A program made the translations under genes and the position numbers. Positions 1-64,000 of a stretch of 64,000 nucleotides of DNA are shown here, piece by piece. The stretch comes from Prevotella sp. (GTDB lineage Bacteria > Bacteroidota > Bacteroidia > Bacteroidales > Bacteroidaceae). The DNA is taken from NCBI GenBank assembly GCA_022775985.1, contig JALFIM010000039.1, positions 43,407 through 107,406 on the forward strand. The letters are read 5' to 3'. Below the pieces are notes generated by a model. It worked only from the letters and a program-made list of their open reading frames with translations, searched no databases and was not told the DNA's origin. Within the stretch, counting starts at the first letter, position 1, and each line of letters opens with the position of its first letter.

Positions 1-930
1 CTCACGGAAGTACAGGGCCTTGCCATCGTAGTTGTTCTCCACGCTGTAATTCAGCTCTATGGGCCGTGCCGACAGCGAGTCGTAGGCAGCACGGCTCAAG
101 TCCCCGAGCCGCAACATATTGCTCAGCACCACGTTGCGGCGCTTCAGGCTGTTGTTGGGATTGGTCTTGGGATTGTAATACGTCGTGGCCTTGAGCATGC
201 CCACGAGCACCGCCATCTGCTCCACGGTGAGCTTGGAAGGCGTGGTGTTGAAGTAGGTCTTGCTTGCCGTCTTTATGCCGAAGGCATTGGAGCCGAAGTC
301 TACGGTGTTGGCATACATGGTGAGGATGTCCTTCTTGTCGTAGACTATCTCGAGCTTCGTAGCGATAATCCACTCCTTGCTCTTCATGATGAGCATGCGC
401 ACTCCAGGTATGTAGCCGAGAAGTCCTGTGGAGTACTGCGTACGCACACGAAACATGTTCTTGGCCAACTGCTGGGTGATGGTGGATGCTCCTCGCGCGT
501 CGTTGTGTACTATCATGTCCTTAGCCGCAGCCAGCATGCCGGGTAAATCTATGCCGTGGTGGCTGTAGAAACGCTCGTCCTCTGTGTCGATAAGCGTTTT
601 CCAGAACATCGGGTTCACGTCCTCGTACTTCACGGGAGTCCTGTTCTCGTTGAAGAACTTGCCTATGAGCTGACCGTCGGCGCTGTATATCTCAGAAGCC
701 TGATGGGTGTCTGGGTGGGAGATACGGCTGAAACCGGGGCTCTTGCCGAACAGCCACAGGAAGTTGATGTCCACCATCCCGAGATAGAGGAAGAACAACA
801 CGATACACGAGGCGATGCCTACCGCACCCTTCGTGTACCACGCACGCCCTTTGTACAGGTTCTTGTACCAAGGCCAGAACGCCTTGATTTTCTGCCAAGA
901 GCTGATGAGTAATTGTTTGATTTTGTTCAT
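1..930 (-). CDS. Class A penicillin-binding protein (PBP1A-like), N-terminal 310 residues, cut by window edge
   Basis: This is the start of a bifunctional peptidoglycan synthase that polymerises lipid II and, through a downstream transpeptidase domain, cross-links it outside the inner membrane. Read from the ATG at 930, the frame stays open to the window edge. Residues about 35-53 form one membrane anchor. The GT51 transglycosylase domain follows: the E-D-x-x-F-x-x-H-x-G motif lies at 117-126 with Glu117 as likely catalytic acid, then RGASTITQQLAKN at 146-158 and TKLE/IVYDKKDILTMYAN at about 191-208. The transpeptidase half lies outside the window. A gap of about 165 bases separates it from miaA, the next gene upstream on the same strand. 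The family call is firm; which paralogue it is cannot be decided from this half. Confidence 0.93.
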   Translation of the reverse strand, partial: MNKIKQLLISSWQKIKAFWPWYKNLYKGRAWYTKGAVGIASCIVLFFLYLGMVDINFLWLFGKSPGFSRISHPDTHQASEIYSADGQLIGKFFNENRTPVKYEDVNPMFWKTLIDTEDERFYSHHGIDLPGMLAAAKDMIVHNDARGASTITQQLAKNMFRVRTQYSTGLLGYIPGVRMLIMKSKEWIIATKLEIVYDKKDILTMYANTVDFGSNAFGIKTASKTYFNTTPSKLTVEQMAVLVGMLKATTYYNPKTNPNNSLKRRNVVLSNMLRLGDLSRAAYDSLSARPIELNYSVENNYDGKALYFRE

Positions 931-1095
931 TTCTGCATGCTTATATGTCTGGCTGACACAGCCGACGTGTATAAATGATATTGGCACGCACAGCGTATTC
1001 GCTGCCAACCGCAGCCATTACGGCCACACACTGGCATCAAGAATTGCAGTAAAATGCCGTGCTTATGGTTGCAAATTTACAAAAATAGCGGCAAC

Positions 1096-1992
1096 CTACC
1101 TATTGTTTTCTATATAATTTATAATTTCTTTAATATTCTGAGGAGCAAACCACGCTATGCTGTCGTCTTTCTTAAACCACGTCTGTTGCTTACGGCAATA
1201 CCGCCTGCTGTTGCTCTGTATCTTGTACACAGCCTCGTCAAGCGTCGTAAGTCCGTCGAAATGCTCAAACAGCTCCTTGTAGCCTACGGTGTTGAGGGCG
1301 TTGAGCTCTCTCAGATGATACACCCGCCTGGCCTCATCCACAAGCCCCTCGTCAAGCATCTTGAGTACACGGCGGTTTATCCTGTCGTACAGTATGTCAC
1401 GGGGAGCGGTCAGTCCTATCTTCAATATTCTGAATGGACGCTGCCTCACTTGGTTCGTCCTGAACGAAGAATAGGTCTTACCCGTCATGTGGCATATCTC
1501 AAGAGCATGCACCACACGGCGTGGGTTGTTCTTGTCTACGACCTGCCAATGCTCATAGTCGAGCCGCCTAAGCTCATCCACAAGGGCAGGAAGGCCCTCC
1601 TCCGCAAGGCGGTGCTTCATGAGAGTGCGCGTGGCCTCATCTACGGTAGGGATGTCGTCTATGCCGTTGCACACCGCATCTATATACATCATGCTGCCGC
1701 CACACATCATGGCGATGTCTGACTCGGCAAACAGACTGTCAAGCAAGCCGATAACGTCCTGCTCATAAAGCGATGCACTGTAATAATCCTGTATATGGTG
1801 TGTGCCTACAAAGAAATGCCTCACCCGACGTTGCTGCTCAGCGGTAGGCGCCGCTGTGCCGATGGGTATCTCATAAAATATTTGCCGAGAATCAGCATTC
1901 ACAATCGGAATGCTGAAATGCTCGGCAACATTTATGCTTGTCTCGGTCTTACCGATACCGGTAGGACCCAATATGACTACAAGGGTTTTCAT
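1096..1992 (-). CDS. miaA: tRNA dimethylallyltransferase MiaA
   Basis: MiaA transfers a dimethylallyl group to N6 of A37 in tRNAs that read codons starting with U, which steadies codon-anticodon pairing. The 298 residues match the usual family length. The P-loop GPTGIGKT sits at residues 9-16, and DSRQIF follows near residue 34 as in other MiaA proteins; the C-terminal QTWFKKDD region is also typical. The start codon overlaps the lpxA stop by one base, so miaA is the last gene of the lpx run and is probably translated from the same message. Confidence 0.96.
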   Translation of the reverse strand: MKTLVVILGPTGIGKTETSINVAEHFSIPIVNADSRQIFYEIPIGTAAPTAEQQRRVRHFFVGTHHIQDYYSASLYEQDVIGLLDSLFAESDIAMMCGGSMMYIDAVCNGIDDIPTVDEATRTLMKHRLAEEGLPALVDELRRLDYEHWQVVDKNNPRRVVHALEICHMTGKTYSSFRTNQVRQRPFRILKIGLTAPRDILYDRINRRVLKMLDEGLVDEARRVYHLRELNALNTVGYKELFEHFDGLTTLDEAVYKIQSNSRRYCRKQQTWFKKDDSIAWFAPQNIKEIINYIENNR

Positions 1993-2762
1993 TAACGGAT
2001 GATACCGCGTTTTGAAGATTCCACGAAATCAATGATGTACTGTATCTCCCTCGTAATCTGGAGATTCTTCTTTATCTCTGCTATACCTTCTGCCATAACA
2101 CCCTTGGAGTACAGCAAGCGGTATGCATCATGTATCAGCGTGATGAGCTCATTGGAAAACCCACGGCGACGCAGTCCCACAAGATTGAGGCCGCAATACT
2201 TAGTCGGCTCTTTCCCGGCAATGATAAACGGCGGGATGTCCTGGCTGAAACGGCATCCTCCCTGTATCATGACATAGCCTCCGATGTGGCAGAACTGATG
2301 ACACAGCACGGTGGCACTGATGATGGCATTGTCGTCCACCGTCACCTCACCGGCAAACTTCGTGGAGTTGCCAATGATAAGGCCATTGCCCAAAACACAG
2401 TCATGTGCGACGTGCATATTCTCCATCAGCAGGTTGTTGCTGCCTACAATGGTGGTGCCTTTCGATGCCGTACCGCGCGAGATGGTCACATTCTCACGTA
2501 TGCTGTTATTGTCGCCTATCTGACACGTGGTCTGCTCGCCTCTGTACTTAAGGTCCTGCGGCTTGGTGGAGATGCTCGCACCGGGGAATATCTCGTTGTT
2601 GTTGCCTATACGAGCCCCGCTGTTTATGGTGACACTATTCTGGAAAATGTTGTTATCACCTATCACCGCGTCCTTGTCTATGAAGCAGAACGGGCCTATC
2701 TCATTATTGTCGCCGAGCTTCGCCTCGGGGTGAACGTATGCTAAGGGGCTTATTCTATTCAT
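1992..2762 (-). CDS. lpxA: UDP-N-acetylglucosamine acyltransferase LpxA
   Basis: LpxA catalyses the first step of lipid A synthesis, moving a 3-hydroxyacyl chain from ACP to UDP-GlcNAc in the cytoplasm. The 256 residues are close to the 262 of the E. coli enzyme. Hexapeptide repeats run through the first 190 residues and give a left-handed beta-helix. The catalytic histidine is His120 in HVAHDCVLGN, matching His125 of E. coli. The gene lies 8 bases after lpxC-fabZ and overlaps miaA by one base, so it sits inside a lipid A operon. Confidence 0.97.
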   Translation of the reverse strand: MNRISPLAYVHPEAKLGDNNEIGPFCFIDKDAVIGDNNIFQNSVTINSGARIGNNNEIFPGASISTKPQDLKYRGEQTTCQIGDNNSIRENVTISRGTASKGTTIVGSNNLLMENMHVAHDCVLGNGLIIGNSTKFAGEVTVDDNAIISATVLCHQFCHIGGYVMIQGGCRFSQDIPPFIIAGKEPTKYCGLNLVGLRRRGFSNELITLIHDAYRLLYSKGVMAEGIAEIKKNLQITREIQYIIDFVESSKRGIIR

Positions 2763-2770
2763 TTCGTTGA

Positions 2771-4156
2771 TTATTTGTTTTTTACAATCTGAGCTGTGAA
2801 CGTGGCCTCAGACACCACATGGTCGCCCACGAACACATAACCCTTCATTGAGGATATGCCATGACGCACAGGGGCAAGCAAGTCTACCTTGAACAGGAGT
2901 GTGTCTCCAGGTACTACCTTCTGGCGGAACTTCACGTCGTCAATCTTAAGGAAATACGTAGACCAACGCTCCGGCTCCTCCACAGTATTGAGCACGAGCA
3001 GACCGCCACACTGAGCCATGGCCTCTATCTGAAGCACCCCAGGCATGACAGGTTCCTGCGGGAAATGCCCCTGGAAGAACGGCTCGTTTGCCGTAATGTT
3101 CTTCACTCCAACGATGCTTGTGGCTCCGAGAGCTATCACTTTGTCAACAAGCTGCATAGGATAGCGGTGCGGCAAAAGCTCACGGATGCGTATATTGTCC
3201 ATTATAGGAGCATCATTCGGGTCGTAGATAGGAGCCTGTATCTCGTGCTTACGTATCTCTCGGCGCATCTGACGGGCAAACTTGTTGTTGATGGTGTGGC
3301 CCGGACGCGTGGCAATGATGCGTCCCTTGATGGGCTTTCCGATAAGAGCCATGTCACCGATGATGTCGAGCAGTTTGTGGCGCGTACACTCATTCTCCCA
3401 CACAAGGGGCTTGTGCTGTATGTAGCCGAGCTTGGTGGCATCCATGTGAGGCACCTTCAGGAAGTCTGCAAGCTGGTCAAGACGCTCCTGTGTGGTCTGT
3501 TTCTCGTATATTACTATGGCATTGTCGAGGTCGCCACCCTTTATAAGGTTGGCCTTGAGCAGCGGCTCTATGTCACGCACGAACACGAACGTGCGTGCCG
3601 GCGCTATCTCCTCAGCAAAGTCATCAATCTTGTCGAGTGTGGCAAACTGGCTGTTCACGAACTTGGAGTTGAACGAGCACATGGCAGTAAGGCTGAACTC
3701 CTCATCAGGAAGAATAGTTATGCACGAGCCAGTAGCCTCATCCTTGACCTCTATCTTGTGACGAATGATGTACCAGTCCTTAGGAGCATTGAGCTCCTCT
3801 ACGCCTACTTCCTTGATTTTATTGATATAAAGGGCTGCGCTTCCATCAAGAATCGGGAACTCAGGGCCGTTGACCTGTATCAAGCAGTTGTCTATACCCA
3901 TAGCATAAAGGGCCGCCAAGCCATGCTCAACCGTAGACACGCGCACGTCGCCCTTGCCGAGCACAGTACCACGCTGTGTGTCGATGACATTCTCAGCCAC
4001 AGCCTCTATGACGGGCATACCGTCCAAGTCTATTCGCTGTATTTTATATCCATGATTCTCAGGGGCAGGATTGAACGTCACCGTGAGGCTCAGACCTGTG
4101 TGAAGTCCTTTGCCGCAAAGCGAGAAACTACCCTTTAAAGACATCTGTTTAAGCAT
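2771..4156 (-). CDS. lpxC/fabZ: Bifunctional LpxC-FabZ fusion: UDP-3-O-acyl-GlcNAc deacetylase / 3-hydroxyacyl-ACP dehydratase
   Basis: This 461-residue protein joins two enzymes that are separate in Proteobacteria. Residues about 1-300 are LpxC, the zinc deacetylase that commits the cell to lipid A; ligands include His78 in STVEH and the His/Asp pair in RHKLLDIIGD. Residues about 315-461 are FabZ, the fatty acid dehydratase, with LLPHRYPMQLVD carrying the catalytic His and GHFPQEPVMPGV the Glu region. Fusion couples lipid A commitment to the supply of 3-hydroxyacyl-ACP and is an established Bacteroidetes trait. It lies 116 bases downstream of lpxD and 8 bases before lpxA. Confidence 0.97.
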   Translation of the reverse strand: MLKQMSLKGSFSLCGKGLHTGLSLTVTFNPAPENHGYKIQRIDLDGMPVIEAVAENVIDTQRGTVLGKGDVRVSTVEHGLAALYAMGIDNCLIQVNGPEFPILDGSAALYINKIKEVGVEELNAPKDWYIIRHKIEVKDEATGSCITILPDEEFSLTAMCSFNSKFVNSQFATLDKIDDFAEEIAPARTFVFVRDIEPLLKANLIKGGDLDNAIVIYEKQTTQERLDQLADFLKVPHMDATKLGYIQHKPLVWENECTRHKLLDIIGDMALIGKPIKGRIIATRPGHTINNKFARQMRREIRKHEIQAPIYDPNDAPIMDNIRIRELLPHRYPMQLVDKVIALGATSIVGVKNITANEPFFQGHFPQEPVMPGVLQIEAMAQCGGLLVLNTVEEPERWSTYFLKIDDVKFRQKVVPGDTLLFKVDLLAPVRHGISSMKGYVFVGDHVVSEATFTAQIVKNK

Positions 4157-4194
4157 ATCAGAATATTTTTGACGTATGGTCTTACCCTACGTTG

Positions 4195-4232
4195 TTGTAT
4201 TTATAATAATACCTTATTGTATTTATAATAAT
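4195..4232. repeat. Two copies of a 16-base AT-rich direct repeat, 22 bases apart
   Basis: TTGTATTTATAATAAT occurs at 4195-4210 and again at 4217-4232, in the gap between lpxD and lpxC-fabZ just upstream of the latter's start. The two starts are exactly 22 bases apart, so both copies lie on the same face of the DNA. It could be an operator pair or a simple slippage duplication; the sequence alone does not tell. Confidence 0.7.
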
Positions 4233-4272
4233 GTGACAACAGCACCGACAGACTATATGCCGGTGCCGTGAA

Positions 4273-5307
4273 TCACTGATTGTTCTTCAATTCGTCAAGT
4301 TGTTTCTGCAGACTTGCCACCTGCTTGTACAGTTCAGGCAACCTACGGAAGATAGCCTGTGACTTAAAGTAAGCCTTCGGCTCCATGGGAGGAGTACCGA
4401 TGAGGGTCTCGTTGCCCTTGATATTGCCTGGTACTCCCGACTGTGCTCCGAGGAAAGTCTTGTCGCCTATGGTGCTGTGCCCGGCTATTCCCACCTGTCC
4501 GCCGAACATACACCACGCGCCAATCTTGGTACTTCCGGCTATGCCCACTTGCGCAGACATCACGGTGTTCTCCCCTATCTCCACATTATGCGCTACCTGC
4601 ACGAGGTTGTCGAGCTTCACACCCTTGCGCACAATGGTGCTTCCCATGGTGGAGCGGTCAACACACGTGTTGGCACCTATCTCCACATTGTCCTCTATGG
4701 TGACAATTCCTATCTGCGGTATCTTGTCGTAGCCGTCGCTGTTGGGAGCGAACCCGAAGCCGTCAGCACCGATTACGGAACCTGCATGAATCGTAACATT
4801 GTCGCCAATCACACATCCGTGATACACAGTGACATTGGGCTTTATCAAGCACTTGGCCCCGACCTTCACATTGTCGCCTATATACGCATGCGGGAACACC
4901 TGCGTACCATTGCCCAGCACGGCATTGTCGCCGATGTAGGCAAACGCCCCTACATAGCAATCCTCGCCCACCTTAGCCGTGGGAGAGACGAAAGCGAGAG
5001 GGTCTATGCCCTTCTTCACAGGCATGCTTGCCTGATAGAGCTGGAGCAACTTGGCTATGCACTCATACGCATTATCCACACGTATGAGGGTAGTATGCAC
5101 AGGCTCCTCCAGTACCACATCATTGTTTACAAGTACGATGGATGACTTCGTACTATATATATAATGTGTATATTTTGGGTTAGAAAGGAAAGACAACGCA
5201 CCTGGGACACCTTCCTCTATCTTGGCGAAAGTATTGACCGCAGCATTCGCGTCACCTTCGACTTTTCCATTTATAAAGTCAGCAATTTGTTTGGCTGTGA
5301 ACTCCAT
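4273..5307 (-). CDS. lpxD: UDP-3-O-(3-hydroxyacyl)glucosamine N-acyltransferase LpxD
   Basis: LpxD adds the N-linked acyl chain to the deacetylated UDP-glucosamine, the third step of lipid A synthesis. The 344 residues equal the usual length (341 in E. coli). An N-terminal uridine-binding domain (about 1-100) precedes a hexapeptide beta-helix (about 100-310). The catalytic His is in [13 protein letters not shown] near residue 245. It is the first gene of the lpxD - lpxC-fabZ - lpxA - miaA run and has a promoter-like site 30-37 bases upstream. Confidence 0.97.
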
Positions 5308-5336
5308 TCCTATATGTTTTATACTATTTAATTTTG

Positions 5337-5344
5337 CAAAAATA
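5337..5344 (-). promoter_or_regulatory. Bacteroidetes -7 element for the lpxD operon
   Basis: On the minus strand this reads TATTTTTG, matching the Bacteroidetes -7 consensus TANNTTTG, 30 bases before the lpxD start. No clear -33 TTTG lies at the expected distance, so the call rests on the -7 box and its position. Confidence 0.5.
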
Positions 5345-5389
5345 GTGATTTTTATTTATAAGAGCTAACATTATGCCTTATTTTTCTCT

Positions 5390-6217
5390 TCAGGCCCCTA
5401 TTTTGCCGAGTTCTTCAGCCATTTGCTCCTGCAGCTCCTTGGCCTTGAGTGCGGCCACCTCAGCGAAATCGGTGCCATTGCCGGCATATATTATGCCGCG
5501 TGAGCTGTTGACGAGCAGTCCGCAGTCCTTGTTCATGGCATACTTGCACACCTCGCTGAGCGAGCCGCCCTGCGCTCCAACACCAGGCACGAGCAGGAAA
5601 TGGTCTGGAGCGAGCCGCCGCACGTCCTTGAACAGCTCACCCTGTGTGGCACCCACCACATACATCATGTTGCTGGCATCGCCCCACTCCTGCGACTTCG
5701 TGAGCACACGCTCAAAGAGACGCATGCCGCTATCATCCTTCGTCATCTGGAAGTCGTGGCTGCCCTTGTTGCTCGTGAGCGCGAGCAGCACCACCCACTT
5801 GCCGTCATATCCGAGGAACGGGGTCACACTGTCCTCGCCCATGTATGGAGCCACCGTGAGCGCGTCAATGTCATACTCCTCGAAGAAGGTGCGTGCGTAC
5901 ATGGCACTGGTGTTGCCTATGTCACCGCGCTTGGCATCCGCAATGACAAGATGGTCAGGACAATGCTCGCGGAGATACCTCACGGTTTTCTCAAACGCCA
6001 CCATGCCTTTCACCCCGAAAGCCTCATAGAAGGCGAGGTTGGGCTTGTATGCCACGCAGTAAGGTGCCGTAGCATCGATGATGGCCTTGTTGAAAGCGAA
6101 TATAGGATCCTCCTCTGTGAGCAGGTGCTGCGGTATCTTCTTCAAGTCGGTATCGAGTCCCACGCAAAGAAACGACTTCTTTGCGAATATCTGCTTAATG
6201 ATGTCTTGTCTGTTCAT
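5390..6217 (-). CDS. pyrF: Orotidine 5'-phosphate decarboxylase PyrF
   Basis: PyrF decarboxylates OMP to UMP, the last step of de novo pyrimidine synthesis. The 275 residues and the catalytic stretch [10 protein letters not shown] fit the longer type (pyrF subfamily 2) rather than the 230-residue E. coli type. An N-terminal [10 protein letters not shown] motif and C-terminal LLVNSSRGI are also present. It lies 24 bases after prfA and is the last gene of the phoH-to-pyrF run; AT-rich DNA containing the lpxD promoter follows. Confidence 0.95.
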
Positions 6218-6241
6218 ATCTGTGATAAATATGGTTCGTTG

Positions 6242-7354
6242 TTAAAGTTCTGACTCTTTCATGCGCTCTGCGTTCTCAGCCACGGTGAGAGCGTCTATCA
6301 TATCCTGTATGTTTCCGCCGAGGAATCCCTGCAAGTCGTGCGTGGTATATCCTATGCGGTGGTCGGTGACACGCCCCTGCGGGAAGTTGTAGGTGCGTAT
6401 CTTGGCACTTCTGTCGCCCGTAGACACAAGGGTCTTGCGCCTGTTGGCTATGTCATCAATATACTTCTGGTGCTCGCGGTCGTATATGAAGGTACGCAAG
6501 CGCGACAGAGCACGCTCCTTGTTCTTGGGCTGGTCACGCGTCTCGGTACACTCGATGAGAATCTCCTCCACCTCTCCCGTGTTGGGATTCTTCCACGGAT
6601 AGCGCAGACGCACACCCGACTCCACCTTATTGACGTTCTGACCGCCAGCGCCACTGCTTCGGAACGTGTCCCACTTGATGTCGCCCTCGTTGATGTTCAC
6701 CTCAAACTTGTCGGCCTCAGGCAGTACGGCCACCGTGGCGGCACTCGTATGCATGCGTCCCTGCGTCTCCGTAGCCGGCACACGCTGCACGCGATGCACG
6801 CCCGACTCGTACTTCAGCGTGCCGTACACATTGTCACCGCTCACGGCGAAGTCTATCTCCTTGAATCCGCCCACGGCACCCTCGCTGGCACTCGTCACGG
6901 ACAGACTCCAACCCTTCTGGTCACAGAACTTCTTGTACATATTGAACAAGTCGCCCGCGAAGAGGGCCGCCTCGTCGCCGCCCGTGCCAGCCCTTATCTC
7001 CATCTGCACGTTCTTGCCGTCCTCAGGATCCTTGGGTATGAGCGCGATTTTTATCTCCTCCTCTATCTTAGGCTGCAGGGCTTCGTTCTCGGCCAGCTCC
7101 TCACGCGCCATCTCCCGCATGTCGGCATCGCTCTCGTTGGCCATGATGTCCTTGGCCTCCTTTATGGAGTTGAGGCAACTGATGTAGCGTTTGCGTGCGT
7201 CCATGATGTCGCTGAGGTCCTTGTACTCCTTGGTGAGCTTCACGAACCTCTGCTGGTCGGCTATCACCTCAGGGTCGGTGATGAGCGTAGACACTTCCTC
7301 GAACCTGCTCTCAAGCCCCTCGAGTTTCTCCAGAATATTGTTGTTCTCAGGCAT
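6242..7354 (-). CDS. prfA: Peptide chain release factor 1
   Basis: RF1 recognises UAA and UAG in the ribosomal A site and triggers release of the finished protein. The 370 residues are typical. The tripeptide anticodon is PAT in RVPATETQGRMH, which marks RF1 rather than RF2 (SPF), and the GGQ that reaches the peptidyl-transfer centre is in SSGAGGQNVNK. It sits between purM (31 bases upstream) and pyrF (24 bases downstream) on one strand. Confidence 0.97.
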   Translation of the reverse strand: MPENNNILEKLEGLESRFEEVSTLITDPEVIADQQRFVKLTKEYKDLSDIMDARKRYISCLNSIKEAKDIMANESDADMREMAREELAENEALQPKIEEEIKIALIPKDPEDGKNVQMEIRAGTGGDEAALFAGDLFNMYKKFCDQKGWSLSVTSASEGAVGGFKEIDFAVSGDNVYGTLKYESGVHRVQRVPATETQGRMHTSAATVAVLPEADKFEVNINEGDIKWDTFRSSGAGGQNVNKVESGVRLRYPWKNPNTGEVEEILIECTETRDQPKNKERALSRLRTFIYDREHQKYIDDIANRRKTLVSTGDRSAKIRTYNFPQGRVTDHRIGYTTHDLQGFLGGNIQDMIDALTVAENAERMKESEL

Positions 7355-7385
7355 AATTGCTGATAGTATGTGGATGATGTTGCTG

Positions 7386-8555
7386 TTAATAATCGAATGT
7401 TCCGAACTCCGACTTTATGGTGAGGCTCCTCGGGCCCTCCTCTATGTGTCCCACCACCTGCGCGTCGATATTGAAACTCTTGCTGATGGCTATGATATCG
7501 TCGGCCAGGGCGGGGTCTACATATATCTCCATGCGGTGCCCCATGTTGAACACCTTGTACATCTCCTTCCAGTCGGTCTTGCTCTCCTGCTGTATAGTCT
7601 TGAACAATGGCGGCACGCTGAACATGTTGTCCTTCACCACACGGCAGTTGTCGCCCACGAAGTGCAGCACCTTGGTCTGCGCTCCGCCCGTGCAATGCAC
7701 CATGCCATGGATGTCGGCGTGGTGGGCATCGAGTATCTTCTTGATGACGGGAGCATACGTGCGTGTGGGCGAGAGCACCAGTTGCCCGGCATTGACACTC
7801 ACTCCCTCTATGCTGTCGTCGAGCCTGTGCGAGCCGCTGTACACTAGTTCGTTGGGCACTGCGTGGTCGTAGCTCTCGGGATACTTCTCAGCGAGGTACT
7901 TGGCAAAGACATCATGGCGTGCGCTTGTCAGTCCGTTGCTGCCCATACCGCCGTTGTAGCGGTCCTCGTAGGTGGCCTGCCCGAACGAAGCCAGACCCAC
8001 TATCACGTCACCGGGCCGTATGTTGGCGTTGTCTATGACATCCGAACGCTTCATGCGGCACGTCACCGTAGAGTCTACGATGATGGTGCGCACGAGGTCG
8101 CCCACGTCTGCCGTCTCGCCGCCAGTGGCATATATGCCGATGCCCATCTCGCGCATCTGCTTGAGCAGCTCGTCAGTACCGTTGATGATGGCCGATATGA
8201 CCTCACCCGGCACGAGCATCTTGTTGCGCCCGATGGTGCTCGACACGAGTATGTTGTCTACGGCACCCACGCACAGCAAGTCGTCGGTGTTCATGATGAG
8301 CGCGTCCTGTGCTATGCCCTTCCACACGCTGAGGTCGCCCGTCTCCTTCCAATACATGTATGCGAGCGACGACTTAGTGCCGGCTCCGTCGGCATGCATG
8401 ATGTTGCAGTATTCGGGGTCGCCGCCGAGGATGTCGGGGATAATCTTGCAGAAGGCCTGCGGGAATATGCCCTTGTCGATGTTCTTGATGGCGTTGTGAA
8501 CGTCCTCTTTGGCTGCGCTTACGCCGCGCATCATATATCTGTTAGAATTGTCCAT
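7386..8555 (-). CDS. purM: Phosphoribosylformylglycinamidine cyclo-ligase (AIR synthase) PurM
   Basis: PurM closes the imidazole ring, converting FGAM to AIR with ATP in purine synthesis. At 389 residues it is longer than the E. coli enzyme (345), as is usual in Bacteroidetes. HADGAGTKSSLAY near residue 53, MNTDDLLCVGAVDNI and GLASFGQATYE are recognisable substrate- and nucleotide-binding segments. Its neighbour prfA is 31 bases away. purC, another step of the same pathway, lies three genes upstream in the run. Confidence 0.93.
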   Translation of the reverse strand: MDNSNRYMMRGVSAAKEDVHNAIKNIDKGIFPQAFCKIIPDILGGDPEYCNIMHADGAGTKSSLAYMYWKETGDLSVWKGIAQDALIMNTDDLLCVGAVDNILVSSTIGRNKMLVPGEVISAIINGTDELLKQMREMGIGIYATGGETADVGDLVRTIIVDSTVTCRMKRSDVIDNANIRPGDVIVGLASFGQATYEDRYNGGMGSNGLTSARHDVFAKYLAEKYPESYDHAVPNELVYSGSHRLDDSIEGVSVNAGQLVLSPTRTYAPVIKKILDAHHADIHGMVHCTGGAQTKVLHFVGDNCRVVKDNMFSVPPLFKTIQQESKTDWKEMYKVFNMGHRMEIYVDPALADDIIAISKSFNIDAQVVGHIEEGPRSLTIKSEFGTFDY

Positions 8556-8630
8556 GATGTATTATGTCACTTGTATGTATTACTTGTTTACTTTCTTATA
8601 GTCTGTACCATGCGGCCATGCACCGCACCG

Positions 8631-9386
8631 TCAGAGCGTCTCCTTGCCATGCCAGAACTCCCAGCTGGCGAACGCCTGCAGCAGGAGCATCTCGAGTCCG
8701 TTCTTGGTGTTGGCTCCGTACTGTGCACCGCGCTTCATGAAGAGAGTCTGGTCGGGGTTGTATATGAGGTCGTAGAGTATGTTGCGCGAGTCCATGGCCT
8801 CGTAGGGCAGCTTAGGGCAGCAGTCCACCTTGGGGTACATGCCGCACGGAGTGCAGTTGACGATGACGTTGTACTCCCTCACCATGTCGGCCGTCACATC
8901 ATCGTAGGTGAGCATGCCGGGGTGCTCGGTGCGGCTCACGAACATCGTCTCCAGACCGAGCGACCTCAGTCCGTAGTCCACGGCCTTGGACGCGCCGCCC
9001 GTGCCGAGAATCAGTGCCTTGCGGTGCGTGCTGGCCTCTATCATGGGCTCTATGCTCCGCGTGAATCCTATGACATCGCTGTTGAAGCCCTTGAGCACGG
9101 TGCTCTTGCCCTTGTGCGTGACACGGATGACGTTCACCGCCCCTATCTCCCGCGCCTCAGGGCTGAGGTAGTCGAGATAGCTTATGACCTTCTGCTTGTA
9201 TGGTATTGTCACGTTGAGCCCAAGCAGCTCAGGGTTGGAGGCGAGTATCTCAGGGAGGCTCTCGATGCTCGGTATCTCGAAGTTGATGTACTGTGCGTCG
9301 ATGCCCTCGTTGTGGAATTTCTCATTGAAATACCCTATTGAGAAGGAATGTCCGAGCGGATATCCTATCAAGCCGTATTTATCCAT
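8631..9386 (-). CDS. aroE: Shikimate dehydrogenase AroE
   Basis: AroE reduces 3-dehydroshikimate to shikimate with NADPH on the way to aromatic amino acids and menaquinone. The N-terminal GYPLGHSFS binds shikimate, the catalytic Lys lies in NVTIPYKQKVI (about residue 68), and the dinucleotide loop is GTGGASKAV near residue 128. At 251 residues it is slightly shorter than E. coli AroE (272), with no motif lost. It follows menG by 47 bases. Confidence 0.95.
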   Translation of the reverse strand: MDKYGLIGYPLGHSFSIGYFNEKFHNEGIDAQYINFEIPSIESLPEILASNPELLGLNVTIPYKQKVISYLDYLSPEAREIGAVNVIRVTHKGKSTVLKGFNSDVIGFTRSIEPMIEASTHRKALILGTGGASKAVDYGLRSLGLETMFVSRTEHPGMLTYDDVTADMVREYNVIVNCTPCGMYPKVDCCPKLPYEAMDSRNILYDLIYNPDQTLFMKRGAQYGANTKNGLEMLLLQAFASWEFWHGKETL

Positions 9387-9433
9387 GTCGTATAAGTTTT
9401 TATTCGTGTCTCATTGGTGCGGCGGCCATGGCA

Positions 9434-10213
9434 TCACTTCGTGGCCACATACATGGTGCATATACCGAACGTGAGCCGCCTGAACGAAGCCTCGGCGAAG
9501 CCCGCCTTCCTCAGTATGCCCACCATCTGCTCGCCTTGCGGAAACGCCTCTATCGTGGCGGTGAGGTAAGAGTATGCGGTGCTGTCCTTGGATATCATGC
9601 GGCCATAGGCCGGCAGCACCGTGTGTGAATATATCCTGAAGAGCTGGCGCATGGGAAACGCCACAGGCGTGGTCAGCTCCAGGATGACCAGCATGCCACC
9701 CTTGCGCAGCACACGGCACATCTCGCGGAGTCCTCCGTCGAGGTCGGCGAAATTGCGTATTCCGAACGCCGATATCACGGCATCAAACGACCCGTCGGCG
9801 AAAGACATGCCGAGGCAGTCCTCCTTTCTGAACGTGATGACGTGCTGCAGCCCTGCGGCCTCCACCTTGCGGCGGCCTATCTCCATCATCTTCTCGCTGA
9901 TATCCACGCCCACTATGCTGTCGGCATGGAGCTTCTGCGCGGCCTTTATGGCGAAGTCGCCCGTGCCGGTAGCCACATCAAGCACGGTGTGCGGACACGC
10001 CTTGGCTATCTGCCTTATGGCGCAGCGGCGCCATATCTTATCGATATTCCACGACAGGCGGTGGTTAAGTGAGTCGTACGTACTGGCTATATGGTCGAAC
10101 ATGTGCTCCACCTGCTCGCCCTTGTCGGCATCCTGCCTGTATGGCTTTATCTCTTCTTGTCCGTAACCCATGGGTGTGGTCTCCGTAGTTTTATGTACTG
10201 TGGTGTATGTCAA
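9434..10213 (-). CDS. menG: Demethylmenaquinone methyltransferase (MenG/UbiE)
   Basis: This SAM-dependent enzyme methylates demethylmenaquinone to menaquinone, the quinone of anaerobic Bacteroidales respiration. Class I methyltransferase motif I is [13 protein letters not shown] (about residues 78-90), and the [11 protein letters not shown] and [16 protein letters not shown] stretches are typical of UbiE/MenG. Length is 259. The first 25 residues are not conserved, so an internal start is possible, although no better ATG lies close by. Confidence 0.93.
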
Positions 10214-10220
10214 GGCCGTG

Positions 10221-10250
10221 GCTCTCCGGCTGCAAGTGCCGTCGGAGAGC
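10221..10250. other. Intercistronic hairpin between purC and menG
   Basis: GCTCTCCG (10221-10228) and CGGAGAGC (10243-10250) are perfect inverted copies around a 14-base loop, in the 71-base gap before menG. There is no T-run, so it is more likely an RNA-stability or translation element than a terminator. Confidence 0.5.
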
Positions 10251-10284
10251 GGCGTGCCTTATGGTCATTGGCCGCGGCCGTGCG

Positions 10285-11232
10285 TCAGCGTGTGGCGAGG
10301 TAAGCCTTCACGTTACGCTCTATGCGTGCGGCTATGTCGCCGTCCTCGGCGGTCTTGTCAAACTTCTCGCCCGTGATGTGCTCGTAGAGCTCTATATACC
10401 TGCTGCTCACGCTCTCGCAGTACTCGTCGGTCATCTCTGGAACGGTCTGCCCCGGCTCGTTCATGAAGTCGTGCTCTATGAGCCACTGGCGCACGAACTC
10501 TTTGGAGAGCTGCTTCTGGGGCTCTCCCTTGGCGAGTTTCTCCTCATAGCCGTCGGCATAGAAATAGCGGCTGCTGTCGGGCGTGTGTATCTCGTCGATG
10601 AGGTACACCTTGCCATCGCGCTTGCCGAACTCATACTTCGTGTCCACGAGTATCAGTCCGTGGCGGGCGGCTATCTCCTGTCCGCGCTGGAACAGCTTGC
10701 GCGTGTAGTCCTCCACTACGGCGTAGTCCTCAGCACTGACTATGCCCTGACTGATTATCTCTTCCTTAGATATGTTCATGTCATGTCCCTCGTCTGCCTT
10801 TGTGGTAGGCGTGATGATGGGCTCGGGGAAACGCTCGTTCTCCCTCATGCCGTCGGGCAGACGCACTCCGCACAACTCGCGGCATCCGTCCTTGTATGCC
10901 CTCCATGCCGAGCCTGTGAGTATGGAGCGGATAATCATCTCAACCCTGAATCCCTCGCAGCTCAGGCCCACCGTCACCATGGGGTCGGGCGTGGCGAGCT
11001 TCCAGTTGGGACAGATGTCCTTGGTGTCGTCGAGAAACTTGGCTGCTATCTGGTTGAGGACCTGCCCCTTGAAGGGTATGCCCTTTGGCAGGATGACGTC
11101 GAAAGCCGAGATTCTGTCGGTGGCCACCATGACGATCACATCGTCGTTGATGTTGTACACATCACGCACTTTGCCGTGATATACGCTTTTCTGTCCATCA
11201 AAATGGAAATCAGTGTTTGTCAGTGCTTTCAT
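10285..11232 (-). CDS. purC: SAICAR synthase PurC
   Basis: PurC joins aspartate to CAIR with ATP, giving SAICAR in purine synthesis. The N-terminal [12 protein letters not shown] and [14 protein letters not shown] are family signatures, and [20 protein letters not shown] is the conserved central strand region. At 315 residues it is the long form, as in Bacteroidetes and eukaryotes, rather than the 237 of E. coli. It starts 8 bases before the phoH stop is cleared, so the two genes are probably cotranscribed. Confidence 0.95.
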
Positions 11233-11240
11233 AATGTTTG

Positions 11241-12272
11241 TTACTGTTTATGATTGTTTTGAACGTATAGTGTCTCGTCGTGGCCACCGTCCGTGGCCTG
11301 TGCCGCGCTGCGCGGCGGCAGCTGTTGCTGTACGCACTTGTGGTCGTACTCCTCGTAGGCGTGTACTATGCGCGTCACGAGCTTGTGCCTTACGATGTCC
11401 TTCTGCGTGAGGTTGATGATGGCGAGGCCCTCTATCCCGCCGAGTATGGATATGGCCTCCTTCAGGCCGCTGCGCTGTCCGCGCGGCAGGTCTATCTGCG
11501 TCATGTCGCCGTTGATTATCATCTTGGTGTTCATGCACATACGGGTGAGGAACATGCGTATCTGCGCCGGCGTAGTGTTCTGCGCCTCCTCGAGTATCAC
11601 TACGGCATCGTTGAGCGTGCGTCCGCGCATGAAGGCGAGTGGTGCTATCTGTATCACGTTCTTCTCCATCATGTCCTGCAGCTTCACTGCGGGTATCATG
11701 TCCTCAAGAGCATCGTAGAGCGGTTGCAGATAGGGGTCTATCTTGTCTTTCATGTCGCCGGGCAAGAACCCGAGCTTCTCCCCTGCCTCCACGGCGGGGC
11801 GGCTCAGTATGATGCGCCTCACCACCTTGTCCTTGAGTGCTTTCACGGCAAGGGCTATGCTGAGGTAGGTCTTGCCCGTGCCGGCAGGGCCCACGGCAAA
11901 CACCATGTCGTTGGCCTCATACGCGTCTATGAGCTGCTGCTGGTGCTCGCTGCGGCTCTTTATGGGCTTGCCCGATATGTTGTATATGAGCGCACCCTTC
12001 ACGGAGTCGGCCTTCGTCTGCTTGCCTTTCACGATGTCGAGTATGTCCTCATCGTCTATGGCGTTGTACTTGAGCACATGCCTGCGTATGTTCTCCACGT
12101 TCTCCTCGAACGCCGCCATCTCTTCCTCATCGCCAAGCACCCTGATGACATTGTCGCGTGCCACGATGCGGAGTTTCGGAAAGAGCGACTTTATCATTTG
12201 GAAGTGCATGTTGTTCACCCCGTAAAACGTGACGGGGTCTATGTCTTCTAATATGATATGCTTCTCTATCAC
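11241..12272 (-). CDS. phoH: PhoH-family ATPase (PhoL type)
   Basis: PhoH proteins are cytoplasmic ATPases linked to RNA metabolism and ribosome maturation; the exact substrate is uncertain. The N-terminal 110 residues form a KH-like RNA-binding region. The ATPase core has Walker [14 protein letters not shown] (about residues 129-141) and Walker [13 protein letters not shown] (about 226-237). At 343 residues it is typical. It is the first gene of the run that continues through purC, menG, aroE, purM, prfA and pyrF. Confidence 0.93.
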
Positions 12273-12306
12273 CTTAATATAATAGTTGTTTTCTTGTTCT
12301 TACTCA

Positions 12307-12338
12307 GTACGCGGCGGCACATCCTGCCGCCTCTGTAC
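12307..12338 (-). promoter_or_regulatory. GC-rich hairpin in the phoH 5' leader
   Basis: GGCGGCA at 12313-12319 pairs with TGCCGCC at 12325-12331 around a five-base loop, and flanking GTAC arms (12307-12310, 12335-12338) can extend it. It lies between the candidate promoter at 12370-12402 and the phoH start at 12272, so the transcribed leader would fold here. A role in message stability or translation control is inference. Confidence 0.5.
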
Positions 12339-12369
12339 GCACAGCGGGCATGCCACCGATTTATTTATG

Positions 12370-12402
12370 CAAAGGTACGCCAAAAAAATGAGAAAAGCAC
12401 AA
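12370..12402 (-). promoter_or_regulatory. Candidate promoter for the phoH-pyrF run
   Basis: The minus strand has TACCTTTG at 12370-12377, a perfect -7 box, with TTG at 12400-12402 separated by 22 bases (slightly longer than the usual 19-21). It lies about 100 bases before phoH, beside the 22-base repeat array at 12477. Confidence 0.6.
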
Positions 12403-12476
12403 TTTTACGGCAAAATGATAATGCGTCACACAAAATAGCGGCTCACCGCCAAGCGTCCCTTTACTGCAACGCCTTG

Positions 12477-12542
12477 CGAAATGGCCCATTTCACAGCGCA
12501 AAACGGCCCATTTTGCAACGCGAAATGGGCCGTTTTGCAACA
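12477..12542. repeat. 22-base palindromic GGCC array, locus 1 (three units)
   Basis: Three units of the form GCGAAATGGGCCGTTTTGCA sit side by side with GGCC cores at 12483, 12505 and 12528. Spacing is 22 then 23 bases; the extra base arises where the core switches from CGGCCC to GGGCCG. Each unit is roughly self-complementary. The array lies in the gap between divergent phoH and the exported protein gene at 12885. The same element occurs at 18472, 29251 and 46212. Confidence 0.9.
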
Positions 12543-12734
12543 CACTCATAATCAATATACTACGCCAAGCAAATCCATAGCATCAGACATGCGGCGCGAC
12601 ACACCGCCAACAGGCCATCCATACAGCACCCCACTCACCCGATGTGCTCACGACAACACACGTGTCTCACCACTAATTGCCGCCGCACGGCAAAATTATC
12701 ACATCCGTGCGGCAGTTATCTCAGACTATTTTTG

Positions 12735-12742
12735 TACTTTTG
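12735..12742 (+). promoter_or_regulatory. Candidate -7 element upstream of the 12885 gene
   Basis: TACTTTTG matches the TANNTTTG consensus and lies about 140 bases before the start codon. A clear -33 box is not seen. Confidence 0.4.
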
Positions 12743-12884
12743 CGCGAAGAAAGCGGCGGGCCACACTGGCACGAGCCACCCTCCCCTGCGGCCGTCCAAG
12801 GCCCTCACGGCAACACATAGCCCACGCCGCACAAAGCCGCCGAAACACGTCCACGTGCCACAGCGGCGCAAACACAGCATACAA

Positions 12885-13727
12885 ATGAGAATCAGCAAGA
12901 AAAGATATATACAGACATTCGGAATGACGGTGATAGCTCTCGCCATCATAAGGGCCGTGTGCCCATCAGTGGATGATGGCGGCACCACGACCTCCACAAG
13001 CGGTGCCACAGCCACCGACACTACGGCCGTAGTAGCCGACACCGCCAGTGCCGATACGCCACGCCACGACGACCCTGCCGACATGCCTGAGCTGCCGGCA
13101 CGATACAGCGGCAAGCTCTCCACCACGCGTTTCTTCAACCCCGACGGCACGCCGGCCAAGCACCGCATATACAGCGTGCCACACTTCGGCAACACGTTTC
13201 CCGACCAGAACGACGTGCAGCTCGCGGCCGCACAGAAATACGGTGTGAAACCCGTAGCCAACCGCGCCGACGCGGAGCATCGCATGAAAGAACTCGTCTA
13301 CGTGGGCAGCAACATGTACTTCCATGTAGACAAGCTGCGCAACAGCATCCCCTACCTCGTGCCGCGTGCCTCGGTGCTGCTTCAGGACATAGGGCGCAGC
13401 TTCTTCGACAGCCTGCAGGTGAAAGGCATACCACTGCACAAAATCATAGTGACGAGCGTGCTGCGCAGTAAGGAGGACGTGAGCAAGCTGCGCGGACACA
13501 ACGGCAACGCCACCCAGAACAGTTGCCACCTCTACGGCACCACATTCGACGTATGCTACAACCGCTACAAGACCGTGTACGACCCCGACGGACCGGCACG
13601 CCGCAGCGTGCGCAACGACACGCTGAAATGGGTTCTCAGCGAGGTGCTCAACGACATGCGCACCAACGGCCGCTGCCTGATAAAGTACGAGGTACATCAA
13701 GGGTGCTTCCACATCACCGTAAACTGA
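12885..13727 (+). CDS. Exported DUF5715-type protein with an M15/LAS metallopeptidase-like motif
   Basis: The 280-residue protein begins with a basic stretch and one hydrophobic segment (about residues 9-22), so it is anchored or secreted. A Thr/Ala/Asp-rich linker follows to about residue 75. The C-terminal half contains LRSKEDVSKLRGHNGNAT, then CHLYGTTFDVCYN, and ends with EVHQGCFHITV. The spacing of H-x-x-G-x-x-x-D followed by a late H-x-x-x-x-x-H resembles D-Ala-D-Ala carboxypeptidases of the LAS/M15 group, which trim peptidoglycan stems. The ATG at 12885 is preferred over the upstream in-frame start at 12642 because residues before it are not signal-like and the promoter lies in between. 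Peptidase activity is inference. Confidence 0.8.
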   Translation: MRISKKRYIQTFGMTVIALAIIRAVCPSVDDGGTTTSTSGATATDTTAVVADTASADTPRHDDPADMPELPARYSGKLSTTRFFNPDGTPAKHRIYSVPHFGNTFPDQNDVQLAAAQKYGVKPVANRADAEHRMKELVYVGSNMYFHVDKLRNSIPYLVPRASVLLQDIGRSFFDSLQVKGIPLHKIIVTSVLRSKEDVSKLRGHNGNATQNSCHLYGTTFDVCYNRYKTVYDPDGPARRSVRNDTLKWVLSEVLNDMRTNGRCLIKYEVHQGCFHITVN

Positions 13728-13840
13728 GGCACGTACCTGTACATCAGCAGCACGCACGCCCTCTTACATATCAGGCGGCTGCACTATTCACTGCCGCCAG
13801 AAATTGTAAAATACATATTATAACTATTGCGACAATACAA

Positions 13841-13883
13841 AAAAGGCATTGCCTCCGCCCACAGGGCGAAGTCAATGCCTTTT
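13841..13883. terminator. Bidirectional terminator between convergent genes
   Basis: AAAAGGCATTG at 13841-13851 and CAATGCCTTTT at 13873-13883 form a perfect 11-base stem. The A-tract and T-tract ends mean it can stop transcription of the 12885 gene and of the glucan phosphorylase gene that ends at 13914 on the other strand. Confidence 0.85.
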
Positions 13884-13913
13884 CATGTTTACCATCTGTT
13901 TGCTTATACTGTA

Positions 13914-16469
13914 TCAGCCAAGCCACTTCACATAGCAGAAGTCCTGACGGTGCGGCAGGTTCTCGTTCTTCGGGAACATGCGCACGCAGCTCCTGAACGA
14001 GCCGGCCACATCGGGCTCGAAGGTTGCCTCGAAAGTGTAGAGATTGCCCTCACGGCCCACCACCTTGAACGGACGGATGTTGAATATGCGGTCATTGCCA
14101 TTCTCGTCCTTGGTGACGGAGACGAGCTCCAAGCCTACGGCATCGTTCAAGCCCTGCTCGTCGATGACGTAGCGCATGGTGTAATTCTTGCCTGTCTCTG
14201 CACCGTAAAGCACGGAGTCGTCCTTAGACACCACGCTTATGGCATCCCAACGCTCTGCCACGGTCTCCTTCCACTGCGCGAGTTCCTTGGCCAGACGGTT
14301 GTCGTCGGCAGCGAGTTTGTGGAAGCGTGCGGCCTCCTTGGTGTAGAACTTGTCGTAGTAGTCGTCGAGCTGACGCTTCATAGTGTAGTGAGGAGCGATG
14401 GTGGCGATAGAGTTCTTTATGGTCTTTATCCAACCCTCGCTGTAACCCTTCTCGTTGCGGTCATAGTAGAGAGGGATAATCTCGTTCTCGAGCAGACTGT
14501 ATATGGTGGCAGCATCGAGCTGATCCTGATACCCCTGGTTCTGATAGGTACGCTTCTCAGGAAGTGCCCATCCAGCACCCTTGCGGTAGCCCTCTACCCA
14601 CCAGCCATCGAGTACGGAGAGGTTCACCACACCATTCATCTCGGCCTTCTCGCCAGATGTGCCCGATGCCTCCAGAGGACGGGTCGGGGTGTTCATCCAG
14701 ATGTCTACTCCAGACACAAGACGGCGTGCGAGCTGCATGTCGTAGTCCTCCAGGAAGATAATCTTGCCGAGGAACTCAGGACGCTGGCTTATCTCAAATA
14801 TCTTCTTGATAAGGCCCTGGCCTGCGCCATCGGCAGGGTGTGCCTTGCCCGAGAAGAGGAACTGTACGGGATGCTCCGGGTCGTTGACAATCTTAGACAG
14901 ACGGTCGAGGTCGGTAAAGAGAAGGTGCGCACGCTTGTATGTAGCGAATCGGCGGCAGAAGCCTATGATGAGTGCGTTGGGGTTGATACGCTCAAGCAGC
15001 GACACCACACGCGACGGGTCGCCCTGATTCTTGAGCCATGTCTGGCTGAACTTCTCGCGTATGTAGTTGGTGAGTTTCTTCTTAAGAGCCATACGGGTCT
15101 CCCATATCTCGTCATCGGGCACATTGTATATAGCATGCCAGATGCTCTCGTTGCTCTGGTCGCCCATGAAGTTCTCGTCGAAGTACTTGGCATAGAGCTT
15201 GCGCCACTCGGTAGCAGTCCATGTGGGGAAGTGTACGCCGTTGGTGACGTAGCCTACGTGATTCTCCTCTGGATAGTAGCCTTTCCAGATGGGGGCGAAC
15301 ATCTGCTGGCTCACCCATCCGTGCAGCTTGCTCACGCCATTGACCTCCTGACAGGTGTTGCATGCGAACGTAGACATGCAGAAACGCTCCGAGTGGTCAT
15401 CGGGATTCTGACGCCCCATGCCGATAAACTCATCCCATGAGATGCCGAGCATCTGAGGATAGCCGCCCATGTACTTTCCGAAGAGAGCCTCATCGAAGTA
15501 GTCGTGACCTGCGGGCACGGGAGTGTGTACGGTGTAGAGGGAAGAGGCACGCACGAGTTCCAGTGCCTGATTGAATGTGAGGCCCTGCTTAACATAGTCG
15601 CACAGACGCTCCAGGTTGCACAGGGCAGCATGACCCTCGTTGCAGTGGTACACGTCTTTCTTTATGCCGAGTTTCTTGAGCATGAGCATACCGCCTATAC
15701 CGAGCAGTATCTCCTGCTTCAGGCGGTTCTCCCAGTCGCCACCATACAGAGAGTGCGTGATGGGCTTGTCGAACTCAGAGTTCATGTCGTTGTCGGTATC
15801 GAGCAGATACAGCTTCACACGGCCAACGTTCACCTGCCATACGTAGGCATGCACCTGATAGTTCATGTAAGGCACATCCACCACCAAGGGGTTGCCGTTC
15901 TCATCGTGTACGCGCTCTATGGGCAGCGAGTTGAAGTTCTGTGCATCGTAGTTGGCTATCTGCTGGCCGTCCATGCTGAGCGACTGCTTGAAGTAGCCGT
16001 AGCGGTAGAGGAAGCCGATGGCGCACATATCCACGTTGCTGTCGGACGCTTCCTTCACATAGTCGCCAGCGAGCATGCCCAGACCGCCAGAGTAAATTTT
16101 CAGCACCTGATTGATACCGTACTCCATACAGAAGTAAGCTACGGACGGACGCTTCTTATTGGGCTTTACGTCCATGTATGCGCGGAACTGCTTGTACACG
16201 TCCTTCACACGCTTCATGATGGACTTGTCCTTCACGATGGCCTCCTTACGCTCGTAGCTCAGACGCTCCAGCAGCAGCACGGGGTTGCAGCCCACCTCGT
16301 CGTAGAGTTTGGAGTCGAGGCTCTCCCACATGTCGCGGGCTTCGTAATTCCATGCCCACCACATGTTGTGGGCAATCTCATCAAGACACTTCAACTGCTC
16401 AGGGAGTGTAGACTTGATGCTTACTTCCTTCCACTGAGGAGCGTTTGAATAATCTGCTTTAATTTTCAT
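13914..16469 (-). CDS. glgP: Alpha-glucan (glycogen) phosphorylase, GT35
   Basis: The enzyme releases glucose 1-phosphate from glycogen or maltodextrin with phosphate and PLP. It belongs to the alpha-glucan phosphorylase subfamily with an N-terminal DUF3417-like domain (about residues 10-100). [11 protein letters not shown] is near 127, [13 protein letters not shown] near 506, and [14 protein letters not shown] at 600-613 carries the PLP lysine, Lys608. The 851 residues are normal for this type. It begins 12 bases after the glycogen synthase stop, so synthesis and breakdown of glycogen share one transcript. Confidence 0.94.
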
Positions 16470-16481
16470 TACTATGTATTT

Positions 16482-18140
16482 TTATTTGTCTGTTCGTTTT
16501 GCGGCCTTACGCAATGCCATATCGTAAGCCTCATGATAATACTTTATGAAGTGTGACCACAGGGCTTTCTCCGACAGGGCGAGGGCCTTGCGGCGTACCT
16601 TGGTCACGTCTTTCGGGCTGAGTGCCGAGTACTCCACTATGGTGTCGCATATCTCGGTGGTCAATGCGTCATAGTTGGTGTCGGTACGGTGTACCACCTT
16701 CACGCCGTCGGCTATCTCGCCATAACGCCCTATGACACTGTTGGCCCACAGGCCGAACCCGGCCAAATCGGTGGTAATGCACGGCACATGGAACGCCACG
16801 GCCTCAAGAGGAGTATAGCCCCAGGGCTCATAATAAGAAGGATACACGCACAAATCGTTGCCGAGAATGGCATCATAGTACGGCATGTTGAAGATACCAT
16901 CGTCGCCCGTAAGGTAGCACGGAACGAATATCAGCGTGACACGGTGGTCGGTGTTGTCAATGCCGAGGCGCGATGCCATGCCGAGCACCTTATCCTCCCA
17001 CTCATTATTGAGCTCATGCGTGATGACGGGATTGGGCAGCGGAGTATCGTACACGCGGCTGCTGTCGGCCAGACGGGCCTTGACATCCTCACGAGGTGCC
17101 TTGACCCATGCCGGCACCTCTATCAGTGCTATGACACGCTTGCCGAGGCTGTCTGCTCCACGGAGCTTGGATATGCTGTCAATGAACGCGTCTATGCCCT
17201 TGTTGCGGAACTCATAGCGGCCACTCGTAGACACTATCATCGTGGACTTGTCATCGAAGGTGTCGCCAGTAAGCACGTTTGCGAGACGGAGGATGAACTT
17301 GCGCACCTCCTGACGGCGGCTCTTGAACGCTGCTGCCGAAGGCACGAAGGAGTTGTCGAAACCGTTAGGCAGCACCACGTCTACTGGTTTGTCGAGAAGT
17401 TGCGCACACTCCTTAGCCGTGATGTCGCTTACCGTAGTGAAGCAGTCTACGTTGTGCGCTGTCTGCTTTTCTATCGAGTGCTTGCTCTGCATGTTGAGTT
17501 CGCCGGCCATCTGGTCGCCATTGTAGCCCTCAAAATATTCATACAGGGCCTTGTTGTTGCCGGCTATGCTGCGGCCTATGCTCGTGGCATGCGTCGTAAA
17601 CACCGTGGCGACAGCCGGAAGGTACTTCTTAATGTATAGCAGTCCGAGTCCTGTCATCCACTCATTGCCATGATATATCACGCGGTCGTGGGCAGAGAGG
17701 TAGTGCTTGTAGTAGCTCTCCACCACGCGTGCGGCTGCATACGAGAACATGGAAGCCTCATCGTAGTCGCCATAGGCATGAAGGCTGTCTACGCCGAAGT
17801 CCTCCCACATGCGGCCATAGATACTGTCTTTGTCTGAGTAGAAAGGAGTGAAGTCTACGAGTATGGCGACAGGATTGCCAGGAACAGTCCAGCGTCCTGT
17901 TCTGACCTTCAGCCCCTGATGGGCAGCCTCGACTTTCCAATCGGAAAACAACGAGCCGTCCTCCATAAAATATGGGCACTCCGTCTTTGACCAACAGTCT
18001 GGGCCAATGAATATTATTCGGTCTGGCATTTCGTTCTGCAAGGTTTGCGCACGTGAGGACAAAACTGTATAAATACCTCCTACTTTATTACAAACCTCCC
18101 AACTTGACTCGAATATGTAATCTGGTTTTAAGAGTTTCAT
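16482..18140 (-). CDS. Glycogen synthase, GT3 (eukaryote-like) type
   Basis: This 552-residue glycosyltransferase extends alpha-1,4-glucan chains, most likely from UDP-glucose as in GT3 enzymes of yeast and animals, rather than being the ADP-glucose GlgA type. The N-terminal ESSWEVCNKVGGIYTVLSSRA nucleotide-binding segment (residues 11-31) and the C-terminal SYYEPWGYTPLEAVAF acceptor region with catalytic Glu (about 430-445) are diagnostic. GT3 glycogen synthases are widespread in Bacteroidetes. It is the first gene of the two-gene glycogen operon and has a -7 box 24 bases upstream. Confidence 0.93.
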   Translation of the reverse strand: MKLLKPDYIFESSWEVCNKVGGIYTVLSSRAQTLQNEMPDRIIFIGPDCWSKTECPYFMEDGSLFSDWKVEAAHQGLKVRTGRWTVPGNPVAILVDFTPFYSDKDSIYGRMWEDFGVDSLHAYGDYDEASMFSYAAARVVESYYKHYLSAHDRVIYHGNEWMTGLGLLYIKKYLPAVATVFTTHATSIGRSIAGNNKALYEYFEGYNGDQMAGELNMQSKHSIEKQTAHNVDCFTTVSDITAKECAQLLDKPVDVVLPNGFDNSFVPSAAAFKSRRQEVRKFILRLANVLTGDTFDDKSTMIVSTSGRYEFRNKGIDAFIDSISKLRGADSLGKRVIALIEVPAWVKAPREDVKARLADSSRVYDTPLPNPVITHELNNEWEDKVLGMASRLGIDNTDHRVTLIFVPCYLTGDDGIFNMPYYDAILGNDLCVYPSYYEPWGYTPLEAVAFHVPCITTDLAGFGLWANSVIGRYGEIADGVKVVHRTDTNYDALTTEICDTIVEYSALSPKDVTKVRRKALALSEKALWSHFIKYYHEAYDMALRKAAKRTDK

Positions 18141-18163
18141 ATATAATTATATAAATAGCCTCG

Positions 18164-18171
18164 CAAATGTA
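18164..18171 (-). promoter_or_regulatory. -7 element for the glycogen operon
   Basis: The minus strand reads TACATTTG here, 24-31 bases before the glycogen synthase start. The -33 region is T-rich but lacks a clean TTTG at the right distance. Confidence 0.5.
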
Positions 18172-18471
18172 CGATTAAAAATGCGAATAAAAAACTTTAT
18201 AACAAACAAAATCGAAAATTCCGATGCTTTCTTGATTTAATTCTGTGTCAGTGCGTGATTTAAATCCGTATCACAGCTAAAAACCATCACGAGAAGCCGT
18301 ACCAGCCTAATAATCAGCAAAAGACATGGCATTTCTTCAGGAACGTGCAAAACAACCGTCAGCCATGTTTGCCACATAGCATGATTTATCTGAAGAAAAG
18401 ACGAAATTGAACGCACCCGACACCGTAAGCAGATTGTTCAGGACTGAAATTCATACCAGAACATATCAGTT

Positions 18472-18562
18472 TGCGAAATGGGCCGAATTGCACTGCGAAA
18501 TGGGCCGTTTCGCAGCCTAAAACGGGCCGTTTTACGCTGCATTTCGGGCCATCTTGCAACAC
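18472..18562. repeat. 22-base palindromic GGCC array, locus 2 (four units, exact 22-base pitch)
   Basis: Four units related to TGCGAAATGGGCCGTTTCGCA have GGCC cores at 18481, 18503, 18525 and 18547, exactly 22 bases apart. Arms vary (GAATT, GTTTC, GTTTT, ATCTT after the core) while the GGCC centre and the pitch are kept. It lies in the divergent gap between glycogen synthase and a secreted-protein gene. Confidence 0.93.
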
Positions 18563-18748
18563 ATTGTGAATCAGACCGATACGGAACAGCATGTATTTGC
18601 ATCAATGACAATGCTATTACAGATTTCTGATTGGCTAAACGTAGTCTCTCTAATTATTGAAATAATATGTGAGAAAAGACTCTAATATAAATCCATCCTG
18701 TGTACTTCCTTGTCAATACTGCCTTTATCAATGATTTTACCTCAAGCC

Positions 18749-18780
18749 TTGTTTACTCTCAACTTTTTTATGTAAGTTTG
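18749..18780 (+). promoter_or_regulatory. Promoter for the 18866 secreted-protein gene
   Basis: TTG at 18749-18751 and TAAGTTTG at 18773-18780 are 21 bases apart, as expected for a Bacteroidetes sigma-ABfr promoter. The start codon follows 85 bases later. Confidence 0.65.
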
Positions 18781-18865
18781 CATAATGTAAGCTACGGCTC
18801 GGCAATTGAAACAAGTTCCACTGCCCTCGCACTTGCATTACATCCGCGTTTAAAATATCTTGATT

Positions 18866-19300
18866 ATGAGAAAATTAGTATTATCATTGCTCACGGCATT
18901 CATATCGCTCACGGCACTGGCACAACAGGGCGACGGCACATTCAAGGGTTATCTCTACAATAAGGAGTATCAGGTGTTTCTGAAGATAAACTTCGTTGAC
19001 AACAACGTGGTGCCCAACGGGCAGGAACTGTTCGGAGAACTGCCTGGTTTCTTCGGCGCGAAACGCGACCCACGCCAATGGCTCATAACCAAAGCCAGTG
19101 TCACAGGCAAGAAATCGGCAAAACTCGACATAATAAACGACTACGGCAGCGAGGATCTCACCGCCACTCTGTCTTACGACGGCAACGGCACCTATACGCT
19201 GAAACAGGAGTCGGGCAGCAGAATAAAGATAGCTGTAAACCGCAAATGGGTGAAGATACCCACTTCACTGAAGTTTACCAGAGCCGACGAGAAGGACTGA
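18866..19300 (+). CDS. Small secreted protein of unknown function
   Basis: The 144-residue product has a clear signal peptide (MRKLVLSLLTAFISLTALA, cleavage before QQ). The mature part starts with GTFKGYLYNKEYQVFLKINF and is rich in alternating polar and hydrophobic residues, suggesting a small beta-rich periplasmic or surface protein. I do not recognise the family. The ATG at 18866 is chosen over the in-frame TTG six bases upstream. It has its own promoter, and the convergent hemW gene ends 16 bases after its stop. Confidence 0.8.
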   Translation: MRKLVLSLLTAFISLTALAQQGDGTFKGYLYNKEYQVFLKINFVDNNVVPNGQELFGELPGFFGAKRDPRQWLITKASVTGKKSAKLDIINDYGSEDLTATLSYDGNGTYTLKQESGSRIKIAVNRKWVKIPTSLKFTRADEKD

Positions 19301-19315
19301 ACATCACTCCAGGCA

Positions 19316-20449
19316 TCACACCATCATCATGTCGCTCATCACCATATCGCTGACGAACAAGCCCTTACGCGTCAGGCGGAGATGATTGTCATGCAGCTCG
19401 AGCAGCCCGTCGGCCATGCTCTTGCGTGCGCATTTGAGAGCGAAAGCACGATGTCTGTCACTAAGCACTCCAAGATTGAGCCCCTCACAAGTGCGCATAG
19501 CTGTGGTCACAAGGTCGTCATAGTGCGTGTCAGCGTCTATCCGCTCACCCTCCTGCGGCACGATGCCATCACTGACAGACCTCACATACTCTGCCACATC
19601 AGCCACGTTCCAGCAACGTCTTGTCTTTAGGTACGAGTGGGCAGAGGCACCAAAGCCGAGATACGGCACATCATGCCAATAGCTGCTGTTGTGCAACGAG
19701 CGCCGCCCTGGCTTCGCGAAATTGCTTATCTCATAATGCTCGTAGCCATTAGCCGCAAGCATGTCCATAAGCTCGGTGTACATCGCAAGGCAGATATCAT
19801 CGTCGGTCTGTGCCACACGGCCCGACTGGAGCATGGCATACAGCGGTGTGCCCTCCTCGTACATCAGACTGTAAGCCGAGATATGCTCCGGCTCCAATGC
19901 CACAGCCGCCCTCAAGTCGTCGCGCCATTGCGCCAATGTCTCACCGGGGAACCCGAACATGAGGTCTATGCTCACATTGTCGATGCCGGCACGTCGCACT
20001 GCGGCCACTGCCTCAACAGCCTGTCGCGCTGTATGACGGCGGTGTATCATGCGCAGACGCTCATCGCTGAAGGTTTGCACGCCCATGCTTATGCGGTTTA
20101 CGCCGCAATCCTTGAGTGCCATTACCACATCACCGCTCACATCGTCGGGATTCATCTCCACCGTTATCTCACGAGGACGACACGTGTATGTCTCCCCCAC
20201 TTTTCCTATTATCGCGCACAAGTCATCGACAGGCAGCACCGAAGGGGTGCCTCCACCTATATATATAGTGTCTACCACGCTGTCGCCCATCGGCGCGAGA
20301 GCATCCATTTCACCGCAGCGAAGTTCCATCTCACGCATCAGTGCCTCCACGTATTGCGAGCGAAGCGAAGCCGAAGTGGTGCTATAAAAACCGCAATATA
20401 TGCAACGGCTCTTGCAGAATGGTATATGTATATAAATGCCTGTTCTCAT
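19316..20449 (-). CDS. hemW: Radical SAM heme chaperone HemW (coproporphyrinogen oxidase-like)
   Basis: HemW is a radical SAM protein that binds heme and hands it to target proteins; it is often misnamed oxygen-independent coproporphyrinogen oxidase. The cluster-binding C-x-x-x-C-x-x-C uses Cys12, Cys16 and Cys19 in HIPFCKSRCIYCGFYS, which has the single extra Cys pattern of HemW and lacks the longer N-terminus of HemN. GGGTPS follows near residue 70. Length 377 is typical. It stands alone with its own promoter. Confidence 0.92.
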   Translation of the reverse strand: MRTGIYIHIPFCKSRCIYCGFYSTTSASLRSQYVEALMREMELRCGEMDALAPMGDSVVDTIYIGGGTPSVLPVDDLCAIIGKVGETYTCRPREITVEMNPDDVSGDVVMALKDCGVNRISMGVQTFSDERLRMIHRRHTARQAVEAVAAVRRAGIDNVSIDLMFGFPGETLAQWRDDLRAAVALEPEHISAYSLMYEEGTPLYAMLQSGRVAQTDDDICLAMYTELMDMLAANGYEHYEISNFAKPGRRSLHNSSYWHDVPYLGFGASAHSYLKTRRCWNVADVAEYVRSVSDGIVPQEGERIDADTHYDDLVTTAMRTCEGLNLGVLSDRHRAFALKCARKSMADGLLELHDNHLRLTRKGLFVSDMVMSDMMMV

Positions 20450-20474
20450 AATGATGACATGTTTTTATGACACG

Positions 20475-20504
20475 CAAAATTAGCAATAAACTCTGATTCC
20501 ACAA
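20475..20504 (-). promoter_or_regulatory. Promoter for hemW
   Basis: On the minus strand TTG (20502-20504) and TAATTTTG (20475-20482) are separated by 19 bases, 26 bases before the hemW start. Confidence 0.65.
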
Positions 20505-20613
20505 TATTTTCGCACCCAACAAAAATACGATTTATGCGCAAACACACGTCTGCTGACATACACACCACCGCATTTTCCGTCATCACGCCGCCGACAATAA
20601 TCGCTGTGGATGC

Positions 20614-20643
20614 TTGGTCTGTGCCGAAAAAGATGTAATTTTG
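20614..20643 (+). promoter_or_regulatory. Promoter for the SDR gene
   Basis: TTG at 20614-20616 and TAATTTTG at 20636-20643 have a 19-base spacer. The coding region starts 119 bases later, leaving a leader with no recognised structure. Confidence 0.6.
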
Positions 20644-20762
20644 CATATACTCCCCTACGGCATACGCACATGCCACAGACAAAAGCGCAAAACACGGCAA
20701 CGCGATACACTATCAGCAGCGGCCGCCAATACACACATCATCAACGACACTCATCTGAACGA

Positions 20763-21527
20763 ATGAAAGCAATAGTAATGGGAGCCACTTCAGGCATAGG
20801 CATGGAAGTGGCCAGACAGCTTGCCGCCAAAGGCTGGAAGGTAGGCATCGCAGGGCGCAGGACAGAGCGGCTTGCCGCACTTGCGGAGTCGGTAGAAGGC
20901 ATAGTGGCATACAAGAGCATAGACATCATGTCTGATGATGCTCCTGCCCTGCTCACCGAACTTATTGACGAAATGGGCGGTGTAGACCTCTACTTCCACA
21001 GTTCTGGGATAGGATGGCAAAACGAAATGCTCGATATGGGCAAGGAACTGTCTACCGTAGCCACCAATTGCGCCGGCCTTGTGCGGATGACCGACACGCT
21101 GCTTGGATGGTTCGCCGCAAAATGTGGCGCAGAGACACGCGACCACGCACAGCACGACAAGCCACACTTGCACATAGCCTGTATCACGTCGATAGCAGGA
21201 ACGAAAGGACTCGGTGCCGCACCCGCCTACTCGGCTTCCAAGAGATTCCAAAGCCACTACCTCGAAAGCCTCCAGCAACTCGCCACAATACGCCACCTCA
21301 ACGTCAGCATCACCGACATCCGCCCCGGCTTCGTGGCCACGCCACTGATTGAGGGCAGCAGATACCCATTGCAACTAAAGGCCGACGACGTGGCCGCAAA
21401 AGCCATCAAGGCGATAGAACGCGGCAAGAAAGTGTCTGTCATAGACTGGCGTTACGCCATACTCGTACGCCTGTGGCGACTGATACCGCGCAGCCTGTGG
21501 GTAAAACTGCCAATAACTACGAAGTAG
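20763..21527 (+). CDS. Short-chain dehydrogenase/reductase
   Basis: This is a classical SDR oxidoreductase of 254 residues. The cofactor loop is MGATSGIGMEVA (residues 6-17) and RR at about 33-34 suggests NADPH preference. The catalytic Ser lies in ITSIAGTKG and the Tyr/Lys pair in YSASK. The C-terminal 40 residues are basic and hydrophobic (RYAILVRLWRLIPRSLW), which may contact the membrane. The ATG at 20763 is chosen because the Rossmann motif follows directly. The substrate is unknown. tRNA-Pro on the opposite strand follows. Confidence 0.9.
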   Translation: MKAIVMGATSGIGMEVARQLAAKGWKVGIAGRRTERLAALAESVEGIVAYKSIDIMSDDAPALLTELIDEMGGVDLYFHSSGIGWQNEMLDMGKELSTVATNCAGLVRMTDTLLGWFAAKCGAETRDHAQHDKPHLHIACITSIAGTKGLGAAPAYSASKRFQSHYLESLQQLATIRHLNVSITDIRPGFVATPLIEGSRYPLQLKADDVAAKAIKAIERGKKVSVIDWRYAILVRLWRLIPRSLWVKLPITTK

Positions 21528-21564
21528 CCGCCCTGCTTGTCGGGTGAGCCCAGGCCCGACTGCC

Positions 21565-21608
21565 GAGAAGCATACATATAAAAAAGGAGAAGCATACATA
21601 CAAAAAAG
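21565..21608. repeat. 22-base tandem duplication
   Basis: GAGAAGCATACATATAAAAAAG at 21565-21586 is followed directly by a copy with one substitution at 21587-21608. It lies between the SDR gene and the tRNA-Pro terminator. It is a simple duplication unrelated in sequence to the GGCC arrays. Confidence 0.85.
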
Positions 21609-21633
21609 ACTCCAACACTTTCGTGCTGGAGTC
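21602..21633 (-). terminator. Rho-independent terminator of tRNA-Pro
   Basis: GACTCCAACAC (21608-21618) and GTGCTGGAGTC (21623-21633) flank a four-base loop. Read on the minus strand the single mismatch becomes a G-U pair, the loop is GAAA, and a run of six Ts follows, so it works in the tRNA direction. Confidence 0.88.
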
Positions 21634-21638
21634 TTTTG

Positions 21639-21712
21639 TCGGGGCGACAGGATTCGAACCTGCGGCCGCCTGGTCCCAAACCAGGAGCGCTACCGGGCTG
21701 CGCTACACCCCG
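21639..21712 (-). tRNA. tRNA-Pro (anticodon TGG)
   Basis: A full cloverleaf is present: acceptor CGGGGTG pairs with CGCCCCG, the anticodon arm is CCTGG-TTTGGGA-CCAGG with anticodon TGG, and the T arm contains GGTTCGAATCC. The discriminator is A and CCA is not encoded. A promoter lies upstream and a terminator directly downstream, so it is a single-gene unit. Confidence 0.97.
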
Positions 21713-21744
21713 ATTGGCTGAGAGGTATTCCTCTTTTGCGAGTG

Positions 21745-21776
21745 CAAAGGTATGCAAAAACTGTGAGCCTTGCAAA
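21745..21776 (-). promoter_or_regulatory. Promoter for tRNA-Pro
   Basis: Minus-strand TTTG at 21773-21776 and TACCTTTG at 21745-21752 are 20 bases apart, a near-perfect consensus, 33 bases before the tRNA. Confidence 0.8.
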
Positions 21777-21931
21777 TTTTATATTAACAATTTTAATGCA
21801 GCATGGCAATATTCCATGCTTTTTGCGATGCCAAGACATGTATTGACGAACAGCATCTGCTACCAGCCCCGACAGCAATAGCACCCTGCACAATACAACA
21901 TGCACTATATAAAGGCAATGCCTATTATTGC

Positions 21932-21978
21932 GAACGCCCTTAAACCAACAGACCAAATCTGCCGATTTAAGGGCGTTC
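21932..21978 (-). terminator. Hairpin after the DEAD-box helicase gene
   Basis: GAACGCCCTTAAA (21932-21944) and TTTAAGGGCGTTC (21966-21978) form a perfect 13-base stem with a 21-base loop, 50 bases after the helicase stop. No strong T-run follows, so it may act as a 3' stabiliser as much as a terminator. Confidence 0.65.
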
Positions 21979-22027
21979 TCCGTTTCCTTACAGTGAATAA
22001 CGCCTCTGCGTACAGAGCGTCAGCCGA

Positions 22028-23995
22028 CTACTTGCCGAGTTTCTTCAACCAGTTGAGAGGCTTCTTGAGGATAGACTTCAAGCCACCGTCGTTAGACGGA
22101 TTGACAACTGGCGACATGCCTATGGTCTTTGAGTACTTCGTAGACACCTGCGGCTGGGCATCAGCATCATTGCGCTGCTGGCGCTGCTTACGCGAACGCT
22201 TCTTGGTCTTGGACTGCTGCTTGTCGCCTTGCTTGGCAGACTTCTCGCCCCTCGATGCCTTCTCACCCTTTTGAGCTTTATCATTCTTGGCAGGTTTGCC
22301 ACCATTTGCAGACTTGTCACCCTGCTTTCTATCGCTCTGTCTTGACTGCTTGCCACCGTCCTTCGACTGCTTGTCGCCATTCTCTCCCTGCCGCTTGGCC
22401 TGACGGTTCTGGCGATTGCCCTTGCCACGAGACTCCTGTTTGTCGGCTGATGATGCGTCATCGGCAGCAGACTTCTCTGCGCTGTCCGCGCTACTAACCT
22501 CGCCATCGGCAGACTGTCTGTCGTGCTTGCGCTTGCCGTTTCCACGGCGGCGGCGTGAGTTGCGGCGTTCACCCTGCTGCGTGTCGCCCTCGGTCTGTGC
22601 GTTGTCGGCCTGTGTGCCACCGTTGGTGGAATCCTTACCAACCGCAGCATCTGCCTGTGCGTCAACTGTGGCAGCGGCATTGGCAGACTCACTCTGACCA
22701 ATCTGAGCTGCGGCATCGGCATCAGCCTTGGGCTGTTTCTCCTTACGCTCGTTATCACCACGGCGCGGCTTGTGCTTGTGGGCAGTAGCATCGCGGTTCT
22801 TACGGCGTATGCTCTTGGCCGACGAACGCTGCTTGCGGCCCTCCTTATACTCAGGCCCCTCGCCCAGTTCCTCGGGCAACGGATTCTTGGTCACTTCCTT
22901 CTCCAGGAGTTTCTCTATCTGCTTGAAGTAGTGTATGTCCTCCTCGTTGATGAAGGTAATGGCCACACCGTCGCGGTCGGCACGTGCAGTACGGCCTATA
23001 CGGTGTACATAGTCTTCGGCATCGTGGGGCACATCGAAGTTTATTACCATAGCGATGTCATCAATGTCTATACCGCGTGCGAGGATATCTGTGGCCACGA
23101 GCACGTCTATCTGGCCGCTCTTGAACTTGTACAGCATCTGGTCGCGCTCGGCCTGGTCAAGGTCTGAGTGCATCTCACCGCTGTTGACGTGCATGCGTTG
23201 CAGTGCCCTGTTGATGGCCTTCACCTTCTGTTTCTTGCCAGAGAAGATGATGACGCGCTTCAGGTCGCCCTGCTTGAAAATGTCCTGTATTATGCCCAGC
23301 TTCTGGGTCTCATAGCATACATACGCGCTCTGCTTTATCTTCTCCGCAGGCTTGCTCACGGCCAGCTTCACCACCACGGGGTTCTTGAGCAGTGTCTTGG
23401 CCAGTTCCTCAATCTTGTCGGGCATTGTGGCAGAGAACATGATGGTCTGGCATGTGGGCGGAAGCTGCTGTGCTATCTTCTTGATGTCCTCAGAGAAACC
23501 CATGTCGAGCATGCGGTCGGCCTCATCAAGCACGAAGAACGACACCTTGCTGAAGTCGGCGTTGCCCATGCTTATGTGGCTGATGAGTCGTCCCGGGGTA
23601 GCTATCACCACGTCGGCACCAAGACTCAGGCTCTTGAGTTCCTGGTCATAGCGGTTGCCATCGTTGCCACCGTACACCGCTACGCTGCTTACATCCTGCA
23701 GATAGTAGCCGAAACCCTGCATGGCCTGGTCTATCTGCTGTGCCAACTCACGCGTAGGACTCATGATGACACAGTTGATGGCATCCTTCGGATAGCCTCC
23801 GTCATCGAGCTTGCTGAGTATGGGCAGGAGGTATGCAGCAGTCTTTCCCGTTCCTGTCTGTGCTACTCCGAGCACGTCGTTGCCTTTCAGAATCTCGGGA
23901 ATGCACTGCTCTTGTACGGGTGTGCATTTGTCGAAGTGCATGTCATATAATGCATCGAGCACATTGTCGTTTAAATCTAATTCGTCGAAATACAT
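22028..23995 (-). CDS. DEAD-box RNA helicase with long charged tail
   Basis: This ATP-dependent RNA helicase probably helps ribosome assembly or RNA turnover. The core (about residues 1-375) shows the Q motif, AQTGTGKT, PTRELAQQ, DEAD, SAT and HRIGRTAR in order. Residues about 405-655 form a low-complexity tail rich in Lys, Arg, Gln, Ala, Asp and Ser, likely a disordered RNA-binding extension like that of RhlE/CsdA proteins. The ATG at 23995 (MYFDELDL) is chosen because upstream in-frame residues overlap the lptG end and do not match the family. It follows lptG by 10 bases. Confidence 0.93.
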   Translation of the reverse strand: MYFDELDLNDNVLDALYDMHFDKCTPVQEQCIPEILKGNDVLGVAQTGTGKTAAYLLPILSKLDDGGYPKDAINCVIMSPTRELAQQIDQAMQGFGYYLQDVSSVAVYGGNDGNRYDQELKSLSLGADVVIATPGRLISHISMGNADFSKVSFFVLDEADRMLDMGFSEDIKKIAQQLPPTCQTIMFSATMPDKIEELAKTLLKNPVVVKLAVSKPAEKIKQSAYVCYETQKLGIIQDIFKQGDLKRVIIFSGKKQKVKAINRALQRMHVNSGEMHSDLDQAERDQMLYKFKSGQIDVLVATDILARGIDIDDIAMVINFDVPHDAEDYVHRIGRTARADRDGVAITFINEEDIHYFKQIEKLLEKEVTKNPLPEELGEGPEYKEGRKQRSSAKSIRRKNRDATAHKHKPRRGDNERKEKQPKADADAAAQIGQSESANAAATVDAQADAAVGKDSTNGGTQADNAQTEGDTQQGERRNSRRRRGNGKRKHDRQSADGEVSSADSAEKSAADDASSADKQESRGKGNRQNRQAKRQGENGDKQSKDGGKQSRQSDRKQGDKSANGGKPAKNDKAQKGEKASRGEKSAKQGDKQQSKTKKRSRKQRQQRNDADAQPQVSTKYSKTIGMSPVVNPSNDGGLKSILKKPLNWLKKLGK

Positions 23996-24005
23996 AAGTT
24001 CTTGA

Positions 24006-25235
24006 TTAATTTGGTGCTTTGCGGTAGCAGAAGTATGCCACCACAGCGAAAATGATGTTTGGAATCCATGCCGCCAGTATAGGCGGCGTGTTTGCCTGTA
24101 TGGCAAAAGTTGACGACACGGTCTGCAACATGATGTACGTGAAACTCAGTGCAAGACCTATGCCGAGGTACATGCCCATGCCTCCCTTGCGCTTGCGTGA
24201 CGACAACGACACGCCTATAGTGGTGAGGATGAACGATGCGAACGACGACGCTATGCGCTTGTAGTACTCCACCTGATACTGCACTACATTGCTGCTGCCA
24301 CGGTCTATCTGCTTGGAGATATACTCCTTGAGCTCAGGGCTTGTGAACGTCTCCTGCTGCCCTTTGGAGTAGACGAGGTCGGTAGGCTCCATCTGTATGA
24401 TGGTGTCTTTCCTCGCTCCGCTGGTGATATGCTCACGCAGTCCACGCAGCTCACGTACCTTCCAGCTCGTAGCGCTCCAATGGTACTTGGAGTCGGAGAT
24501 GGTGTCGTACTGTATCTCCACCGCCGTCATGTGACTCACGAGCTTCTTGTTCTCGAACCTGTCGAGCGAGAAGCCGTAGCCTTTCTTCATCTGGTTGTCG
24601 TAATGCTGTATGTAGGCTATGACACCCTTGCCCACTTGCAGCATCACGTTGTCTGCCGACGTGTTCTTGCGCTTGTTCTTGTACATGGACTCGAAGTTCT
24701 GCCTCACCACGGTGCCGTGCGGTATGATGTACGCACTCAGGTAGAACGAGAGCGCGGAGATGAGCACGCACGATATCATGTACGGCCGCATGAGCCGGCG
24801 GAAGGATATGCCGGCGGCGAGCATCGATATTATCTCCGAGTTGCCGGCGAGCTTGGACGTGAAGAATATCACGGCGATGAACACGAACAGCGGACTGAAG
24901 AGATTGGCGAAATACGGCACGAAGTTGACGTAGTAGTCGAACACTATGGCCTTGAGAGGGGCGTGGTACTGCGCGAACTTCGCCAGGTTCTCGTTGATGT
25001 CAAAGACTATGGATATGGATATGATGAGCGCAATGGCGTAGAAGTATGTGCCTATAAACTTCTTGATGATATACCAATCAAGACGCTTGATGTAGCGGCT
25101 GGGGCTGAGTACAGCCATAAATGCCAGTTTCTCCTTAATCCATGCGGCAGCCAGAGCCGCCTTGCTGCCGCAGCGCCTCAGGGCGCGTGCGGCATTGAGC
25201 AACTTCTGATACCGTATATTCCTTGCTGTGTCCAT
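24006..25235 (-). CDS. lptG: LPS export permease of the LptF/LptG (YjgP/YjgQ) family
   Basis: LptF and LptG are the membrane parts of the ABC transporter that extracts LPS from the inner membrane and feeds it to the periplasmic bridge. The 409 residues show the expected layout: two or three helices between about residues 55 and 160, a periplasmic domain (about 165-310), and three C-terminal helices (about 325-405). Bacteroidetes often carry paralogues, so LptG versus LptF is not certain. It is 136 bases after tgt and 10 bases before the helicase. Confidence 0.88.
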   Translation of the reverse strand: MDTARNIRYQKLLNAARALRRCGSKAALAAAWIKEKLAFMAVLSPSRYIKRLDWYIIKKFIGTYFYAIALIISISIVFDINENLAKFAQYHAPLKAIVFDYYVNFVPYFANLFSPLFVFIAVIFFTSKLAGNSEIISMLAAGISFRRLMRPYMISCVLISALSFYLSAYIIPHGTVVRQNFESMYKNKRKNTSADNVMLQVGKGVIAYIQHYDNQMKKGYGFSLDRFENKKLVSHMTAVEIQYDTISDSKYHWSATSWKVRELRGLREHITSGARKDTIIQMEPTDLVYSKGQQETFTSPELKEYISKQIDRGSSNVVQYQVEYYKRIASSFASFILTTIGVSLSSRKRKGGMGMYLGIGLALSFTYIMLQTVSSTFAIQANTPPILAAWIPNIIFAVVAYFCYRKAPN

Positions 25236-25371
25236 ACTGTGTTTGTTTTCCGCCGTGTGCCGTCATGTGCGTGGTGCCACACACGCAGCGTCAGGCGGTG
25301 CTCCCTATAATATAATAAGGTGTGCCGTATTGTGTGTTCGTTGCGATTTACTCCGTCGTGTACAGTGCTTC

Positions 25372-26505
25372 CTACACCCTCCGTCCGAGCTGATCTATGA
25401 CGCTGGCCTTCCAACGGGTGAAGTCGCCATCGATGATGTGCTGCCGTGCATCCGTCACCAGTCGCAGGTAGAATGCGAGGTTGTGGATGCTCGCTATCTG
25501 CATGGCGAGGAGCTCCTGAGCCTTGAACAGGTGGTGCAGATAGGCTTTGGAGTGCAGCCTGTCGATTTCGCACCCGTCAGGGTCTATGGGCGAGAAGTCC
25601 TGCTCCCACTTCTTGTTGCGCATGTTCATCGTGCCGTTGTAGGTGAAGAGCATGGCGTTGCGTCCGTTGCGTGTAGGCATCACGCAGTCAAACATGTCCA
25701 CGCCGCGCTCTATGGCCTCAAGGATGTTCTGTGGAGTGCCAACGCCCATGAGATAGCGGGGCTTGTCCTTGGGCAGGATGCCGTTGACCACCTCTATCAT
25801 CTCGTACATCACCTCCGTGGGCTCGCCTACGGCAAGACCGCCTATGGCGTTGCCAGCGGCACCCTTGTCGGCCACGAACTTGGCCGCATCGCTCCTGAGG
25901 TCCTTGAAGGTACAGCCCTGCACGATAGGAAACAGCGTCTGGTCGTAGCCGTAGAGCGGCTCCGTCTCGTTGAAACGCTTTATGCACCTGTCGAGCCACC
26001 GCTGCGTCATGGCGAGGCTCTTCTTGGCATACTGGTAGTCGCTCTGCCCAGGAGGGCACTCGTCGAGTGCCATCATGATGTCGGCTCCTATCACACGTTC
26101 GGTGTCCATGACGTTCTCAGGCGTGAAGAAGTGCTTGGAGCCGTCGATGTGCGAGCGAAACTCGCATCCCTCCTCGCGCAGCTTGCGTATGCCTGTGAGC
26201 GAGAACACCTGAAAACCGCCCGAGTCGGTGAGTATGGGCTTATCCCAAGTATTGAACTTGTGCAGTCCGCCGGCCTTGCGCAGGGTGTCGAGTCCAGGCC
26301 GCAGATACAGGTGGTAGGTGTTGCCAAGGATTATCTGGGCCTTGACCTGGTCGCGCAGCTCGGCGAAGTGTACGCCCTTGACAGAACCGCACGTTCCCAC
26401 GGGCATGAAGATAGGAGTCTTTATCTGCCCGTGTGCAGTGGTGATGAGTCCTGCCCTTGCGTCAGACGCCGGGTCGGTGTGCTGAAGTTGGAATGTCAGT
26501 GCCAT
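25372..26505 (-). CDS. tgt: Queuine tRNA-ribosyltransferase Tgt, lacking the zinc cysteines
   Basis: Tgt swaps guanine 34 for preQ1 in tRNAs with GUN anticodons, the key step to queuosine. DSGGFQVFSL (near residue 92), MALDECPPG and GNAIGGLAVGE are present. The usual zinc site C-x-C-x-x-C just before the SKAYLHHL helix is replaced by a stretch reading GCEIDRLH, so only one Cys remains. I believe the same loss is common in Bacteroidetes enzymes. Length 377 is normal. It starts 4 bases from the lon stop, so the two are cotranscribed. Confidence 0.94.
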   Translation of the reverse strand: MALTFQLQHTDPASDARAGLITTAHGQIKTPIFMPVGTCGSVKGVHFAELRDQVKAQIILGNTYHLYLRPGLDTLRKAGGLHKFNTWDKPILTDSGGFQVFSLTGIRKLREEGCEFRSHIDGSKHFFTPENVMDTERVIGADIMMALDECPPGQSDYQYAKKSLAMTQRWLDRCIKRFNETEPLYGYDQTLFPIVQGCTFKDLRSDAAKFVADKGAAGNAIGGLAVGEPTEVMYEMIEVVNGILPKDKPRYLMGVGTPQNILEAIERGVDMFDCVMPTRNGRNAMLFTYNGTMNMRNKKWEQDFSPIDPDGCEIDRLHSKAYLHHLFKAQELLAMQIASIHNLAFYLRLVTDARQHIIDGDFTRWKASVIDQLGRRV

Positions 26506-26509
26506 TTGC

Positions 26510-29005
26510 TTACAGTGTATTGATTGTTGCCGTTGTGTCCTTGTCCTGTTCTGCTGTGGTGTCGTCGATGGTGAACTCCACAGGGGCGGTCACCTTCTCA
26601 TCTGTCAGCGCGAAGGCCCACACATCCTGCACGTTCTCCACATAGTGGAACTCCACTCCCTTGATATACATCTCGGGTATCTCCTCTATGTCCTTCCTGT
26701 TGTCGCGGCACATCACTATGTCGGTGATGCCGGCACGCTTGGCAGCGAGTATCTTCTCCTTTATGCCGCCCACGGGCAGCACCTTGCCGCGCAGTGTTAT
26801 CTCGCCTGTCATGGCGGTGTTCTTGCGCACCTTGCGCTGCGTAAGGGCCGAAGCTATAGACGTGGCGATGGTGATTCCGGCCGACGGGCCGTCCTTGGGC
26901 GTGGCGCCTTCGGGCACGTGGATGTGTATGTTCCAGTGGTCGAACACGCGGTAGTCCACTCCCAGCACATCAATGTGTGCCTTGACGTACTCCAGTGCTA
27001 TCACGGCCGACTCCTTCATCACGTCGCCGAGGTTGCCCGTCAGCGTCAGCTTGCCGGCCTTGCCCTTGCTCAGCGAGGTCTCGATGAAGAGTATCTCGCC
27101 GCCGACACTTGTCCATGCCAGACCTGTCACCACTCCCGCATAGTCGTTGCCCTGATATATGTCGCGGTAGAACGGCGGCTTGCCGAGCAGGTCATCGAGC
27201 TGCGCTGGCGTTATCTTGGTGTAGGGCAACTCGTCGTAGAGGGCCTTCTTCAGGGCGAGCTTGCGCAGGACCTTGTCTATCTGCTTCTCTAGCTGCCGCA
27301 CTCCGCTCTCACGTGTGTACTGCTCTATGATGCGTTCTATGGCCTGTTTGGTAAACTGCGGTTTCACGTCGAGGCCGTCGAGCCCCGTGTCACGGAGCTT
27401 GTTGGGGATGAGATGACGCTTTGCAATCTCTATCTTCTCCTCGGTGATGTAGCCACTCACCTCTATTATCTCCATTCTGTCAAGCAGTGGCTTGGGGATA
27501 GTGTTGAGGTCGTTGGCCGTGGCGATGAAGAGCACCTTCGAGAGGTCGAAGTCCACGTCTATGTAGTTGTCATGGAACGCGTTGTTCTGTTCCGGGTCGA
27601 GCACCTCGAGCAGTGCCGACGACGGGTCGCCGTTGACGGTGTTCTGCGTCACCTTGTCTATCTCGTCGAGTATGAACACGGGGTTTGCCGACCCCACCTT
27701 CTGCATGTTCTTGATGATACGGCCCGGCATTGCGCCGATGTATGTGCGGCGGTGTCCGCGTATCTCGCTCTCATCGTGCAGTCCACCGAGCGACATGCGC
27801 ACGTACTTGCGCTTCAGTGCCGTGGCGATGCTCTTGCCCAGACTCGTCTTGCCCACTCCCGGAGGGCCGTAGAGGCAGACGATGGGCGACTTGAGGTCGC
27901 CGCGCAGCTTCAGCACGGCCATGTACTCGAGTATGCGTTCCTTCACCTTCTCCATGCCATAGTGGTCGCGGTCGAGCACACGCTGCGCCTTCTTGAGGTC
28001 GAGGTTGTCCTTGGTGTACTCGTTCCACGGCAGCGACACCATGGTCTGCAGGTAAGTCAGCTGCACGCTGTAGTCGGGACTCTGCGGGTTGAGGATATCG
28101 AGCTTGTCAAGCTCCTTGTCAAACACCTTAGCCACCTCCTTGCCCCACTTCTTCTTCTTGGCATCCTTGGCAAGCTGCTTGCGGTCGGGCGAGCCCTCGC
28201 CACTGCCGAGCTCCTCCTTTATGTTCTTTATCTGCTGCTGGAGGAAGTACTCGCGCTGCTGCTCGTCTATGTCCTCACGCGTCTTGGAGCGTATGTTCTG
28301 CTTGAGCTGCAGGAACTGCCTCTCACGCGAGAGAGCCTTCAGCGTGACGATGACACGGTCTGTCATGGACGCAGCCTTGAGCATGCCCTCCTTGTCGGCC
28401 ACGCTGAATGGCAGCATGGTGCATGCGTAGTTGACCAGCAGCATGTCGTTGCTGATGTTGGTGAAGTTGAACAACATCTCGTCGGGTATGTCCTCGTTGT
28501 TGCGGATGTAGTCCTTGACATTGCTGCGCAGGTCGGCCAGTGCCGTGGCAAACACGCTGTCGCCATCGGCCGGGAGCTGCTCGGGCTCCAGCTGCGCGTG
28601 CCCCATGAAGTACGGCTTCGTGGTAGTGATGTCGGCACGCCGGCACCTGCCGAGCCCCTGTATTATGGCCGTTATGTTGTCGTTGCCCCCCGGCATGGCT
28701 ATCGTCCTCACGAGCTTTGCGAACACACCATACTCGCAGAGATCCTCAGGCTTGGGGTCATCGACAGACGAGTCGCGCTGTGAGAAAACGGCGAACACGG
28801 CATCGGGGTTCTTCTTCATGTCGTTGATGAGCTCCATGCTCGGCTTGCGCCCTATGAGTATAGGCGTGAGCATGCCCGGAAACAGCACCATGTTGCGAGT
28901 AGTCAGGAATGGTATCTCCTCGTCAGAGTGCATGTTGAAGAGGTTGGAAATATCACCTTCGTAGTCGGCGAACATCTGTATGGATGTGTTTGATTTTCTG
29001 TTCAT
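26510..29005 (-). CDS. lon: ATP-dependent protease Lon
   Basis: Lon degrades misfolded and regulatory proteins in the cytoplasm. The 831 residues contain the N-terminal substrate-binding domain (about 30-235), a coiled linker, the AAA+ module with [13 protein letters not shown] (near 380) and Walker B FILDEIDK, and the Ser-Lys protease domain with [13 protein letters not shown] (catalytic Ser) and the Lys in [14 protein letters not shown]. It is the first gene of lon-tgt-lptG-helicase. A -7 box lies 29 bases upstream. It reads away from a GGCC repeat array about 250 bases upstream. Confidence 0.97.
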
Positions 29006-29033
29006 CAGTCGTTTCTGTTATATAATTGACTTG

Positions 29034-29041
29034 CAAAAGTA
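29034..29041 (-). promoter_or_regulatory. -7 element for lon
   Basis: Minus-strand TACTTTTG, 29-36 bases before the lon start; the -33 box is not clear. Confidence 0.55.
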
Positions 29042-29250
29042 ATGTTTTTTTTCCAGTTATCCGAATAAAGCATGCTGATATTGCGTTTTTTAAGTAGTTT
29101 TTATGGTTTGTGCGTGTGCGCGTGAGAGGCCGATGCTTGACACGACGCGAGTCAGACAGCAACATCATCACAAGCCCATAGCGACGGTCTACAAGCCAAT
29201 CCCATAAGCCTCTGATACCAAACGACTTAACAAATCAATACAAACATCGT

Positions 29251-29340
29251 TACAAAACGGCCCATTTCGCAATCCAAAACGGCCCATTTCGGACGGCAAA
29301 ACGGCCCGAATCGCAGCGCGAAACGGGCCGTTTTACAAAC
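29251..29340. repeat. 22-base palindromic GGCC array, locus 3 (four units)
   Basis: GGCC cores lie at 29259, 29281, 29303 and 29326, giving spacings of 22, 22 and 23. The first three units read ACGGCCC and the last CGGGCCG, and the one-base shift occurs exactly at the orientation change, as at locus 1. The array is between lon (reading away) and the small antitoxin-like gene (reading toward it). Confidence 0.92.
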
Positions 29341-29430
29341 AGGTGTCATACCGTTTGATTAATTTGTTGTTCATATTGAAAACCTCTCAAAGTCATACTT
29401 ACATTTTTTTAGTTGTACTTAATCTGTACA

Positions 29431-29664
29431 TTACTTCCCAAGGATTGTGTCAAACATTTCATCCACAGAGTCCCAATGTGTCACTCTACCCTTGGCAACA
29501 TCCTCTTCAGCAAGTTCTAATCCTGTTTTTTTAGGTTTCAATACAGAAATGGAGCTTACACCATTTAGCATCTGAATGGCATTCTTCAGCTTATTCACCA
29601 ATAATGGGTCAGATATAGAAACAAGCAACTGTGGTTCTTTTAATGCCATAGACTTCATTTTCAT
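29431..29664 (-). CDS. Orphan RelB/DinJ-like antitoxin
   Basis: The 77-residue protein has an N-terminal half (LKNAIQMLNGVSSISVLK) and the C-terminal signature TGLELAEED followed by DVAKGRVTHWDSVDEMF. The pattern of a Gly-Arg-Val after an acidic helix, then a Ser-Val-Asp-x-Met-Phe end, is typical of small Bacteroidales antitoxins partnered with RelE/YafQ toxins. No toxin gene is found on either side within a kilobase. The ATG at 29664 is chosen because AGAGG lies seven bases upstream and a -7 box further up. It may still be active against a toxin elsewhere, or be a relic. Confidence 0.7.
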   Translation of the reverse strand: MKMKSMALKEPQLLVSISDPLLVNKLKNAIQMLNGVSSISVLKPKKTGLELAEEDVAKGRVTHWDSVDEMFDTILGK

Positions 29665-29691
29665 ATTTTTCCTCTTTAGTATTATACTTTG

Positions 29692-29699
29692 CAAACTTA
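29692..29699 (-). promoter_or_regulatory. -7 element for the antitoxin-like gene
   Basis: Minus-strand TAAGTTTG lies 28 bases before the start codon. It shows that the small gene has its own promoter although it stands in a decayed region. Confidence 0.5.
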
Positions 29700-29821
29700 C
29701 ATAAAAAAGGCGAATTATACGCCTGTTTTTATAAAAAAGTTGAAACCGCAGAATCCACAGGCTTTCGTATAATGAGGTTCTACGCGTCCCTTCTGCGACC
29801 TCACAGCATCCCTCCAGTAAG

Positions 29822-30311
29822 TCATGCATCTCCGTCGCCACCCGACCTGAACAGCAGCCTGGCAAGGCCATAGACGTAGCGGCGGAAGCCGGGGCGGTAG
29901 GCCAGCATGCGGTCGAACCAGCCCAAGTGGCGGCCGGCCGTGCGCACCACCATGCCCACATACACCATGGCGAAGAGCGTGCCTATGCCCACGATGTACC
30001 ACTGCCACGCCCCGAAGAACGCATAGCAGAACACCACAGCGAGCACCACCAGCGACGTGTCTACGCATATCTTCACCTTGTGAAACGCCACACCCGTCAC
30101 CGCGCTCACGGCTACGGGGAATCCCTCGCCGGGCATATTGACCGAGCCGCAGCGCACCTCCAGTGCTATGCCTATGCCGAGGATGGTGCATCCTGCCACC
30201 TGCGCGGCCGCCTGTGCGGCTATGCCTGTGGGGATGAGCCACGATGTGAGCCACATGTTCACGTCGATAAGCGACCCGAACACGAATCCTACAAGCAGTT
30301 GGAACAACTGC
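29822..30311 (-). pseudogene. C-terminal part of a YczE/DUF6198-like membrane protein, N-terminus deleted
   Basis: About 163 residues remain, beginning FEAVQLFQLLVGFVFGSLID and continuing with three or four membrane helices (AAAQVAGCTILGIGIALEV, VVLAVVFCYAFFGAW, MVYVGMVV). Complete members are about 210-230 residues and start with two further helices. There is no start codon: the frame runs straight into the truncated GH43 gene, in another frame. The gene was cut by a deletion whose junction lies near 30311. Confidence 0.75.
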
Positions 30312-30867
30312 ACGGCCTCAAAGCGGTGGTGATGTACATCTGTCCGTCGTCGTCGAGGAAGAACTGCGCGTCGTAGCCACGGTAGAAGTAGTTGCCCGGT
30401 GACAGGGCGTTGGCATCAGTCCAAGGCCCCGTAGGCGAGTCAGCCATGGCTATGAATGTCTTGCTGTCTATGCCGTACATAAGATAGTACTTGCCTGTGG
30501 AGGGGTTGTATATGAAGCTCGGGGCCCATACGCACTTCGTACCCGCGAGGTCAGCCCACGACTTCGGCAGTGCCAGTGGGCGGTTCTCCCACCTACGGCA
30601 GTCCTTCGACATCCACATCTGCGTGGGATATACGTTCTCTATGCCTCCGCCGTCGTTCGTGCCGTAGGCATAGAACATATCTGAATGCTCGTCGTACACG
30701 ATGGATGCGTCGGCAAGATAGGCAGGAATGACGGGGTTGCCCGTATTTTGGGCAAACACGTTCAGGTCGCGCCCGAGCATGGTCTGCTGGGCGTGTATGA
30801 CCGATGGCACCATCAATGACAGCGCAAGAACGCCCATGGCGGCATAGCGCATGAGGCTCCTTTCCAT
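30289..30867 (-). pseudogene. N-terminal fragment of an exported GH43-like glycosidase
   Basis: The fragment has a signal peptide (ALSLMVPSVIHAQQ) and about 165 residues of a five-bladed propeller start: NPVIPAYLADASIVYDE, then a MWMSKDCRRWENRPL blade, VWAPSFIYNPSTGKYYLMY and FFLDDDGQMYITT. GH43 enzymes cut arabinose- or xylose-containing glycans, with a catalytic Asp in the PAYLADAS-type segment. After MYITT the frame leaves the family and ends within 10 codons, where the YczE-like sequence begins. It lies 30 bases after the lipid kinase stop. Only about a third of a normal gene remains. Confidence 0.8.
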
Positions 30868-30896
30868 AATTGTAAGGTCGGGTATATGCTTAATTG

Positions 30897-31925
30897 TCAA
30901 AGGTTGAGTTTCTTCTGTATGGCCTTGCTTATGGCCTGTATGTGGCGGCCCTGGCGGCTGATGTCGTCGCGCATGATGCTTATCTGGTTGAACAGCTCGG
31001 CTGCGGCGTTCTGCAAAGCATTGGGCTTGCGTAGGCTGCGGTCAGCGAATGGGTTGACAAGCATCTTGATGCCCTTCTCCTGAACCTCCACATCTATCGA
31101 CTCGCCCGTCATCACAGGGTCGCCGTCGTAGTGTATAACGCCGGGTGCGCTGCGCTGTATGTGCAGCTTCTTGCAGCGAAACGTCTTTATCTTGGAGTTC
31201 TTGTCAAGGGTCTTGTTGAACATGTCTATGCTTATCTGGGGCGCGTCTATTACATCAAACGGCTCCATTATTATCACGTCGAGCAGTCCGTCGCTCATTG
31301 ATGCCTGTGGGGCTATGTAGGCATTGTTGCCATACTGCGAGGCGTTGGCACACGACACGAGGAAAGCCTTGTACCGGGCCGTGCCGTTGTCGTCCTGTAT
31401 GACGTAGGTCTCGGGCTTGTACTTGAGACCCTCACGGAGTATGTTCTCGGCGTATGTGATGGGGCCGCGCTTGCCAGACTCCGCGAACTTCTGGCTCACG
31501 AAGGCATCAAAGCCCATTCCACACGTGCAGAAGAACGGGTAGCCGTTGATGATGCCGTAGTCGAGGTCGCGTATCTCACAGGCGTTGATTATATCTATGG
31601 ACTTCTTGAGGTTCATGGGCAGGAGCAGATGGCGGGCGAGACCGTTGCCCGAGCCGCACGGCATGATGCCGAGGGCGGTGCCGGAATGCACTATGGCCCG
31701 CGCCACCTCGTTCACCGTACCGTCGCCACCGACAGCCACTACGACATCCACGCCGTCGGCCTTGGCCCGCGATGCTATCTCGGAGGCATGCCCCGCATAC
31801 TCGGTTATGACCACCTCGTAGTCGTATAAGGATTTGTCGATGTTTGACTCTATAAGGTTCGGCACGCCAGCCTTGTCGGATGTGCCGGAGACAAGATTTA
31901 TTACGAATACGGCTTTCTTTTTCAT
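30897..31925 (-). CDS. Diacylglycerol/sphingosine kinase-family lipid kinase (YegS/BmrU type)
   Basis: These cytoplasmic enzymes phosphorylate lipid alcohols such as diacylglycerol or sphingoid bases with ATP. VAVGGDGTVNEVARAI (near residue 63) and MPCGSGNGLARHL (near 90) are the nucleotide loop signatures. The C-terminal lobe ends in GDPVMTGESIDVEV, and residues about 290-342 are a helical tail (LFNQISIMRDDISRQGRHI) absent from short members. It is divergent from serine palmitoyltransferase, which hints that a sphingoid base or ceramide could be its substrate; that is inference. Confidence 0.88.
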   Translation of the reverse strand: MKKKAVFVINLVSGTSDKAGVPNLIESNIDKSLYDYEVVITEYAGHASEIASRAKADGVDVVVAVGGDGTVNEVARAIVHSGTALGIMPCGSGNGLARHLLLPMNLKKSIDIINACEIRDLDYGIINGYPFFCTCGMGFDAFVSQKFAESGKRGPITYAENILREGLKYKPETYVIQDDNGTARYKAFLVSCANASQYGNNAYIAPQASMSDGLLDVIIMEPFDVIDAPQISIDMFNKTLDKNSKIKTFRCKKLHIQRSAPGVIHYDGDPVMTGESIDVEVQEKGIKMLVNPFADRSLRKPNALQNAAAELFNQISIMRDDISRQGRHIQAISKAIQKKLNL

Positions 31926-31971
31926 AATTATCTCACTGCGTTATAGATGATTTCGTGATGTGTATTTCCCA

Positions 31972-31979
31972 CAAAAGTA
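31972..31979 (-). promoter_or_regulatory. -7 element for the lipid kinase
   Basis: Minus-strand TACTTTTG, 47 bases before the start codon; no clear -33. Confidence 0.45.
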
Positions 31980-32073
31980 ATAAAAACCTTTCATAACGAC
32001 CGTCTAATTTGGCAAAAAATGCATAAAAACCACTTTTCTCGACCGAAACATACAGAATATTATATCTTTTTTG

Positions 32074-32081
32074 TAACTTTG
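32074..32081 (+). promoter_or_regulatory. -7 element for serine palmitoyltransferase, with long leader
   Basis: TAACTTTG matches the consensus and would start a leader of about 240 bases before the coding region. I recognise no riboswitch in the leader; it holds only short stop-rich frames. Confidence 0.55.
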
Positions 32082-32326
32082 CGCATTGAAAGTAAAAGAT
32101 ATAAAGGTGGATTCTAATAATTGCATTCATCGGCTTCTTCACTCTTGCCTTTGTAGGGTTGCATTCCGTATGCCTGTGTGGACAGTCCGCACGTAGTCTG
32201 GATAGTGGCGTGAAACGGCTGACTGAGAGAAAGATGACGTGCAAGCCACTTGAAGAATGAATTTTAAATGACGTGTGATTATTAGGACACGCCTAAAGAG
32301 ATTTACACCTATTTTATTGTATAATA

Positions 32327-33514
32327 ATGGGACAATTACAAGAAAGATACAAAAGTTACCGCGAGCCACAGAAATACATGGCTGCGGGCGTGTATCCTTA
32401 TTTCCGTGAGATAACAAGCAAACAGGGCACGGAAGTGGAAATGGGCGGACACGAAGTGCTGATGTTTGGCTCAAATGCTTACACTGGTCTTACTGGCGAC
32501 CAGCGTGTTATTGATGCAGCCAAGGCTGCACTGGACAAGTACGGTTCGGGATGTGCTGGCAGCCGGTTCCTCAACGGAACGCTCGACCTCCACGTACAGC
32601 TTGAGAAGGAGCTTGCCGAATTTGTACACAAGGACCAGACACTGTGCTTCTCTACCGGTTTCTCTGTGAACGCTGGAGTGCTGGCCGTGGTCGTAGGACG
32701 CGGCGACTACATCATCTGCGACGACCGCGACCATGCGAGCATCGTAGACGGACGACGCCTGTCGTTCGCCCGTCAGCTCCACTACAAGCACAACGACATG
32801 GAGGATCTGGAGAACATCCTCAAGGGTCTGCCACACGAAGCCGTGAAGCTGATTGTCGTAGACGGCGTGTTCTCAATGGAGGGCGACCTCGCCAACCTGC
32901 CCGAGATAGTGAAGCTGAAGCACAAGTACAACTGCTCTATAATGGTGGACGAGGCACATGGTCTCGGAGTGTTCGGCAAGCAGGGCCGTGGCGTGTGCGA
33001 CTACTTCGGCCTGACTGACGAGGTAGACCTCATCATGGGCACCTTCTCCAAGTCGCTCGCCAGCATCGGCGGTTTCATAGCCAGCGACAACGACACCATC
33101 AACTATCTGCGCCACACCTGCCGCACGTACATCTTCAGCGCGTCAAACACTCCCGCTGCCACCGCAGCAGCCATGGAGGCACTGCACATACTCAAGCAGG
33201 AGCCCGAGCGCATAGAGCACCTCTGGGACGTGACACGCTATGCCCTGAGCCGTTTCCGCGAGGAAGGCTTCGAGATAGGCGAGACGGAGAGCCCCATCAT
33301 ACCGCTTTATGTGCATGACGTGGAGAAAACGTTCACCGTCACGAAACTCGCTTTCGACAACGGCGTATTCATCAACCCCGTGATTCCCCCGGCTTGCGCT
33401 CCGCAGGATACCCTCGTGCGTTTCGCCCTCATGGCCACACACACAAAGGAGGAAGTGGAGAAAGGCGTGCAGATACTGAAGAAGATATTTGTAGACCTCG
33501 GCATTATCAAGTAA
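32327..33514 (+). CDS. spt: Serine palmitoyltransferase (alpha-oxoamine synthase)
   Basis: The enzyme condenses serine with a fatty acyl-CoA or acyl-ACP to 3-ketosphinganine, the first step of sphingolipid synthesis, a hallmark of Bacteroidales. PLP binds Lys242 in GTFSKSLASIGGF; VDEAHGLGVFG (about 207-217) and GSGCAGSRFLNGT are family motifs. The 395 residues match Bacteroides serine palmitoyltransferases. Related family members (KBL, BioF) share the fold, but the N-terminal sequence and the divergent lipid kinase favour the sphingolipid enzyme. A strong terminator follows. Confidence 0.9.
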   Translation: MGQLQERYKSYREPQKYMAAGVYPYFREITSKQGTEVEMGGHEVLMFGSNAYTGLTGDQRVIDAAKAALDKYGSGCAGSRFLNGTLDLHVQLEKELAEFVHKDQTLCFSTGFSVNAGVLAVVVGRGDYIICDDRDHASIVDGRRLSFARQLHYKHNDMEDLENILKGLPHEAVKLIVVDGVFSMEGDLANLPEIVKLKHKYNCSIMVDEAHGLGVFGKQGRGVCDYFGLTDEVDLIMGTFSKSLASIGGFIASDNDTINYLRHTCRTYIFSASNTPAATAAAMEALHILKQEPERIEHLWDVTRYALSRFREEGFEIGETESPIIPLYVHDVEKTFTVTKLAFDNGVFINPVIPPACAPQDTLVRFALMATHTKEEVEKGVQILKKIFVDLGIIK

Positions 33515-33533
33515 CAAGATACCGATTCACATA

Positions 33534-33589
33534 GTTGTGGGTTCTGGACGCACGGCATTGCCATGTATTCAGAACCTACAACTTTTTTT
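33534..33589 (+). terminator. Terminator of serine palmitoyltransferase
   Basis: GTTGTGGGTTCTG (33534-33546) pairs with CAGAACCTACAAC (33570-33582), with one G-U pair on the plus strand, and a run of seven Ts follows. Confidence 0.88.
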
Positions 33590-33660
33590 GTAGGGTTTTA
33601 TCACCTCTATTGTACTCAGGACAATACGCTCCCGTATAGTGTCACGACGGTCGCATAGCA

Positions 33661-34203
33661 TCACAATTGCCGTATAGAGTCATAGCTGCGCACATACCGT
33701 CCTTTATGGAAATAGTGGTATGAGCTCATTTGCCGACTCTCGTCATCGCTGCCCGTCAGACTTTTGTAGAACTGCTCACCGTAGTCTTGGTAATTGTCTG
33801 TGCCGTACACGCTGTTGTCGATGACGAGCATGGGGAACGTGTTGCTTGCAGGTATTGGGAATATGCCGTCATACACCGATGACACCACGATAAGGGCTAT
33901 TCCACGTCTGTCGCAAAGACGTTTGACCTCGAGTGGAGAACGGCCATTCTCGCCCGAGCAAAAAGGAAGGTACTCATATACCAGCACCTTGTCGTGCCGT
34001 GCTATACAGCCCTTCACCTGCCCGACATTCACCTTATAGATATTCCCGTCATTACGCAATGAGTCTATTGGGCTGCTGCACGCCCTCACGTGCCGCCTTT
34101 CTGACTCTGATAAGTCGGAATACCCTGAGCTGTTGATTTCTATACATGAGACAAGCATGCACCCTGCTACCAAGGAGAGAATAGGACGAATAAACTTTGT
34201 CAT
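33661..34203 (-). CDS. Lipoprotein of unknown function
   Basis: The 180-residue protein has a lipoprotein signal (lipobox LVSC, Cys20) and so sits in a periplasmic membrane leaflet or on the surface. The mature part contains KVLVYEYLPFCSGENGRSP, then VKRLCDRRGIALIVVSSVYD and FPMLVIDNSVYG. This order of strand, Cys-containing loop, helix, strand and late cis-Pro-like strand is reminiscent of thioredoxin-fold proteins, but the C-x-x-C pair is missing, so I do not assign a function. Two promoter copies lie upstream. Confidence 0.8.
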   Translation of the reverse strand: MTKFIRPILSLVAGCMLVSCIEINSSGYSDLSESERRHVRACSSPIDSLRNDGNIYKVNVGQVKGCIARHDKVLVYEYLPFCSGENGRSPLEVKRLCDRRGIALIVVSSVYDGIFPIPASNTFPMLVIDNSVYGTDNYQDYGEQFYKSLTGSDDESRQMSSYHYFHKGRYVRSYDSIRQL

Positions 34204-34243
34204 GATTTCATTTGCTATGATTTGTTGTCATTGTATTCTTATG

Positions 34244-34317
34244 CAAAGATAACGCAAGTGCGAGAGCAATGGAGCTTGCTCCGATTGCCGAGCCGCAGCT
34301 TGTCTTATGCAAAGATA
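34244..34317 (-). promoter_or_regulatory. Duplicated -7 elements around a hairpin, upstream of the lipoprotein gene
   Basis: CTTATGCAAAGATA occurs at 34238-34251 and again at 34304-34317, so the minus strand has TATCTTTG boxes at 34244-34251 and 34310-34317. Between them GCAATGGAGC and GCTCCGATTGC can pair with one bulged base. Either box could drive the lipoprotein gene. Similar boxes joined by a stem occur, as I remember, in other Prevotella and Bacteroides intergenic regions. Confidence 0.6.
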
Positions 34318-34476
34318 TGTATTTTTTCGGTCATGCGATACGCCTATTTGCTTGAAACGAACAATATGAAAGTCGGAACGACAGTTTTGCAGGATGAAAC
34401 GCCCCATGATGACAGCATGTTGTTTGCGTTAACAAACGAAAATGTAAAGTGGAGTTTGCATTTTCTTCTGATAATA

Positions 34477-34508
34477 TTTGGGAAAAAGCAAAATATCACT
34501 TATCTTTG
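34477..34508 (+). promoter_or_regulatory. Promoter for ppdK
   Basis: TTTG (34477-34480) and TATCTTTG (34501-34508) are 20 bases apart, a textbook Bacteroidetes promoter. The leader to the start codon is about 145 bases and shows nothing I recognise. Confidence 0.8.
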
Positions 34509-34657
34509 CAATATGATTAAAGAGCAAAAGAACCAAGAAAGCACACACAATCAGGCATGATAATATATAAAATGTGAAATGTTCGTTGTGGACTTTCCGC
34601 ATGATGCTACACTAATCAAGAAGAAATAACTAAAAAAAATAAAAACTAACCACGTTT

Positions 34658-37378
34658 ATGAGCGAAAAAAGAATTTTTACGTTTGGCAATGGTCAGGCTG
34701 AAGGCAAGGCCGACATGCGAAACCTCTTGGGTGGAAAAGGTGCCAACCTGGCGGAGATGAATCTTATCGGGGTTCCCGTACCTCCTGGCTTCACCATCAC
34801 CACAGACACATGCAATGAGTACTTCGAGAAAGGCAAGGAGGCCGTAGTGGCTCTTCTGAAGGATGACGTACAGAAGTCTGTTCACCACATCGAGACATTG
34901 ATGAACAGCAAATTCGGCGACGCAGAGAACCCGCTGTTGGTATCTGTACGTTCTGGAGCACGTGCGTCAATGCCAGGCATGATGGACACAATCCTTAACC
35001 TCGGACTCAACGACACGGTGGTTGCAGGCCTCGCAAAGAAAACGGGCAACGAGCGTTTCGCATACGACAGCTACCGCCGCTTCGTACAGATGTACGGCGA
35101 CGTAGTGCTCGGCATGAAGCCTGTCAACAAAGAGGACATCGACCCATTTGAGGCCATAATACAAAAAGTGAAGGCCATACGCGGCATAACTCTTGACAAT
35201 GAGCTGACCGTAGATGAACTCAAGCAGCTCGTAACCCTCTTCAAGGAGGCCATCAAGAGCCAGACCGGCAAGGACTTCCCCAACGACCCGATGGAGCAGC
35301 TTTGGGGGGCTATATGCGCAGTGTTTGACAGTTGGATGAACGAGCGTGCTATCCTCTACCGCAAGATGGAGGGCATACCCGCAGAATGGGGCACAGCCGT
35401 TACTGTCATGGCTATGGTATTCGGCAACATGGGCGACACATCCGCTACTGGTGTCTGCTTCAGCCGCGACGCGGCTACTGGTGAGAATGTGTTCAATGGA
35501 GAGTATCTCGTAAACGCTCAAGGCGAGGATGTCGTGGCAGGAATACGCACTCCGCAGCAGATTACCAAGGAAGGCTCACGCCGTTGGGCCAAGCAGCAGT
35601 GCATAGAAGAGGATGTACGTGTAGCCAAATATCCGTCCATGGAGGAGGCCATGCCCGAGATTTATGCCCAGCTCAACGCCCTTCAGGACAAGCTCGAGAA
35701 GCATTATCATGACATGCAGGACATGGAGTTCACCGTACAGGAGGGCAAGCTCTGGTTCCTCCAGACACGCAATGGCAAGCGCACGGGTACTGCCATGGTG
35801 AAGATAGCCATGGACTTGCTTGCCGAAGGCGAGATAGACGAAAAGACTGCACTTGAGCGTTGCGAGCCCAACAAGCTCGATGAGCTCCTCCACCCGGTGT
35901 TCGACAAACAGGCTCTGGCCCAGGCCAAGGTGCTGACACGCGGACTCCCCGCCTCACCGGGCGCAGCGTGCGGACAGATTGTGTTCTTCGCCGATGATGC
36001 CAAGGAGTGGCACGAAGGCGGTCATCAGGTTGTGATGGTCCGCATCGAGACATCTCCCGAGGATCTCGCCGGCATGTCTGCAGCAGAAGGCATACTCACC
36101 GCACGTGGCGGTATGACCTCTCACGCCGCAGTAGTAGCCCGTGGTATGGGCAAGTGCTGCGTGTCTGGAGCAGGTGCTATCAACGTAGACTACAAGACAC
36201 GCACCGTGGAGATAGACGGTGTAGTGCTCAAAGAGGGCGACTATATCTCTATCAATGGTTCTACTGGTGAGGTCTACTTCGGACAGGTAAAGACCAAGCC
36301 AGCTGAGGTTTCGGGCGACTTCGCAAAACTCATGGATCTTTGCAACAAGTACACCAAACTTGTAGTGCGCACAAATGCCGACACTCCTCACGACGCAGAG
36401 GTGGCCCGCAAGTTCGGCGCCGTAGGCATCGGACTCTGCCGTACTGAGCACATGTTCTTCGAGGCAGACAAGATTAAGGCCATGCGTGAGATGATTCTTT
36501 CTGAGACACAGGAGGGACGCAAGAAGGCTCTTGCCAAGTTGCTTCCGTTCCAGCAGAAAGACTTCTACGGCATACTCAAGGCCATGGATGGCTATCCAGT
36601 GAATATCCGTCTGCTCGACCCGCCATTGCACGAGTTCGTACCCCACGACCTTGCCGGCCAGCAGGCAATGGCTGAGGAGATGGGGGTATCAGTTCAGAAG
36701 ATACAACAGCGCGTCAACAGCCTGTCCGAGGCCAATCCTATGCTCGGACACCGTGGCTGCCGACTTGGCAACACATATCCCGAAATCACAGAGATGCAGA
36801 CTCGCGCCATACTCGGTGCTGCCGTTCAGCTGAAGAAGGAGGGCTTTGATCCGCATCCCGAGATAATGGTACCCTTGATAGGTATCGTCAACGAGTTTGA
36901 CCTTCAGGAGAAAGTCATCCGTGAGACGGCAAAGAAACTCTTCGAGCAAGAGGGTGTTGAGATTCCGTTCAAGGTGGGCACTATGATAGAGATTCCGCGT
37001 GCCGCCCTCACTGCCGACTACATCGCGAAGAAAGCTGAATACTTCAGCTTCGGCACCAACGACCTGACGCAGATGACATTCGGCTACAGCCGTGACGACA
37101 TCGCAAGTTTCCTCCCCGTTTATCTGGAGAAGAAGATTCTGAATGTAGACCCGTTCCAGGTTCTTGACCAGAACGGTGTCGGCCAGCTCGTAAAGATGGC
37201 CGTAGAGAAAGGCCGCTCCACACGCCCCGACCTCAAGTGCGGCATCTGCGGCGAGCACGGTGGCGAGCCTTCGTCTGTGAAGTTCTGCCACCGCGTAGGA
37301 CTCAACTATGTGAGTTGCTCTCCGTTCCGCGTGCCCATCGCACGTCTGGCTGCTGCGCAGGCTGCAGTAGAGGAATAA
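34658..37378 (+). CDS. ppdK: Pyruvate, phosphate dikinase
   Basis: PPDK interconverts pyruvate, ATP and phosphate with PEP, AMP and pyrophosphate. The 906 residues carry the N-terminal ATP-grasp domain (LLGGKGANLAEMNL, SVRSGARASMPGMMDTILN), the swivelling phosphohistidine domain with catalytic His in GGMTSHAAVVARG (near residue 490), and the C-terminal PEP/pyruvate barrel ending CGICGEHGGEP with the catalytic Cys. In Bacteroidales it links PEP and pyruvate either way. It is a single-gene unit with its own promoter and terminator. Confidence 0.97.
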   Translation: MSEKRIFTFGNGQAEGKADMRNLLGGKGANLAEMNLIGVPVPPGFTITTDTCNEYFEKGKEAVVALLKDDVQKSVHHIETLMNSKFGDAENPLLVSVRSGARASMPGMMDTILNLGLNDTVVAGLAKKTGNERFAYDSYRRFVQMYGDVVLGMKPVNKEDIDPFEAIIQKVKAIRGITLDNELTVDELKQLVTLFKEAIKSQTGKDFPNDPMEQLWGAICAVFDSWMNERAILYRKMEGIPAEWGTAVTVMAMVFGNMGDTSATGVCFSRDAATGENVFNGEYLVNAQGEDVVAGIRTPQQITKEGSRRWAKQQCIEEDVRVAKYPSMEEAMPEIYAQLNALQDKLEKHYHDMQDMEFTVQEGKLWFLQTRNGKRTGTAMVKIAMDLLAEGEIDEKTALERCEPNKLDELLHPVFDKQALAQAKVLTRGLPASPGAACGQIVFFADDAKEWHEGGHQVVMVRIETSPEDLAGMSAAEGILTARGGMTSHAAVVARGMGKCCVSGAGAINVDYKTRTVEIDGVVLKEGDYISINGSTGEVYFGQVKTKPAEVSGDFAKLMDLCNKYTKLVVRTNADTPHDAEVARKFGAVGIGLCRTEHMFFEADKIKAMREMILSETQEGRKKALAKLLPFQQKDFYGILKAMDGYPVNIRLLDPPLHEFVPHDLAGQQAMAEEMGVSVQKIQQRVNSLSEANPMLGHRGCRLGNTYPEITEMQTRAILGAAVQLKKEGFDPHPEIMVPLIGIVNEFDLQEKVIRETAKKLFEQEGVEIPFKVGTMIEIPRAALTADYIAKKAEYFSFGTNDLTQMTFGYSRDDIASFLPVYLEKKILNVDPFQVLDQNGVGQLVKMAVEKGRSTRPDLKCGICGEHGGEPSSVKFCHRVGLNYVSCSPFRVPIARLAAAQAAVEE

Positions 37379-37404
37379 CACGATAATCCTCTATTTCCAA
37401 GGAG

Positions 37405-37456
37405 TTAGGCTGTAAGCCCCGATATATAAAGGGACTTACAGCCTAAGTTGTTTTTA
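37405..37456 (+). terminator. Terminator of ppdK
   Basis: A 16-base stem, TTAGGCTGTAAGCCCC at 37405-37420 and GGGACTTACAGCCTAA at 37431-37446, has one mismatch and is followed by GTTGTTTTTAG. Confidence 0.8.
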
Positions 37457-37465
37457 GGCGGTCTG

Positions 37466-37496
37466 CACATTCTGCACGATAATCATGCAGAATGTG
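37466..37496. other. Perfect 11-base inverted repeat next to the integrase remnant
   Basis: CACATTCTGCA (37466-37476) and TGCAGAATGTG (37486-37496) surround nine bases. Just after it, ACTTACAARAACTTACA-type direct repeats occur at about 37506-37523 and 37541-37557. Such repeats near an integrase N-terminus could be arm-type sites or an attachment end of a lost element. Confidence 0.5.
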
Positions 37497-37579
37497 TAGG
37501 GTAAACTTACAAAAACTTACACAAGAAACCGGGCGACCACTTACAAGAACTTACAAACGAATTTTGAAACACAGAAAAT

Positions 37580-37708
37580 ATGGCAACATTCAAACCAGTA
37601 GTGAGGACACCGCGCAAGGATGGGTTCTACAAAGTCTATATCCGCGTGGTTCACAAAATCAAGCCCGGCTACATCAGCACGGACAAGTTGGTAACAAAGA
37701 AGTTCATC
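37580..37708 (+). pseudogene. N-terminal remnant of a tyrosine recombinase (integrase)
   Basis: About 42 residues remain: MATFKPVVRTPRKDG then FYKVYIRVVHKIKPGYISTD and KLVTKK. This is the arm-binding N-terminal domain of Bacteroidetes tyrosine integrases, which normally run to about 380-420 residues. After KLVTKK the sequence becomes a promoter and the start of an unrelated gene in the same frame. It marks a former integrative element between ppdK and gdhA. Confidence 0.7.
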
Positions 37709-37715
37709 GACATTT

Positions 37716-37746
37716 TTTGCTTTACACTAAAAATCCATTACCTTTG
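37716..37746 (+). promoter_or_regulatory. Promoter directly before the HigA-like fragment
   Basis: TTTG (37716-37719) and TACCTTTG (37739-37746) are 19 bases apart. The expected transcript start is within a few bases of the ATG at 37751, so the message would be nearly leaderless. Confidence 0.7.
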
Positions 37747-37750
37747 CAGC

Positions 37751-37897
37751 ATGGAAAAGAAAGACATGATTGGAAGCGTTGACGCAATGCTTGACGAGAA
37801 ATACGGAAAGGTGGGGACACCCGAAAGGGAACAATTCCGCAAGGAGGCACGCGCCTATTGCGAGTGTGAATACGACACGGACACAACAGAGCAATAA
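37751..37897 (+). pseudogene. N-terminal fragment of a HigA-like (XRE) antitoxin
   Basis: The 48 residues include SVDAMLDEKYGKVGTPERE then QFRKEARAYC. This is how Bacteroidales HigA-type antitoxins begin; complete ones continue with a helix-turn-helix of about 55 residues. Here the frame ends after EYDTDTTEQ, before the DNA-binding domain. No HigB toxin is nearby. With its intact promoter the fragment may still be expressed. Confidence 0.6.
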
Positions 37898-37919
37898 AAA
37901 GGAACAAAAGAAAGAAAAG

Positions 37920-38051
37920 CCCACGCGCCACTGTGTTCTGCAGTCTGACAACTACTCGAATGCGAGCAACGGTCTCGCCTTTGTGGGCGCGAGTTTCGCT
38001 TCTTCGGTCTCAGTCACGGGCTGCGGTGGGCGGCTGAAATTCTTTTGCTAA
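37920..38051 (+). pseudogene. Possible 3' end of a diversity-generating retroelement target gene (variable repeat)
   Basis: An open frame ends in SDNYSNASNGLAFVGASF then ASSVSVTGCGGRLKFFC. Its shape recalls C-termini of retroelement-diversified proteins in Bacteroidetes, where a template rich in AAC (Asn) codons is copied with random changes at A. In this frame GGC, TTC, GTC, GTC, GGC and TGC stand where such tails usually have AAC, while intervening Ala, Ser and Gly codons look conserved. No start, template repeat or reverse transcriptase is present here, so it is at most a relic. Confidence 0.35.
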
Positions 38052-38488
38052 GTTTAATCGAAGGTCTCACCTTTATCAAGCCTTATCCCCTTTATTAGAC
38101 TTTATCACCGAGATTATAGCGGACAAGAACATGGAATGCCCATTCAAGCGTGTCATGCCGAACCTACGCCATACGGCCACACACAAAAGTCTACAATGGA
38201 AGGAGAATATTGTCATAGACTGAGTGTATCCTTACTAATGCTTACATACGAATATTGAAGAATTGAAAGACACAGAAATCTGCTTAAACATAACGTACGT
38301 AGTACAAGAAAACAATTTAGGAGCATTCTGAATACCTCATAAACACACGCTGACAAAGCCACACAATACAGATGCACGATACAGGGTCGTGCATTCGTTC
38401 TTGCCTGATAACATACATATCAAGCCGAGATTAAAACTGACCGAAACTGACATTTTATCTTTTTTACAATAAAAAACTATCTTTTTGC
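38052..38488. other. Gene-free stretch before gdhA
   Basis: About 440 bases with no convincing gene. One frame is open from about 38035 to 38223 but has no good start and no family I know. The rest is AT-rich and leads into the gdhA promoter. Confidence 0.5.
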
Positions 38489-38518
38489 TTTGTTTTTAAA
38501 TAAAAAACTATAACTTTG
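38489..38518 (+). promoter_or_regulatory. Promoter for gdhA
   Basis: TTTG at 38489-38492 and TAACTTTG at 38511-38518 are 18 bases apart in a very AT-rich tract, 54 bases before the start codon. Confidence 0.7.
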
Positions 38519-38571
38519 CAACCGAAAACAAGAAAACACTATTTTTCAACAACAATAAAAGAAAGGAAAAC

Positions 38572-39906
38572 ATGAAAGCAGTTGAAGTCGTAGAATCACT
38601 GAAGCGTAGATTCCCCAACGAGCCGGAATACATCCAGGCCGTAAGTCAGGTGCTCGGCACCATCGAGGAAGAGTACAACAAGCATCCTGAGTTTGAGAAA
38701 GCGAACCTCATCGAGCGTCTCTGCATCCCAGACAGACTCATAGAGTTCCGTGTCACATGGGTAGACGACAAAGGCAACGTGCAGACCAACATGGGCTACC
38801 GCGTACAGCACAACAACGCCATCGGCCCGTACAAAGGCGGCATACGCTTCCACAAATCAGTGAATCTCGGCATCCTCAAGTTCCTTGCTTTCGAGCAGAC
38901 TTTCAAGAACTCTCTCACCACTCTGCCCATGGGCGGAGGCAAGGGCGGCTCCGACTTCTCTCCCCGCGGCAAGAGCAATGCTGAGGTGATGCGTTTCTGT
39001 CAGGCTTTCATGAACGAGCTTTACCGCCATATCGGTCCCGATGAGGATGTGCCCGCTGGCGACATCGGAGTAGGCGGCCGTGAGGTAGGTTTCATGTTCG
39101 GACAGTACAAGAAGCTGACACACACATTCAGCGGCATCCTCACAGGCAAGGGTCTGGAGTTCGGCGGTTCGCTCATACGCCCCGAGGCCACAGGTTACGG
39201 AAACGTGTACTTCCTGCAGAACATGCTCAACACACGCGGCATAGACATCAAGGGTAAGACAGTGCTGGTGAGCGGTGCAGGAAACGTTGCACAGTACACC
39301 GTGGAGAAACTCATACAGCTTGGTGCCAAGCCTGTGACGATGAGCGACTCTGACGGCTACATCTACGACCCCGACGGTATCGATGCCGAGAAACTGGAGT
39401 ACGTGAAGGAGCTGAAGAACGTGGAGCGTGGCCGCATCCGCGAGTATGCCGAGAAATACGGCGTGAAGTATGTGGCCGGTGCCAAGCCCTGGTTTGAGAA
39501 GGCTGACATCGCCCTTCCGTCAGCCACACAGAACGAAATCAACGAGGAAGCAGCCAAGGCTCTCGTAGCCAACGGTGTGTTCGCCGTGAGCGAGGGTGCC
39601 AACATGCCTACCACTCCAGAGGCTATCAAGGTGTTCCAGGATGCCAAGATACTCTACTCTCCCGGCAAGGCTGCCAACGCCGGTGGCGTTGCAGTGTCGG
39701 GACTCGAGATGAGTCAGAACTCAGAGCGTCTGCGCTGGAGCCGTGAGGAAGTTGATGCCAAACTGCACGACATCATGAACGACATCCACGCCAACTGCGT
39801 GAAGTACGGCACAGAGCCCGATGGCTACATCAACTACGTAAAGGGTGCCAACGTGGCTGGATTCCTCAAGGTTGCCAAGGCCATGATGGCACAGGGCATC
39901 GTATGA
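38572..39906 (+). CDS. gdhA: Glutamate dehydrogenase (NADP type)
   Basis: GdhA aminates 2-oxoglutarate to glutamate, the main route of ammonia assimilation in Bacteroidales. The 444 residues match hexameric bacterial GDH. KGGIRFHKSVNLGILKFL (near residue 88) and LPMGGGKGGSDFSPRGKS, with the catalytic Lys, precede the nucleotide fold with VLVSGAGNVAQYTVEKL (about 233). A strong promoter and a perfect terminator make it a single-gene unit, expected to be highly expressed. Confidence 0.96.
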   Translation: MKAVEVVESLKRRFPNEPEYIQAVSQVLGTIEEEYNKHPEFEKANLIERLCIPDRLIEFRVTWVDDKGNVQTNMGYRVQHNNAIGPYKGGIRFHKSVNLGILKFLAFEQTFKNSLTTLPMGGGKGGSDFSPRGKSNAEVMRFCQAFMNELYRHIGPDEDVPAGDIGVGGREVGFMFGQYKKLTHTFSGILTGKGLEFGGSLIRPEATGYGNVYFLQNMLNTRGIDIKGKTVLVSGAGNVAQYTVEKLIQLGAKPVTMSDSDGYIYDPDGIDAEKLEYVKELKNVERGRIREYAEKYGVKYVAGAKPWFEKADIALPSATQNEINEEAAKALVANGVFAVSEGANMPTTPEAIKVFQDAKILYSPGKAANAGGVAVSGLEMSQNSERLRWSREEVDAKLHDIMNDIHANCVKYGTEPDGYINYVKGANVAGFLKVAKAMMAQGIV

Positions 39907-39957
39907 TGCTACCACATCACAGACTGAACTTAGAATAAAAGTTTTTATACGATGACA

Positions 39958-39993
39958 GAGCGTTGGAGACGACCATCTCCAACGCTCATTTTT
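39958..39993 (+). terminator. Terminator of gdhA
   Basis: GAGCGTTGGAGA (39958-39969) and TCTCCAACGCTC (39976-39987) form a perfect 12-base stem with a six-base loop, followed by ATTTTTTAT. Confidence 0.92.
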
Positions 39994-40116
39994 TATAGGA
40001 GGCAACGCATAAGAAGTATTCTGTCGCCCACCTCTGAAATACACTTCCTTATCAAATATCATTATTCAATCATTCTTCTCACCGTAAATAATTTTTACAC
40101 CCCTGTAAAATAATTA

Positions 40117-40160
40117 GACATCCAGTCTGCTTTGCATATTCGCATAACAGACTGGATGTC
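40117..40160. other. Perfect 13-base inverted repeat upstream of the decayed receptor gene
   Basis: GACATCCAGTCTG (40117-40129) and CAGACTGGATGTC (40148-40160) flank 18 bases. No T-run follows on either strand, so it is not a simple terminator. It may be a former operator or an old element end. Confidence 0.6.
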
Positions 40161-40261
40161 AACGTTATCACTATTTTGGAACACTTTTGGCATTGTAATA
40201 CATGCAAGGCATACACAAACGTTTGCCACGAGAAAGAACGAATGGAAATAACAACAAGAAT

Positions 40262-41311
40262 ATGAAGAAGAAAGTAATCACCACAACGGTATTGTGTCTC
40301 ACAGACATTAAATGACTTCAACATCAACATTGCCACTATCGGCAGCAGCAATACCAAGAGCGACGAGAAGAACGTGGCAGGTTTTCTCTCCATAGGCCAG
40401 CAGTTCGGAAAGATTGCCGTGGAGGCAGGACTTCGCTACGAGTATGTCAACTTCAAATACACGGAGAACGGTCAACTCTTGGAAAACCAAAGCAAGACTT
40501 AGAACAACCTGTTCCCTTTTTTGTCTATTTCCACAGAGATAGGAAAAGCCCAGTTATCCCTGAGCTACACAAGCAAGACCCAGCGTCCGTCATACGATGA
40601 CCTTGACGGGACAGTAAGCTATGTCAATCGTCTGACCTTGGAAGGCGGCAATCCTTACCTGTCTCCCATGAAAATTCATACGGTGGAGCTAATGGGGGCA
40701 TGGAAGCAATTCTTTGCGAAGGTCTCATACGAGCATAGAAGGATGCCATCATACAGACAACGAAATCTTATGGCGAGGATGGAGAAGTGAAGTTGCTCAC
40801 CATGGAGAACACCCCAAAGATTGATGAGCTGCAAGCATTTGTTGGCGCACAATTCAAGATCGGCATTTGGGAACCCAAAGTAAATGCGGGCATCACCAAG
40901 CAGTGGTTCGCTGGAGAGTTTTTGGGTGAGCGCAAGTCCTTCGGCAATCCTATGGCAATAGTACAGTTTCAGAATGCCATCCACCTGCCCGGTGACATCT
41001 GGGCGAATATAGACATGGAGTGGACCAGTCGTGGAAATAAGGACAACATGCGGCTCAGTTCTTCCTCATACCTCAACGCTAAACTTTACAAGGCCTTCTG
41101 CAACAATTGCCTCTCTGTGTCACTACAAGCCGATGACATTTTCAACAAGAGCACCCGTGACGTGGTATTCTACAACAAGGATGTCACGTATTGGCAAAAC
41201 ATGACGAGCGACAGCCGTGCCTTGCTCCTTACGTTGCAGTACAACTTCAATACCTCACGGAACCGATACAAAGGCAAAGGTGCCGGCAATGAGGAATTGA
41301 ACCGTTTTTAA
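40262..41311 (+). pseudogene. Decayed TonB-dependent outer-membrane receptor
   Basis: The gene starts with a signal-like MKKKVITTTVLCLT at 40262, then jumps into the late barrel sequence DFNINIATIGSSNTKSDEKN at about 40314 in another frame, so most of the protein (several hundred residues) is missing. The barrel has an in-frame TAG at 40500 and a frameshift near 40760, after which VKLLTMENTPKIDELQAFVG runs to a normal-looking end (LTLQYNFNTSRNRYKGKG). The remaining part resembles the C-terminal third of Bacteroidetes outer-membrane beta-barrel receptors. Three independent lesions make it a true pseudogene. Confidence 0.85.
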
Positions 41312-41337
41312 TCTCTCCATGCCCAACGGCCTTACCC

Positions 41338-43041
41338 TCACCGCTGTCTCTGACGCTTTATCATGAAGCGTCCGAGACGGTGCGTCTGGCCTTTCTTCCC
41401 AAACGAGCGCACGGTGTACAGTCCGTCGTCAAGGCGCGACACCCCTACCCTGCCATTGCGTACCACACTCGTAGCCACAGCCCGTCCGTAGACACTCTCT
41501 ATGGTCACAAGCTCGCCATTTATCGCCGACACACTCTCAGGGAGCATCACCGTGCTGTTGTCACACGGCAACAGCCATGCGGCCCATTTGGCCGTGCCGC
41601 CCTCCACATACTGTCCGTCATCGGCATCACGCAGCTGCACGGGCTTGCTCTCATTGCCATACCTGTCTACGGCCGTCACAGCATAATAGCGCGAGGAGTC
41701 GGCCGGCACGAGGAGGTGCCACCGCTTCAGCCGCACGGCCAGGATGTTGTCACCCACCGACACATCCACAGGACAGCGGCGTGACGAGTACACATTATAG
41801 CGCACAGCCACGGTGTCGCGGTCGGCCGGAGTCCACCCAAGCCGCCACACCTTCTTGCCCTCACACGGCACTATGCCGAGCCCTGTCGGCGCATCGGGCT
41901 TAGAAGAACGCTCCCATGTCATAGGCGGCACGAGGGCAGGGCAGCCGTTGAACCGCTCCGTGAATCTGAATATGCCCTTGGTGTCGTCAGTGAAGAACTT
42001 GCTGCGGAAGAAGGCATGCCCCATACCGTACTGACGCGTCACCTCCATCTCGCGCGTTATGTCGTCGAGCGGCCAGTCTTTCTCACGCGGCGACATGAAA
42101 TATATGCCGAGCCCTGGTGCCACGATGCGTCCGTAGCTCTGCTCCGCCCAGTCCACGGCGAACGGGTAGAACTGCTCTCCACGGAAATACATCATCGGGA
42201 ACAGCTCGTCCATGATGCCCTCGCGGAGCCATCCCTGCGCATCCTGACACACACGTGTGTAGGCATTCCAGCCATGGCTCAAGAAACGTGACAGGTCATC
42301 AAACTTGCCTATGGGCGAGCAGCTCATCTTGACCCACGGCTTACGCGCCTTGACACGCTTCGACACCGTGCGCACGATATTCGTGATATAGGAGCGTCCG
42401 CGCTGCAGCGGCACGCTGATATTCCATGTCTCTGGGTACCGTATGTAGTCGAGGTGTATGCCGTCAATGTCGTAGCAGCGCGTTATCTCGTCGCAGATGT
42501 CTGCTATATAGTCAGCGGTACGCGGCCGCTCAGGATTCATGAATCCCTCATCGCCTATCTTCCTCACCAGTTCAGGATGCCTCGCACGCAGCTTCCTGCA
42601 CCCTGCACCGTTCCACTTGCCCACGGGTATGGCCACCACCCACGCATGAAGTTCCATGCCACGGCGGTGGCACTCCTCTATGGCGAAGGCCAGCGCATCG
42701 TAGCCCGGCGACTTGCCTGGCACACCCGAGAGGCACCCGTCCCACGGTTCAAGGCGCGAGGGATATATCGTGGTGGCACGGATGCGTGTCTGCAGTAGCA
42801 CCGTGTTGATGTTGGCATGCTGCAACTTGTTGAGTATCGTGCGCAGTTCATCCTTCTGCCTCTGCACCGAACGTGCCGACTGCGCATAGCCGTGCGGCCA
42901 GTCTATGCCACCGATGGTGGTCAGCCACACGGCCCTCACCTCATATTTAGGGCTCGGCACGCCCGTGAGACACTGTGCCCGGACCGCAGCCACGGACATA
43001 GAAAGCAATAAGGAGGATATGATGCGTGAGAATATTGTCAT
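41338..43041 (-). CDS. Exported GH10-like glycosylhydrolase (DUF187 family) with possible type IX sorting tail
   Basis: The 567-residue protein has a signal peptide ending AAVRAQ (residue 23). Residues about 33-350 form a TIM-barrel of the family-10-like/DUF187 type: EVRAVWLTTIGGIDWPHG, HANINTVLLQTRIRATTIYP, GMELHAWVVAIPVGKW and YDIDGIHLDYIRYPE. A fibronectin-like segment follows (about 380-470), and the C-terminus DGLYTVRSFGKKG to GRFMIKR resembles type IX sorting domains. Relatives act on glycans of cell walls or hosts; the substrate is unknown. It is convergent with the receptor remnant. Confidence 0.85.
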   Translation of the reverse strand: MTIFSRIISSLLLSMSVAAVRAQCLTGVPSPKYEVRAVWLTTIGGIDWPHGYAQSARSVQRQKDELRTILNKLQHANINTVLLQTRIRATTIYPSRLEPWDGCLSGVPGKSPGYDALAFAIEECHRRGMELHAWVVAIPVGKWNGAGCRKLRARHPELVRKIGDEGFMNPERPRTADYIADICDEITRCYDIDGIHLDYIRYPETWNISVPLQRGRSYITNIVRTVSKRVKARKPWVKMSCSPIGKFDDLSRFLSHGWNAYTRVCQDAQGWLREGIMDELFPMMYFRGEQFYPFAVDWAEQSYGRIVAPGLGIYFMSPREKDWPLDDITREMEVTRQYGMGHAFFRSKFFTDDTKGIFRFTERFNGCPALVPPMTWERSSKPDAPTGLGIVPCEGKKVWRLGWTPADRDTVAVRYNVYSSRRCPVDVSVGDNILAVRLKRWHLLVPADSSRYYAVTAVDRYGNESKPVQLRDADDGQYVEGGTAKWAAWLLPCDNSTVMLPESVSAINGELVTIESVYGRAVATSVVRNGRVGVSRLDDGLYTVRSFGKKGQTHRLGRFMIKRQRQR

Positions 43042-43292
43042 AAGAAGATGCTTTTAAGCCGAACAGAAACCGCCATCGCCCACGTGCATATGACAAGCAG
43101 CGCGTACATGGAGCCACGGTCTATCGGCACATTTCTGCAAAGTTAGCGTTTTTCCGACACATTACGTTATTGTAGGTACTGATTTTTTCGTAACGCCACT
43201 GCCATGCCGCCACAAAAATGACAATGGTGGAAATAAAACACCGTTTCCCACGTTATATCACATAAAGGCATATTGCCCAAACGACCAACTAT

Positions 43293-43994
43293 ATGGCAGG
43301 AAACAGTTTCACATTCAAGCAATTCACCGTACGCCAGGAGGCATGCGCCATGAAAGTGGGCACCGACGGTGTGCTCATAGGGGCATGGGCGAGCGGTGGC
43401 CACCGCATACTCGACATCGGGACAGGCACAGGACTCATAGCCCTCATGATGGCTCAGCGTTTCAGTCAGGCACTCATCACGGCCATAGACATTGACCACG
43501 AGGCTTGCGCACAGGCCCGCGACAATGCCAGCGCAAGTCCCTTCGGCACGCGCATAGAAGTGCTTGACACCCCACTGCAAGCCTATACGCCACCTACTCT
43601 CTTCGACAGCATAGTATCAAACCCACCATATTTCCAGAACAGTCTGCGTAATCCCGATGCCCGCAAGGCTGCGGCCCGCCACTCCGACTCACTGCCTTTC
43701 GGCGTGCTCTTCAGTCACGTGGCGCGACTGCTGTCGGCCGACGGCGTGTTCAGCGCGGTGGTGCCCACAGAGAGCGTGAGCGACTTCATAGCCGAGGGCA
43801 GCATGCACTCGCTGTCGGTAGTGCGCCGTTGCGATATACGCACCACGCCGCGCAAGCCCCTGCGCCGCTGTCTGCTGTCATTCGCGCGACGCTGCGGCAC
43901 GGCAATGGAGCGCAGCGAACAGACACTGCAGGCAGCCGACGGTACGAGGTCAGAGTGGTACGCACGGCTCACTGCCGACTTCTATATAAAATAA
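43293..43994 (+). CDS. trmN6: tRNA1(Val) (adenine(37)-N6)-methyltransferase TrmN6
   Basis: TrmN6 (YfiC) methylates N6 of A37 in tRNA-Val. FTFKQFTVRQEACAMKVGTD at the start (residues 6-25) is diagnostic for the family; SAM motif I is ILDIGTGTGLIAL (about 47-59) and the N6-adenine methylase motif is SNPPYF (about 110). The 233 residues are typical. It is a lone gene on the plus strand between two minus-strand glycosidase-like genes. Confidence 0.93.
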   Translation: MAGNSFTFKQFTVRQEACAMKVGTDGVLIGAWASGGHRILDIGTGTGLIALMMAQRFSQALITAIDIDHEACAQARDNASASPFGTRIEVLDTPLQAYTPPTLFDSIVSNPPYFQNSLRNPDARKAAARHSDSLPFGVLFSHVARLLSADGVFSAVVPTESVSDFIAEGSMHSLSVVRRCDIRTTPRKPLRRCLLSFARRCGTAMERSEQTLQAADGTRSEWYARLTADFYIK

Positions 43995-44013
43995 TGTATT
44001 AAGAGTATTATCT

Positions 44014-45945
44014 TCATTTGGCTACAAACTTGCCCGTAGCCATGGTGTTGTCGGCGAATGTGACCTTCAGCAAGAACACGCCACACATGCCACCAAGGCA
44101 GATGTCGGCATGCGTGGATGCCAGACTGTGGGTAGAGAGCCGTACGCCTGTCATGGAGTACAGCTCCACGTGCCGCATGTCCTTGTCAGAGCTTACCATC
44201 ACGCGGCCCTCTGCGGCCCTCACGTCGAGTCGGTGCGCCGCCGTCACATGCCCCACGCCAGTAGAGCCGCCGGCCTCACGGAGCCAGAATCCCATCCATG
44301 TGGTCGGAGCCGACGGGCGCGTGTCGATGATACGCTCTGTCACGATGCCTGACGGACGCTTGTTCTGTACCTCTATGTTCACACTCATATGCCTACCAAT
44401 AGGAGCCGACTCCAAGCCAAGCATGGCCCATGGTATGGCCGCCTCCACGGTGTATCTCACGCCATTGTCCGATTTCTTTACCACTATGCCGTCGTATGTC
44501 ACGGTCTTCCATGTGCCACCAGTGCCCAGCCATGCCGTGCTGCTGCCATCGCGGCCCATAAACAGCCGTACAGTCTCGCCCGACACCGACGACGTGGGAG
44601 TGTCGCGCACGTCGAGCGACAGCCGCACGCCGTCGCCTGACGTGCCGTCTGCCGACCTTGTGTCATCATCTACGGTAGCCACGAAGTACAGGTTCTCGGC
44701 ATCATAGGCGAAGTCGGCAGCGGTGGGCAGGTTGTTTCTGAAGCCCATCGTCACCTGATTGGCCGACGGACGGACGTAGCCGTCATCGGCCGAGACCTTG
44801 CCGTCGACAGCGGGCGTAGCCTTGGTGGCCTCAAACTGCCGCATAGGATAGCCCTTTATCATTTCCACCTTGCCGCCAATGCCAGATACAGCCACCACCA
44901 CGCCTGTGTCGATGACGGCCAGTGAGTTCCACAACGCCTGTTGGTCAGAGCCTATGACAAACGGATGAGTCAGAGCCTTGAAGTCGGTGGCATTCTCATC
45001 GCCCACTGCCGTGAGCATGTTCAGTTTGTCGCCATTGTTGTAGTACGACTGCCACGACAGCACGGTCTCGCCCCACGGCAGCACACGTATGTAAGGAGCT
45101 CCGCCTTTCGCCGCCGACACGTTGTGGGCCTTCTGACGCATCGCGCTGTTGCTGTCCACGAAGAATCCACCGCTCCAGTTGTCCGCCAGCGGACATCTCA
45201 CCGTGGTGGGGAAGAAGTCGCCTATGCCAGGCCAGCCGTTGTCCTCTATCGCTATCACTATGCTGCTATGGTCACTGAGCAGTACAGGCGACGGCATACC
45301 GTCACGATACCCGGCACGGAACGACACCTTCTGTGCGGCCGACCATGTCTTGCCACCGTCAAACGAGCGGCAAAGCGATATCTGCTGCTCATTGCTCGAT
45401 GTGTATGGGCCCTCGTCAGCGAAGTACAGTTGCAGCTCACCCGACGGCAGCTCAAGCATCGACGGTTCCCAGCAGCCGTCCTCAAAGGTATGCCGAGCAT
45501 CGTTGACGAATATCTCGTCGCTCCACGTAGCGCCATTATCCACACTGCGCTTGCAGCGTATGCCGAACTTGCGGTCGGTGGTGTACGGGGCCGACGGACG
45601 TGGATTGTAGGCCACGATGATGGTGCCGTCGGACAACTGTATGAGGTCGGGCACGCAGTTTGGCACCCGGTTCACGTTGTTCACTATACGCACGGGCGAG
45701 CCCCATGTGTTGCCATTGTCATCAGAGAATGCTATCACTATGCCGCCACTCTCGCACGTGGCGAGCAGACGGCCGTCGTGCAACTGTATGATACGGGCAT
45801 AGCCTCCGCTGCCGAACACCGTACGGCGCGATGACATGTCCCAGAATATGCGCGACCGCTGGTACGACGACGCGTTAGAGCAGACCGGCATGAGGGCCTG
45901 CAACAAGAACAACAGGATGACTGATAGCTTTTTTTTCATTATCAT
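44014..45945 (-). CDS. Exported sialidase-fold protein with CBM9-like domain and type IX-like tail
   Basis: The 643-residue protein has a signal peptide (about 1-26). The first 350 residues are a six-bladed sialidase-type propeller with Asp-boxes SDDNGNTWGSP, SVDNGATWSDE and SFDGGKTWSAA. No complete sialidase Arg triad can be placed by eye, so it may be a GH93-like arabinanase or another exo-enzyme rather than a true sialidase. Residues about 360-570 look like a CBM9/DOMON sugar-binding domain (VDGKVSADDGYVRPSANQV, ending WMGFWLREAG). The last 60 residues (VELYSMTGVRL, GVFLLKVTF) match the type IX sorting pattern. The ATG six bases inside (45939) is an alternative start. Confidence 0.82.
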   Translation of the reverse strand: MIMKKKLSVILLFLLQALMPVCSNASSYQRSRIFWDMSSRRTVFGSGGYARIIQLHDGRLLATCESGGIVIAFSDDNGNTWGSPVRIVNNVNRVPNCVPDLIQLSDGTIIVAYNPRPSAPYTTDRKFGIRCKRSVDNGATWSDEIFVNDARHTFEDGCWEPSMLELPSGELQLYFADEGPYTSSNEQQISLCRSFDGGKTWSAAQKVSFRAGYRDGMPSPVLLSDHSSIVIAIEDNGWPGIGDFFPTTVRCPLADNWSGGFFVDSNSAMRQKAHNVSAAKGGAPYIRVLPWGETVLSWQSYYNNGDKLNMLTAVGDENATDFKALTHPFVIGSDQQALWNSLAVIDTGVVVAVSGIGGKVEMIKGYPMRQFEATKATPAVDGKVSADDGYVRPSANQVTMGFRNNLPTAADFAYDAENLYFVATVDDDTRSADGTSGDGVRLSLDVRDTPTSSVSGETVRLFMGRDGSSTAWLGTGGTWKTVTYDGIVVKKSDNGVRYTVEAAIPWAMLGLESAPIGRHMSVNIEVQNKRPSGIVTERIIDTRPSAPTTWMGFWLREAGGSTGVGHVTAAHRLDVRAAEGRVMVSSDKDMRHVELYSMTGVRLSTHSLASTHADICLGGMCGVFLLKVTFADNTMATGKFVAK

Positions 45946-46045
45946 TGTGTTTTATGTGTGAGTAATCATTTATTACGCCCCACCAGGATACCACGACCAC
46001 ATGGCCGTAACGCGGTGCTGGCAGCAGCGCAGCGGTTGTATGGCA

Positions 46046-46053
46046 CAAAATTA
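46046..46053 (-). promoter_or_regulatory. -7 element for the sialidase-fold gene
   Basis: Minus-strand TAATTTTG, about 100 bases before the start codon; the -33 box is unclear. Confidence 0.4.
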
Positions 46054-46142
46054 AACAAATTCCGTGAATAACACGCCTACAAACCCGCAAAATCATCATT
46101 TCATCTCGTTTCTAACGCAATATTTATTCCTTACATACAAAT

Positions 46143-46190
46143 GAAGATTTACGGAATCATTTACGCTTGATACCGTAAATCTTCTTTTTA
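46143..46190 (+). terminator. Orphan plus-strand terminator with no gene before it
   Basis: GAAGATTTACGG (46143-46154) and CCGTAAATCTTC (46173-46184) form a perfect 12-base stem followed by TTTTTATTTAC. The nearest upstream gene reads the other way, so it terminates either a short unannotated RNA from 46054-46142 or transcription antisense to the sialidase-fold gene's leader. Confidence 0.75.
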
Positions 46191-46211
46191 TTTACAGCTA
46201 CTCACCATACC

Positions 46212-46303
46212 GATTTGCGAAACAGTCCGTTTTGCACTGCGATTCGGTCCATTTCGCGTCCTAAAACGGGCCGTTTTGCAGCGCGATTCGGACTATTTCA
46301 CAA
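46212..46303. repeat. 22-base palindromic array, locus 4 (four units, diverged cores)
   Basis: Four units have centres at 46225 (GTCC), 46247 (GTCC), 46269 (GGCC) and 46291 (GACT), each exactly 22 bases apart. Only the third keeps the perfect AAAACGGGCCGTTTTGCA form, but arms such as TTTGCGAAAC and GCGATTCGG are clearly related to the other loci. It lies in the divergent gap between the sialidase-fold gene and cstA. Confidence 0.88.
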
Positions 46304-46596
46304 GTCACTGAATTTCAAAACGTTACAGTCATAAGACCAGAGCACGACAGACACAGAGCCAAACATCGCATACACAAGTCCAAAGGTACGCCCTGCTGTC
46401 ACCGACATACTGCCCACAGCGGCAGACTCACGCTCTGAAAGCCACGGACGAGCGGGCCATACGGCACACCCCACAGATGGAGCACTACGCCAACTGACGG
46501 GGCTGACGTGCATCTACATGCCAAAGGCCCGACTGGCCAGACAAAACAAATCGAAATAAAAGCGGCCGTTTTCTTTCATAATCGGAATGTTTTATA

Positions 46597-46604
46597 TACT
46601 TTTG
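46597..46604 (+). promoter_or_regulatory. -7 element for cstA
   Basis: TACTTTTG, 41-48 bases before the cstA start codon. Confidence 0.55.
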
Positions 46605-46644
46605 CACGCCAGATTATAATTCGGCATAGAAAACACTTAAAATA

Positions 46645-48159
46645 ATGGTATCATTCTTAATAAGTCTTGCAGCATTGGTCGTAGGCTATCTTCTCTACGG
46701 CAAGTTTGTAGAACGCGTATTCGCTCCCGACAACCGTCCCACCCCAGTTGCCACCAAAGCCGACGGCATAGACTATATAGCCATGCCCGGGTGGAAGATA
46801 TTTATGATACAGTTTCTCAACATCGCCGGCACAGGCCCAATCTTCGGAGCCATCATGGGCGCATGGTACGGCCCCGTGGCATACCTGTGGATAGTGCTCG
46901 GATGCATATTCGCAGGGGCCACGCACGACTACCTCAGCGGCATGCTCTCACTGCGCAACGACGGCGCGGGGCTGCCGCAGCTCGTAGGCAAGTACCTCGG
47001 CAAGAAAGCCAAGAGCGTGATGCTCGTGTTCACGGTGCTGTTGCTGCTCATGGTGGGTGCCGTGTTCGTCTACAGCCCGGCCATAATACTGCAAGGCATG
47101 GGCGGCTCGCTGATGATGTGGATTATCATCATATTCGTGTACTACGTCATAGCCACGCTCCTGCCCATCGACAAGATAATAGGAAAGATATACCCCCTGT
47201 TCGCATTTTCGCTGATATTCATGGCCGCCGCGCTCTTCATTGGACTCCTCATCAAGCGGCCCGACCTGCCTGAGCTGTGGAGCGACCTGCCGAGCTACAA
47301 CCTCAACACCGTGAAGGCATGGCTCGGTGCCGACGCGCACATGGCCAAGAACCCGCTGTTCCCCTGCCTGTTCATCACCATAGCATGCGGAGCCATCAGC
47401 GGATTCCACGCCACGCAGAGCCCGCTCATGGCTCGCTGCATGAAGAGCGAGCGCATGGGCCGCCCCATATTCTATGGTGCCATGATAACCGAGGGCATAG
47501 TGGCACTGATATGGGCCACCGTGTCCATATACTTCTTCTACTACGGAGGATGGCGCGAGGTGGTGCCGGCCGGCATCGTGGAGAAGTTCATCGGCCAGGC
47601 CGAGGGCGGCGGCATGACGCTCGTACACTTCTTCAAGGCACCAGAGGTGGTGACATACGTGTGCAAGGGGTGGCTCGGCATGGCCGGAGGCATACTCGCC
47701 ATGCTTGGCGTGGTGGCCGCGCCCATCACCACGGGCGACACCGCGTTCCGCAGCGCACGCCTCATCATAGCCGAGGCCTGCGGCATTGAGCAGCACACCA
47801 TAGGCAAGCGTCTGGCCATAAGCCTGCCCATATTCGTGTGCGCCATACTGTTCCTGGCATGGCAGATAGGCAACCCAGGCGGATTCAACATCATCTGGCA
47901 GTACTTCGGATGGGCCAACCAGACGCTCAGCGTGTTCACGCTGTGGACGCTCACCGTATTTCTCGCGCAGCAGAAGAAGGCATACGTCATCACGCTCATA
48001 CCAGCCTTGTTTATGACGGCGGTGTGCTCCACGTTCATCTTCGTGTCACGCCAGGCCCTCGACCTGCCCGGCATCACAGGCTATCTGATAGGCTTCGCCG
48101 TATGCGTGGCGGCACTGATATGGTTCGTACGGTGGAAAATAAATTCACCGCAAATATAA
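46645..48159 (+). CDS. cstA: CstA-family membrane transporter
   Basis: CstA proteins are inner-membrane carriers for peptides or pyruvate, induced by carbon starvation in E. coli. The 504 residues are the short form (E. coli CstA has 701) with about 14 membrane helices. FLNIAGTGPIFGAIMGAWYG (near residue 57), GCIFAGATHDYLSGM and AISGFHATQSPLMARC are family signatures. The second C-terminal domain of long members is absent. A weak hairpin follows. Confidence 0.9.
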   Translation: MVSFLISLAALVVGYLLYGKFVERVFAPDNRPTPVATKADGIDYIAMPGWKIFMIQFLNIAGTGPIFGAIMGAWYGPVAYLWIVLGCIFAGATHDYLSGMLSLRNDGAGLPQLVGKYLGKKAKSVMLVFTVLLLLMVGAVFVYSPAIILQGMGGSLMMWIIIIFVYYVIATLLPIDKIIGKIYPLFAFSLIFMAAALFIGLLIKRPDLPELWSDLPSYNLNTVKAWLGADAHMAKNPLFPCLFITIACGAISGFHATQSPLMARCMKSERMGRPIFYGAMITEGIVALIWATVSIYFFYYGGWREVVPAGIVEKFIGQAEGGGMTLVHFFKAPEVVTYVCKGWLGMAGGILAMLGVVAAPITTGDTAFRSARLIIAEACGIEQHTIGKRLAISLPIFVCAILFLAWQIGNPGGFNIIWQYFGWANQTLSVFTLWTLTVFLAQQKKAYVITLIPALFMTAVCSTFIFVSRQALDLPGITGYLIGFAVCVAALIWFVRWKINSPQI

Positions 48160-48163
48160 TTTT

Positions 48164-48178
48164 CTGCCTTTTCGGCAG
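48164..48178 (+). terminator. Short hairpin after cstA
   Basis: CTGCC-TTTTC-GGCAG forms a five-base stem four bases after the stop, followed by TTATTATAA. It is weak and may only attenuate readthrough into the beta-barrel gene 145 bases downstream. Confidence 0.4.
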
Positions 48179-48304
48179 TTATTATAACATGTGGGGCTTG
48201 CCGCAGCTCACGCTCGTGGCAGCCGCAGTGTCGCCTGGCCACGGCCTGGCACGGCACGATACCACGTGAACACTCAACATCCACAATCTAAAAACACAAG
48301 AAGC

Positions 48305-48790
48305 ATGCTAAAGAAAATCTTCGCCATCGCAGCCATAGCGCTGTCGTCGCTGACTGCCAACGCCCAGTTTGAACAAGGTAAGATATACCTCAACGGCTCA
48401 CTCACGGGCCTCAACCTGTCGTACAACGGTGAGTCGAAGTTCAACTTCGGCACACAGGGACAGATGGGATACATGGTGGCCGACAACTGGCTGCTCTACG
48501 GACTCGTGGGCTATCAGCACACCGACTCGTCCGACAGTTACAGCGCAGGAGCAGGAGGCAGGTTCTACATAGACCAGAACGGCATATTCCTCGGAGCCAA
48601 CTGCAAAGTGGTACACAGCCCCGGCTACACCGACGTGATGCCCGGCCTCGAGGTGGGCTACGCCTACTTCCTCAGCCGCACCGTGACCATAGAGCCGGCC
48701 ATATACTACGACCAGTCATTCAAGGACCACAGCAAGTACTCCACCATAGGTCTGAAAGTGGGCATAGGCGTGTACCTCTTCAACGACTGA
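48305..48790 (+). CDS. Small outer-membrane beta-barrel protein
   Basis: The 161-residue protein has a signal peptide ending SLTANAQ (residue 21). The mature part alternates hydrophobic and polar residues in about eight strands: [45 protein letters not shown], and a terminal ISTI-type strand [13 protein letters not shown] with the aromatic near the end needed for barrel insertion. It resembles OmpX/OmpA-like eight-stranded barrels; no ligand is implied. It stops 10 bases before recR. Confidence 0.82.
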
Positions 48791-48800
48791 CGGCACACAC

Positions 48801-49418
48801 ATGGACTCATCATATCCCTCGCGACTGCTCGACGATGCCGTAGGAGAGCTGTCGCGTCTGCCCGGTGTCGGACGCAAGACGGCACTGCGGCTTGCCCTGC
48901 ACCTGCTCAGGCGGTCGACCGATGAGGTGGACTCCTTCACCAACGCCATATCGAGAATGAGGCATGAGGTGAAGTACTGCACCGTGTGCCACAACATCAG
49001 CGACAGCGACATCTGCCCCATCTGCGCCGACAGCAAGCGCGACACCCACACCATCTGCGTGGTGGAGAACATCCGCGACGTAATGGCCGTGGAGAACACC
49101 CAGCAGTACAGCGGCGTGTACCATGTGCTCGGGGGCGTGATATCGCCAATGGACGGCATCGGCCCCTCTGACCTCGCCATCGACTCCCTGATAGAGCGTG
49201 TGGCGCAGGGCGGCATCAGCGAGGTGATACTCGCGCTCAGCCCCACGATGGAAGGAGACACCACCAACTTCTTCATATCGCGCAAACTCGGGCCGTATGA
49301 CGTGCGCCTGAGCGTCATAGCACGCGGCATATCAGTAGGAGACGAGCTGGAATACACCGATGAGGTGACTCTCGGACGCGCCATCCTCAACAGAACCATT
49401 ATGAAATCAGAGAAATGA
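48801..49418 (+). CDS. recR: Recombination protein RecR
   Basis: RecR acts with RecO (and RecF) to load RecA on gapped DNA. The 205 residues contain the helix-hairpin-helix [19 protein letters not shown] (18-36), a zinc finger with Cys60, Cys63, Cys72 and Cys75, and a Toprim domain with ICVVEN and the [10 protein letters not shown]-like region. Its last codons overlap the next gene by four bases (ATGA), so translation is coupled. Confidence 0.95.
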
Positions 49419-49846
49419 ATAAGCTCAGACGACACCTCCTCACACTGTTCGCCATACCGACGGGCTGCGCCATACTGCTCGCCGTACTCTTCGAGACTGA
49501 CCTGCTGCCATGCGGCATCTGCGCCGACGACAAGGGCCTTGAGTTCGTGGCGGCCACCATCATGGAGCTGCTCACCATCTGCATCATACCCATAGCCATG
49601 AAGCTGCTGAAGCTAAAGTGCGTGGAGAGGCGGATGACGACGCTCCGCGGCGTGCAGAGGTTCAGCACATACCGCTGTCTCATGCTCACACTGCCGCTGC
49701 TTGTCAACACATTATTATATTATATGTTCATGAATGTCGCCTTCGGCTACATGGCCATAATACTGCTGCTCTGCCTCGCCTTCGTATGGCCTACGAGGCA
49801 GAGGTGCCACGACGAGGCGGCCGCAGCCAGTGACAACGCGCAGTAA
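49415..49846 (+). CDS. Small membrane protein of unknown function
   Basis: The 143-residue product has four predicted membrane segments (about 9-27, 45-63, 88-106, 108-124). A CGIC pair sits in the loop after the first helix ([12 protein letters not shown]). The start overlaps the recR stop by four bases. I do not recognise the family. Confidence 0.75.
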
Positions 49847-49896
49847 TTCCGCCACGCGCCGGCATCGCTTCCACCCTACACAACAGACACACCGCA

Positions 49897-51081
49897 TTGA
49901 AACTATCCGTCATCATAGTAAGCTACAACGTGAGATACTATCTTGAGCAGTGCCTCCACGCCCTGTTCAAGGCCACTACGGGCATCAGCACCGAGGTGTT
50001 CGTCGTAGACAACCACTCGTCCGACGGCTCCGTGGAGTATCTCTCCGAACGCTTTCATGACATAAACTTCATCAGCAGCAACCACAACCTGGGGTTCGCA
50101 CGCGCCAACAACACCGCCATCAGGCAGTCCCACGGCGAGTATGTGCTGCTCCTCAACCCCGACACCATCGTAGGCGAGCACACGCTGTCGGACGTAATAA
50201 GCCTCATGGACTCCAAGCCCAGCGCCGGATGCGCCGGCGTGAGGATGATAAAGACCGACGGCACCGACGCCATGGAGTCGCGGCGCGGACTGCCCACGCC
50301 TACTACGGCGTTCTTCAAGATGTGCGGACTGTGTACACGCTATCCGCACAACAGGCGCGTGGGCCGCTACTACATGGGGTGGCTGCCGTGGGACAAGCCC
50401 GCGAGAATAGAGGTGGTGAGCGGTGCGTTCTGCATGCTCAGACACTCCGCGCTCGACAAGGTTGGGTTGCTCGACGAGGACTTCTTCATGTACGGCGAGG
50501 ACATAGACCTGTCGTACCGCATGCTGAAGGGCGGATTCGACAATTGGTACGTGCCGTCGCGCATACTGCACTACAAGGGCGAGAGCACGCAGAAGACCAC
50601 GTTCCGCTACGTACACATATTCTACAACGCCATGCTCATATTCTTCCGCAAGCACTATGGGCACATGTCGCTGCTGCTCACCATGCCCATCAAGGCCGCC
50701 ATAGTGGCCAAAGCCGTGGCCGCGCTGCTCAGGACGCAACTCATACAGACGGGGCACGCCATGGGGCTGACATCGTACAAGCGGCGCAAGGAGCCGCTCT
50801 ACGTGTTCATCACGAGCCAGGCCAACAGCGATGCGTGCCGCAGGATAGCCGCGAGAAAGGGCATCAGGGCCTGCTTCCACTGCGCGGACAATCTGCCCGA
50901 AGGACACACGCAGCTGCATCTGGAGCCAGACACGTGTACCTATGTGGTGTATGACGTAGACGCGTTCAGCTACGAGCGCATATTCGAGTTGTCGGCCAAG
51001 GGCTGCAACGACAACATATCCATTGGCACATTCAACAAGGACACTGGAATAATAATCACCGGCGACGAGATTCTGAAATGA
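49897..51081 (+). CDS. Glycosyltransferase family 2 (rhamnosyltransferase-like), TTG start
   Basis: This inverting glycosyltransferase probably adds a sugar to a cell-surface glycan on the cytoplasmic face of the membrane. MKLSVIIVSYNVRYYLEQCL begins the domain, with VVDNHSSDGS (about 35-44), LLNPDT and the C-terminal GEDIDLSYR motif. Residues about 265-394 hold an amphipathic stretch and an extra domain not needed for catalysis. The first codon is TTG: no ATG exists upstream in frame, and the conserved first strand starts exactly there. It overlaps the GNAT gene by four bases. Confidence 0.9.
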   Translation: MKLSVIIVSYNVRYYLEQCLHALFKATTGISTEVFVVDNHSSDGSVEYLSERFHDINFISSNHNLGFARANNTAIRQSHGEYVLLLNPDTIVGEHTLSDVISLMDSKPSAGCAGVRMIKTDGTDAMESRRGLPTPTTAFFKMCGLCTRYPHNRRVGRYYMGWLPWDKPARIEVVSGAFCMLRHSALDKVGLLDEDFFMYGEDIDLSYRMLKGGFDNWYVPSRILHYKGESTQKTTFRYVHIFYNAMLIFFRKHYGHMSLLLTMPIKAAIVAKAVAALLRTQLIQTGHAMGLTSYKRRKEPLYVFITSQANSDACRRIAARKGIRACFHCADNLPEGHTQLHLEPDTCTYVVYDVDAFSYERIFELSAKGCNDNISIGTFNKDTGIIITGDEILK

Positions 51082-51599
51082 CCGACACACACACAAGACC
51101 CACCATAACGCTCAGGGCCATGGAGCCTGAAGACCTCGACTTCATATACAGTCTTGAGAATGACGCGGAGGCATGGACTGCCAGCGCCAACACCGTGCCA
51201 TTCTCACGCTACCTGCTCCACGACTACATAGCCAACGCATCCGCCGACATATACACCGACAAGCAGGTGAGGATGATAATAGCCAACAGCGAGGGCACTG
51301 CCGTAGGGTGCATAGACCTGTTCGACTTCAATCCGTCGCACATGCGGGCAGAGGTGGGCATCATCATACACAAAGACCACCGCCACAACGGCTATGCCGC
51401 CTCGGCACTGTCGGCCCTGATAGGCTATGCAGCCACAGTGCTGCACCTACACCAGATTTACGCCATTGTGAACAAGCACAATACGCCGTCAGTAAGACTA
51501 TTCTCGAACGTCGGTTTCAAGTCTGGCACAGTGCTCTCAGACTGGCTTTTCGATGGAAAGGAATACTCCGATGCGGCAATAATGCAATTTTTTTTGTAA
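51078..51599 (+). CDS. GNAT-family N-acetyltransferase (RimJ/RimL or SpeG-like)
   Basis: The 173-residue enzyme transfers acetyl from acetyl-CoA to an amine; the acceptor is unknown. LRAMEPEDLDFIYSLENDAE is the usual N-terminal segment of this subgroup, followed by VGCIDLFDFNPSHMRAEVG and the CoA loop HRHNGYAASAL. It overlaps the upstream glycosyltransferase by four bases, so the pair could act on the same sugar or its carrier. Confidence 0.88.
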   Translation: MTDTHTRPTITLRAMEPEDLDFIYSLENDAEAWTASANTVPFSRYLLHDYIANASADIYTDKQVRMIIANSEGTAVGCIDLFDFNPSHMRAEVGIIIHKDHRHNGYAASALSALIGYAATVLHLHQIYAIVNKHNTPSVRLFSNVGFKSGTVLSDWLFDGKEYSDAAIMQFFL

Positions 51600-51615
51600 A
51601 AAAGTCACCAAAACA

Positions 51616-51647
51616 TTTGGTGGGTTCACCAATAATTACTACCTTTG
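51616..51647 (+). promoter_or_regulatory. Promoter for tRNA-Asp
   Basis: TTTG (51616-51619) and TACCTTTG (51640-51647) are 20 bases apart, 32 bases before the tRNA; the same boxes and spacing as the tRNA-Pro promoter. Confidence 0.82.
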
Positions 51648-51679
51648 CACTCGCTAAAACGAAATGAAGCCCACATAAT

Positions 51680-51753
51680 GGTGCGTTAGTTCAGTTGGTT
51701 AGAACGCCTGCCTGTCACGCAGGAGGTCACGAGTTCGAATCTCGTACGCACCG
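51680..51753 (+). tRNA. tRNA-Asp (anticodon GTC)
   Basis: Acceptor GGTGCGT pairs with ACGCACC, the anticodon arm is CCTGC-CTGTCAC-GCAGG with anticodon GTC, and the T arm contains GAGTTCGAATCTC. The discriminator is G, as expected for Asp. CCA is not encoded. Confidence 0.97.
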
Positions 51754-51756
51754 CAG

Positions 51757-51793
51757 AAAGCTCTTGCTGATACAAAGGCAAGAGCTTTTTTTT
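51757..51793 (+). terminator. Terminator of tRNA-Asp
   Basis: AAAGCTCTTGC (51757-51767) and GCAAGAGCTTT (51778-51788) form an 11-base stem with a 10-base loop and a long T-run, directly after the tRNA. Confidence 0.9.
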
Positions 51794-51865
51794 ATACCCA
51801 TACGCACACCGTCTGCCCCACGCAGAGACGATATTCGGCAATACTATCACAATACATACAAAACA

Positions 51866-52360
51866 ATGAAAATGAGTAAGACAAAGAAAAGAATACTATT
51901 CGTATGCCTCGGAAACATCTGCCGAAGCCCGGCCGCAGAAGGAGTGATGAGGAAAATGGTGACAGACGCGGGCCAAGAGAGCCTCTACCATATAGACTCG
52001 GCTGGCATCGGCGACTGGCATGTGGGTCAACTGCCAGACTGGCGGATGCGCCAATGCGGTGCCGAACGCGGCTACCGCTTCGACAGCCACGCCCGCCAGT
52101 TCGACAGACGGCACGACTTCACCGACTTCGACTGGATATTCGTAATGGACGATGCCAACCTCAAGGCCATAACGTCCATGGCATCTGATGACGCGGAGAG
52201 GGCCAAGGTGCGCAAACTCTCCGACTTCCTCACCACGCACTCGGGCGCACAGTCAGTGCCAGACCCTTACTATGGCGGCACAAAAGACTTCGAATACTCA
52301 CTCGACCTCATAGAGGAAGCATGCCGCAATCTGCTTGAGAAAAATTTGCTTTCTGTATAA
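51866..52360 (+). CDS. Low-molecular-weight protein-tyrosine phosphatase
   Basis: The 164-residue cytoplasmic phosphatase removes phosphate from tyrosine or small phosphoesters. The P-loop C-x5-R is Cys14-Arg20 in FVCLGNICRSP, and the general acid is Asp133 in VPDPYYGG. In Bacteroidetes such enzymes often pair with a BY-kinase controlling capsule export, but none is here. The ATG at 51866 is chosen over ones inside the tRNA; 51872 is equally possible. Confidence 0.93.
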   Translation: MKMSKTKKRILFVCLGNICRSPAAEGVMRKMVTDAGQESLYHIDSAGIGDWHVGQLPDWRMRQCGAERGYRFDSHARQFDRRHDFTDFDWIFVMDDANLKAITSMASDDAERAKVRKLSDFLTTHSGAQSVPDPYYGGTKDFEYSLDLIEEACRNLLEKNLLSV

Positions 52361-52377
52361 AAATACAGCAAATCATT

Positions 52378-52427
52378 AACCAAAGAATAGATATAACTAC
52401 ATTTTGTTATATATTCTTTGGTTTTTG
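52378..52427 (+). terminator. Terminator of the phosphatase gene
   Basis: AACCAAAGAATA (52378-52389) and TATTCTTTGGTT (52412-52423) pair, with TATAAC/GTTATA extending the stem after a small bulge, and TTTTG follows. Confidence 0.75.
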
Positions 52428-52450
52428 TTTCATTTTGAAAAAATAATTAT

Positions 52451-52458
52451 TATCTTTG
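52451..52458 (+). promoter_or_regulatory. -7 element for acn-icd-gltA
   Basis: TATCTTTG lies 86 bases before the acn start. TTTG boxes at 52424 and 52434 give spacers of 23 and 13, neither ideal. Confidence 0.55.
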
Positions 52459-52543
52459 CACCACGCTCATGACACCATACGGCAGAGACCGCGTGGTGGG
52501 CGGCATCTCATACTGTTTACTCAAATACATTACCCGATAGAAA

Positions 52544-54814
52544 ATGATACTGGATTTAGAAATGCTGAGGAACTTCTACTCCTCATATACTGCAAAGGTA
52601 GAACAAGCACGCAAAACGACTGGACACCCCCTCACATACACTGAGAAAATACTGCTGTCGCACCTGTACGACCAGTCATCACTACGCGACTTCAAGCGCG
52701 GAGCAGACTACGTGGATTTCCGTCCAGACCGCGTGGCCATGCAGGATGCCACGGCACAGATGGCACTGCTGCAATTCATGAACGCCGGCAAGGCCAAGGT
52801 GGCTGTGCCGGCATCGGTGCATTGCGACCATCTTATACGGGCTGACATCGGTGCGGAGCACGACCTGCCCGCCGCCAAGAGTGCCAACAGCGAGGTGTAC
52901 GAGTTTCTGCGCTCAGTATCGGAGAAGTATCACATCGGATTCTGGAAGCCAGGAGCCGGCATCATACACCAGGTGGTGCTTGAGAACTACGCGTTTCCAG
53001 GCGGACTCATGGTCGGCACCGACTCACACACGCCCAATGCCGGCGGCCTGGGCATGGCTGCCGTTGGCGTAGGAGGAGCCGATGCCGTGGACGTACTTAC
53101 CGCACAGCCATGGGAACTGCGCATGCCACGCATCATAGGCGTGAGGCTGTCGGGCCGTCTCTCGGCATGGGCCTCACCCAAAGACGTGATACTCAAGTTG
53201 CTCGGCATGCTCACAGTGAAGGGCGGCACCAACTCCGTGATGGAATATTTCGGCGACGGCGCACGCACGCTCTCCACCACAGGCAAAGCCACTATATGCA
53301 ATATGGGTGCCGAGCTCGGTGCCACATTCTCCGTATTCCCGTTCGACGACAACGCCAGTGAGTACCTCAACCGCACAAGACGTGCCGAGGTAGCCGCCAT
53401 GGCACAGTCGTGCGCCGCCGACCTTATGGCCGATGCTGCCGTGTACGAAGCCCCAGAGCAGCACTACGACAAGGTCATAGACATAGATCTGTCGGCCATA
53501 GAGCCGCACCTCAACGGCCCGTTCACCCCCGATGCCGCCACGCCTATATCGGCAATGAAGGACAAGATGACAACTGAGGACTTCCCTCCTGTCGTGGAGG
53601 TCGGCCTCATCGGATCATGTACCAACTCCTCTTATCAGGACCTTTGCCGCGCTGCATCTGTGGCAAAGCAAGCCTGTGACAAGCACATCCCAGTGAAAGC
53701 GCAGCTCATAATCAATCCCGGCTCGGAGCAGATACGATATACTGCCGAGCGCGACGGCATTCTCGACATATTCAAGAGCATCGGTGCCGTGATTATGACC
53801 AACGCCTGTGGCCCATGTATCGGCCAGTGGCACCGCCACACCGACGACAACACGCGCCGCAACAGCATAGTGACATCATTCAACCGCAACTTCCGCAGAC
53901 GTGCCGACGGCAACCCCAACACATACGCTTTCATCGGAAGTCCTGAACTGACCATGGCCCTTGCCATTGCAGGACGGCTCGACTTCAATCCCGCGACAGA
54001 CAGTCTGACCGATGCCGACGGGCACAGCGTGCGTCTCGACGAGCCTGTCGGTGACGTGTTTCCGCCACGTGGGTTCGCAGTGGACGACAAGGGATTCATT
54101 CCACCGACCGACAATGACACGCAAGACATCAACGTAATAATATCGCCGACATCCGAAAGGCTCCAGCGTCTGGCACCATTCGCGCCATGGGACGGCCACG
54201 ACCTCACCGACATGCCCGTGCTCATAAAGACCAAGGGCAAGTGTACCACCGACCATATATCCATGGCCGGGCCGTGGCTGCGGTTCCGTGGGCATCTGCA
54301 GAACATCTCCGACAATCTGCTGATGGGGGCCGTCAACGCATTCAACGGCGAGAGCAACAACGTGAAATGCCAGCTCTCTGGCGAGTACATGACCGTATCG
54401 GCCGCGGCAAAGGCATACAAGGCTGCGGGCATAGCATCTGTCGTGGTGGCCGAGGACAACTACGGTGAGGGCAGCTCACGCGAGCACGCCGCCATGGAGC
54501 CGCGCTTCCTCAACGTGAGGGCAGTGATAGCAAAGAGCTTCGCACGCATACACGAGACCAATCTCAAGAAGCAAGGCATGCTCGCCCTTACATTCGCAGA
54601 CAAGAACGACTACGACCGTGTGCGCGAGGACGACCGCATATCAATAACGGGGCTTTCCGCATTTGCCCCCGGCCACAACCTCACGGTGACGCTCACACAC
54701 AACGACGGCACAAGCGAGTCGTTTGAGGTGACGCATACCTACAACGCCACACAGGCTGAGTGGTTCAAAGCCGGCAGCGCACTCAACTACGTGCTGAGAG
54801 AGCAACAGCACTGA
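52544..54814 (+). CDS. acnA: Aconitate hydratase
   Basis: Aconitase interconverts citrate and isocitrate with a 4Fe-4S cluster. The cluster Cys residues are in [10 protein letters not shown] (near residue 362) and ACGPCIGQW (near 427). The 756 residues and the sequence type match mitochondrial-like aconitases rather than the longer AcnA/IRP or the AcnB type. The C-terminal swivel domain has [14 protein letters not shown]. It heads a three-gene operon with icd and gltA, which together make 2-oxoglutarate. Confidence 0.95.
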
Positions 54815-54853
54815 CCGTCCAAACAAATAACCAATAAGAACAGAAAAGATACG

Positions 54854-56050
54854 ATGAGTATGGAAAAGATAACAAAGACCGACGGACGGCTCAACGTACC
54901 GTCACACCCTACGATACCATTCATTGAAGGCGACGGCGTTGGTGCCGAGATAACCCCCGTATGCCAGTCTGTGGTCAACGCGGCAGTAAAGAAGGCATAC
55001 GGCACGGCCCGTAAGATAGAATGGAAGGAGGTGCTTGCCGGCGGCAAGGCATTCGAGCAGACTGGCGAGTGGCTTCCACAAGCCACTCTCGACGCTTTCA
55101 GCGACTGCCTCGTAGGTATCAAAGGGCCGCTCATGACACCAGTAGGTGGTGGCATACGCTCCCTGAATGTGGCCCTAAGACAAACCCTCGACCTGTATGT
55201 ATGTCAACGTCCTGTGAGGTATTTCAAGGGTGTGGAGTCGCCAGTGAAGCATCCCGAGAACGTGGATATGTGCATCTTCCGCGAGAACACCGAGGACATA
55301 TACGCCGGTATTGAATGGGAGTCGGGCACGGAGGAGGCAGCACGCTTCTACAAGTTCATACACGAGCAGATGGAAGTGAGCAAGGTGCGCTTCCCTGAGA
55401 CATCGGCATTCGGCGTGAAACCCGTATCACGCGAGGGATCGGAGCGTCTCATACGCAGTGCCATAGAGTATGCCCTCGCCCACAACCTGCCGTCAGTGAC
55501 GCTCGTACACAAGGGCAACATCATGAAGTTTACCGAGGGCGGCTTCAAGAAATGGGGCTATGAGCTGGCCAGACGAGAGTATGCCGACGCGCTGGACAGT
55601 GGCAGACTCGTCATCAAGGACTGTATCTGTGACGCTTTCTTGCAGAACGCGCTGCTCAAGCCCGAGGAATACAGCGTCATAGCCACGCTCAACCTCAACG
55701 GCGACTACGTATCGGACATGCTCGCGGCACAGGTCGGCGGCATAGGCATCGCGCCAGGAGCCAACATCAACTACCAGACGGGCCACGCCATATTCGAGGC
55801 CACACACGGCATAGCTCCCGACATAGCAGGACAGGACAAGGTGAATCCATCATCTATAATACTGTCATCGGTGATGATGCTCGACTACATTGGGTGGCAC
55901 GAGGCGGCCACGCTCATCACCACAGCCATGGAGAGTCTGTTCGCACAGTCAGTGGCTACGGCCGACCTCGCACGCTTCATGGAGGGCGGCACAGCACTCG
56001 GTACAAGGGCTTTCGGCGACAGACTCGTCGATGAGATAGCCCACGCATGA
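54854..56050 (+). CDS. icd: Isocitrate dehydrogenase (NADP)
   Basis: Icd oxidises and decarboxylates isocitrate to 2-oxoglutarate. [13 protein letters not shown] (about 23-35), the substrate loop [19 protein letters not shown] (near 99), [11 protein letters not shown] and the cofactor region [10 protein letters not shown] are present. The 398 residues fit the E. coli-like homodimeric class (416). It lies 39 bases after acn and 31 bases before gltA. Confidence 0.95.
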
Positions 56051-56081
56051 CCTCACTCACAACCAAAACCACAGCACATAC

Positions 56082-57428
56082 ATGAACAAGGAATATCTTA
56101 TATACAAGCTGTCTGACGAGGTGAAAACCTCATGCAAGATAGACAACGAGCTGTTTCAGAAATATGGCGTGAAGCGCGGACTGCGCAACGAGGACGGAAG
56201 CGGCGTGCTCGTAGGCCTCACCAACATAGGCAACGTGGTGGGATACGAGCGCGACGACAGCGGACGGCTCGTACCTACGGAGGGCAAGCTCTTCTACCGT
56301 GGCTACGAGCTCGACGACCTCGTGTCACCACTGCTCGCCGAGAAACGCTTCGGCTTTGAGGAGACGGCATTTCTCCTGCTCTCAGGAAGCCTTCCCGACA
56401 GTGAGGAACTGGAGGCTTTCAAGGAACTGATAAACGAGAACATGGCCCTCGACCACAAGACCATAGTACACATCATTGACCTTGAGGGCTCCAACATCAT
56501 GAACATACTGGCACGCAGCGTGCTTGAGATGTACACCTTCGACCCCAACCCCGACGACATTTCACGCGACAACCTCATGCGGCAGGCCATAGAACTGATA
56601 GCACGTTTCCCCACTATCATAGCCTACGCCTACAACATATACCGCCACTCCGTACAGGGACGGTCGCTGCACATACGCCATCCACGCGAGAACCTCACCA
56701 TCGCCCAGAACTTCCTGTACATGCTCAAGCACGACGACTACACCGATCTCGACGCGCGTATGCTCGACATGCTGCTCATCATACAGGCGGAGCACGGCGG
56801 AGGTAACAACTCCACGTTCACCGTAAGGGTCACATCATCATCGCGTACGGACACATACTCGAGCATAGCTGCTGGCATAGGCTCGCTGAAAGGGCCGCTG
56901 CACGGAGGTGCCAACATAAAAGTGATAAACATGTTCCACCACCTGAAGGAGAACATACACGACTGGACAAACATTGACGAGATAGACACGTACCTCAACC
57001 GCATGCTGCGCAAGGAGGCATACGACAAGTCCGGGCTCATATACGGCATAGGACACGCCGTCTACACTATGAGCGACCCACGTGCGGTGGAACTGAAGAA
57101 ACTCGCCGGCGAGTTGGCCAAGGAGAAAGGACGGGAAGAGGAGTACAACTTCCTACGTCTGCTCGAGCAGGAAGGCATAAAGTGCGTGTCGCAGCACCGT
57201 AAGACGAAGAAGCCCATCTGCGCCAACGTAGACTTTTACAGCGGATTCATATATGAGATGATAGGCTTGCCTCAGGAGATATACACGCCCATATTCGCCA
57301 TGGCACGCATAGTTGGATGGATGGCGCACCGCATAGAAGAGCTCAACTTCGAGGGCCGCCGTATCATACGTCCGGCCTACAAGAACATACTCGGAATAAA
57401 GGAATACATACCCATCAACGACCGTTGA
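56082..57428 (+). CDS. gltA: Citrate synthase
   Basis: Citrate synthase condenses oxaloacetate and acetyl-CoA. The 448 residues carry YRGYELDDLV (near 75), HGGGNNSTFTVRV, GPLHGGANIKV with the catalytic His, and GIGHAVYTMSDPRA with the second His. The N-terminal extension of about 60 residues matches the Bacteroidetes long form. It closes the acn-icd-gltA operon; a GC-rich hairpin follows. Confidence 0.95.
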   Translation: MNKEYLIYKLSDEVKTSCKIDNELFQKYGVKRGLRNEDGSGVLVGLTNIGNVVGYERDDSGRLVPTEGKLFYRGYELDDLVSPLLAEKRFGFEETAFLLLSGSLPDSEELEAFKELINENMALDHKTIVHIIDLEGSNIMNILARSVLEMYTFDPNPDDISRDNLMRQAIELIARFPTIIAYAYNIYRHSVQGRSLHIRHPRENLTIAQNFLYMLKHDDYTDLDARMLDMLLIIQAEHGGGNNSTFTVRVTSSSRTDTYSSIAAGIGSLKGPLHGGANIKVINMFHHLKENIHDWTNIDEIDTYLNRMLRKEAYDKSGLIYGIGHAVYTMSDPRAVELKKLAGELAKEKGREEEYNFLRLLEQEGIKCVSQHRKTKKPICANVDFYSGFIYEMIGLPQEIYTPIFAMARIVGWMAHRIEELNFEGRRIIRPAYKNILGIKEYIPINDR

Positions 57429-57472
57429 CAGCGGCGGCACATGCTCATGCACGCCGCACGCTGACCCATACA

Positions 57473-57511
57473 CGCCCCCAGCAGAGACCATGTCCAGCTC
57501 TGCTGGGGGCG
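57473..57511. terminator. Strong GC-rich hairpin after gltA
   Basis: CGCCCCCAGCAGAG (57473-57486) and CTCTGCTGGGGGCG (57498-57511) form a perfect 14-base stem with an 11-base loop. No T-run follows on either strand, so it probably protects the 3' end or slows polymerase, and could also end a transcript arriving from the promoter at 57605. Confidence 0.7.
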
Positions 57512-57604
57512 AACGTTACATATTCTTCATCTGGGATAAGCCACCAAGAAAGTTTTTATATATGTAAAAATGTCAAAGACCGCTTGCCCATTTCTGTGCA
57601 AATG

Positions 57605-57635
57605 CAAAGATACACATCTGCGCAAGCGATGTCAA
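57605..57635 (-). promoter_or_regulatory. Consensus promoter facing the gltA 3' end
   Basis: On the minus strand TTG (57633-57635) and TATCTTTG (57605-57612) are exactly 20 bases apart. No minus-strand gene lies ahead of it: transcription would cross 57598-57473 and enter gltA in antisense. It could make a short RNA of about 125 bases ending in the GC-rich hairpin. Confidence 0.6.
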
Positions 57636-57803
57636 GTTCCTATCAAAAAACATTTAAAACTACCTTGTTTGGAACAACACTATTCCTCTTGTAATAGTGG
57701 GTTGTGGAAAATATTTTTGTTTTTTTGAAAAATAATGAATTGCTCTATTGAAATTTAAAGAGGGACGGCATACGCCACACAGGACACGCGGTCTCCCAGT
57801 GCC

Positions 57804-59282
57804 TCAAAGTATGTCCATCGGAAAAATGATATACCTGTTGTTACAGTAATACTTCAGAGCATCATCTATCACCATGAACGCCACGGGATAGGCGGCACCG
57901 TATTTCTTGCAGGCCTCGCTGATGGCCTTGAACAAATCTGGTTCGTAGCCGTGATGGAAAAGGCTGCGCCAAAACTCTAACTGGTCCTTGAAAGTCATGT
58001 CCTGAAGGATGCGCAAAAGCGGACACGCCTTCTTCTTCAGCACTTTGTCCGCCACAAAATAGGATATAGACATATCATCGGCTGTATGCTCCAAGTCGGG
58101 GTCTATGCCGCCCTTGCACAGGTTCACATACTTGCGCAGGAACACTTCGTCGGGCACCACGCCAAGCAACTGTTCAAAAGCCAACATCTGCTCGCAGTTC
58201 TCAAGATACATGTGCAAGTCGCTGTGCTTGTCAAGCCTGTAACGGTAGGTTTCCGTCAATTCGGTCCAAGTAGAGGGGAAGGCGTTGAAGAATCTCATCT
58301 GTGCCGCACTGTCCGCCGGATGGGCGCGAAGGTAATGATAGGCATCGTCAAGATCGTACACATCGAATATGCCAGACTGTCGGCCAAGCACGCTGCGGTT
58401 GTCTGGAAACACCTTAATGGACTTGGCGTACTTTCCTGACAGGGGCATTACCATTGCCTCCTTGCACTCCATACGATAGTCATCATGCAAGCGGTATGAC
58501 AGGAAAACGCCTTTTTTGACCACGCTGTCACGGTTCTGCGCATAAGTGCTGTGGCTTTCACGTACCCGCACCCGCATTTCTGTCCACACATCCCTTTCGC
58601 CCTGCCTTGCTGCCACACTGTCAGAGAACATGTAGCGCATGTCTTCGGCAGATATGCCCCAACCTAATTGGTCACTGTACCAGAAACGGTCTGTGTATAA
58701 AGTGATAATCGAAGGCACCATGTTGCGCTCTACGGCTACGAGATGGCGGGCCTTGATGCGGCCGTCGGGCGAATAGACCAGGAGAAACACCTCGTTCACA
58801 CCCTTGCCGAATGGCAGGAGGCAGGAGGGGTCCTCACGGTAGACAAAGCACACCCTATCGCCGTTGTCAAGACGCACCTTGCCGCCGTAGCGATAGCGGA
58901 GGCCAAGGGCCGACTCGTCATCGAATCCGCGCCACAGGAACTGAGGCCCGTAGCAAGCTGGTATCTCACGGTGGGTGTTGCTCACGTTTCCGTCGCTACG
59001 AGAACACATGTAAGCATTTTCGGCATTGACATATTCTTTCACCCGTGCTTTTTCATCTCTGCTCAAGTGTGGCGCACGTTTCAAGGAGTCCAACTCAACA
59101 GTGTATAATACATACTTCCAGTTCTTTATTTCATGGAAGCCAGAAAGATATGCAGCGAAAGCGGTGCTGTCTACACTTGCCTCCACACTTGCACAGCAAT
59201 GCGCATGCGGACGGCAATGCGCCGACAATACCGCAAGCGACATGCAGAGCCACACCAAATGAAGTAACATTCCTTTTTTCAT
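57804..59282 (-). CDS. Secreted protein of unknown function, last gene of the LanC-like operon
   Basis: The 492-residue protein has a signal peptide (about 1-21) followed by a His/Cys-rich start (CRPHAHCCAS). The body shows no motif I recognise. A beta-rich middle (GKVRLDNGDRVCFVYRED, NEVFLLVYSPDGRIKARHLV) is followed by a helical C-terminal third (VPDEVFLRKYVNLCKGGIDP, EFWRSLFHHGYEPDLFKAIS). It begins in the last codons of the papain-like gene (ATGA overlap), so the two are translationally coupled and likely act together, here outside the cytoplasm. Confidence 0.8.
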   Translation of the reverse strand: MKKGMLLHLVWLCMSLAVLSAHCRPHAHCCASVEASVDSTAFAAYLSGFHEIKNWKYVLYTVELDSLKRAPHLSRDEKARVKEYVNAENAYMCSRSDGNVSNTHREIPACYGPQFLWRGFDDESALGLRYRYGGKVRLDNGDRVCFVYREDPSCLLPFGKGVNEVFLLVYSPDGRIKARHLVAVERNMVPSIITLYTDRFWYSDQLGWGISAEDMRYMFSDSVAARQGERDVWTEMRVRVRESHSTYAQNRDSVVKKGVFLSYRLHDDYRMECKEAMVMPLSGKYAKSIKVFPDNRSVLGRQSGIFDVYDLDDAYHYLRAHPADSAAQMRFFNAFPSTWTELTETYRYRLDKHSDLHMYLENCEQMLAFEQLLGVVPDEVFLRKYVNLCKGGIDPDLEHTADDMSISYFVADKVLKKKACPLLRILQDMTFKDQLEFWRSLFHHGYEPDLFKAISEACKKYGAAYPVAFMVIDDALKYYCNNRYIIFPMDIL

Positions 59283-60091
59283 CTTTCCTTTATTACATAT
59301 AGCTTATACAGCTTTCCCAAGGGATATTTATTATTGTTGTTCGGATTTTGCGGATCATAATAAATCAAATAGCCGTCATCGCTCACTCCGTTGACCACAA
59401 TTTCATGGTAAACAAGATTCTTTATTTCTTCTACCGTTCCCATCATATTCCAACTGCCGTTTTCCTTAAATCTTTTGTCTCCTTTTTTGTATAGTTTCCC
59501 TACCTCACTTCCTTTATACACATTTTCAAGCTCTTTCCCAAATTTCGGCAAGACAAAGTTCAGAAAATCAACCATATAAGATATGGCAAGCCCATCGGCC
59601 ACAGCAGGGCTGACATCCTTTTCAGCCACACCTTTTATATTCTTCAGCCAGTCACCGTAAAGGTCGCTCACACCTATGGAGTTGACTCCCTTCAGATAAC
59701 GGGCAATGCATCTATAAGCACAATCCTTTTGGTTATCCATTGCTACCTTGCTACCTTCATACTTGGCTTCATCATAAGAGTCGTTTTTCACTTCCTCTAT
59801 GTCGAAGTCCCAGTCGGAATAGTAGATGCCTGACGTACCAGACGGCGTGCTCTGTGCCTCGACAAGCCCAAGATTCTCAACGAAGCCACCGCTCCATGAG
59901 CCGTCCACGCACATTTTTTCATACTCGGCTACGGTGTAGGGTATGGACTCGCTCCCTTTCTCCACCGCAACGCCGTTAGGACACCCACCATCAATGCCAC
60001 CACCCTCAAGGCAGCCATTGCCCTCAAGGCTGAAAGAAAGCTCTCCTTGCTGTTCTTTGCTGTTGTCAACAGTTAATTTTCTTTTATCCAT
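59279..60091 (-). CDS. Papain-like (C39-like) cysteine-peptidase-fold protein with Gly/Cys-rich N-terminal segment
   Basis: The 270 residues have no signal peptide. Residues 1-50 are polar, with a Gly-rich stretch holding Cys27 and Cys37 (LEGNGCLEGGGIDGGCPNG), which looks more like a RiPP precursor or leader than a folded domain. Residues about 118-270 carry QKDCAYRCIARYL (Cys124, Cys128), a YHEIVVNGV segment (His229) and YLIYYDPQN (Asp246): the Cys, His, Asp order of papain-like peptidases such as C39 leader peptidases. It sits 4 bases after the LanC-like gene and overlaps the secreted-protein gene by four. Peptidase and precursor roles are both inference. Confidence 0.65.
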   Translation of the reverse strand: MDKRKLTVDNSKEQQGELSFSLEGNGCLEGGGIDGGCPNGVAVEKGSESIPYTVAEYEKMCVDGSWSGGFVENLGLVEAQSTPSGTSGIYYSDWDFDIEEVKNDSYDEAKYEGSKVAMDNQKDCAYRCIARYLKGVNSIGVSDLYGDWLKNIKGVAEKDVSPAVADGLAISYMVDFLNFVLPKFGKELENVYKGSEVGKLYKKGDKRFKENGSWNMMGTVEEIKNLVYHEIVVNGVSDDGYLIYYDPQNPNNNNKYPLGKLYKLYVIKER

Positions 60092-60095
60092 AATC

Positions 60096-60941
60096 TTATG
60101 ATTTTTGATTAAACATGTTCAGTCCCAACAAGGCAAACTCATTGTTCACCGTGTTTACGTAATGTATGAAATGCGCAGCCACGTATTCCACACGGGTTGC
60201 AAGAACCGCAGAAAAAGCAACCTTCGGCTCCAGACCTATTATTGGAAAAAGAAGGTCATCGACACTGCAACCATAAAGAGCAGCCATGTCGTTTGCCACT
60301 GCTTTTTCACTTGTCCTACAGGATAATGGCATGTGTTCAGGCGTAAAATTCACTTCAGGACATTTTATCCTGTCGCCATACCTACAACGAATCACATCGA
60401 ATACGAAACGGAAGGACTCAAACAACGACGCATCTATCGGAGTGAGGCCATCGTCACAGGCACGTATATATTCCTTACTCACCAATGGCAATATTTCGTC
60501 TGTCCACGATTGCAGCAGAGCACCGTCGAAAGACACTTCCTGACGGGCCAACATATAAAGCCCAGACGTGAAACGTCTGCTGGCATATTTACGGTCAAGA
60601 GCCCAACAGGCCCTGACATTGCCAAGCACCTTCCTGTCGACATCGCCCAACAGAGAGCATGTACTACCTTTGACAAACCCCTTACGGATGAGGTAACACA
60701 ATCCCATGCCTATGCCTGAAAAGCCGTCAAGTATGCCGTATGGCAACCGTGTGTTGTCGCCTTCAAGTACTTCGTACAGCAAGCGGTTGGCCGTCTCGGT
60801 GTAAAACGGGGCTGACATATATCGGCCGTATTCATGCAAGAACAGGCAAAGCCCAGTCTTACCATCCATAAGCCCCACGTGTCTTGTAGTGCAAAGGTTT
60901 GCCACAATAGTATTGGCCATTATCCGCAACATATTTCTCAT
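60096..60941 (-). CDS. LanC-like protein (lanthionine synthetase C family), lacking zinc ligands
   Basis: The 281-residue protein matches the first part of LanC-like alpha/alpha barrels: GLMDGKTGLCLFL (residues 23-35) and GILDGFSGIGMGLCYLI (69-85) are the paired Gly motifs. Complete LanC cyclases are about 400 residues and bind zinc through W-C-x-G and C-H-G; neither is present, so thioether cyclisation is unlikely unless another protein supplies it. Bacteroidetes carry many such LanC-like genes beside glycosyltransferases and peptide genes. It overlaps the upstream glycosyltransferase by four bases (ATGA). Confidence 0.75.
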   Translation of the reverse strand: MRNMLRIMANTIVANLCTTRHVGLMDGKTGLCLFLHEYGRYMSAPFYTETANRLLYEVLEGDNTRLPYGILDGFSGIGMGLCYLIRKGFVKGSTCSLLGDVDRKVLGNVRACWALDRKYASRRFTSGLYMLARQEVSFDGALLQSWTDEILPLVSKEYIRACDDGLTPIDASLFESFRFVFDVIRCRYGDRIKCPEVNFTPEHMPLSCRTSEKAVANDMAALYGCSVDDLLFPIIGLEPKVAFSAVLATRVEYVAAHFIHYVNTVNNEFALLGLNMFNQKS

Positions 60942-61915
60942 GACTGTCTTTCTTTTATTGCAATTCTGAATTTGTCTATCAGTTCCGGCACATGCCTGTC
61001 GAAACAGAACGACATGCGATGCCGCATGACATTGGCTTGCAGACCTGCCATCAGGATCTTATCATGGAGCATGTCCGACAGATGGTCTATGTCATGAAAC
61101 TGCATGCCTATGCCCAAATTTCTCACACAACGCTCCACCGCCACTATGTGTCCCGTGTTGTCATACTGTATCACGGGCAACGCCGCAGCCATGTAGGTGC
61201 TCAAACGGGCCGGGATGTTCAGGTCGTCCCACGACGCATCATAAAGGTCTCCATAGTTAGCACTTCTTATGCAGTGAAGCCAGGCAGCGTCATACTTCGA
61301 GAACTCTTCCGTCCATCTGTCGGGGGAACAATGGCTGTGTATGTGGAAATAGCCAGAATAAGCCTCTGCAAAATATGCAAACAACTTCTCCTTGGCCGCA
61401 AAGAAATTCTCAAGATACAGGTGCAGATGTATCCTGTTCCTGACCAAAGCCTTGACAGACGTTTCCCTTATGCCAATAAGTCGTCCTGCACACACCGTAT
61501 GCACCTCGCCGTCAGCCTCCGACAACTTGGGCGAGAACGTGTCCTTGAAATAGTCTTTCTTGGGCATATCGCCATCCATAATCATAGTAAGCACAGGTTT
61601 TGACGGCAAAAACAGCTCAAACCACTGCCTTACCGTGTCGTTAAGGAATATCCTCAACGACGCATGGCGATAAAGCCATGCCAGTTCCTGCCAGTTGCCC
61701 ATAGACACGGCAAGCTGGGGCCCTTCCTTGTAATGCCAAGCAAAAGGTATGTCGGGCAGACGGCGAACTACATCATACACCCATCCAATGGCTCCCCAGT
61801 TGAGTAAGCCGTACACGATGTCGGGACGTATACTTGCAACCGCCTCCTCCCAATTGTCATGCGGAATATCCTCCACATTACCGAAAGGCAGCGGGCCTAC
61901 GGTAGAAAAGCTCAA
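60938..61915 (-). CDS. Glycosyltransferase, GT4-like C-terminal part separated by a frameshift
   Basis: This frame carries VGPLPFGNVEDIPHDNWEEA, ASIRPDIVYGLLNWGAIG, FAWHYKEGPQLAVSMGNW, DGEVHTVCAGRLIGI and a late YDAAWLHCIRS to WDDLNIPARLSTYMAAALP: the second half of a two-domain GT2-GT4 glycosyltransferase family. There is no proper start; the first possible one is a TTG at 61915 inside the conserved segment. It connects to the GT2 part upstream, which overlaps it by 38 bases in another frame. Its end overlaps the LanC-like start by four bases. Confidence 0.75.
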   Translation of the reverse strand: MSFSTVGPLPFGNVEDIPHDNWEEAVASIRPDIVYGLLNWGAIGWVYDVVRRLPDIPFAWHYKEGPQLAVSMGNWQELAWLYRHASLRIFLNDTVRQWFELFLPSKPVLTMIMDGDMPKKDYFKDTFSPKLSEADGEVHTVCAGRLIGIRETSVKALVRNRIHLHLYLENFFAAKEKLFAYFAEAYSGYFHIHSHCSPDRWTEEFSKYDAAWLHCIRSANYGDLYDASWDDLNIPARLSTYMAAALPVIQYDNTGHIVAVERCVRNLGIGMQFHDIDHLSDMLHDKILMAGLQANVMRHRMSFCFDRHVPELIDKFRIAIKERQS

Positions 61916-62435
61916 GTTGGGGGAAGAAGTCCTCGCTCACCCATTCGTCCCTCTCCACCCATCTCTCGTCTACACGCCGATGGGCTACCTGTACAAGCTG
62001 AAGCCAGAAACCCGGCCTGTTGCTTGTCGACTCTACATCATTGTCGCCGTGCAATGAATCGCACCTACCATACCTGATACCTGAAAAAGCCAACACCGCG
62101 TTTTCATTCTCCATGAATACAGATGCCATGGCGTCCAGATGGCCGGCATAATAGAAGTCGTCTGATGGAAGATATGCCACATATCCGTATCTGGCCATCT
62201 GCAAGCCACGGTTCACGGCATACCCAAGTCCATGGTTTTCCAGCAGACGAACATATCTTATCCTCGTGTCATGCAGAAACTCTGCCACAACAGTTTCCGT
62301 CTCGTCTGTGCTTCCATCGTCAATCACGATAAGTTCCCATCTCTCATAAGTCTGGCGAAGCAGACTTCTTATAGCCCGGCAAATGAAGCCGCACTGGTTG
62401 TAAGTGGGCATTATTACTGAAAAGCGTATGTCCAT
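61878..62435 (-). CDS. Glycosyltransferase, GT2 N-terminal part, ends at a frameshift or deletion junction
   Basis: The 185 residues begin FSVIMPTYNQCGFICRAIRS and include VIDDGSTDET, a DDFYYAGH metal-binding-like DD pair, and FWLQLVQVAHRRVDERWVER near the end. The frame stops at 61878 after a run of unrelated residues. If one C is removed from the CCCCC at 61919-61923 (minus strand), it joins the GT4 part as FFPNLSFSTVGPLPFGN. Even then about 100 residues that I recall between the domains seem absent, so an out-of-frame deletion is the other explanation. This is the first gene of the accessory operon. Confidence 0.75.
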   Translation of the reverse strand: MDIRFSVIMPTYNQCGFICRAIRSLLRQTYERWELIVIDDGSTDETETVVAEFLHDTRIRYVRLLENHGLGYAVNRGLQMARYGYVAYLPSDDFYYAGHLDAMASVFMENENAVLAFSGIRYGRCDSLHGDNDVESTSNRPGFWLQLVQVAHRRVDERWVERDEWVSEDFFPQLELFYRRPAAFR

Positions 62436-62903
62436 AAACTTTATGATAAAAAGCCTGCCAAAATATTCATAATAGACTAAAATAGGTATTCTACAGTTTT
62501 TTCACATCAATAGAAGTGATGATTTGACAACAGTTCTAATTTCTGCAATATGCATATATTTGCTGTCCGACAACTCCTCTAACTGCAAAAATACAAAAAA
62601 CAATGGATTAAAAAGCCAATATTAACATAAAAAACATCAAAACGCCTATAAATATTGACAAATATTTTGTTTGTTTGCATTTTTATATTATATTATCACA
62701 TTTCATTATTCTTTAAACCATTCAACAACAGACTGCCTATTAACGCCCAACACTAATTGGTTCAGTTTGGCGAAATCAGAGAACACTTCATATAAAAAAA
62801 CGCCACCGCCGTGTAGCAAACGGCACAATACCCGCGTCTAACGGTCAGAAATACAAAAAAAGCAACGCACCCTGCGCAAGCAGGACAACAAACGACAAAC
62901 GCA
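62436..62903. other. AT-rich gap between the accessory operon and the sigma factor gene
   Basis: About 470 bases with no gene. I find no clean TANNTTTG box for either flanking gene. The first 300 bases are strongly AT-rich, typical of accessory-region borders. Confidence 0.5.
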
Positions 62904-63401
62904 ATGGAAACAAAACATCAACCATCCGCAGAGAGCGACATCAACCGGGAGTTCGCCCGACTCGTGAGGGAGCACAAGTCCACGATATACACCGTGTGCT
63001 ACATGTTCTCCAAAGACAATGACGAGGTGAACGACCTCTTTCAGGAGATACTCGTCAACCTGTGGCGCGGATTCGCCAAGTTTGAGGGACGCAGCGACAT
63101 ACGCACTTGGTTCTACCGTGTGAGCCTCAACACCTGCATAAGCATAGACCGCAAGAAAAAGCGCGGCAAGACCGTGCCCCTCTCCATGAACATCAACCTC
63201 TACGACGACACAGACACCGATACCAAGCAGGTGAAGATGCTCTATGACCGCATCAACAAGTTAGGTCCCTTCGACCGAGCCATAGTGCTGCTCTGGCTCG
63301 ATGGTCTGCCCTACGACGAGATAGGCGACATCGTGGGCATATCGGCCAAGAACGTATCAGTGAAGCTGGTTCGCATCAGAGAGCGACTGAAGCACTCATA
63401 G
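62904..63401 (+). CDS. RNA polymerase ECF sigma-70 factor
   Basis: The 165-residue sigma factor has region 2 (STIYTVCYMFSKDNDEVND, LFQEILVNLWRGFAKFEGRS with DIRTWFYRVSLN) and region 4 (FDRAIVLLWLDGLPYDEIGD, IVGISAKNVSVKLVRIRERL). Regions 1 and 3 are absent, as in all ECF factors. The neighbouring membrane-protein gene 73 bases downstream could encode its anti-sigma partner or a co-regulated target, which is inference. Confidence 0.92.
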   Translation: METKHQPSAESDINREFARLVREHKSTIYTVCYMFSKDNDEVNDLFQEILVNLWRGFAKFEGRSDIRTWFYRVSLNTCISIDRKKKRGKTVPLSMNINLYDDTDTDTKQVKMLYDRINKLGPFDRAIVLLWLDGLPYDEIGDIVGISAKNVSVKLVRIRERLKHS

Positions 63402-63473
63402 ACAGACACCCGACAACAAATACATAACACGGCCTACTCGCCGGCAGTGGGCCACAAAAAAGCAAATAATATT

Positions 63474-64000
63474 ATGGAAAAGTACAACAGCAAAGAAAAC
63501 GTACAGCAGTCTGCGCCCATGAGCGAGACCGCAAGCATGGACTTGAAGCAGATGCGCGAGCAACTCGCCATCCTCAAGCAGAAACTCGACAAGCAGACCA
63601 TAGTGACAGACAGGCTCATACACCAGGCCATGAAGCACAAGATGTCGTGGATAACGAAGTACTGCTGGGCAGTGGCCCTGATTCTATACCCGTGTATATG
63701 CGTGGTATGGTGGGAAGCCAAGGACGTGTTCGGCATGTCGCTGTGCAGCTATCTGCTCCTGATGGTATTCACAGGCTGCTGCATAGTAGCAGACCTCTTC
63801 GTGAACAGGATGCGGCAGGAGGACTGGGCCAACGAGAACCTGATACGCACCAGTGAGAAGCTGGCAAGGATGAAGCACGTGCGCAAGATGCAGTCTATCA
63901 TACAGATGAGCCTTCTGGTAATAGTGATCCTCGCCATAGCCTACGACATATACACAGCTGGCGTGATGTCGGCCGAGGAGATGACGATAGTAGGCATCTC
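63474..64000 (+). CDS. Membrane protein downstream of the ECF sigma gene, cut by window edge
   Basis: The 175 visible residues start with a polar, Gln-rich head (MEKYNSKENVQQSAPMSETA) and a coiled-coil-like stretch (about 25-55), followed by two membrane helices (about 65-84 and 88-106) and a third at about 143-161. Position after the sigma gene suggests an anti-sigma or stress-membrane protein. I do not recognise the family, and the end is outside the window. Confidence 0.75.
   Translation, partial: MEKYNSKENVQQSAPMSETASMDLKQMREQLAILKQKLDKQTIVTDRLIHQAMKHKMSWITKYCWAVALILYPCICVVWWEAKDVFGMSLCSYLLLMVFTGCCIVADLFVNRMRQEDWANENLIRTSEKLARMKHVRKMQSIIQMSLLVIVILAIAYDIYTAGVMSAEEMTIVGI

Follow-up and report, generated by a model that had tools for sequence, protein, structure and literature searches.

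The closest described relative of the element reported here is PINSR, a non-coding intergenic repeat of 188 bp that is present in 177-184 copies in the P. intermedia/nigrescens group (Naito et al. 2015, PMC4755523). PINSR was reported to lack terminal repeats, three quarters of its sites are common to two strains, and it is absent from most conjugative transposons; in 2015 it was considered specific to its group and was without known function (PMC4755523). No later paper on PINSR was among those listed by a search of the open-access literature. In the same bacterial order, the BrickBuilt MITE of Porphyromonas gingivalis is built of 23-nt units repeated 1 to 22.8 times, has IS5-like terminal repeats and occurs in 19 copies per genome (PMC4596501). 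BrickBuilt and the family described here are both intergenic tandem arrays of short repeats with a leader and a tail, but the latter has 22-bp units, mostly four of them, and no GAGACC-type ends were seen. The BIME/REP and RIB/RIP repeats of enterobacteria are likewise clustered extragenic palindromes of high copy number, and beside the palindromes they have an IHF-type site, which the 3' flank described below resembles. The present family differs from these in that no RAYT was found with it, the number and pitch of its units are fixed and its sequence is unrelated. RIB/RIP repeats lie at the 3' ends of transcription units, whereas the elements of the genome analysed here do not, as their gap types match background and their strand is random.

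The window (the whole stretch of 64,000 nucleotides that was analysed) comes from a genome of Prevotella sensu lato, referred to below as G000. The initial annotation had described four intergenic arrays of three or four palindromic units each, and all four are present in the window sequence at the loci it gave, with three units at 12476 and four at each of the other loci, although they proved to be part of a larger phenomenon than it had reported. The features are as follows.

18459..18585, + strand: whole element, consisting of a 5' piece, four 22-bp units and a 3' flank
18473..18557, + strand: four imperfect palindromic units with a pitch of exactly 22 bp
18558..18582, + strand: 3' flank aacacattgtgaatcagaccgatac, an imperfect hairpin; the family consensus contains the IHF-like WATCAANNNNTTR
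12462..12564, + strand: three-unit element (units at 12476, 12498 and 12520) with its 3' flank at 12539-12563
29224..29350, - strand: four-unit element (units at 29252, 29274, 29296 and 29318) with its 3' flank at 29227-29251, upstream of lon
46203..46329, + strand: four-unit element (units at 46217, 46239, 46261 and 46283) with degenerate cores and its 3' flank at 46302-46326

The 22-bp steps that had been noted at the 18472 locus are exact, the units starting at 18473, 18495, 18517 and 18539. In the array at 46217 the majority of the cores are degenerate (GTCC, GACT) and the 22-bp pitch is intact. Three of the four loci are in divergent gaps and one is in a tandem gap, and none is inside a gene, as had been claimed.

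Copies of the family are discrete elements, about 125 bp in length, and typically consist of a short GCCATACSGNTTT-like 5' piece, four imperfect palindromes of 22 bp and a AACRCRYTGTRTATCARYGYGTTAC-like 3' flank that is an imperfect hairpin. Aligned copies have sharp edges, located about 13 bp before the first unit and 26 bp past the last. Within each unit an imperfect palindrome of 19 bp, roughly GCRAAAYGGSCCRTTTYGC, precedes a linker of 3 bp. The core of the unit is GGSCC, which explains why GGCC strings are found 21-23 bp apart while the pitch of the units is 22 bp. When a position matrix of the unit was scanned over stretches sampled from G000 (849 kb), it returned 54 arrays with at least two units, in which 156 of 156 unit spacings were exactly 22 bp. 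Exactly four units were present in 48 of the 54 arrays, and two of the six exceptions are truncated by contig ends. A genome-wide search with a gapped GGCC pattern, which the initial annotation had suggested, bore out the pitch: GGCC-N18-GGCC occurs at 394 sites in the 2.86-Mb genome versus 13 for the reversed control, far in excess of chance. Extrapolation from array density and pattern counts gives an estimate of about 180-200 copies in G000, of which the array-density component is biased in both directions by the choice of contigs.

Pitch is conserved to a greater degree than sequence, a comparison that the initial annotation had proposed. Copies in G000 have a mean pairwise divergence of about 30% over 85 ungapped unit bases, and all 156 spacings remain at 22 bp. 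Conservation is high in the core and arms and low in the linkers, with variation clustered in the linkers and at certain two-state positions. Despite the divergence, no indel between units was found in any array of the 849-kb sample, which indicates that indels are not tolerated, an outcome that neutral decay would not yield. We read this as selection on geometry, and recombination that draws on a set of unit words may contribute as well.

Of 150 genomes that belong to the same GTDB-type genus, 46 gave full-length hits to a sequence profile, and the units differ between species. Those of G082 are GCGAAACG-NNN-CGTTTCGC and those of G108 are GCAAAACAGCCGCTTTTAC-like, in each case with four units at 22 bp. 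The profile built from G000 matches the G108 elements along nearly its whole length (best E ~1e-11), and the G108 consensus in turn matches 22 places of the 568-kb replicon of P. nigrescens, the best at 93%. The elements of G108 and P. nigrescens are PINSR, an identification that draws on the species concerned, on the length and copy number of the repeat and on its placement rather than on the published sequence. The initial annotation had recognised no named element of this form and is corrected in this respect, PINSR (PMC4755523) being a named member of the family. Like PINSR, the window-family elements are intergenic and non-coding, with the copy number in G000 given above. PINSR was described as clade-specific, a restriction that fails with the distribution of the window family over the genus, and its description includes neither the internal 4 x 22 architecture nor outside relatives nor spacing. 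The sharing of the 4 x 22 anatomy across Prevotella species whose unit words differ is new here. In the PINSR-type elements of G108, three words (CAGCCG, CCTACG and GAGCCG) are interchanged between units, and the adjoining units 2 and 3 have unlike words in excess of chance expectation (z -5.9).

The placement of the elements bears on what they might do. Genes were called with a simple, custom-written hexamer gene finder for which small errors are expected, and with these calls none of 49 G000 elements overlapped a predicted gene and 239 of 245 elements in five genomes and the P. nigrescens replicon were intergenic. Units mainly within genes or at random spacing, which the initial annotation had held to be incompatible with an operator array, were not the pattern observed (239/245 intergenic, 156/156 at 22 bp). 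The 236 intergenic elements assigned to a gap type were in tandem (130), divergent (48) and convergent (58) gaps, and their strand relative to the gene was random (66 versus 64) in the same set. Gap types in G000 equal background, and a leaning toward convergent gaps is confined to the PINSR-type genomes. No element with the window's sequence was found on plasmids. The preference for divergent gaps that had been noted holds for three of the four window loci but vanishes genome-wide. It is on this evidence that operator arrays for one or more transcription regulators are largely refuted and have become the least probable of the explanations weighed here: the in-phase palindromic sites and the divergent gaps of the window would suit operators, but there are some 180-200 copies, convergent gaps are used freely and divergent gaps are not in excess, strand is random with respect to genes, and operators are not expected to be evenly spaced (see below). 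Of the nucleoid-protein or regulator array that had been suggested, the part concerning a regulator at promoters is not supported, given the convergent gaps (58 of 236) and the strand counts, but the nucleoid type gains from the pitch held under divergence, the even spacing and the IHF-like flank.

It has also been suggested that the arrays act at the level of RNA, through hairpins that serve as a terminator, an mRNA stabiliser or a structured RNA. Single arrays do form much more stable folds than their shuffled counterparts (z -3.7 to -7.1), and the preference of PINSR-type elements for convergent gaps would be in keeping with such a role. The strong folding of single arrays results from the stacking of palindromes, however, and chimeras made by dealing units among elements are nearly as stable (|z| < 1.8 on both strands). 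Covariation of paired units was no higher than in shuffles, and covariation between units gave no signal after correction for unit phase. The RNAalifold consensus structure was weak, with pair counts equal to those of shuffles. Rfam returned only tRNAs at gathering thresholds, so that the elements themselves had no match, and weak matches to eukaryotic miRNAs at permissive thresholds were judged to be chance. Strand is random with respect to transcription, and RNA hairpins do not need an exact helical pitch. Of the RNA-structure suggestion, the folding holds and the covariation does not, and we consider an RNA-level element quite improbable.

Dispersed bacterial repeats are usually taken to be randomly scattered mobile debris. 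In the four genomes below and in a named replicon, copies of the window family are instead more even than any null tested, and their geometry outlasts complete change of sequence. The nulls, four in number, dealt an equal number of elements randomly among the available gaps of the same contigs. The coefficient of variation of neighbour distances was 0.37 in G082 (null 0.78-0.84), 0.46 in G000 (null 0.87-0.92), 0.51 in G157 (null 0.88-0.94) and 0.57 in G108 (null 0.87-0.91), with p <= 0.001 under all four nulls in every case. None of 48 intervals in G082 was shorter than 3 kb, where 37% were expected. Regularity was not significant in G126, which has nine elements. The P. nigrescens replicon was even over 0-339 kb (0.57 versus 0.92, p 0.0007) and not significantly so for the 11 elements of the shorter stretch past 445 kb; taken whole it is irregular because of an element-free hole of 135 kb. 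This hole, at 325-461 kb of NZ_CP082843.1, corresponds to annotated conjugative, IS-rich and RHS genes. Even spacing is new here, both for the four genomes and for the P. nigrescens replicon once its conjugative elements are set aside. Species-specific self-DNA tags, such as DNA-uptake or recombination-recognition sequences of which most fragments would carry one, might account for even spacing together with species-specific words and fixed geometry, but an uptake tag of 125 bp would be a long one and one copy per 6-14 kb is a low density; we consider tags very improbable, hardly more credible than operators.

The 3' flank provides a further clue. At a fixed offset in the flank, the E. coli IHF consensus WATCAANNNNTTR is matched perfectly in 12 of 52 G000 elements and with at most one mismatch in 25 of 52, and none of 1000 column-permuted controls equalled this match. 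The match is weaker in the G108 flanks, and in G082 a one-base difference between two flank subtypes throws it partly out of alignment; both points count against the explanation favoured below. There are five matches to PF00216 (HU/IHF fold) in the G000 genome, and Prevotella HU/IHF proteins may read an E. coli-type consensus in the flank.

Even spacing and constrained geometry suggest a function in chromosome organisation. The explanation that we favour, and which the sequence patterns would give about an even chance of being correct, is a DNA-level protein-binding array with a role in spacing along the chromosome. Each locus is a single copy of a non-coding element dispersed through intergenic DNA, and the element would work through its four phased palindromic sites, which recur at every second helical turn next to an IHF/HU-like site. 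The units would be dimer sites at which a putative protein binds cooperatively along one face of the DNA, with the bend site aiding formation of a nucleoprotein node. Such nodes, 6-14 kb apart, might organise the chromosome as loop or supercoil anchors, as has been proposed for BIMEs. Selection would maintain pitch and spacing, while the protein and the unit words would drift together, such that the words come to differ between species and the geometry stays.

Against an organising role is the turnover of sites, which a strict scaffold need not show. Between G108 and P. nigrescens, with a median protein identity of about 89%, three of five and two of six syntenic elements are shared, and this partial sharing indicates gain and loss of sites within short evolutionary times. 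Filled and empty versions of sites are seen between sister species in gaps that are too diverged for a target duplication to be read. Near-identical, burst-like copies occur in G108. Turnover, discrete edges and the burst-like copies keep in play the main rival explanation, which is a REP- or MITE-like mobile element that is not autonomous and in which the units would be transposase sites, the IHF-like site would aid the transpososome and spacing would arise through target immunity. The ends of Tn7 and Mu have multiple transposase sites of roughly 22 bp, are assisted by a host bending protein and belong to systems in which immunity spaces insertions, bound transposase blocking insertion nearby. 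This resemblance is one of logic only, and no transposase or autonomous element was found for the window family. Target immunity could nonetheless explain the even spacing in place of function, and four phased sites read by a putative protein would be the core of the array and mobile-element explanations alike. High copy number and the copy-free 135-kb conjugative-element region of P. nigrescens, which fits an older amplification, also agree with mobility, as do the element ends in G108, which show an imperfect inverted match.

Other evidence argues against mobility. The RAYT-type Y1 transposase that the initial annotation had proposed looking for (PF01797) has no match in the 92% complete G000 assembly, whereas 5 of 14 controls match. 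No terminal repeats are visible in the elements of G000 or G082, and none were reported for PINSR (PMC4755523). Three quarters of PINSR sites are common to two strains (PMC4755523), strongly diverged copies have no indels, and neither an autonomous partner nor a target duplication was seen, the compared gaps being too diverged for the latter. The suggestion that a transposase moves a REP-like element is favoured by the REP/BIME-like form and by the sites gained and lost between sister species, but not by the lack of a Y1 transposase and of visible terminal repeats in G000. On balance we regard a mobile element as unlikely, though a serious contender. The end match in G108 is weak, imperfect and TGTAAAnATnnTTC-like, and is present even though PINSR was reported without terminal repeats. 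A block of 6.9 kb with 97% DNA identity between G082 and G157, which are otherwise distant, carries one element, which was probably transferred horizontally along with its host DNA.

A broader form of the favoured array explanation can be offered only tentatively. It is possible, though doubtful, that the Prevotellaceae have a spacing system of their own, with hundreds of 4 x 22-bp nodes 6-14 kb apart and a fast-evolving partner protein, in which words would be rewritten genome-wide between species and geometry and spacing conserved. Either bacteria are able to maintain protein-binding nodes at regular steps along the chromosome, or a mobile element controls how far apart its own copies lie, alternatives that are testable in cultured Prevotella, and PINSR moves from an unexplained species marker to a testable system.

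Intergenic repeat periods were surveyed in 80 lon neighbourhoods of Prevotellaceae. A lag of 22 was by far the commonest, with 34 arrays spread over 22 of the 80 loci, followed by 44, the double of 22, with 16 arrays, and 14 with 14; this prominence of lag 22 under unrelated words speaks for the favoured array explanation. The lag-22 arrays use unrelated unit words, such as GTACTCGCAGTACATGGGCTTT or TTGTAGTATCGGTACAAACATC, and their named carriers include Hoylesella buccalis, H. loescheii, H. marshii, Prevotella conceptionensis and P. brunnea. H. marshii and H. loescheii were among the species tested in the PINSR study and were not reported positive; the 22-bp-pitch arrays that they carry are of other sequence. 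Palindromicity in the distant species is only modestly above chance, with p <= 0.05 in 9 of 34 arrays when odd-length axes are included, which tells against that explanation. DNA alignments of the orthologous gap upstream of lon end at the gene, and distant species share few syntenic gaps in which sites could be compared. Beyond their likeness of form, the lag-22 arrays of distant species may be homologous to those of the window. Unit number in the lon-locus arrays ranges from 4 to 9, being free in some Prevotellaceae, where arrays reach six to nine units, and fixed at four in others. The raised lag of 14, whose arrays are distributed over 10 loci, could represent a second repeat family.
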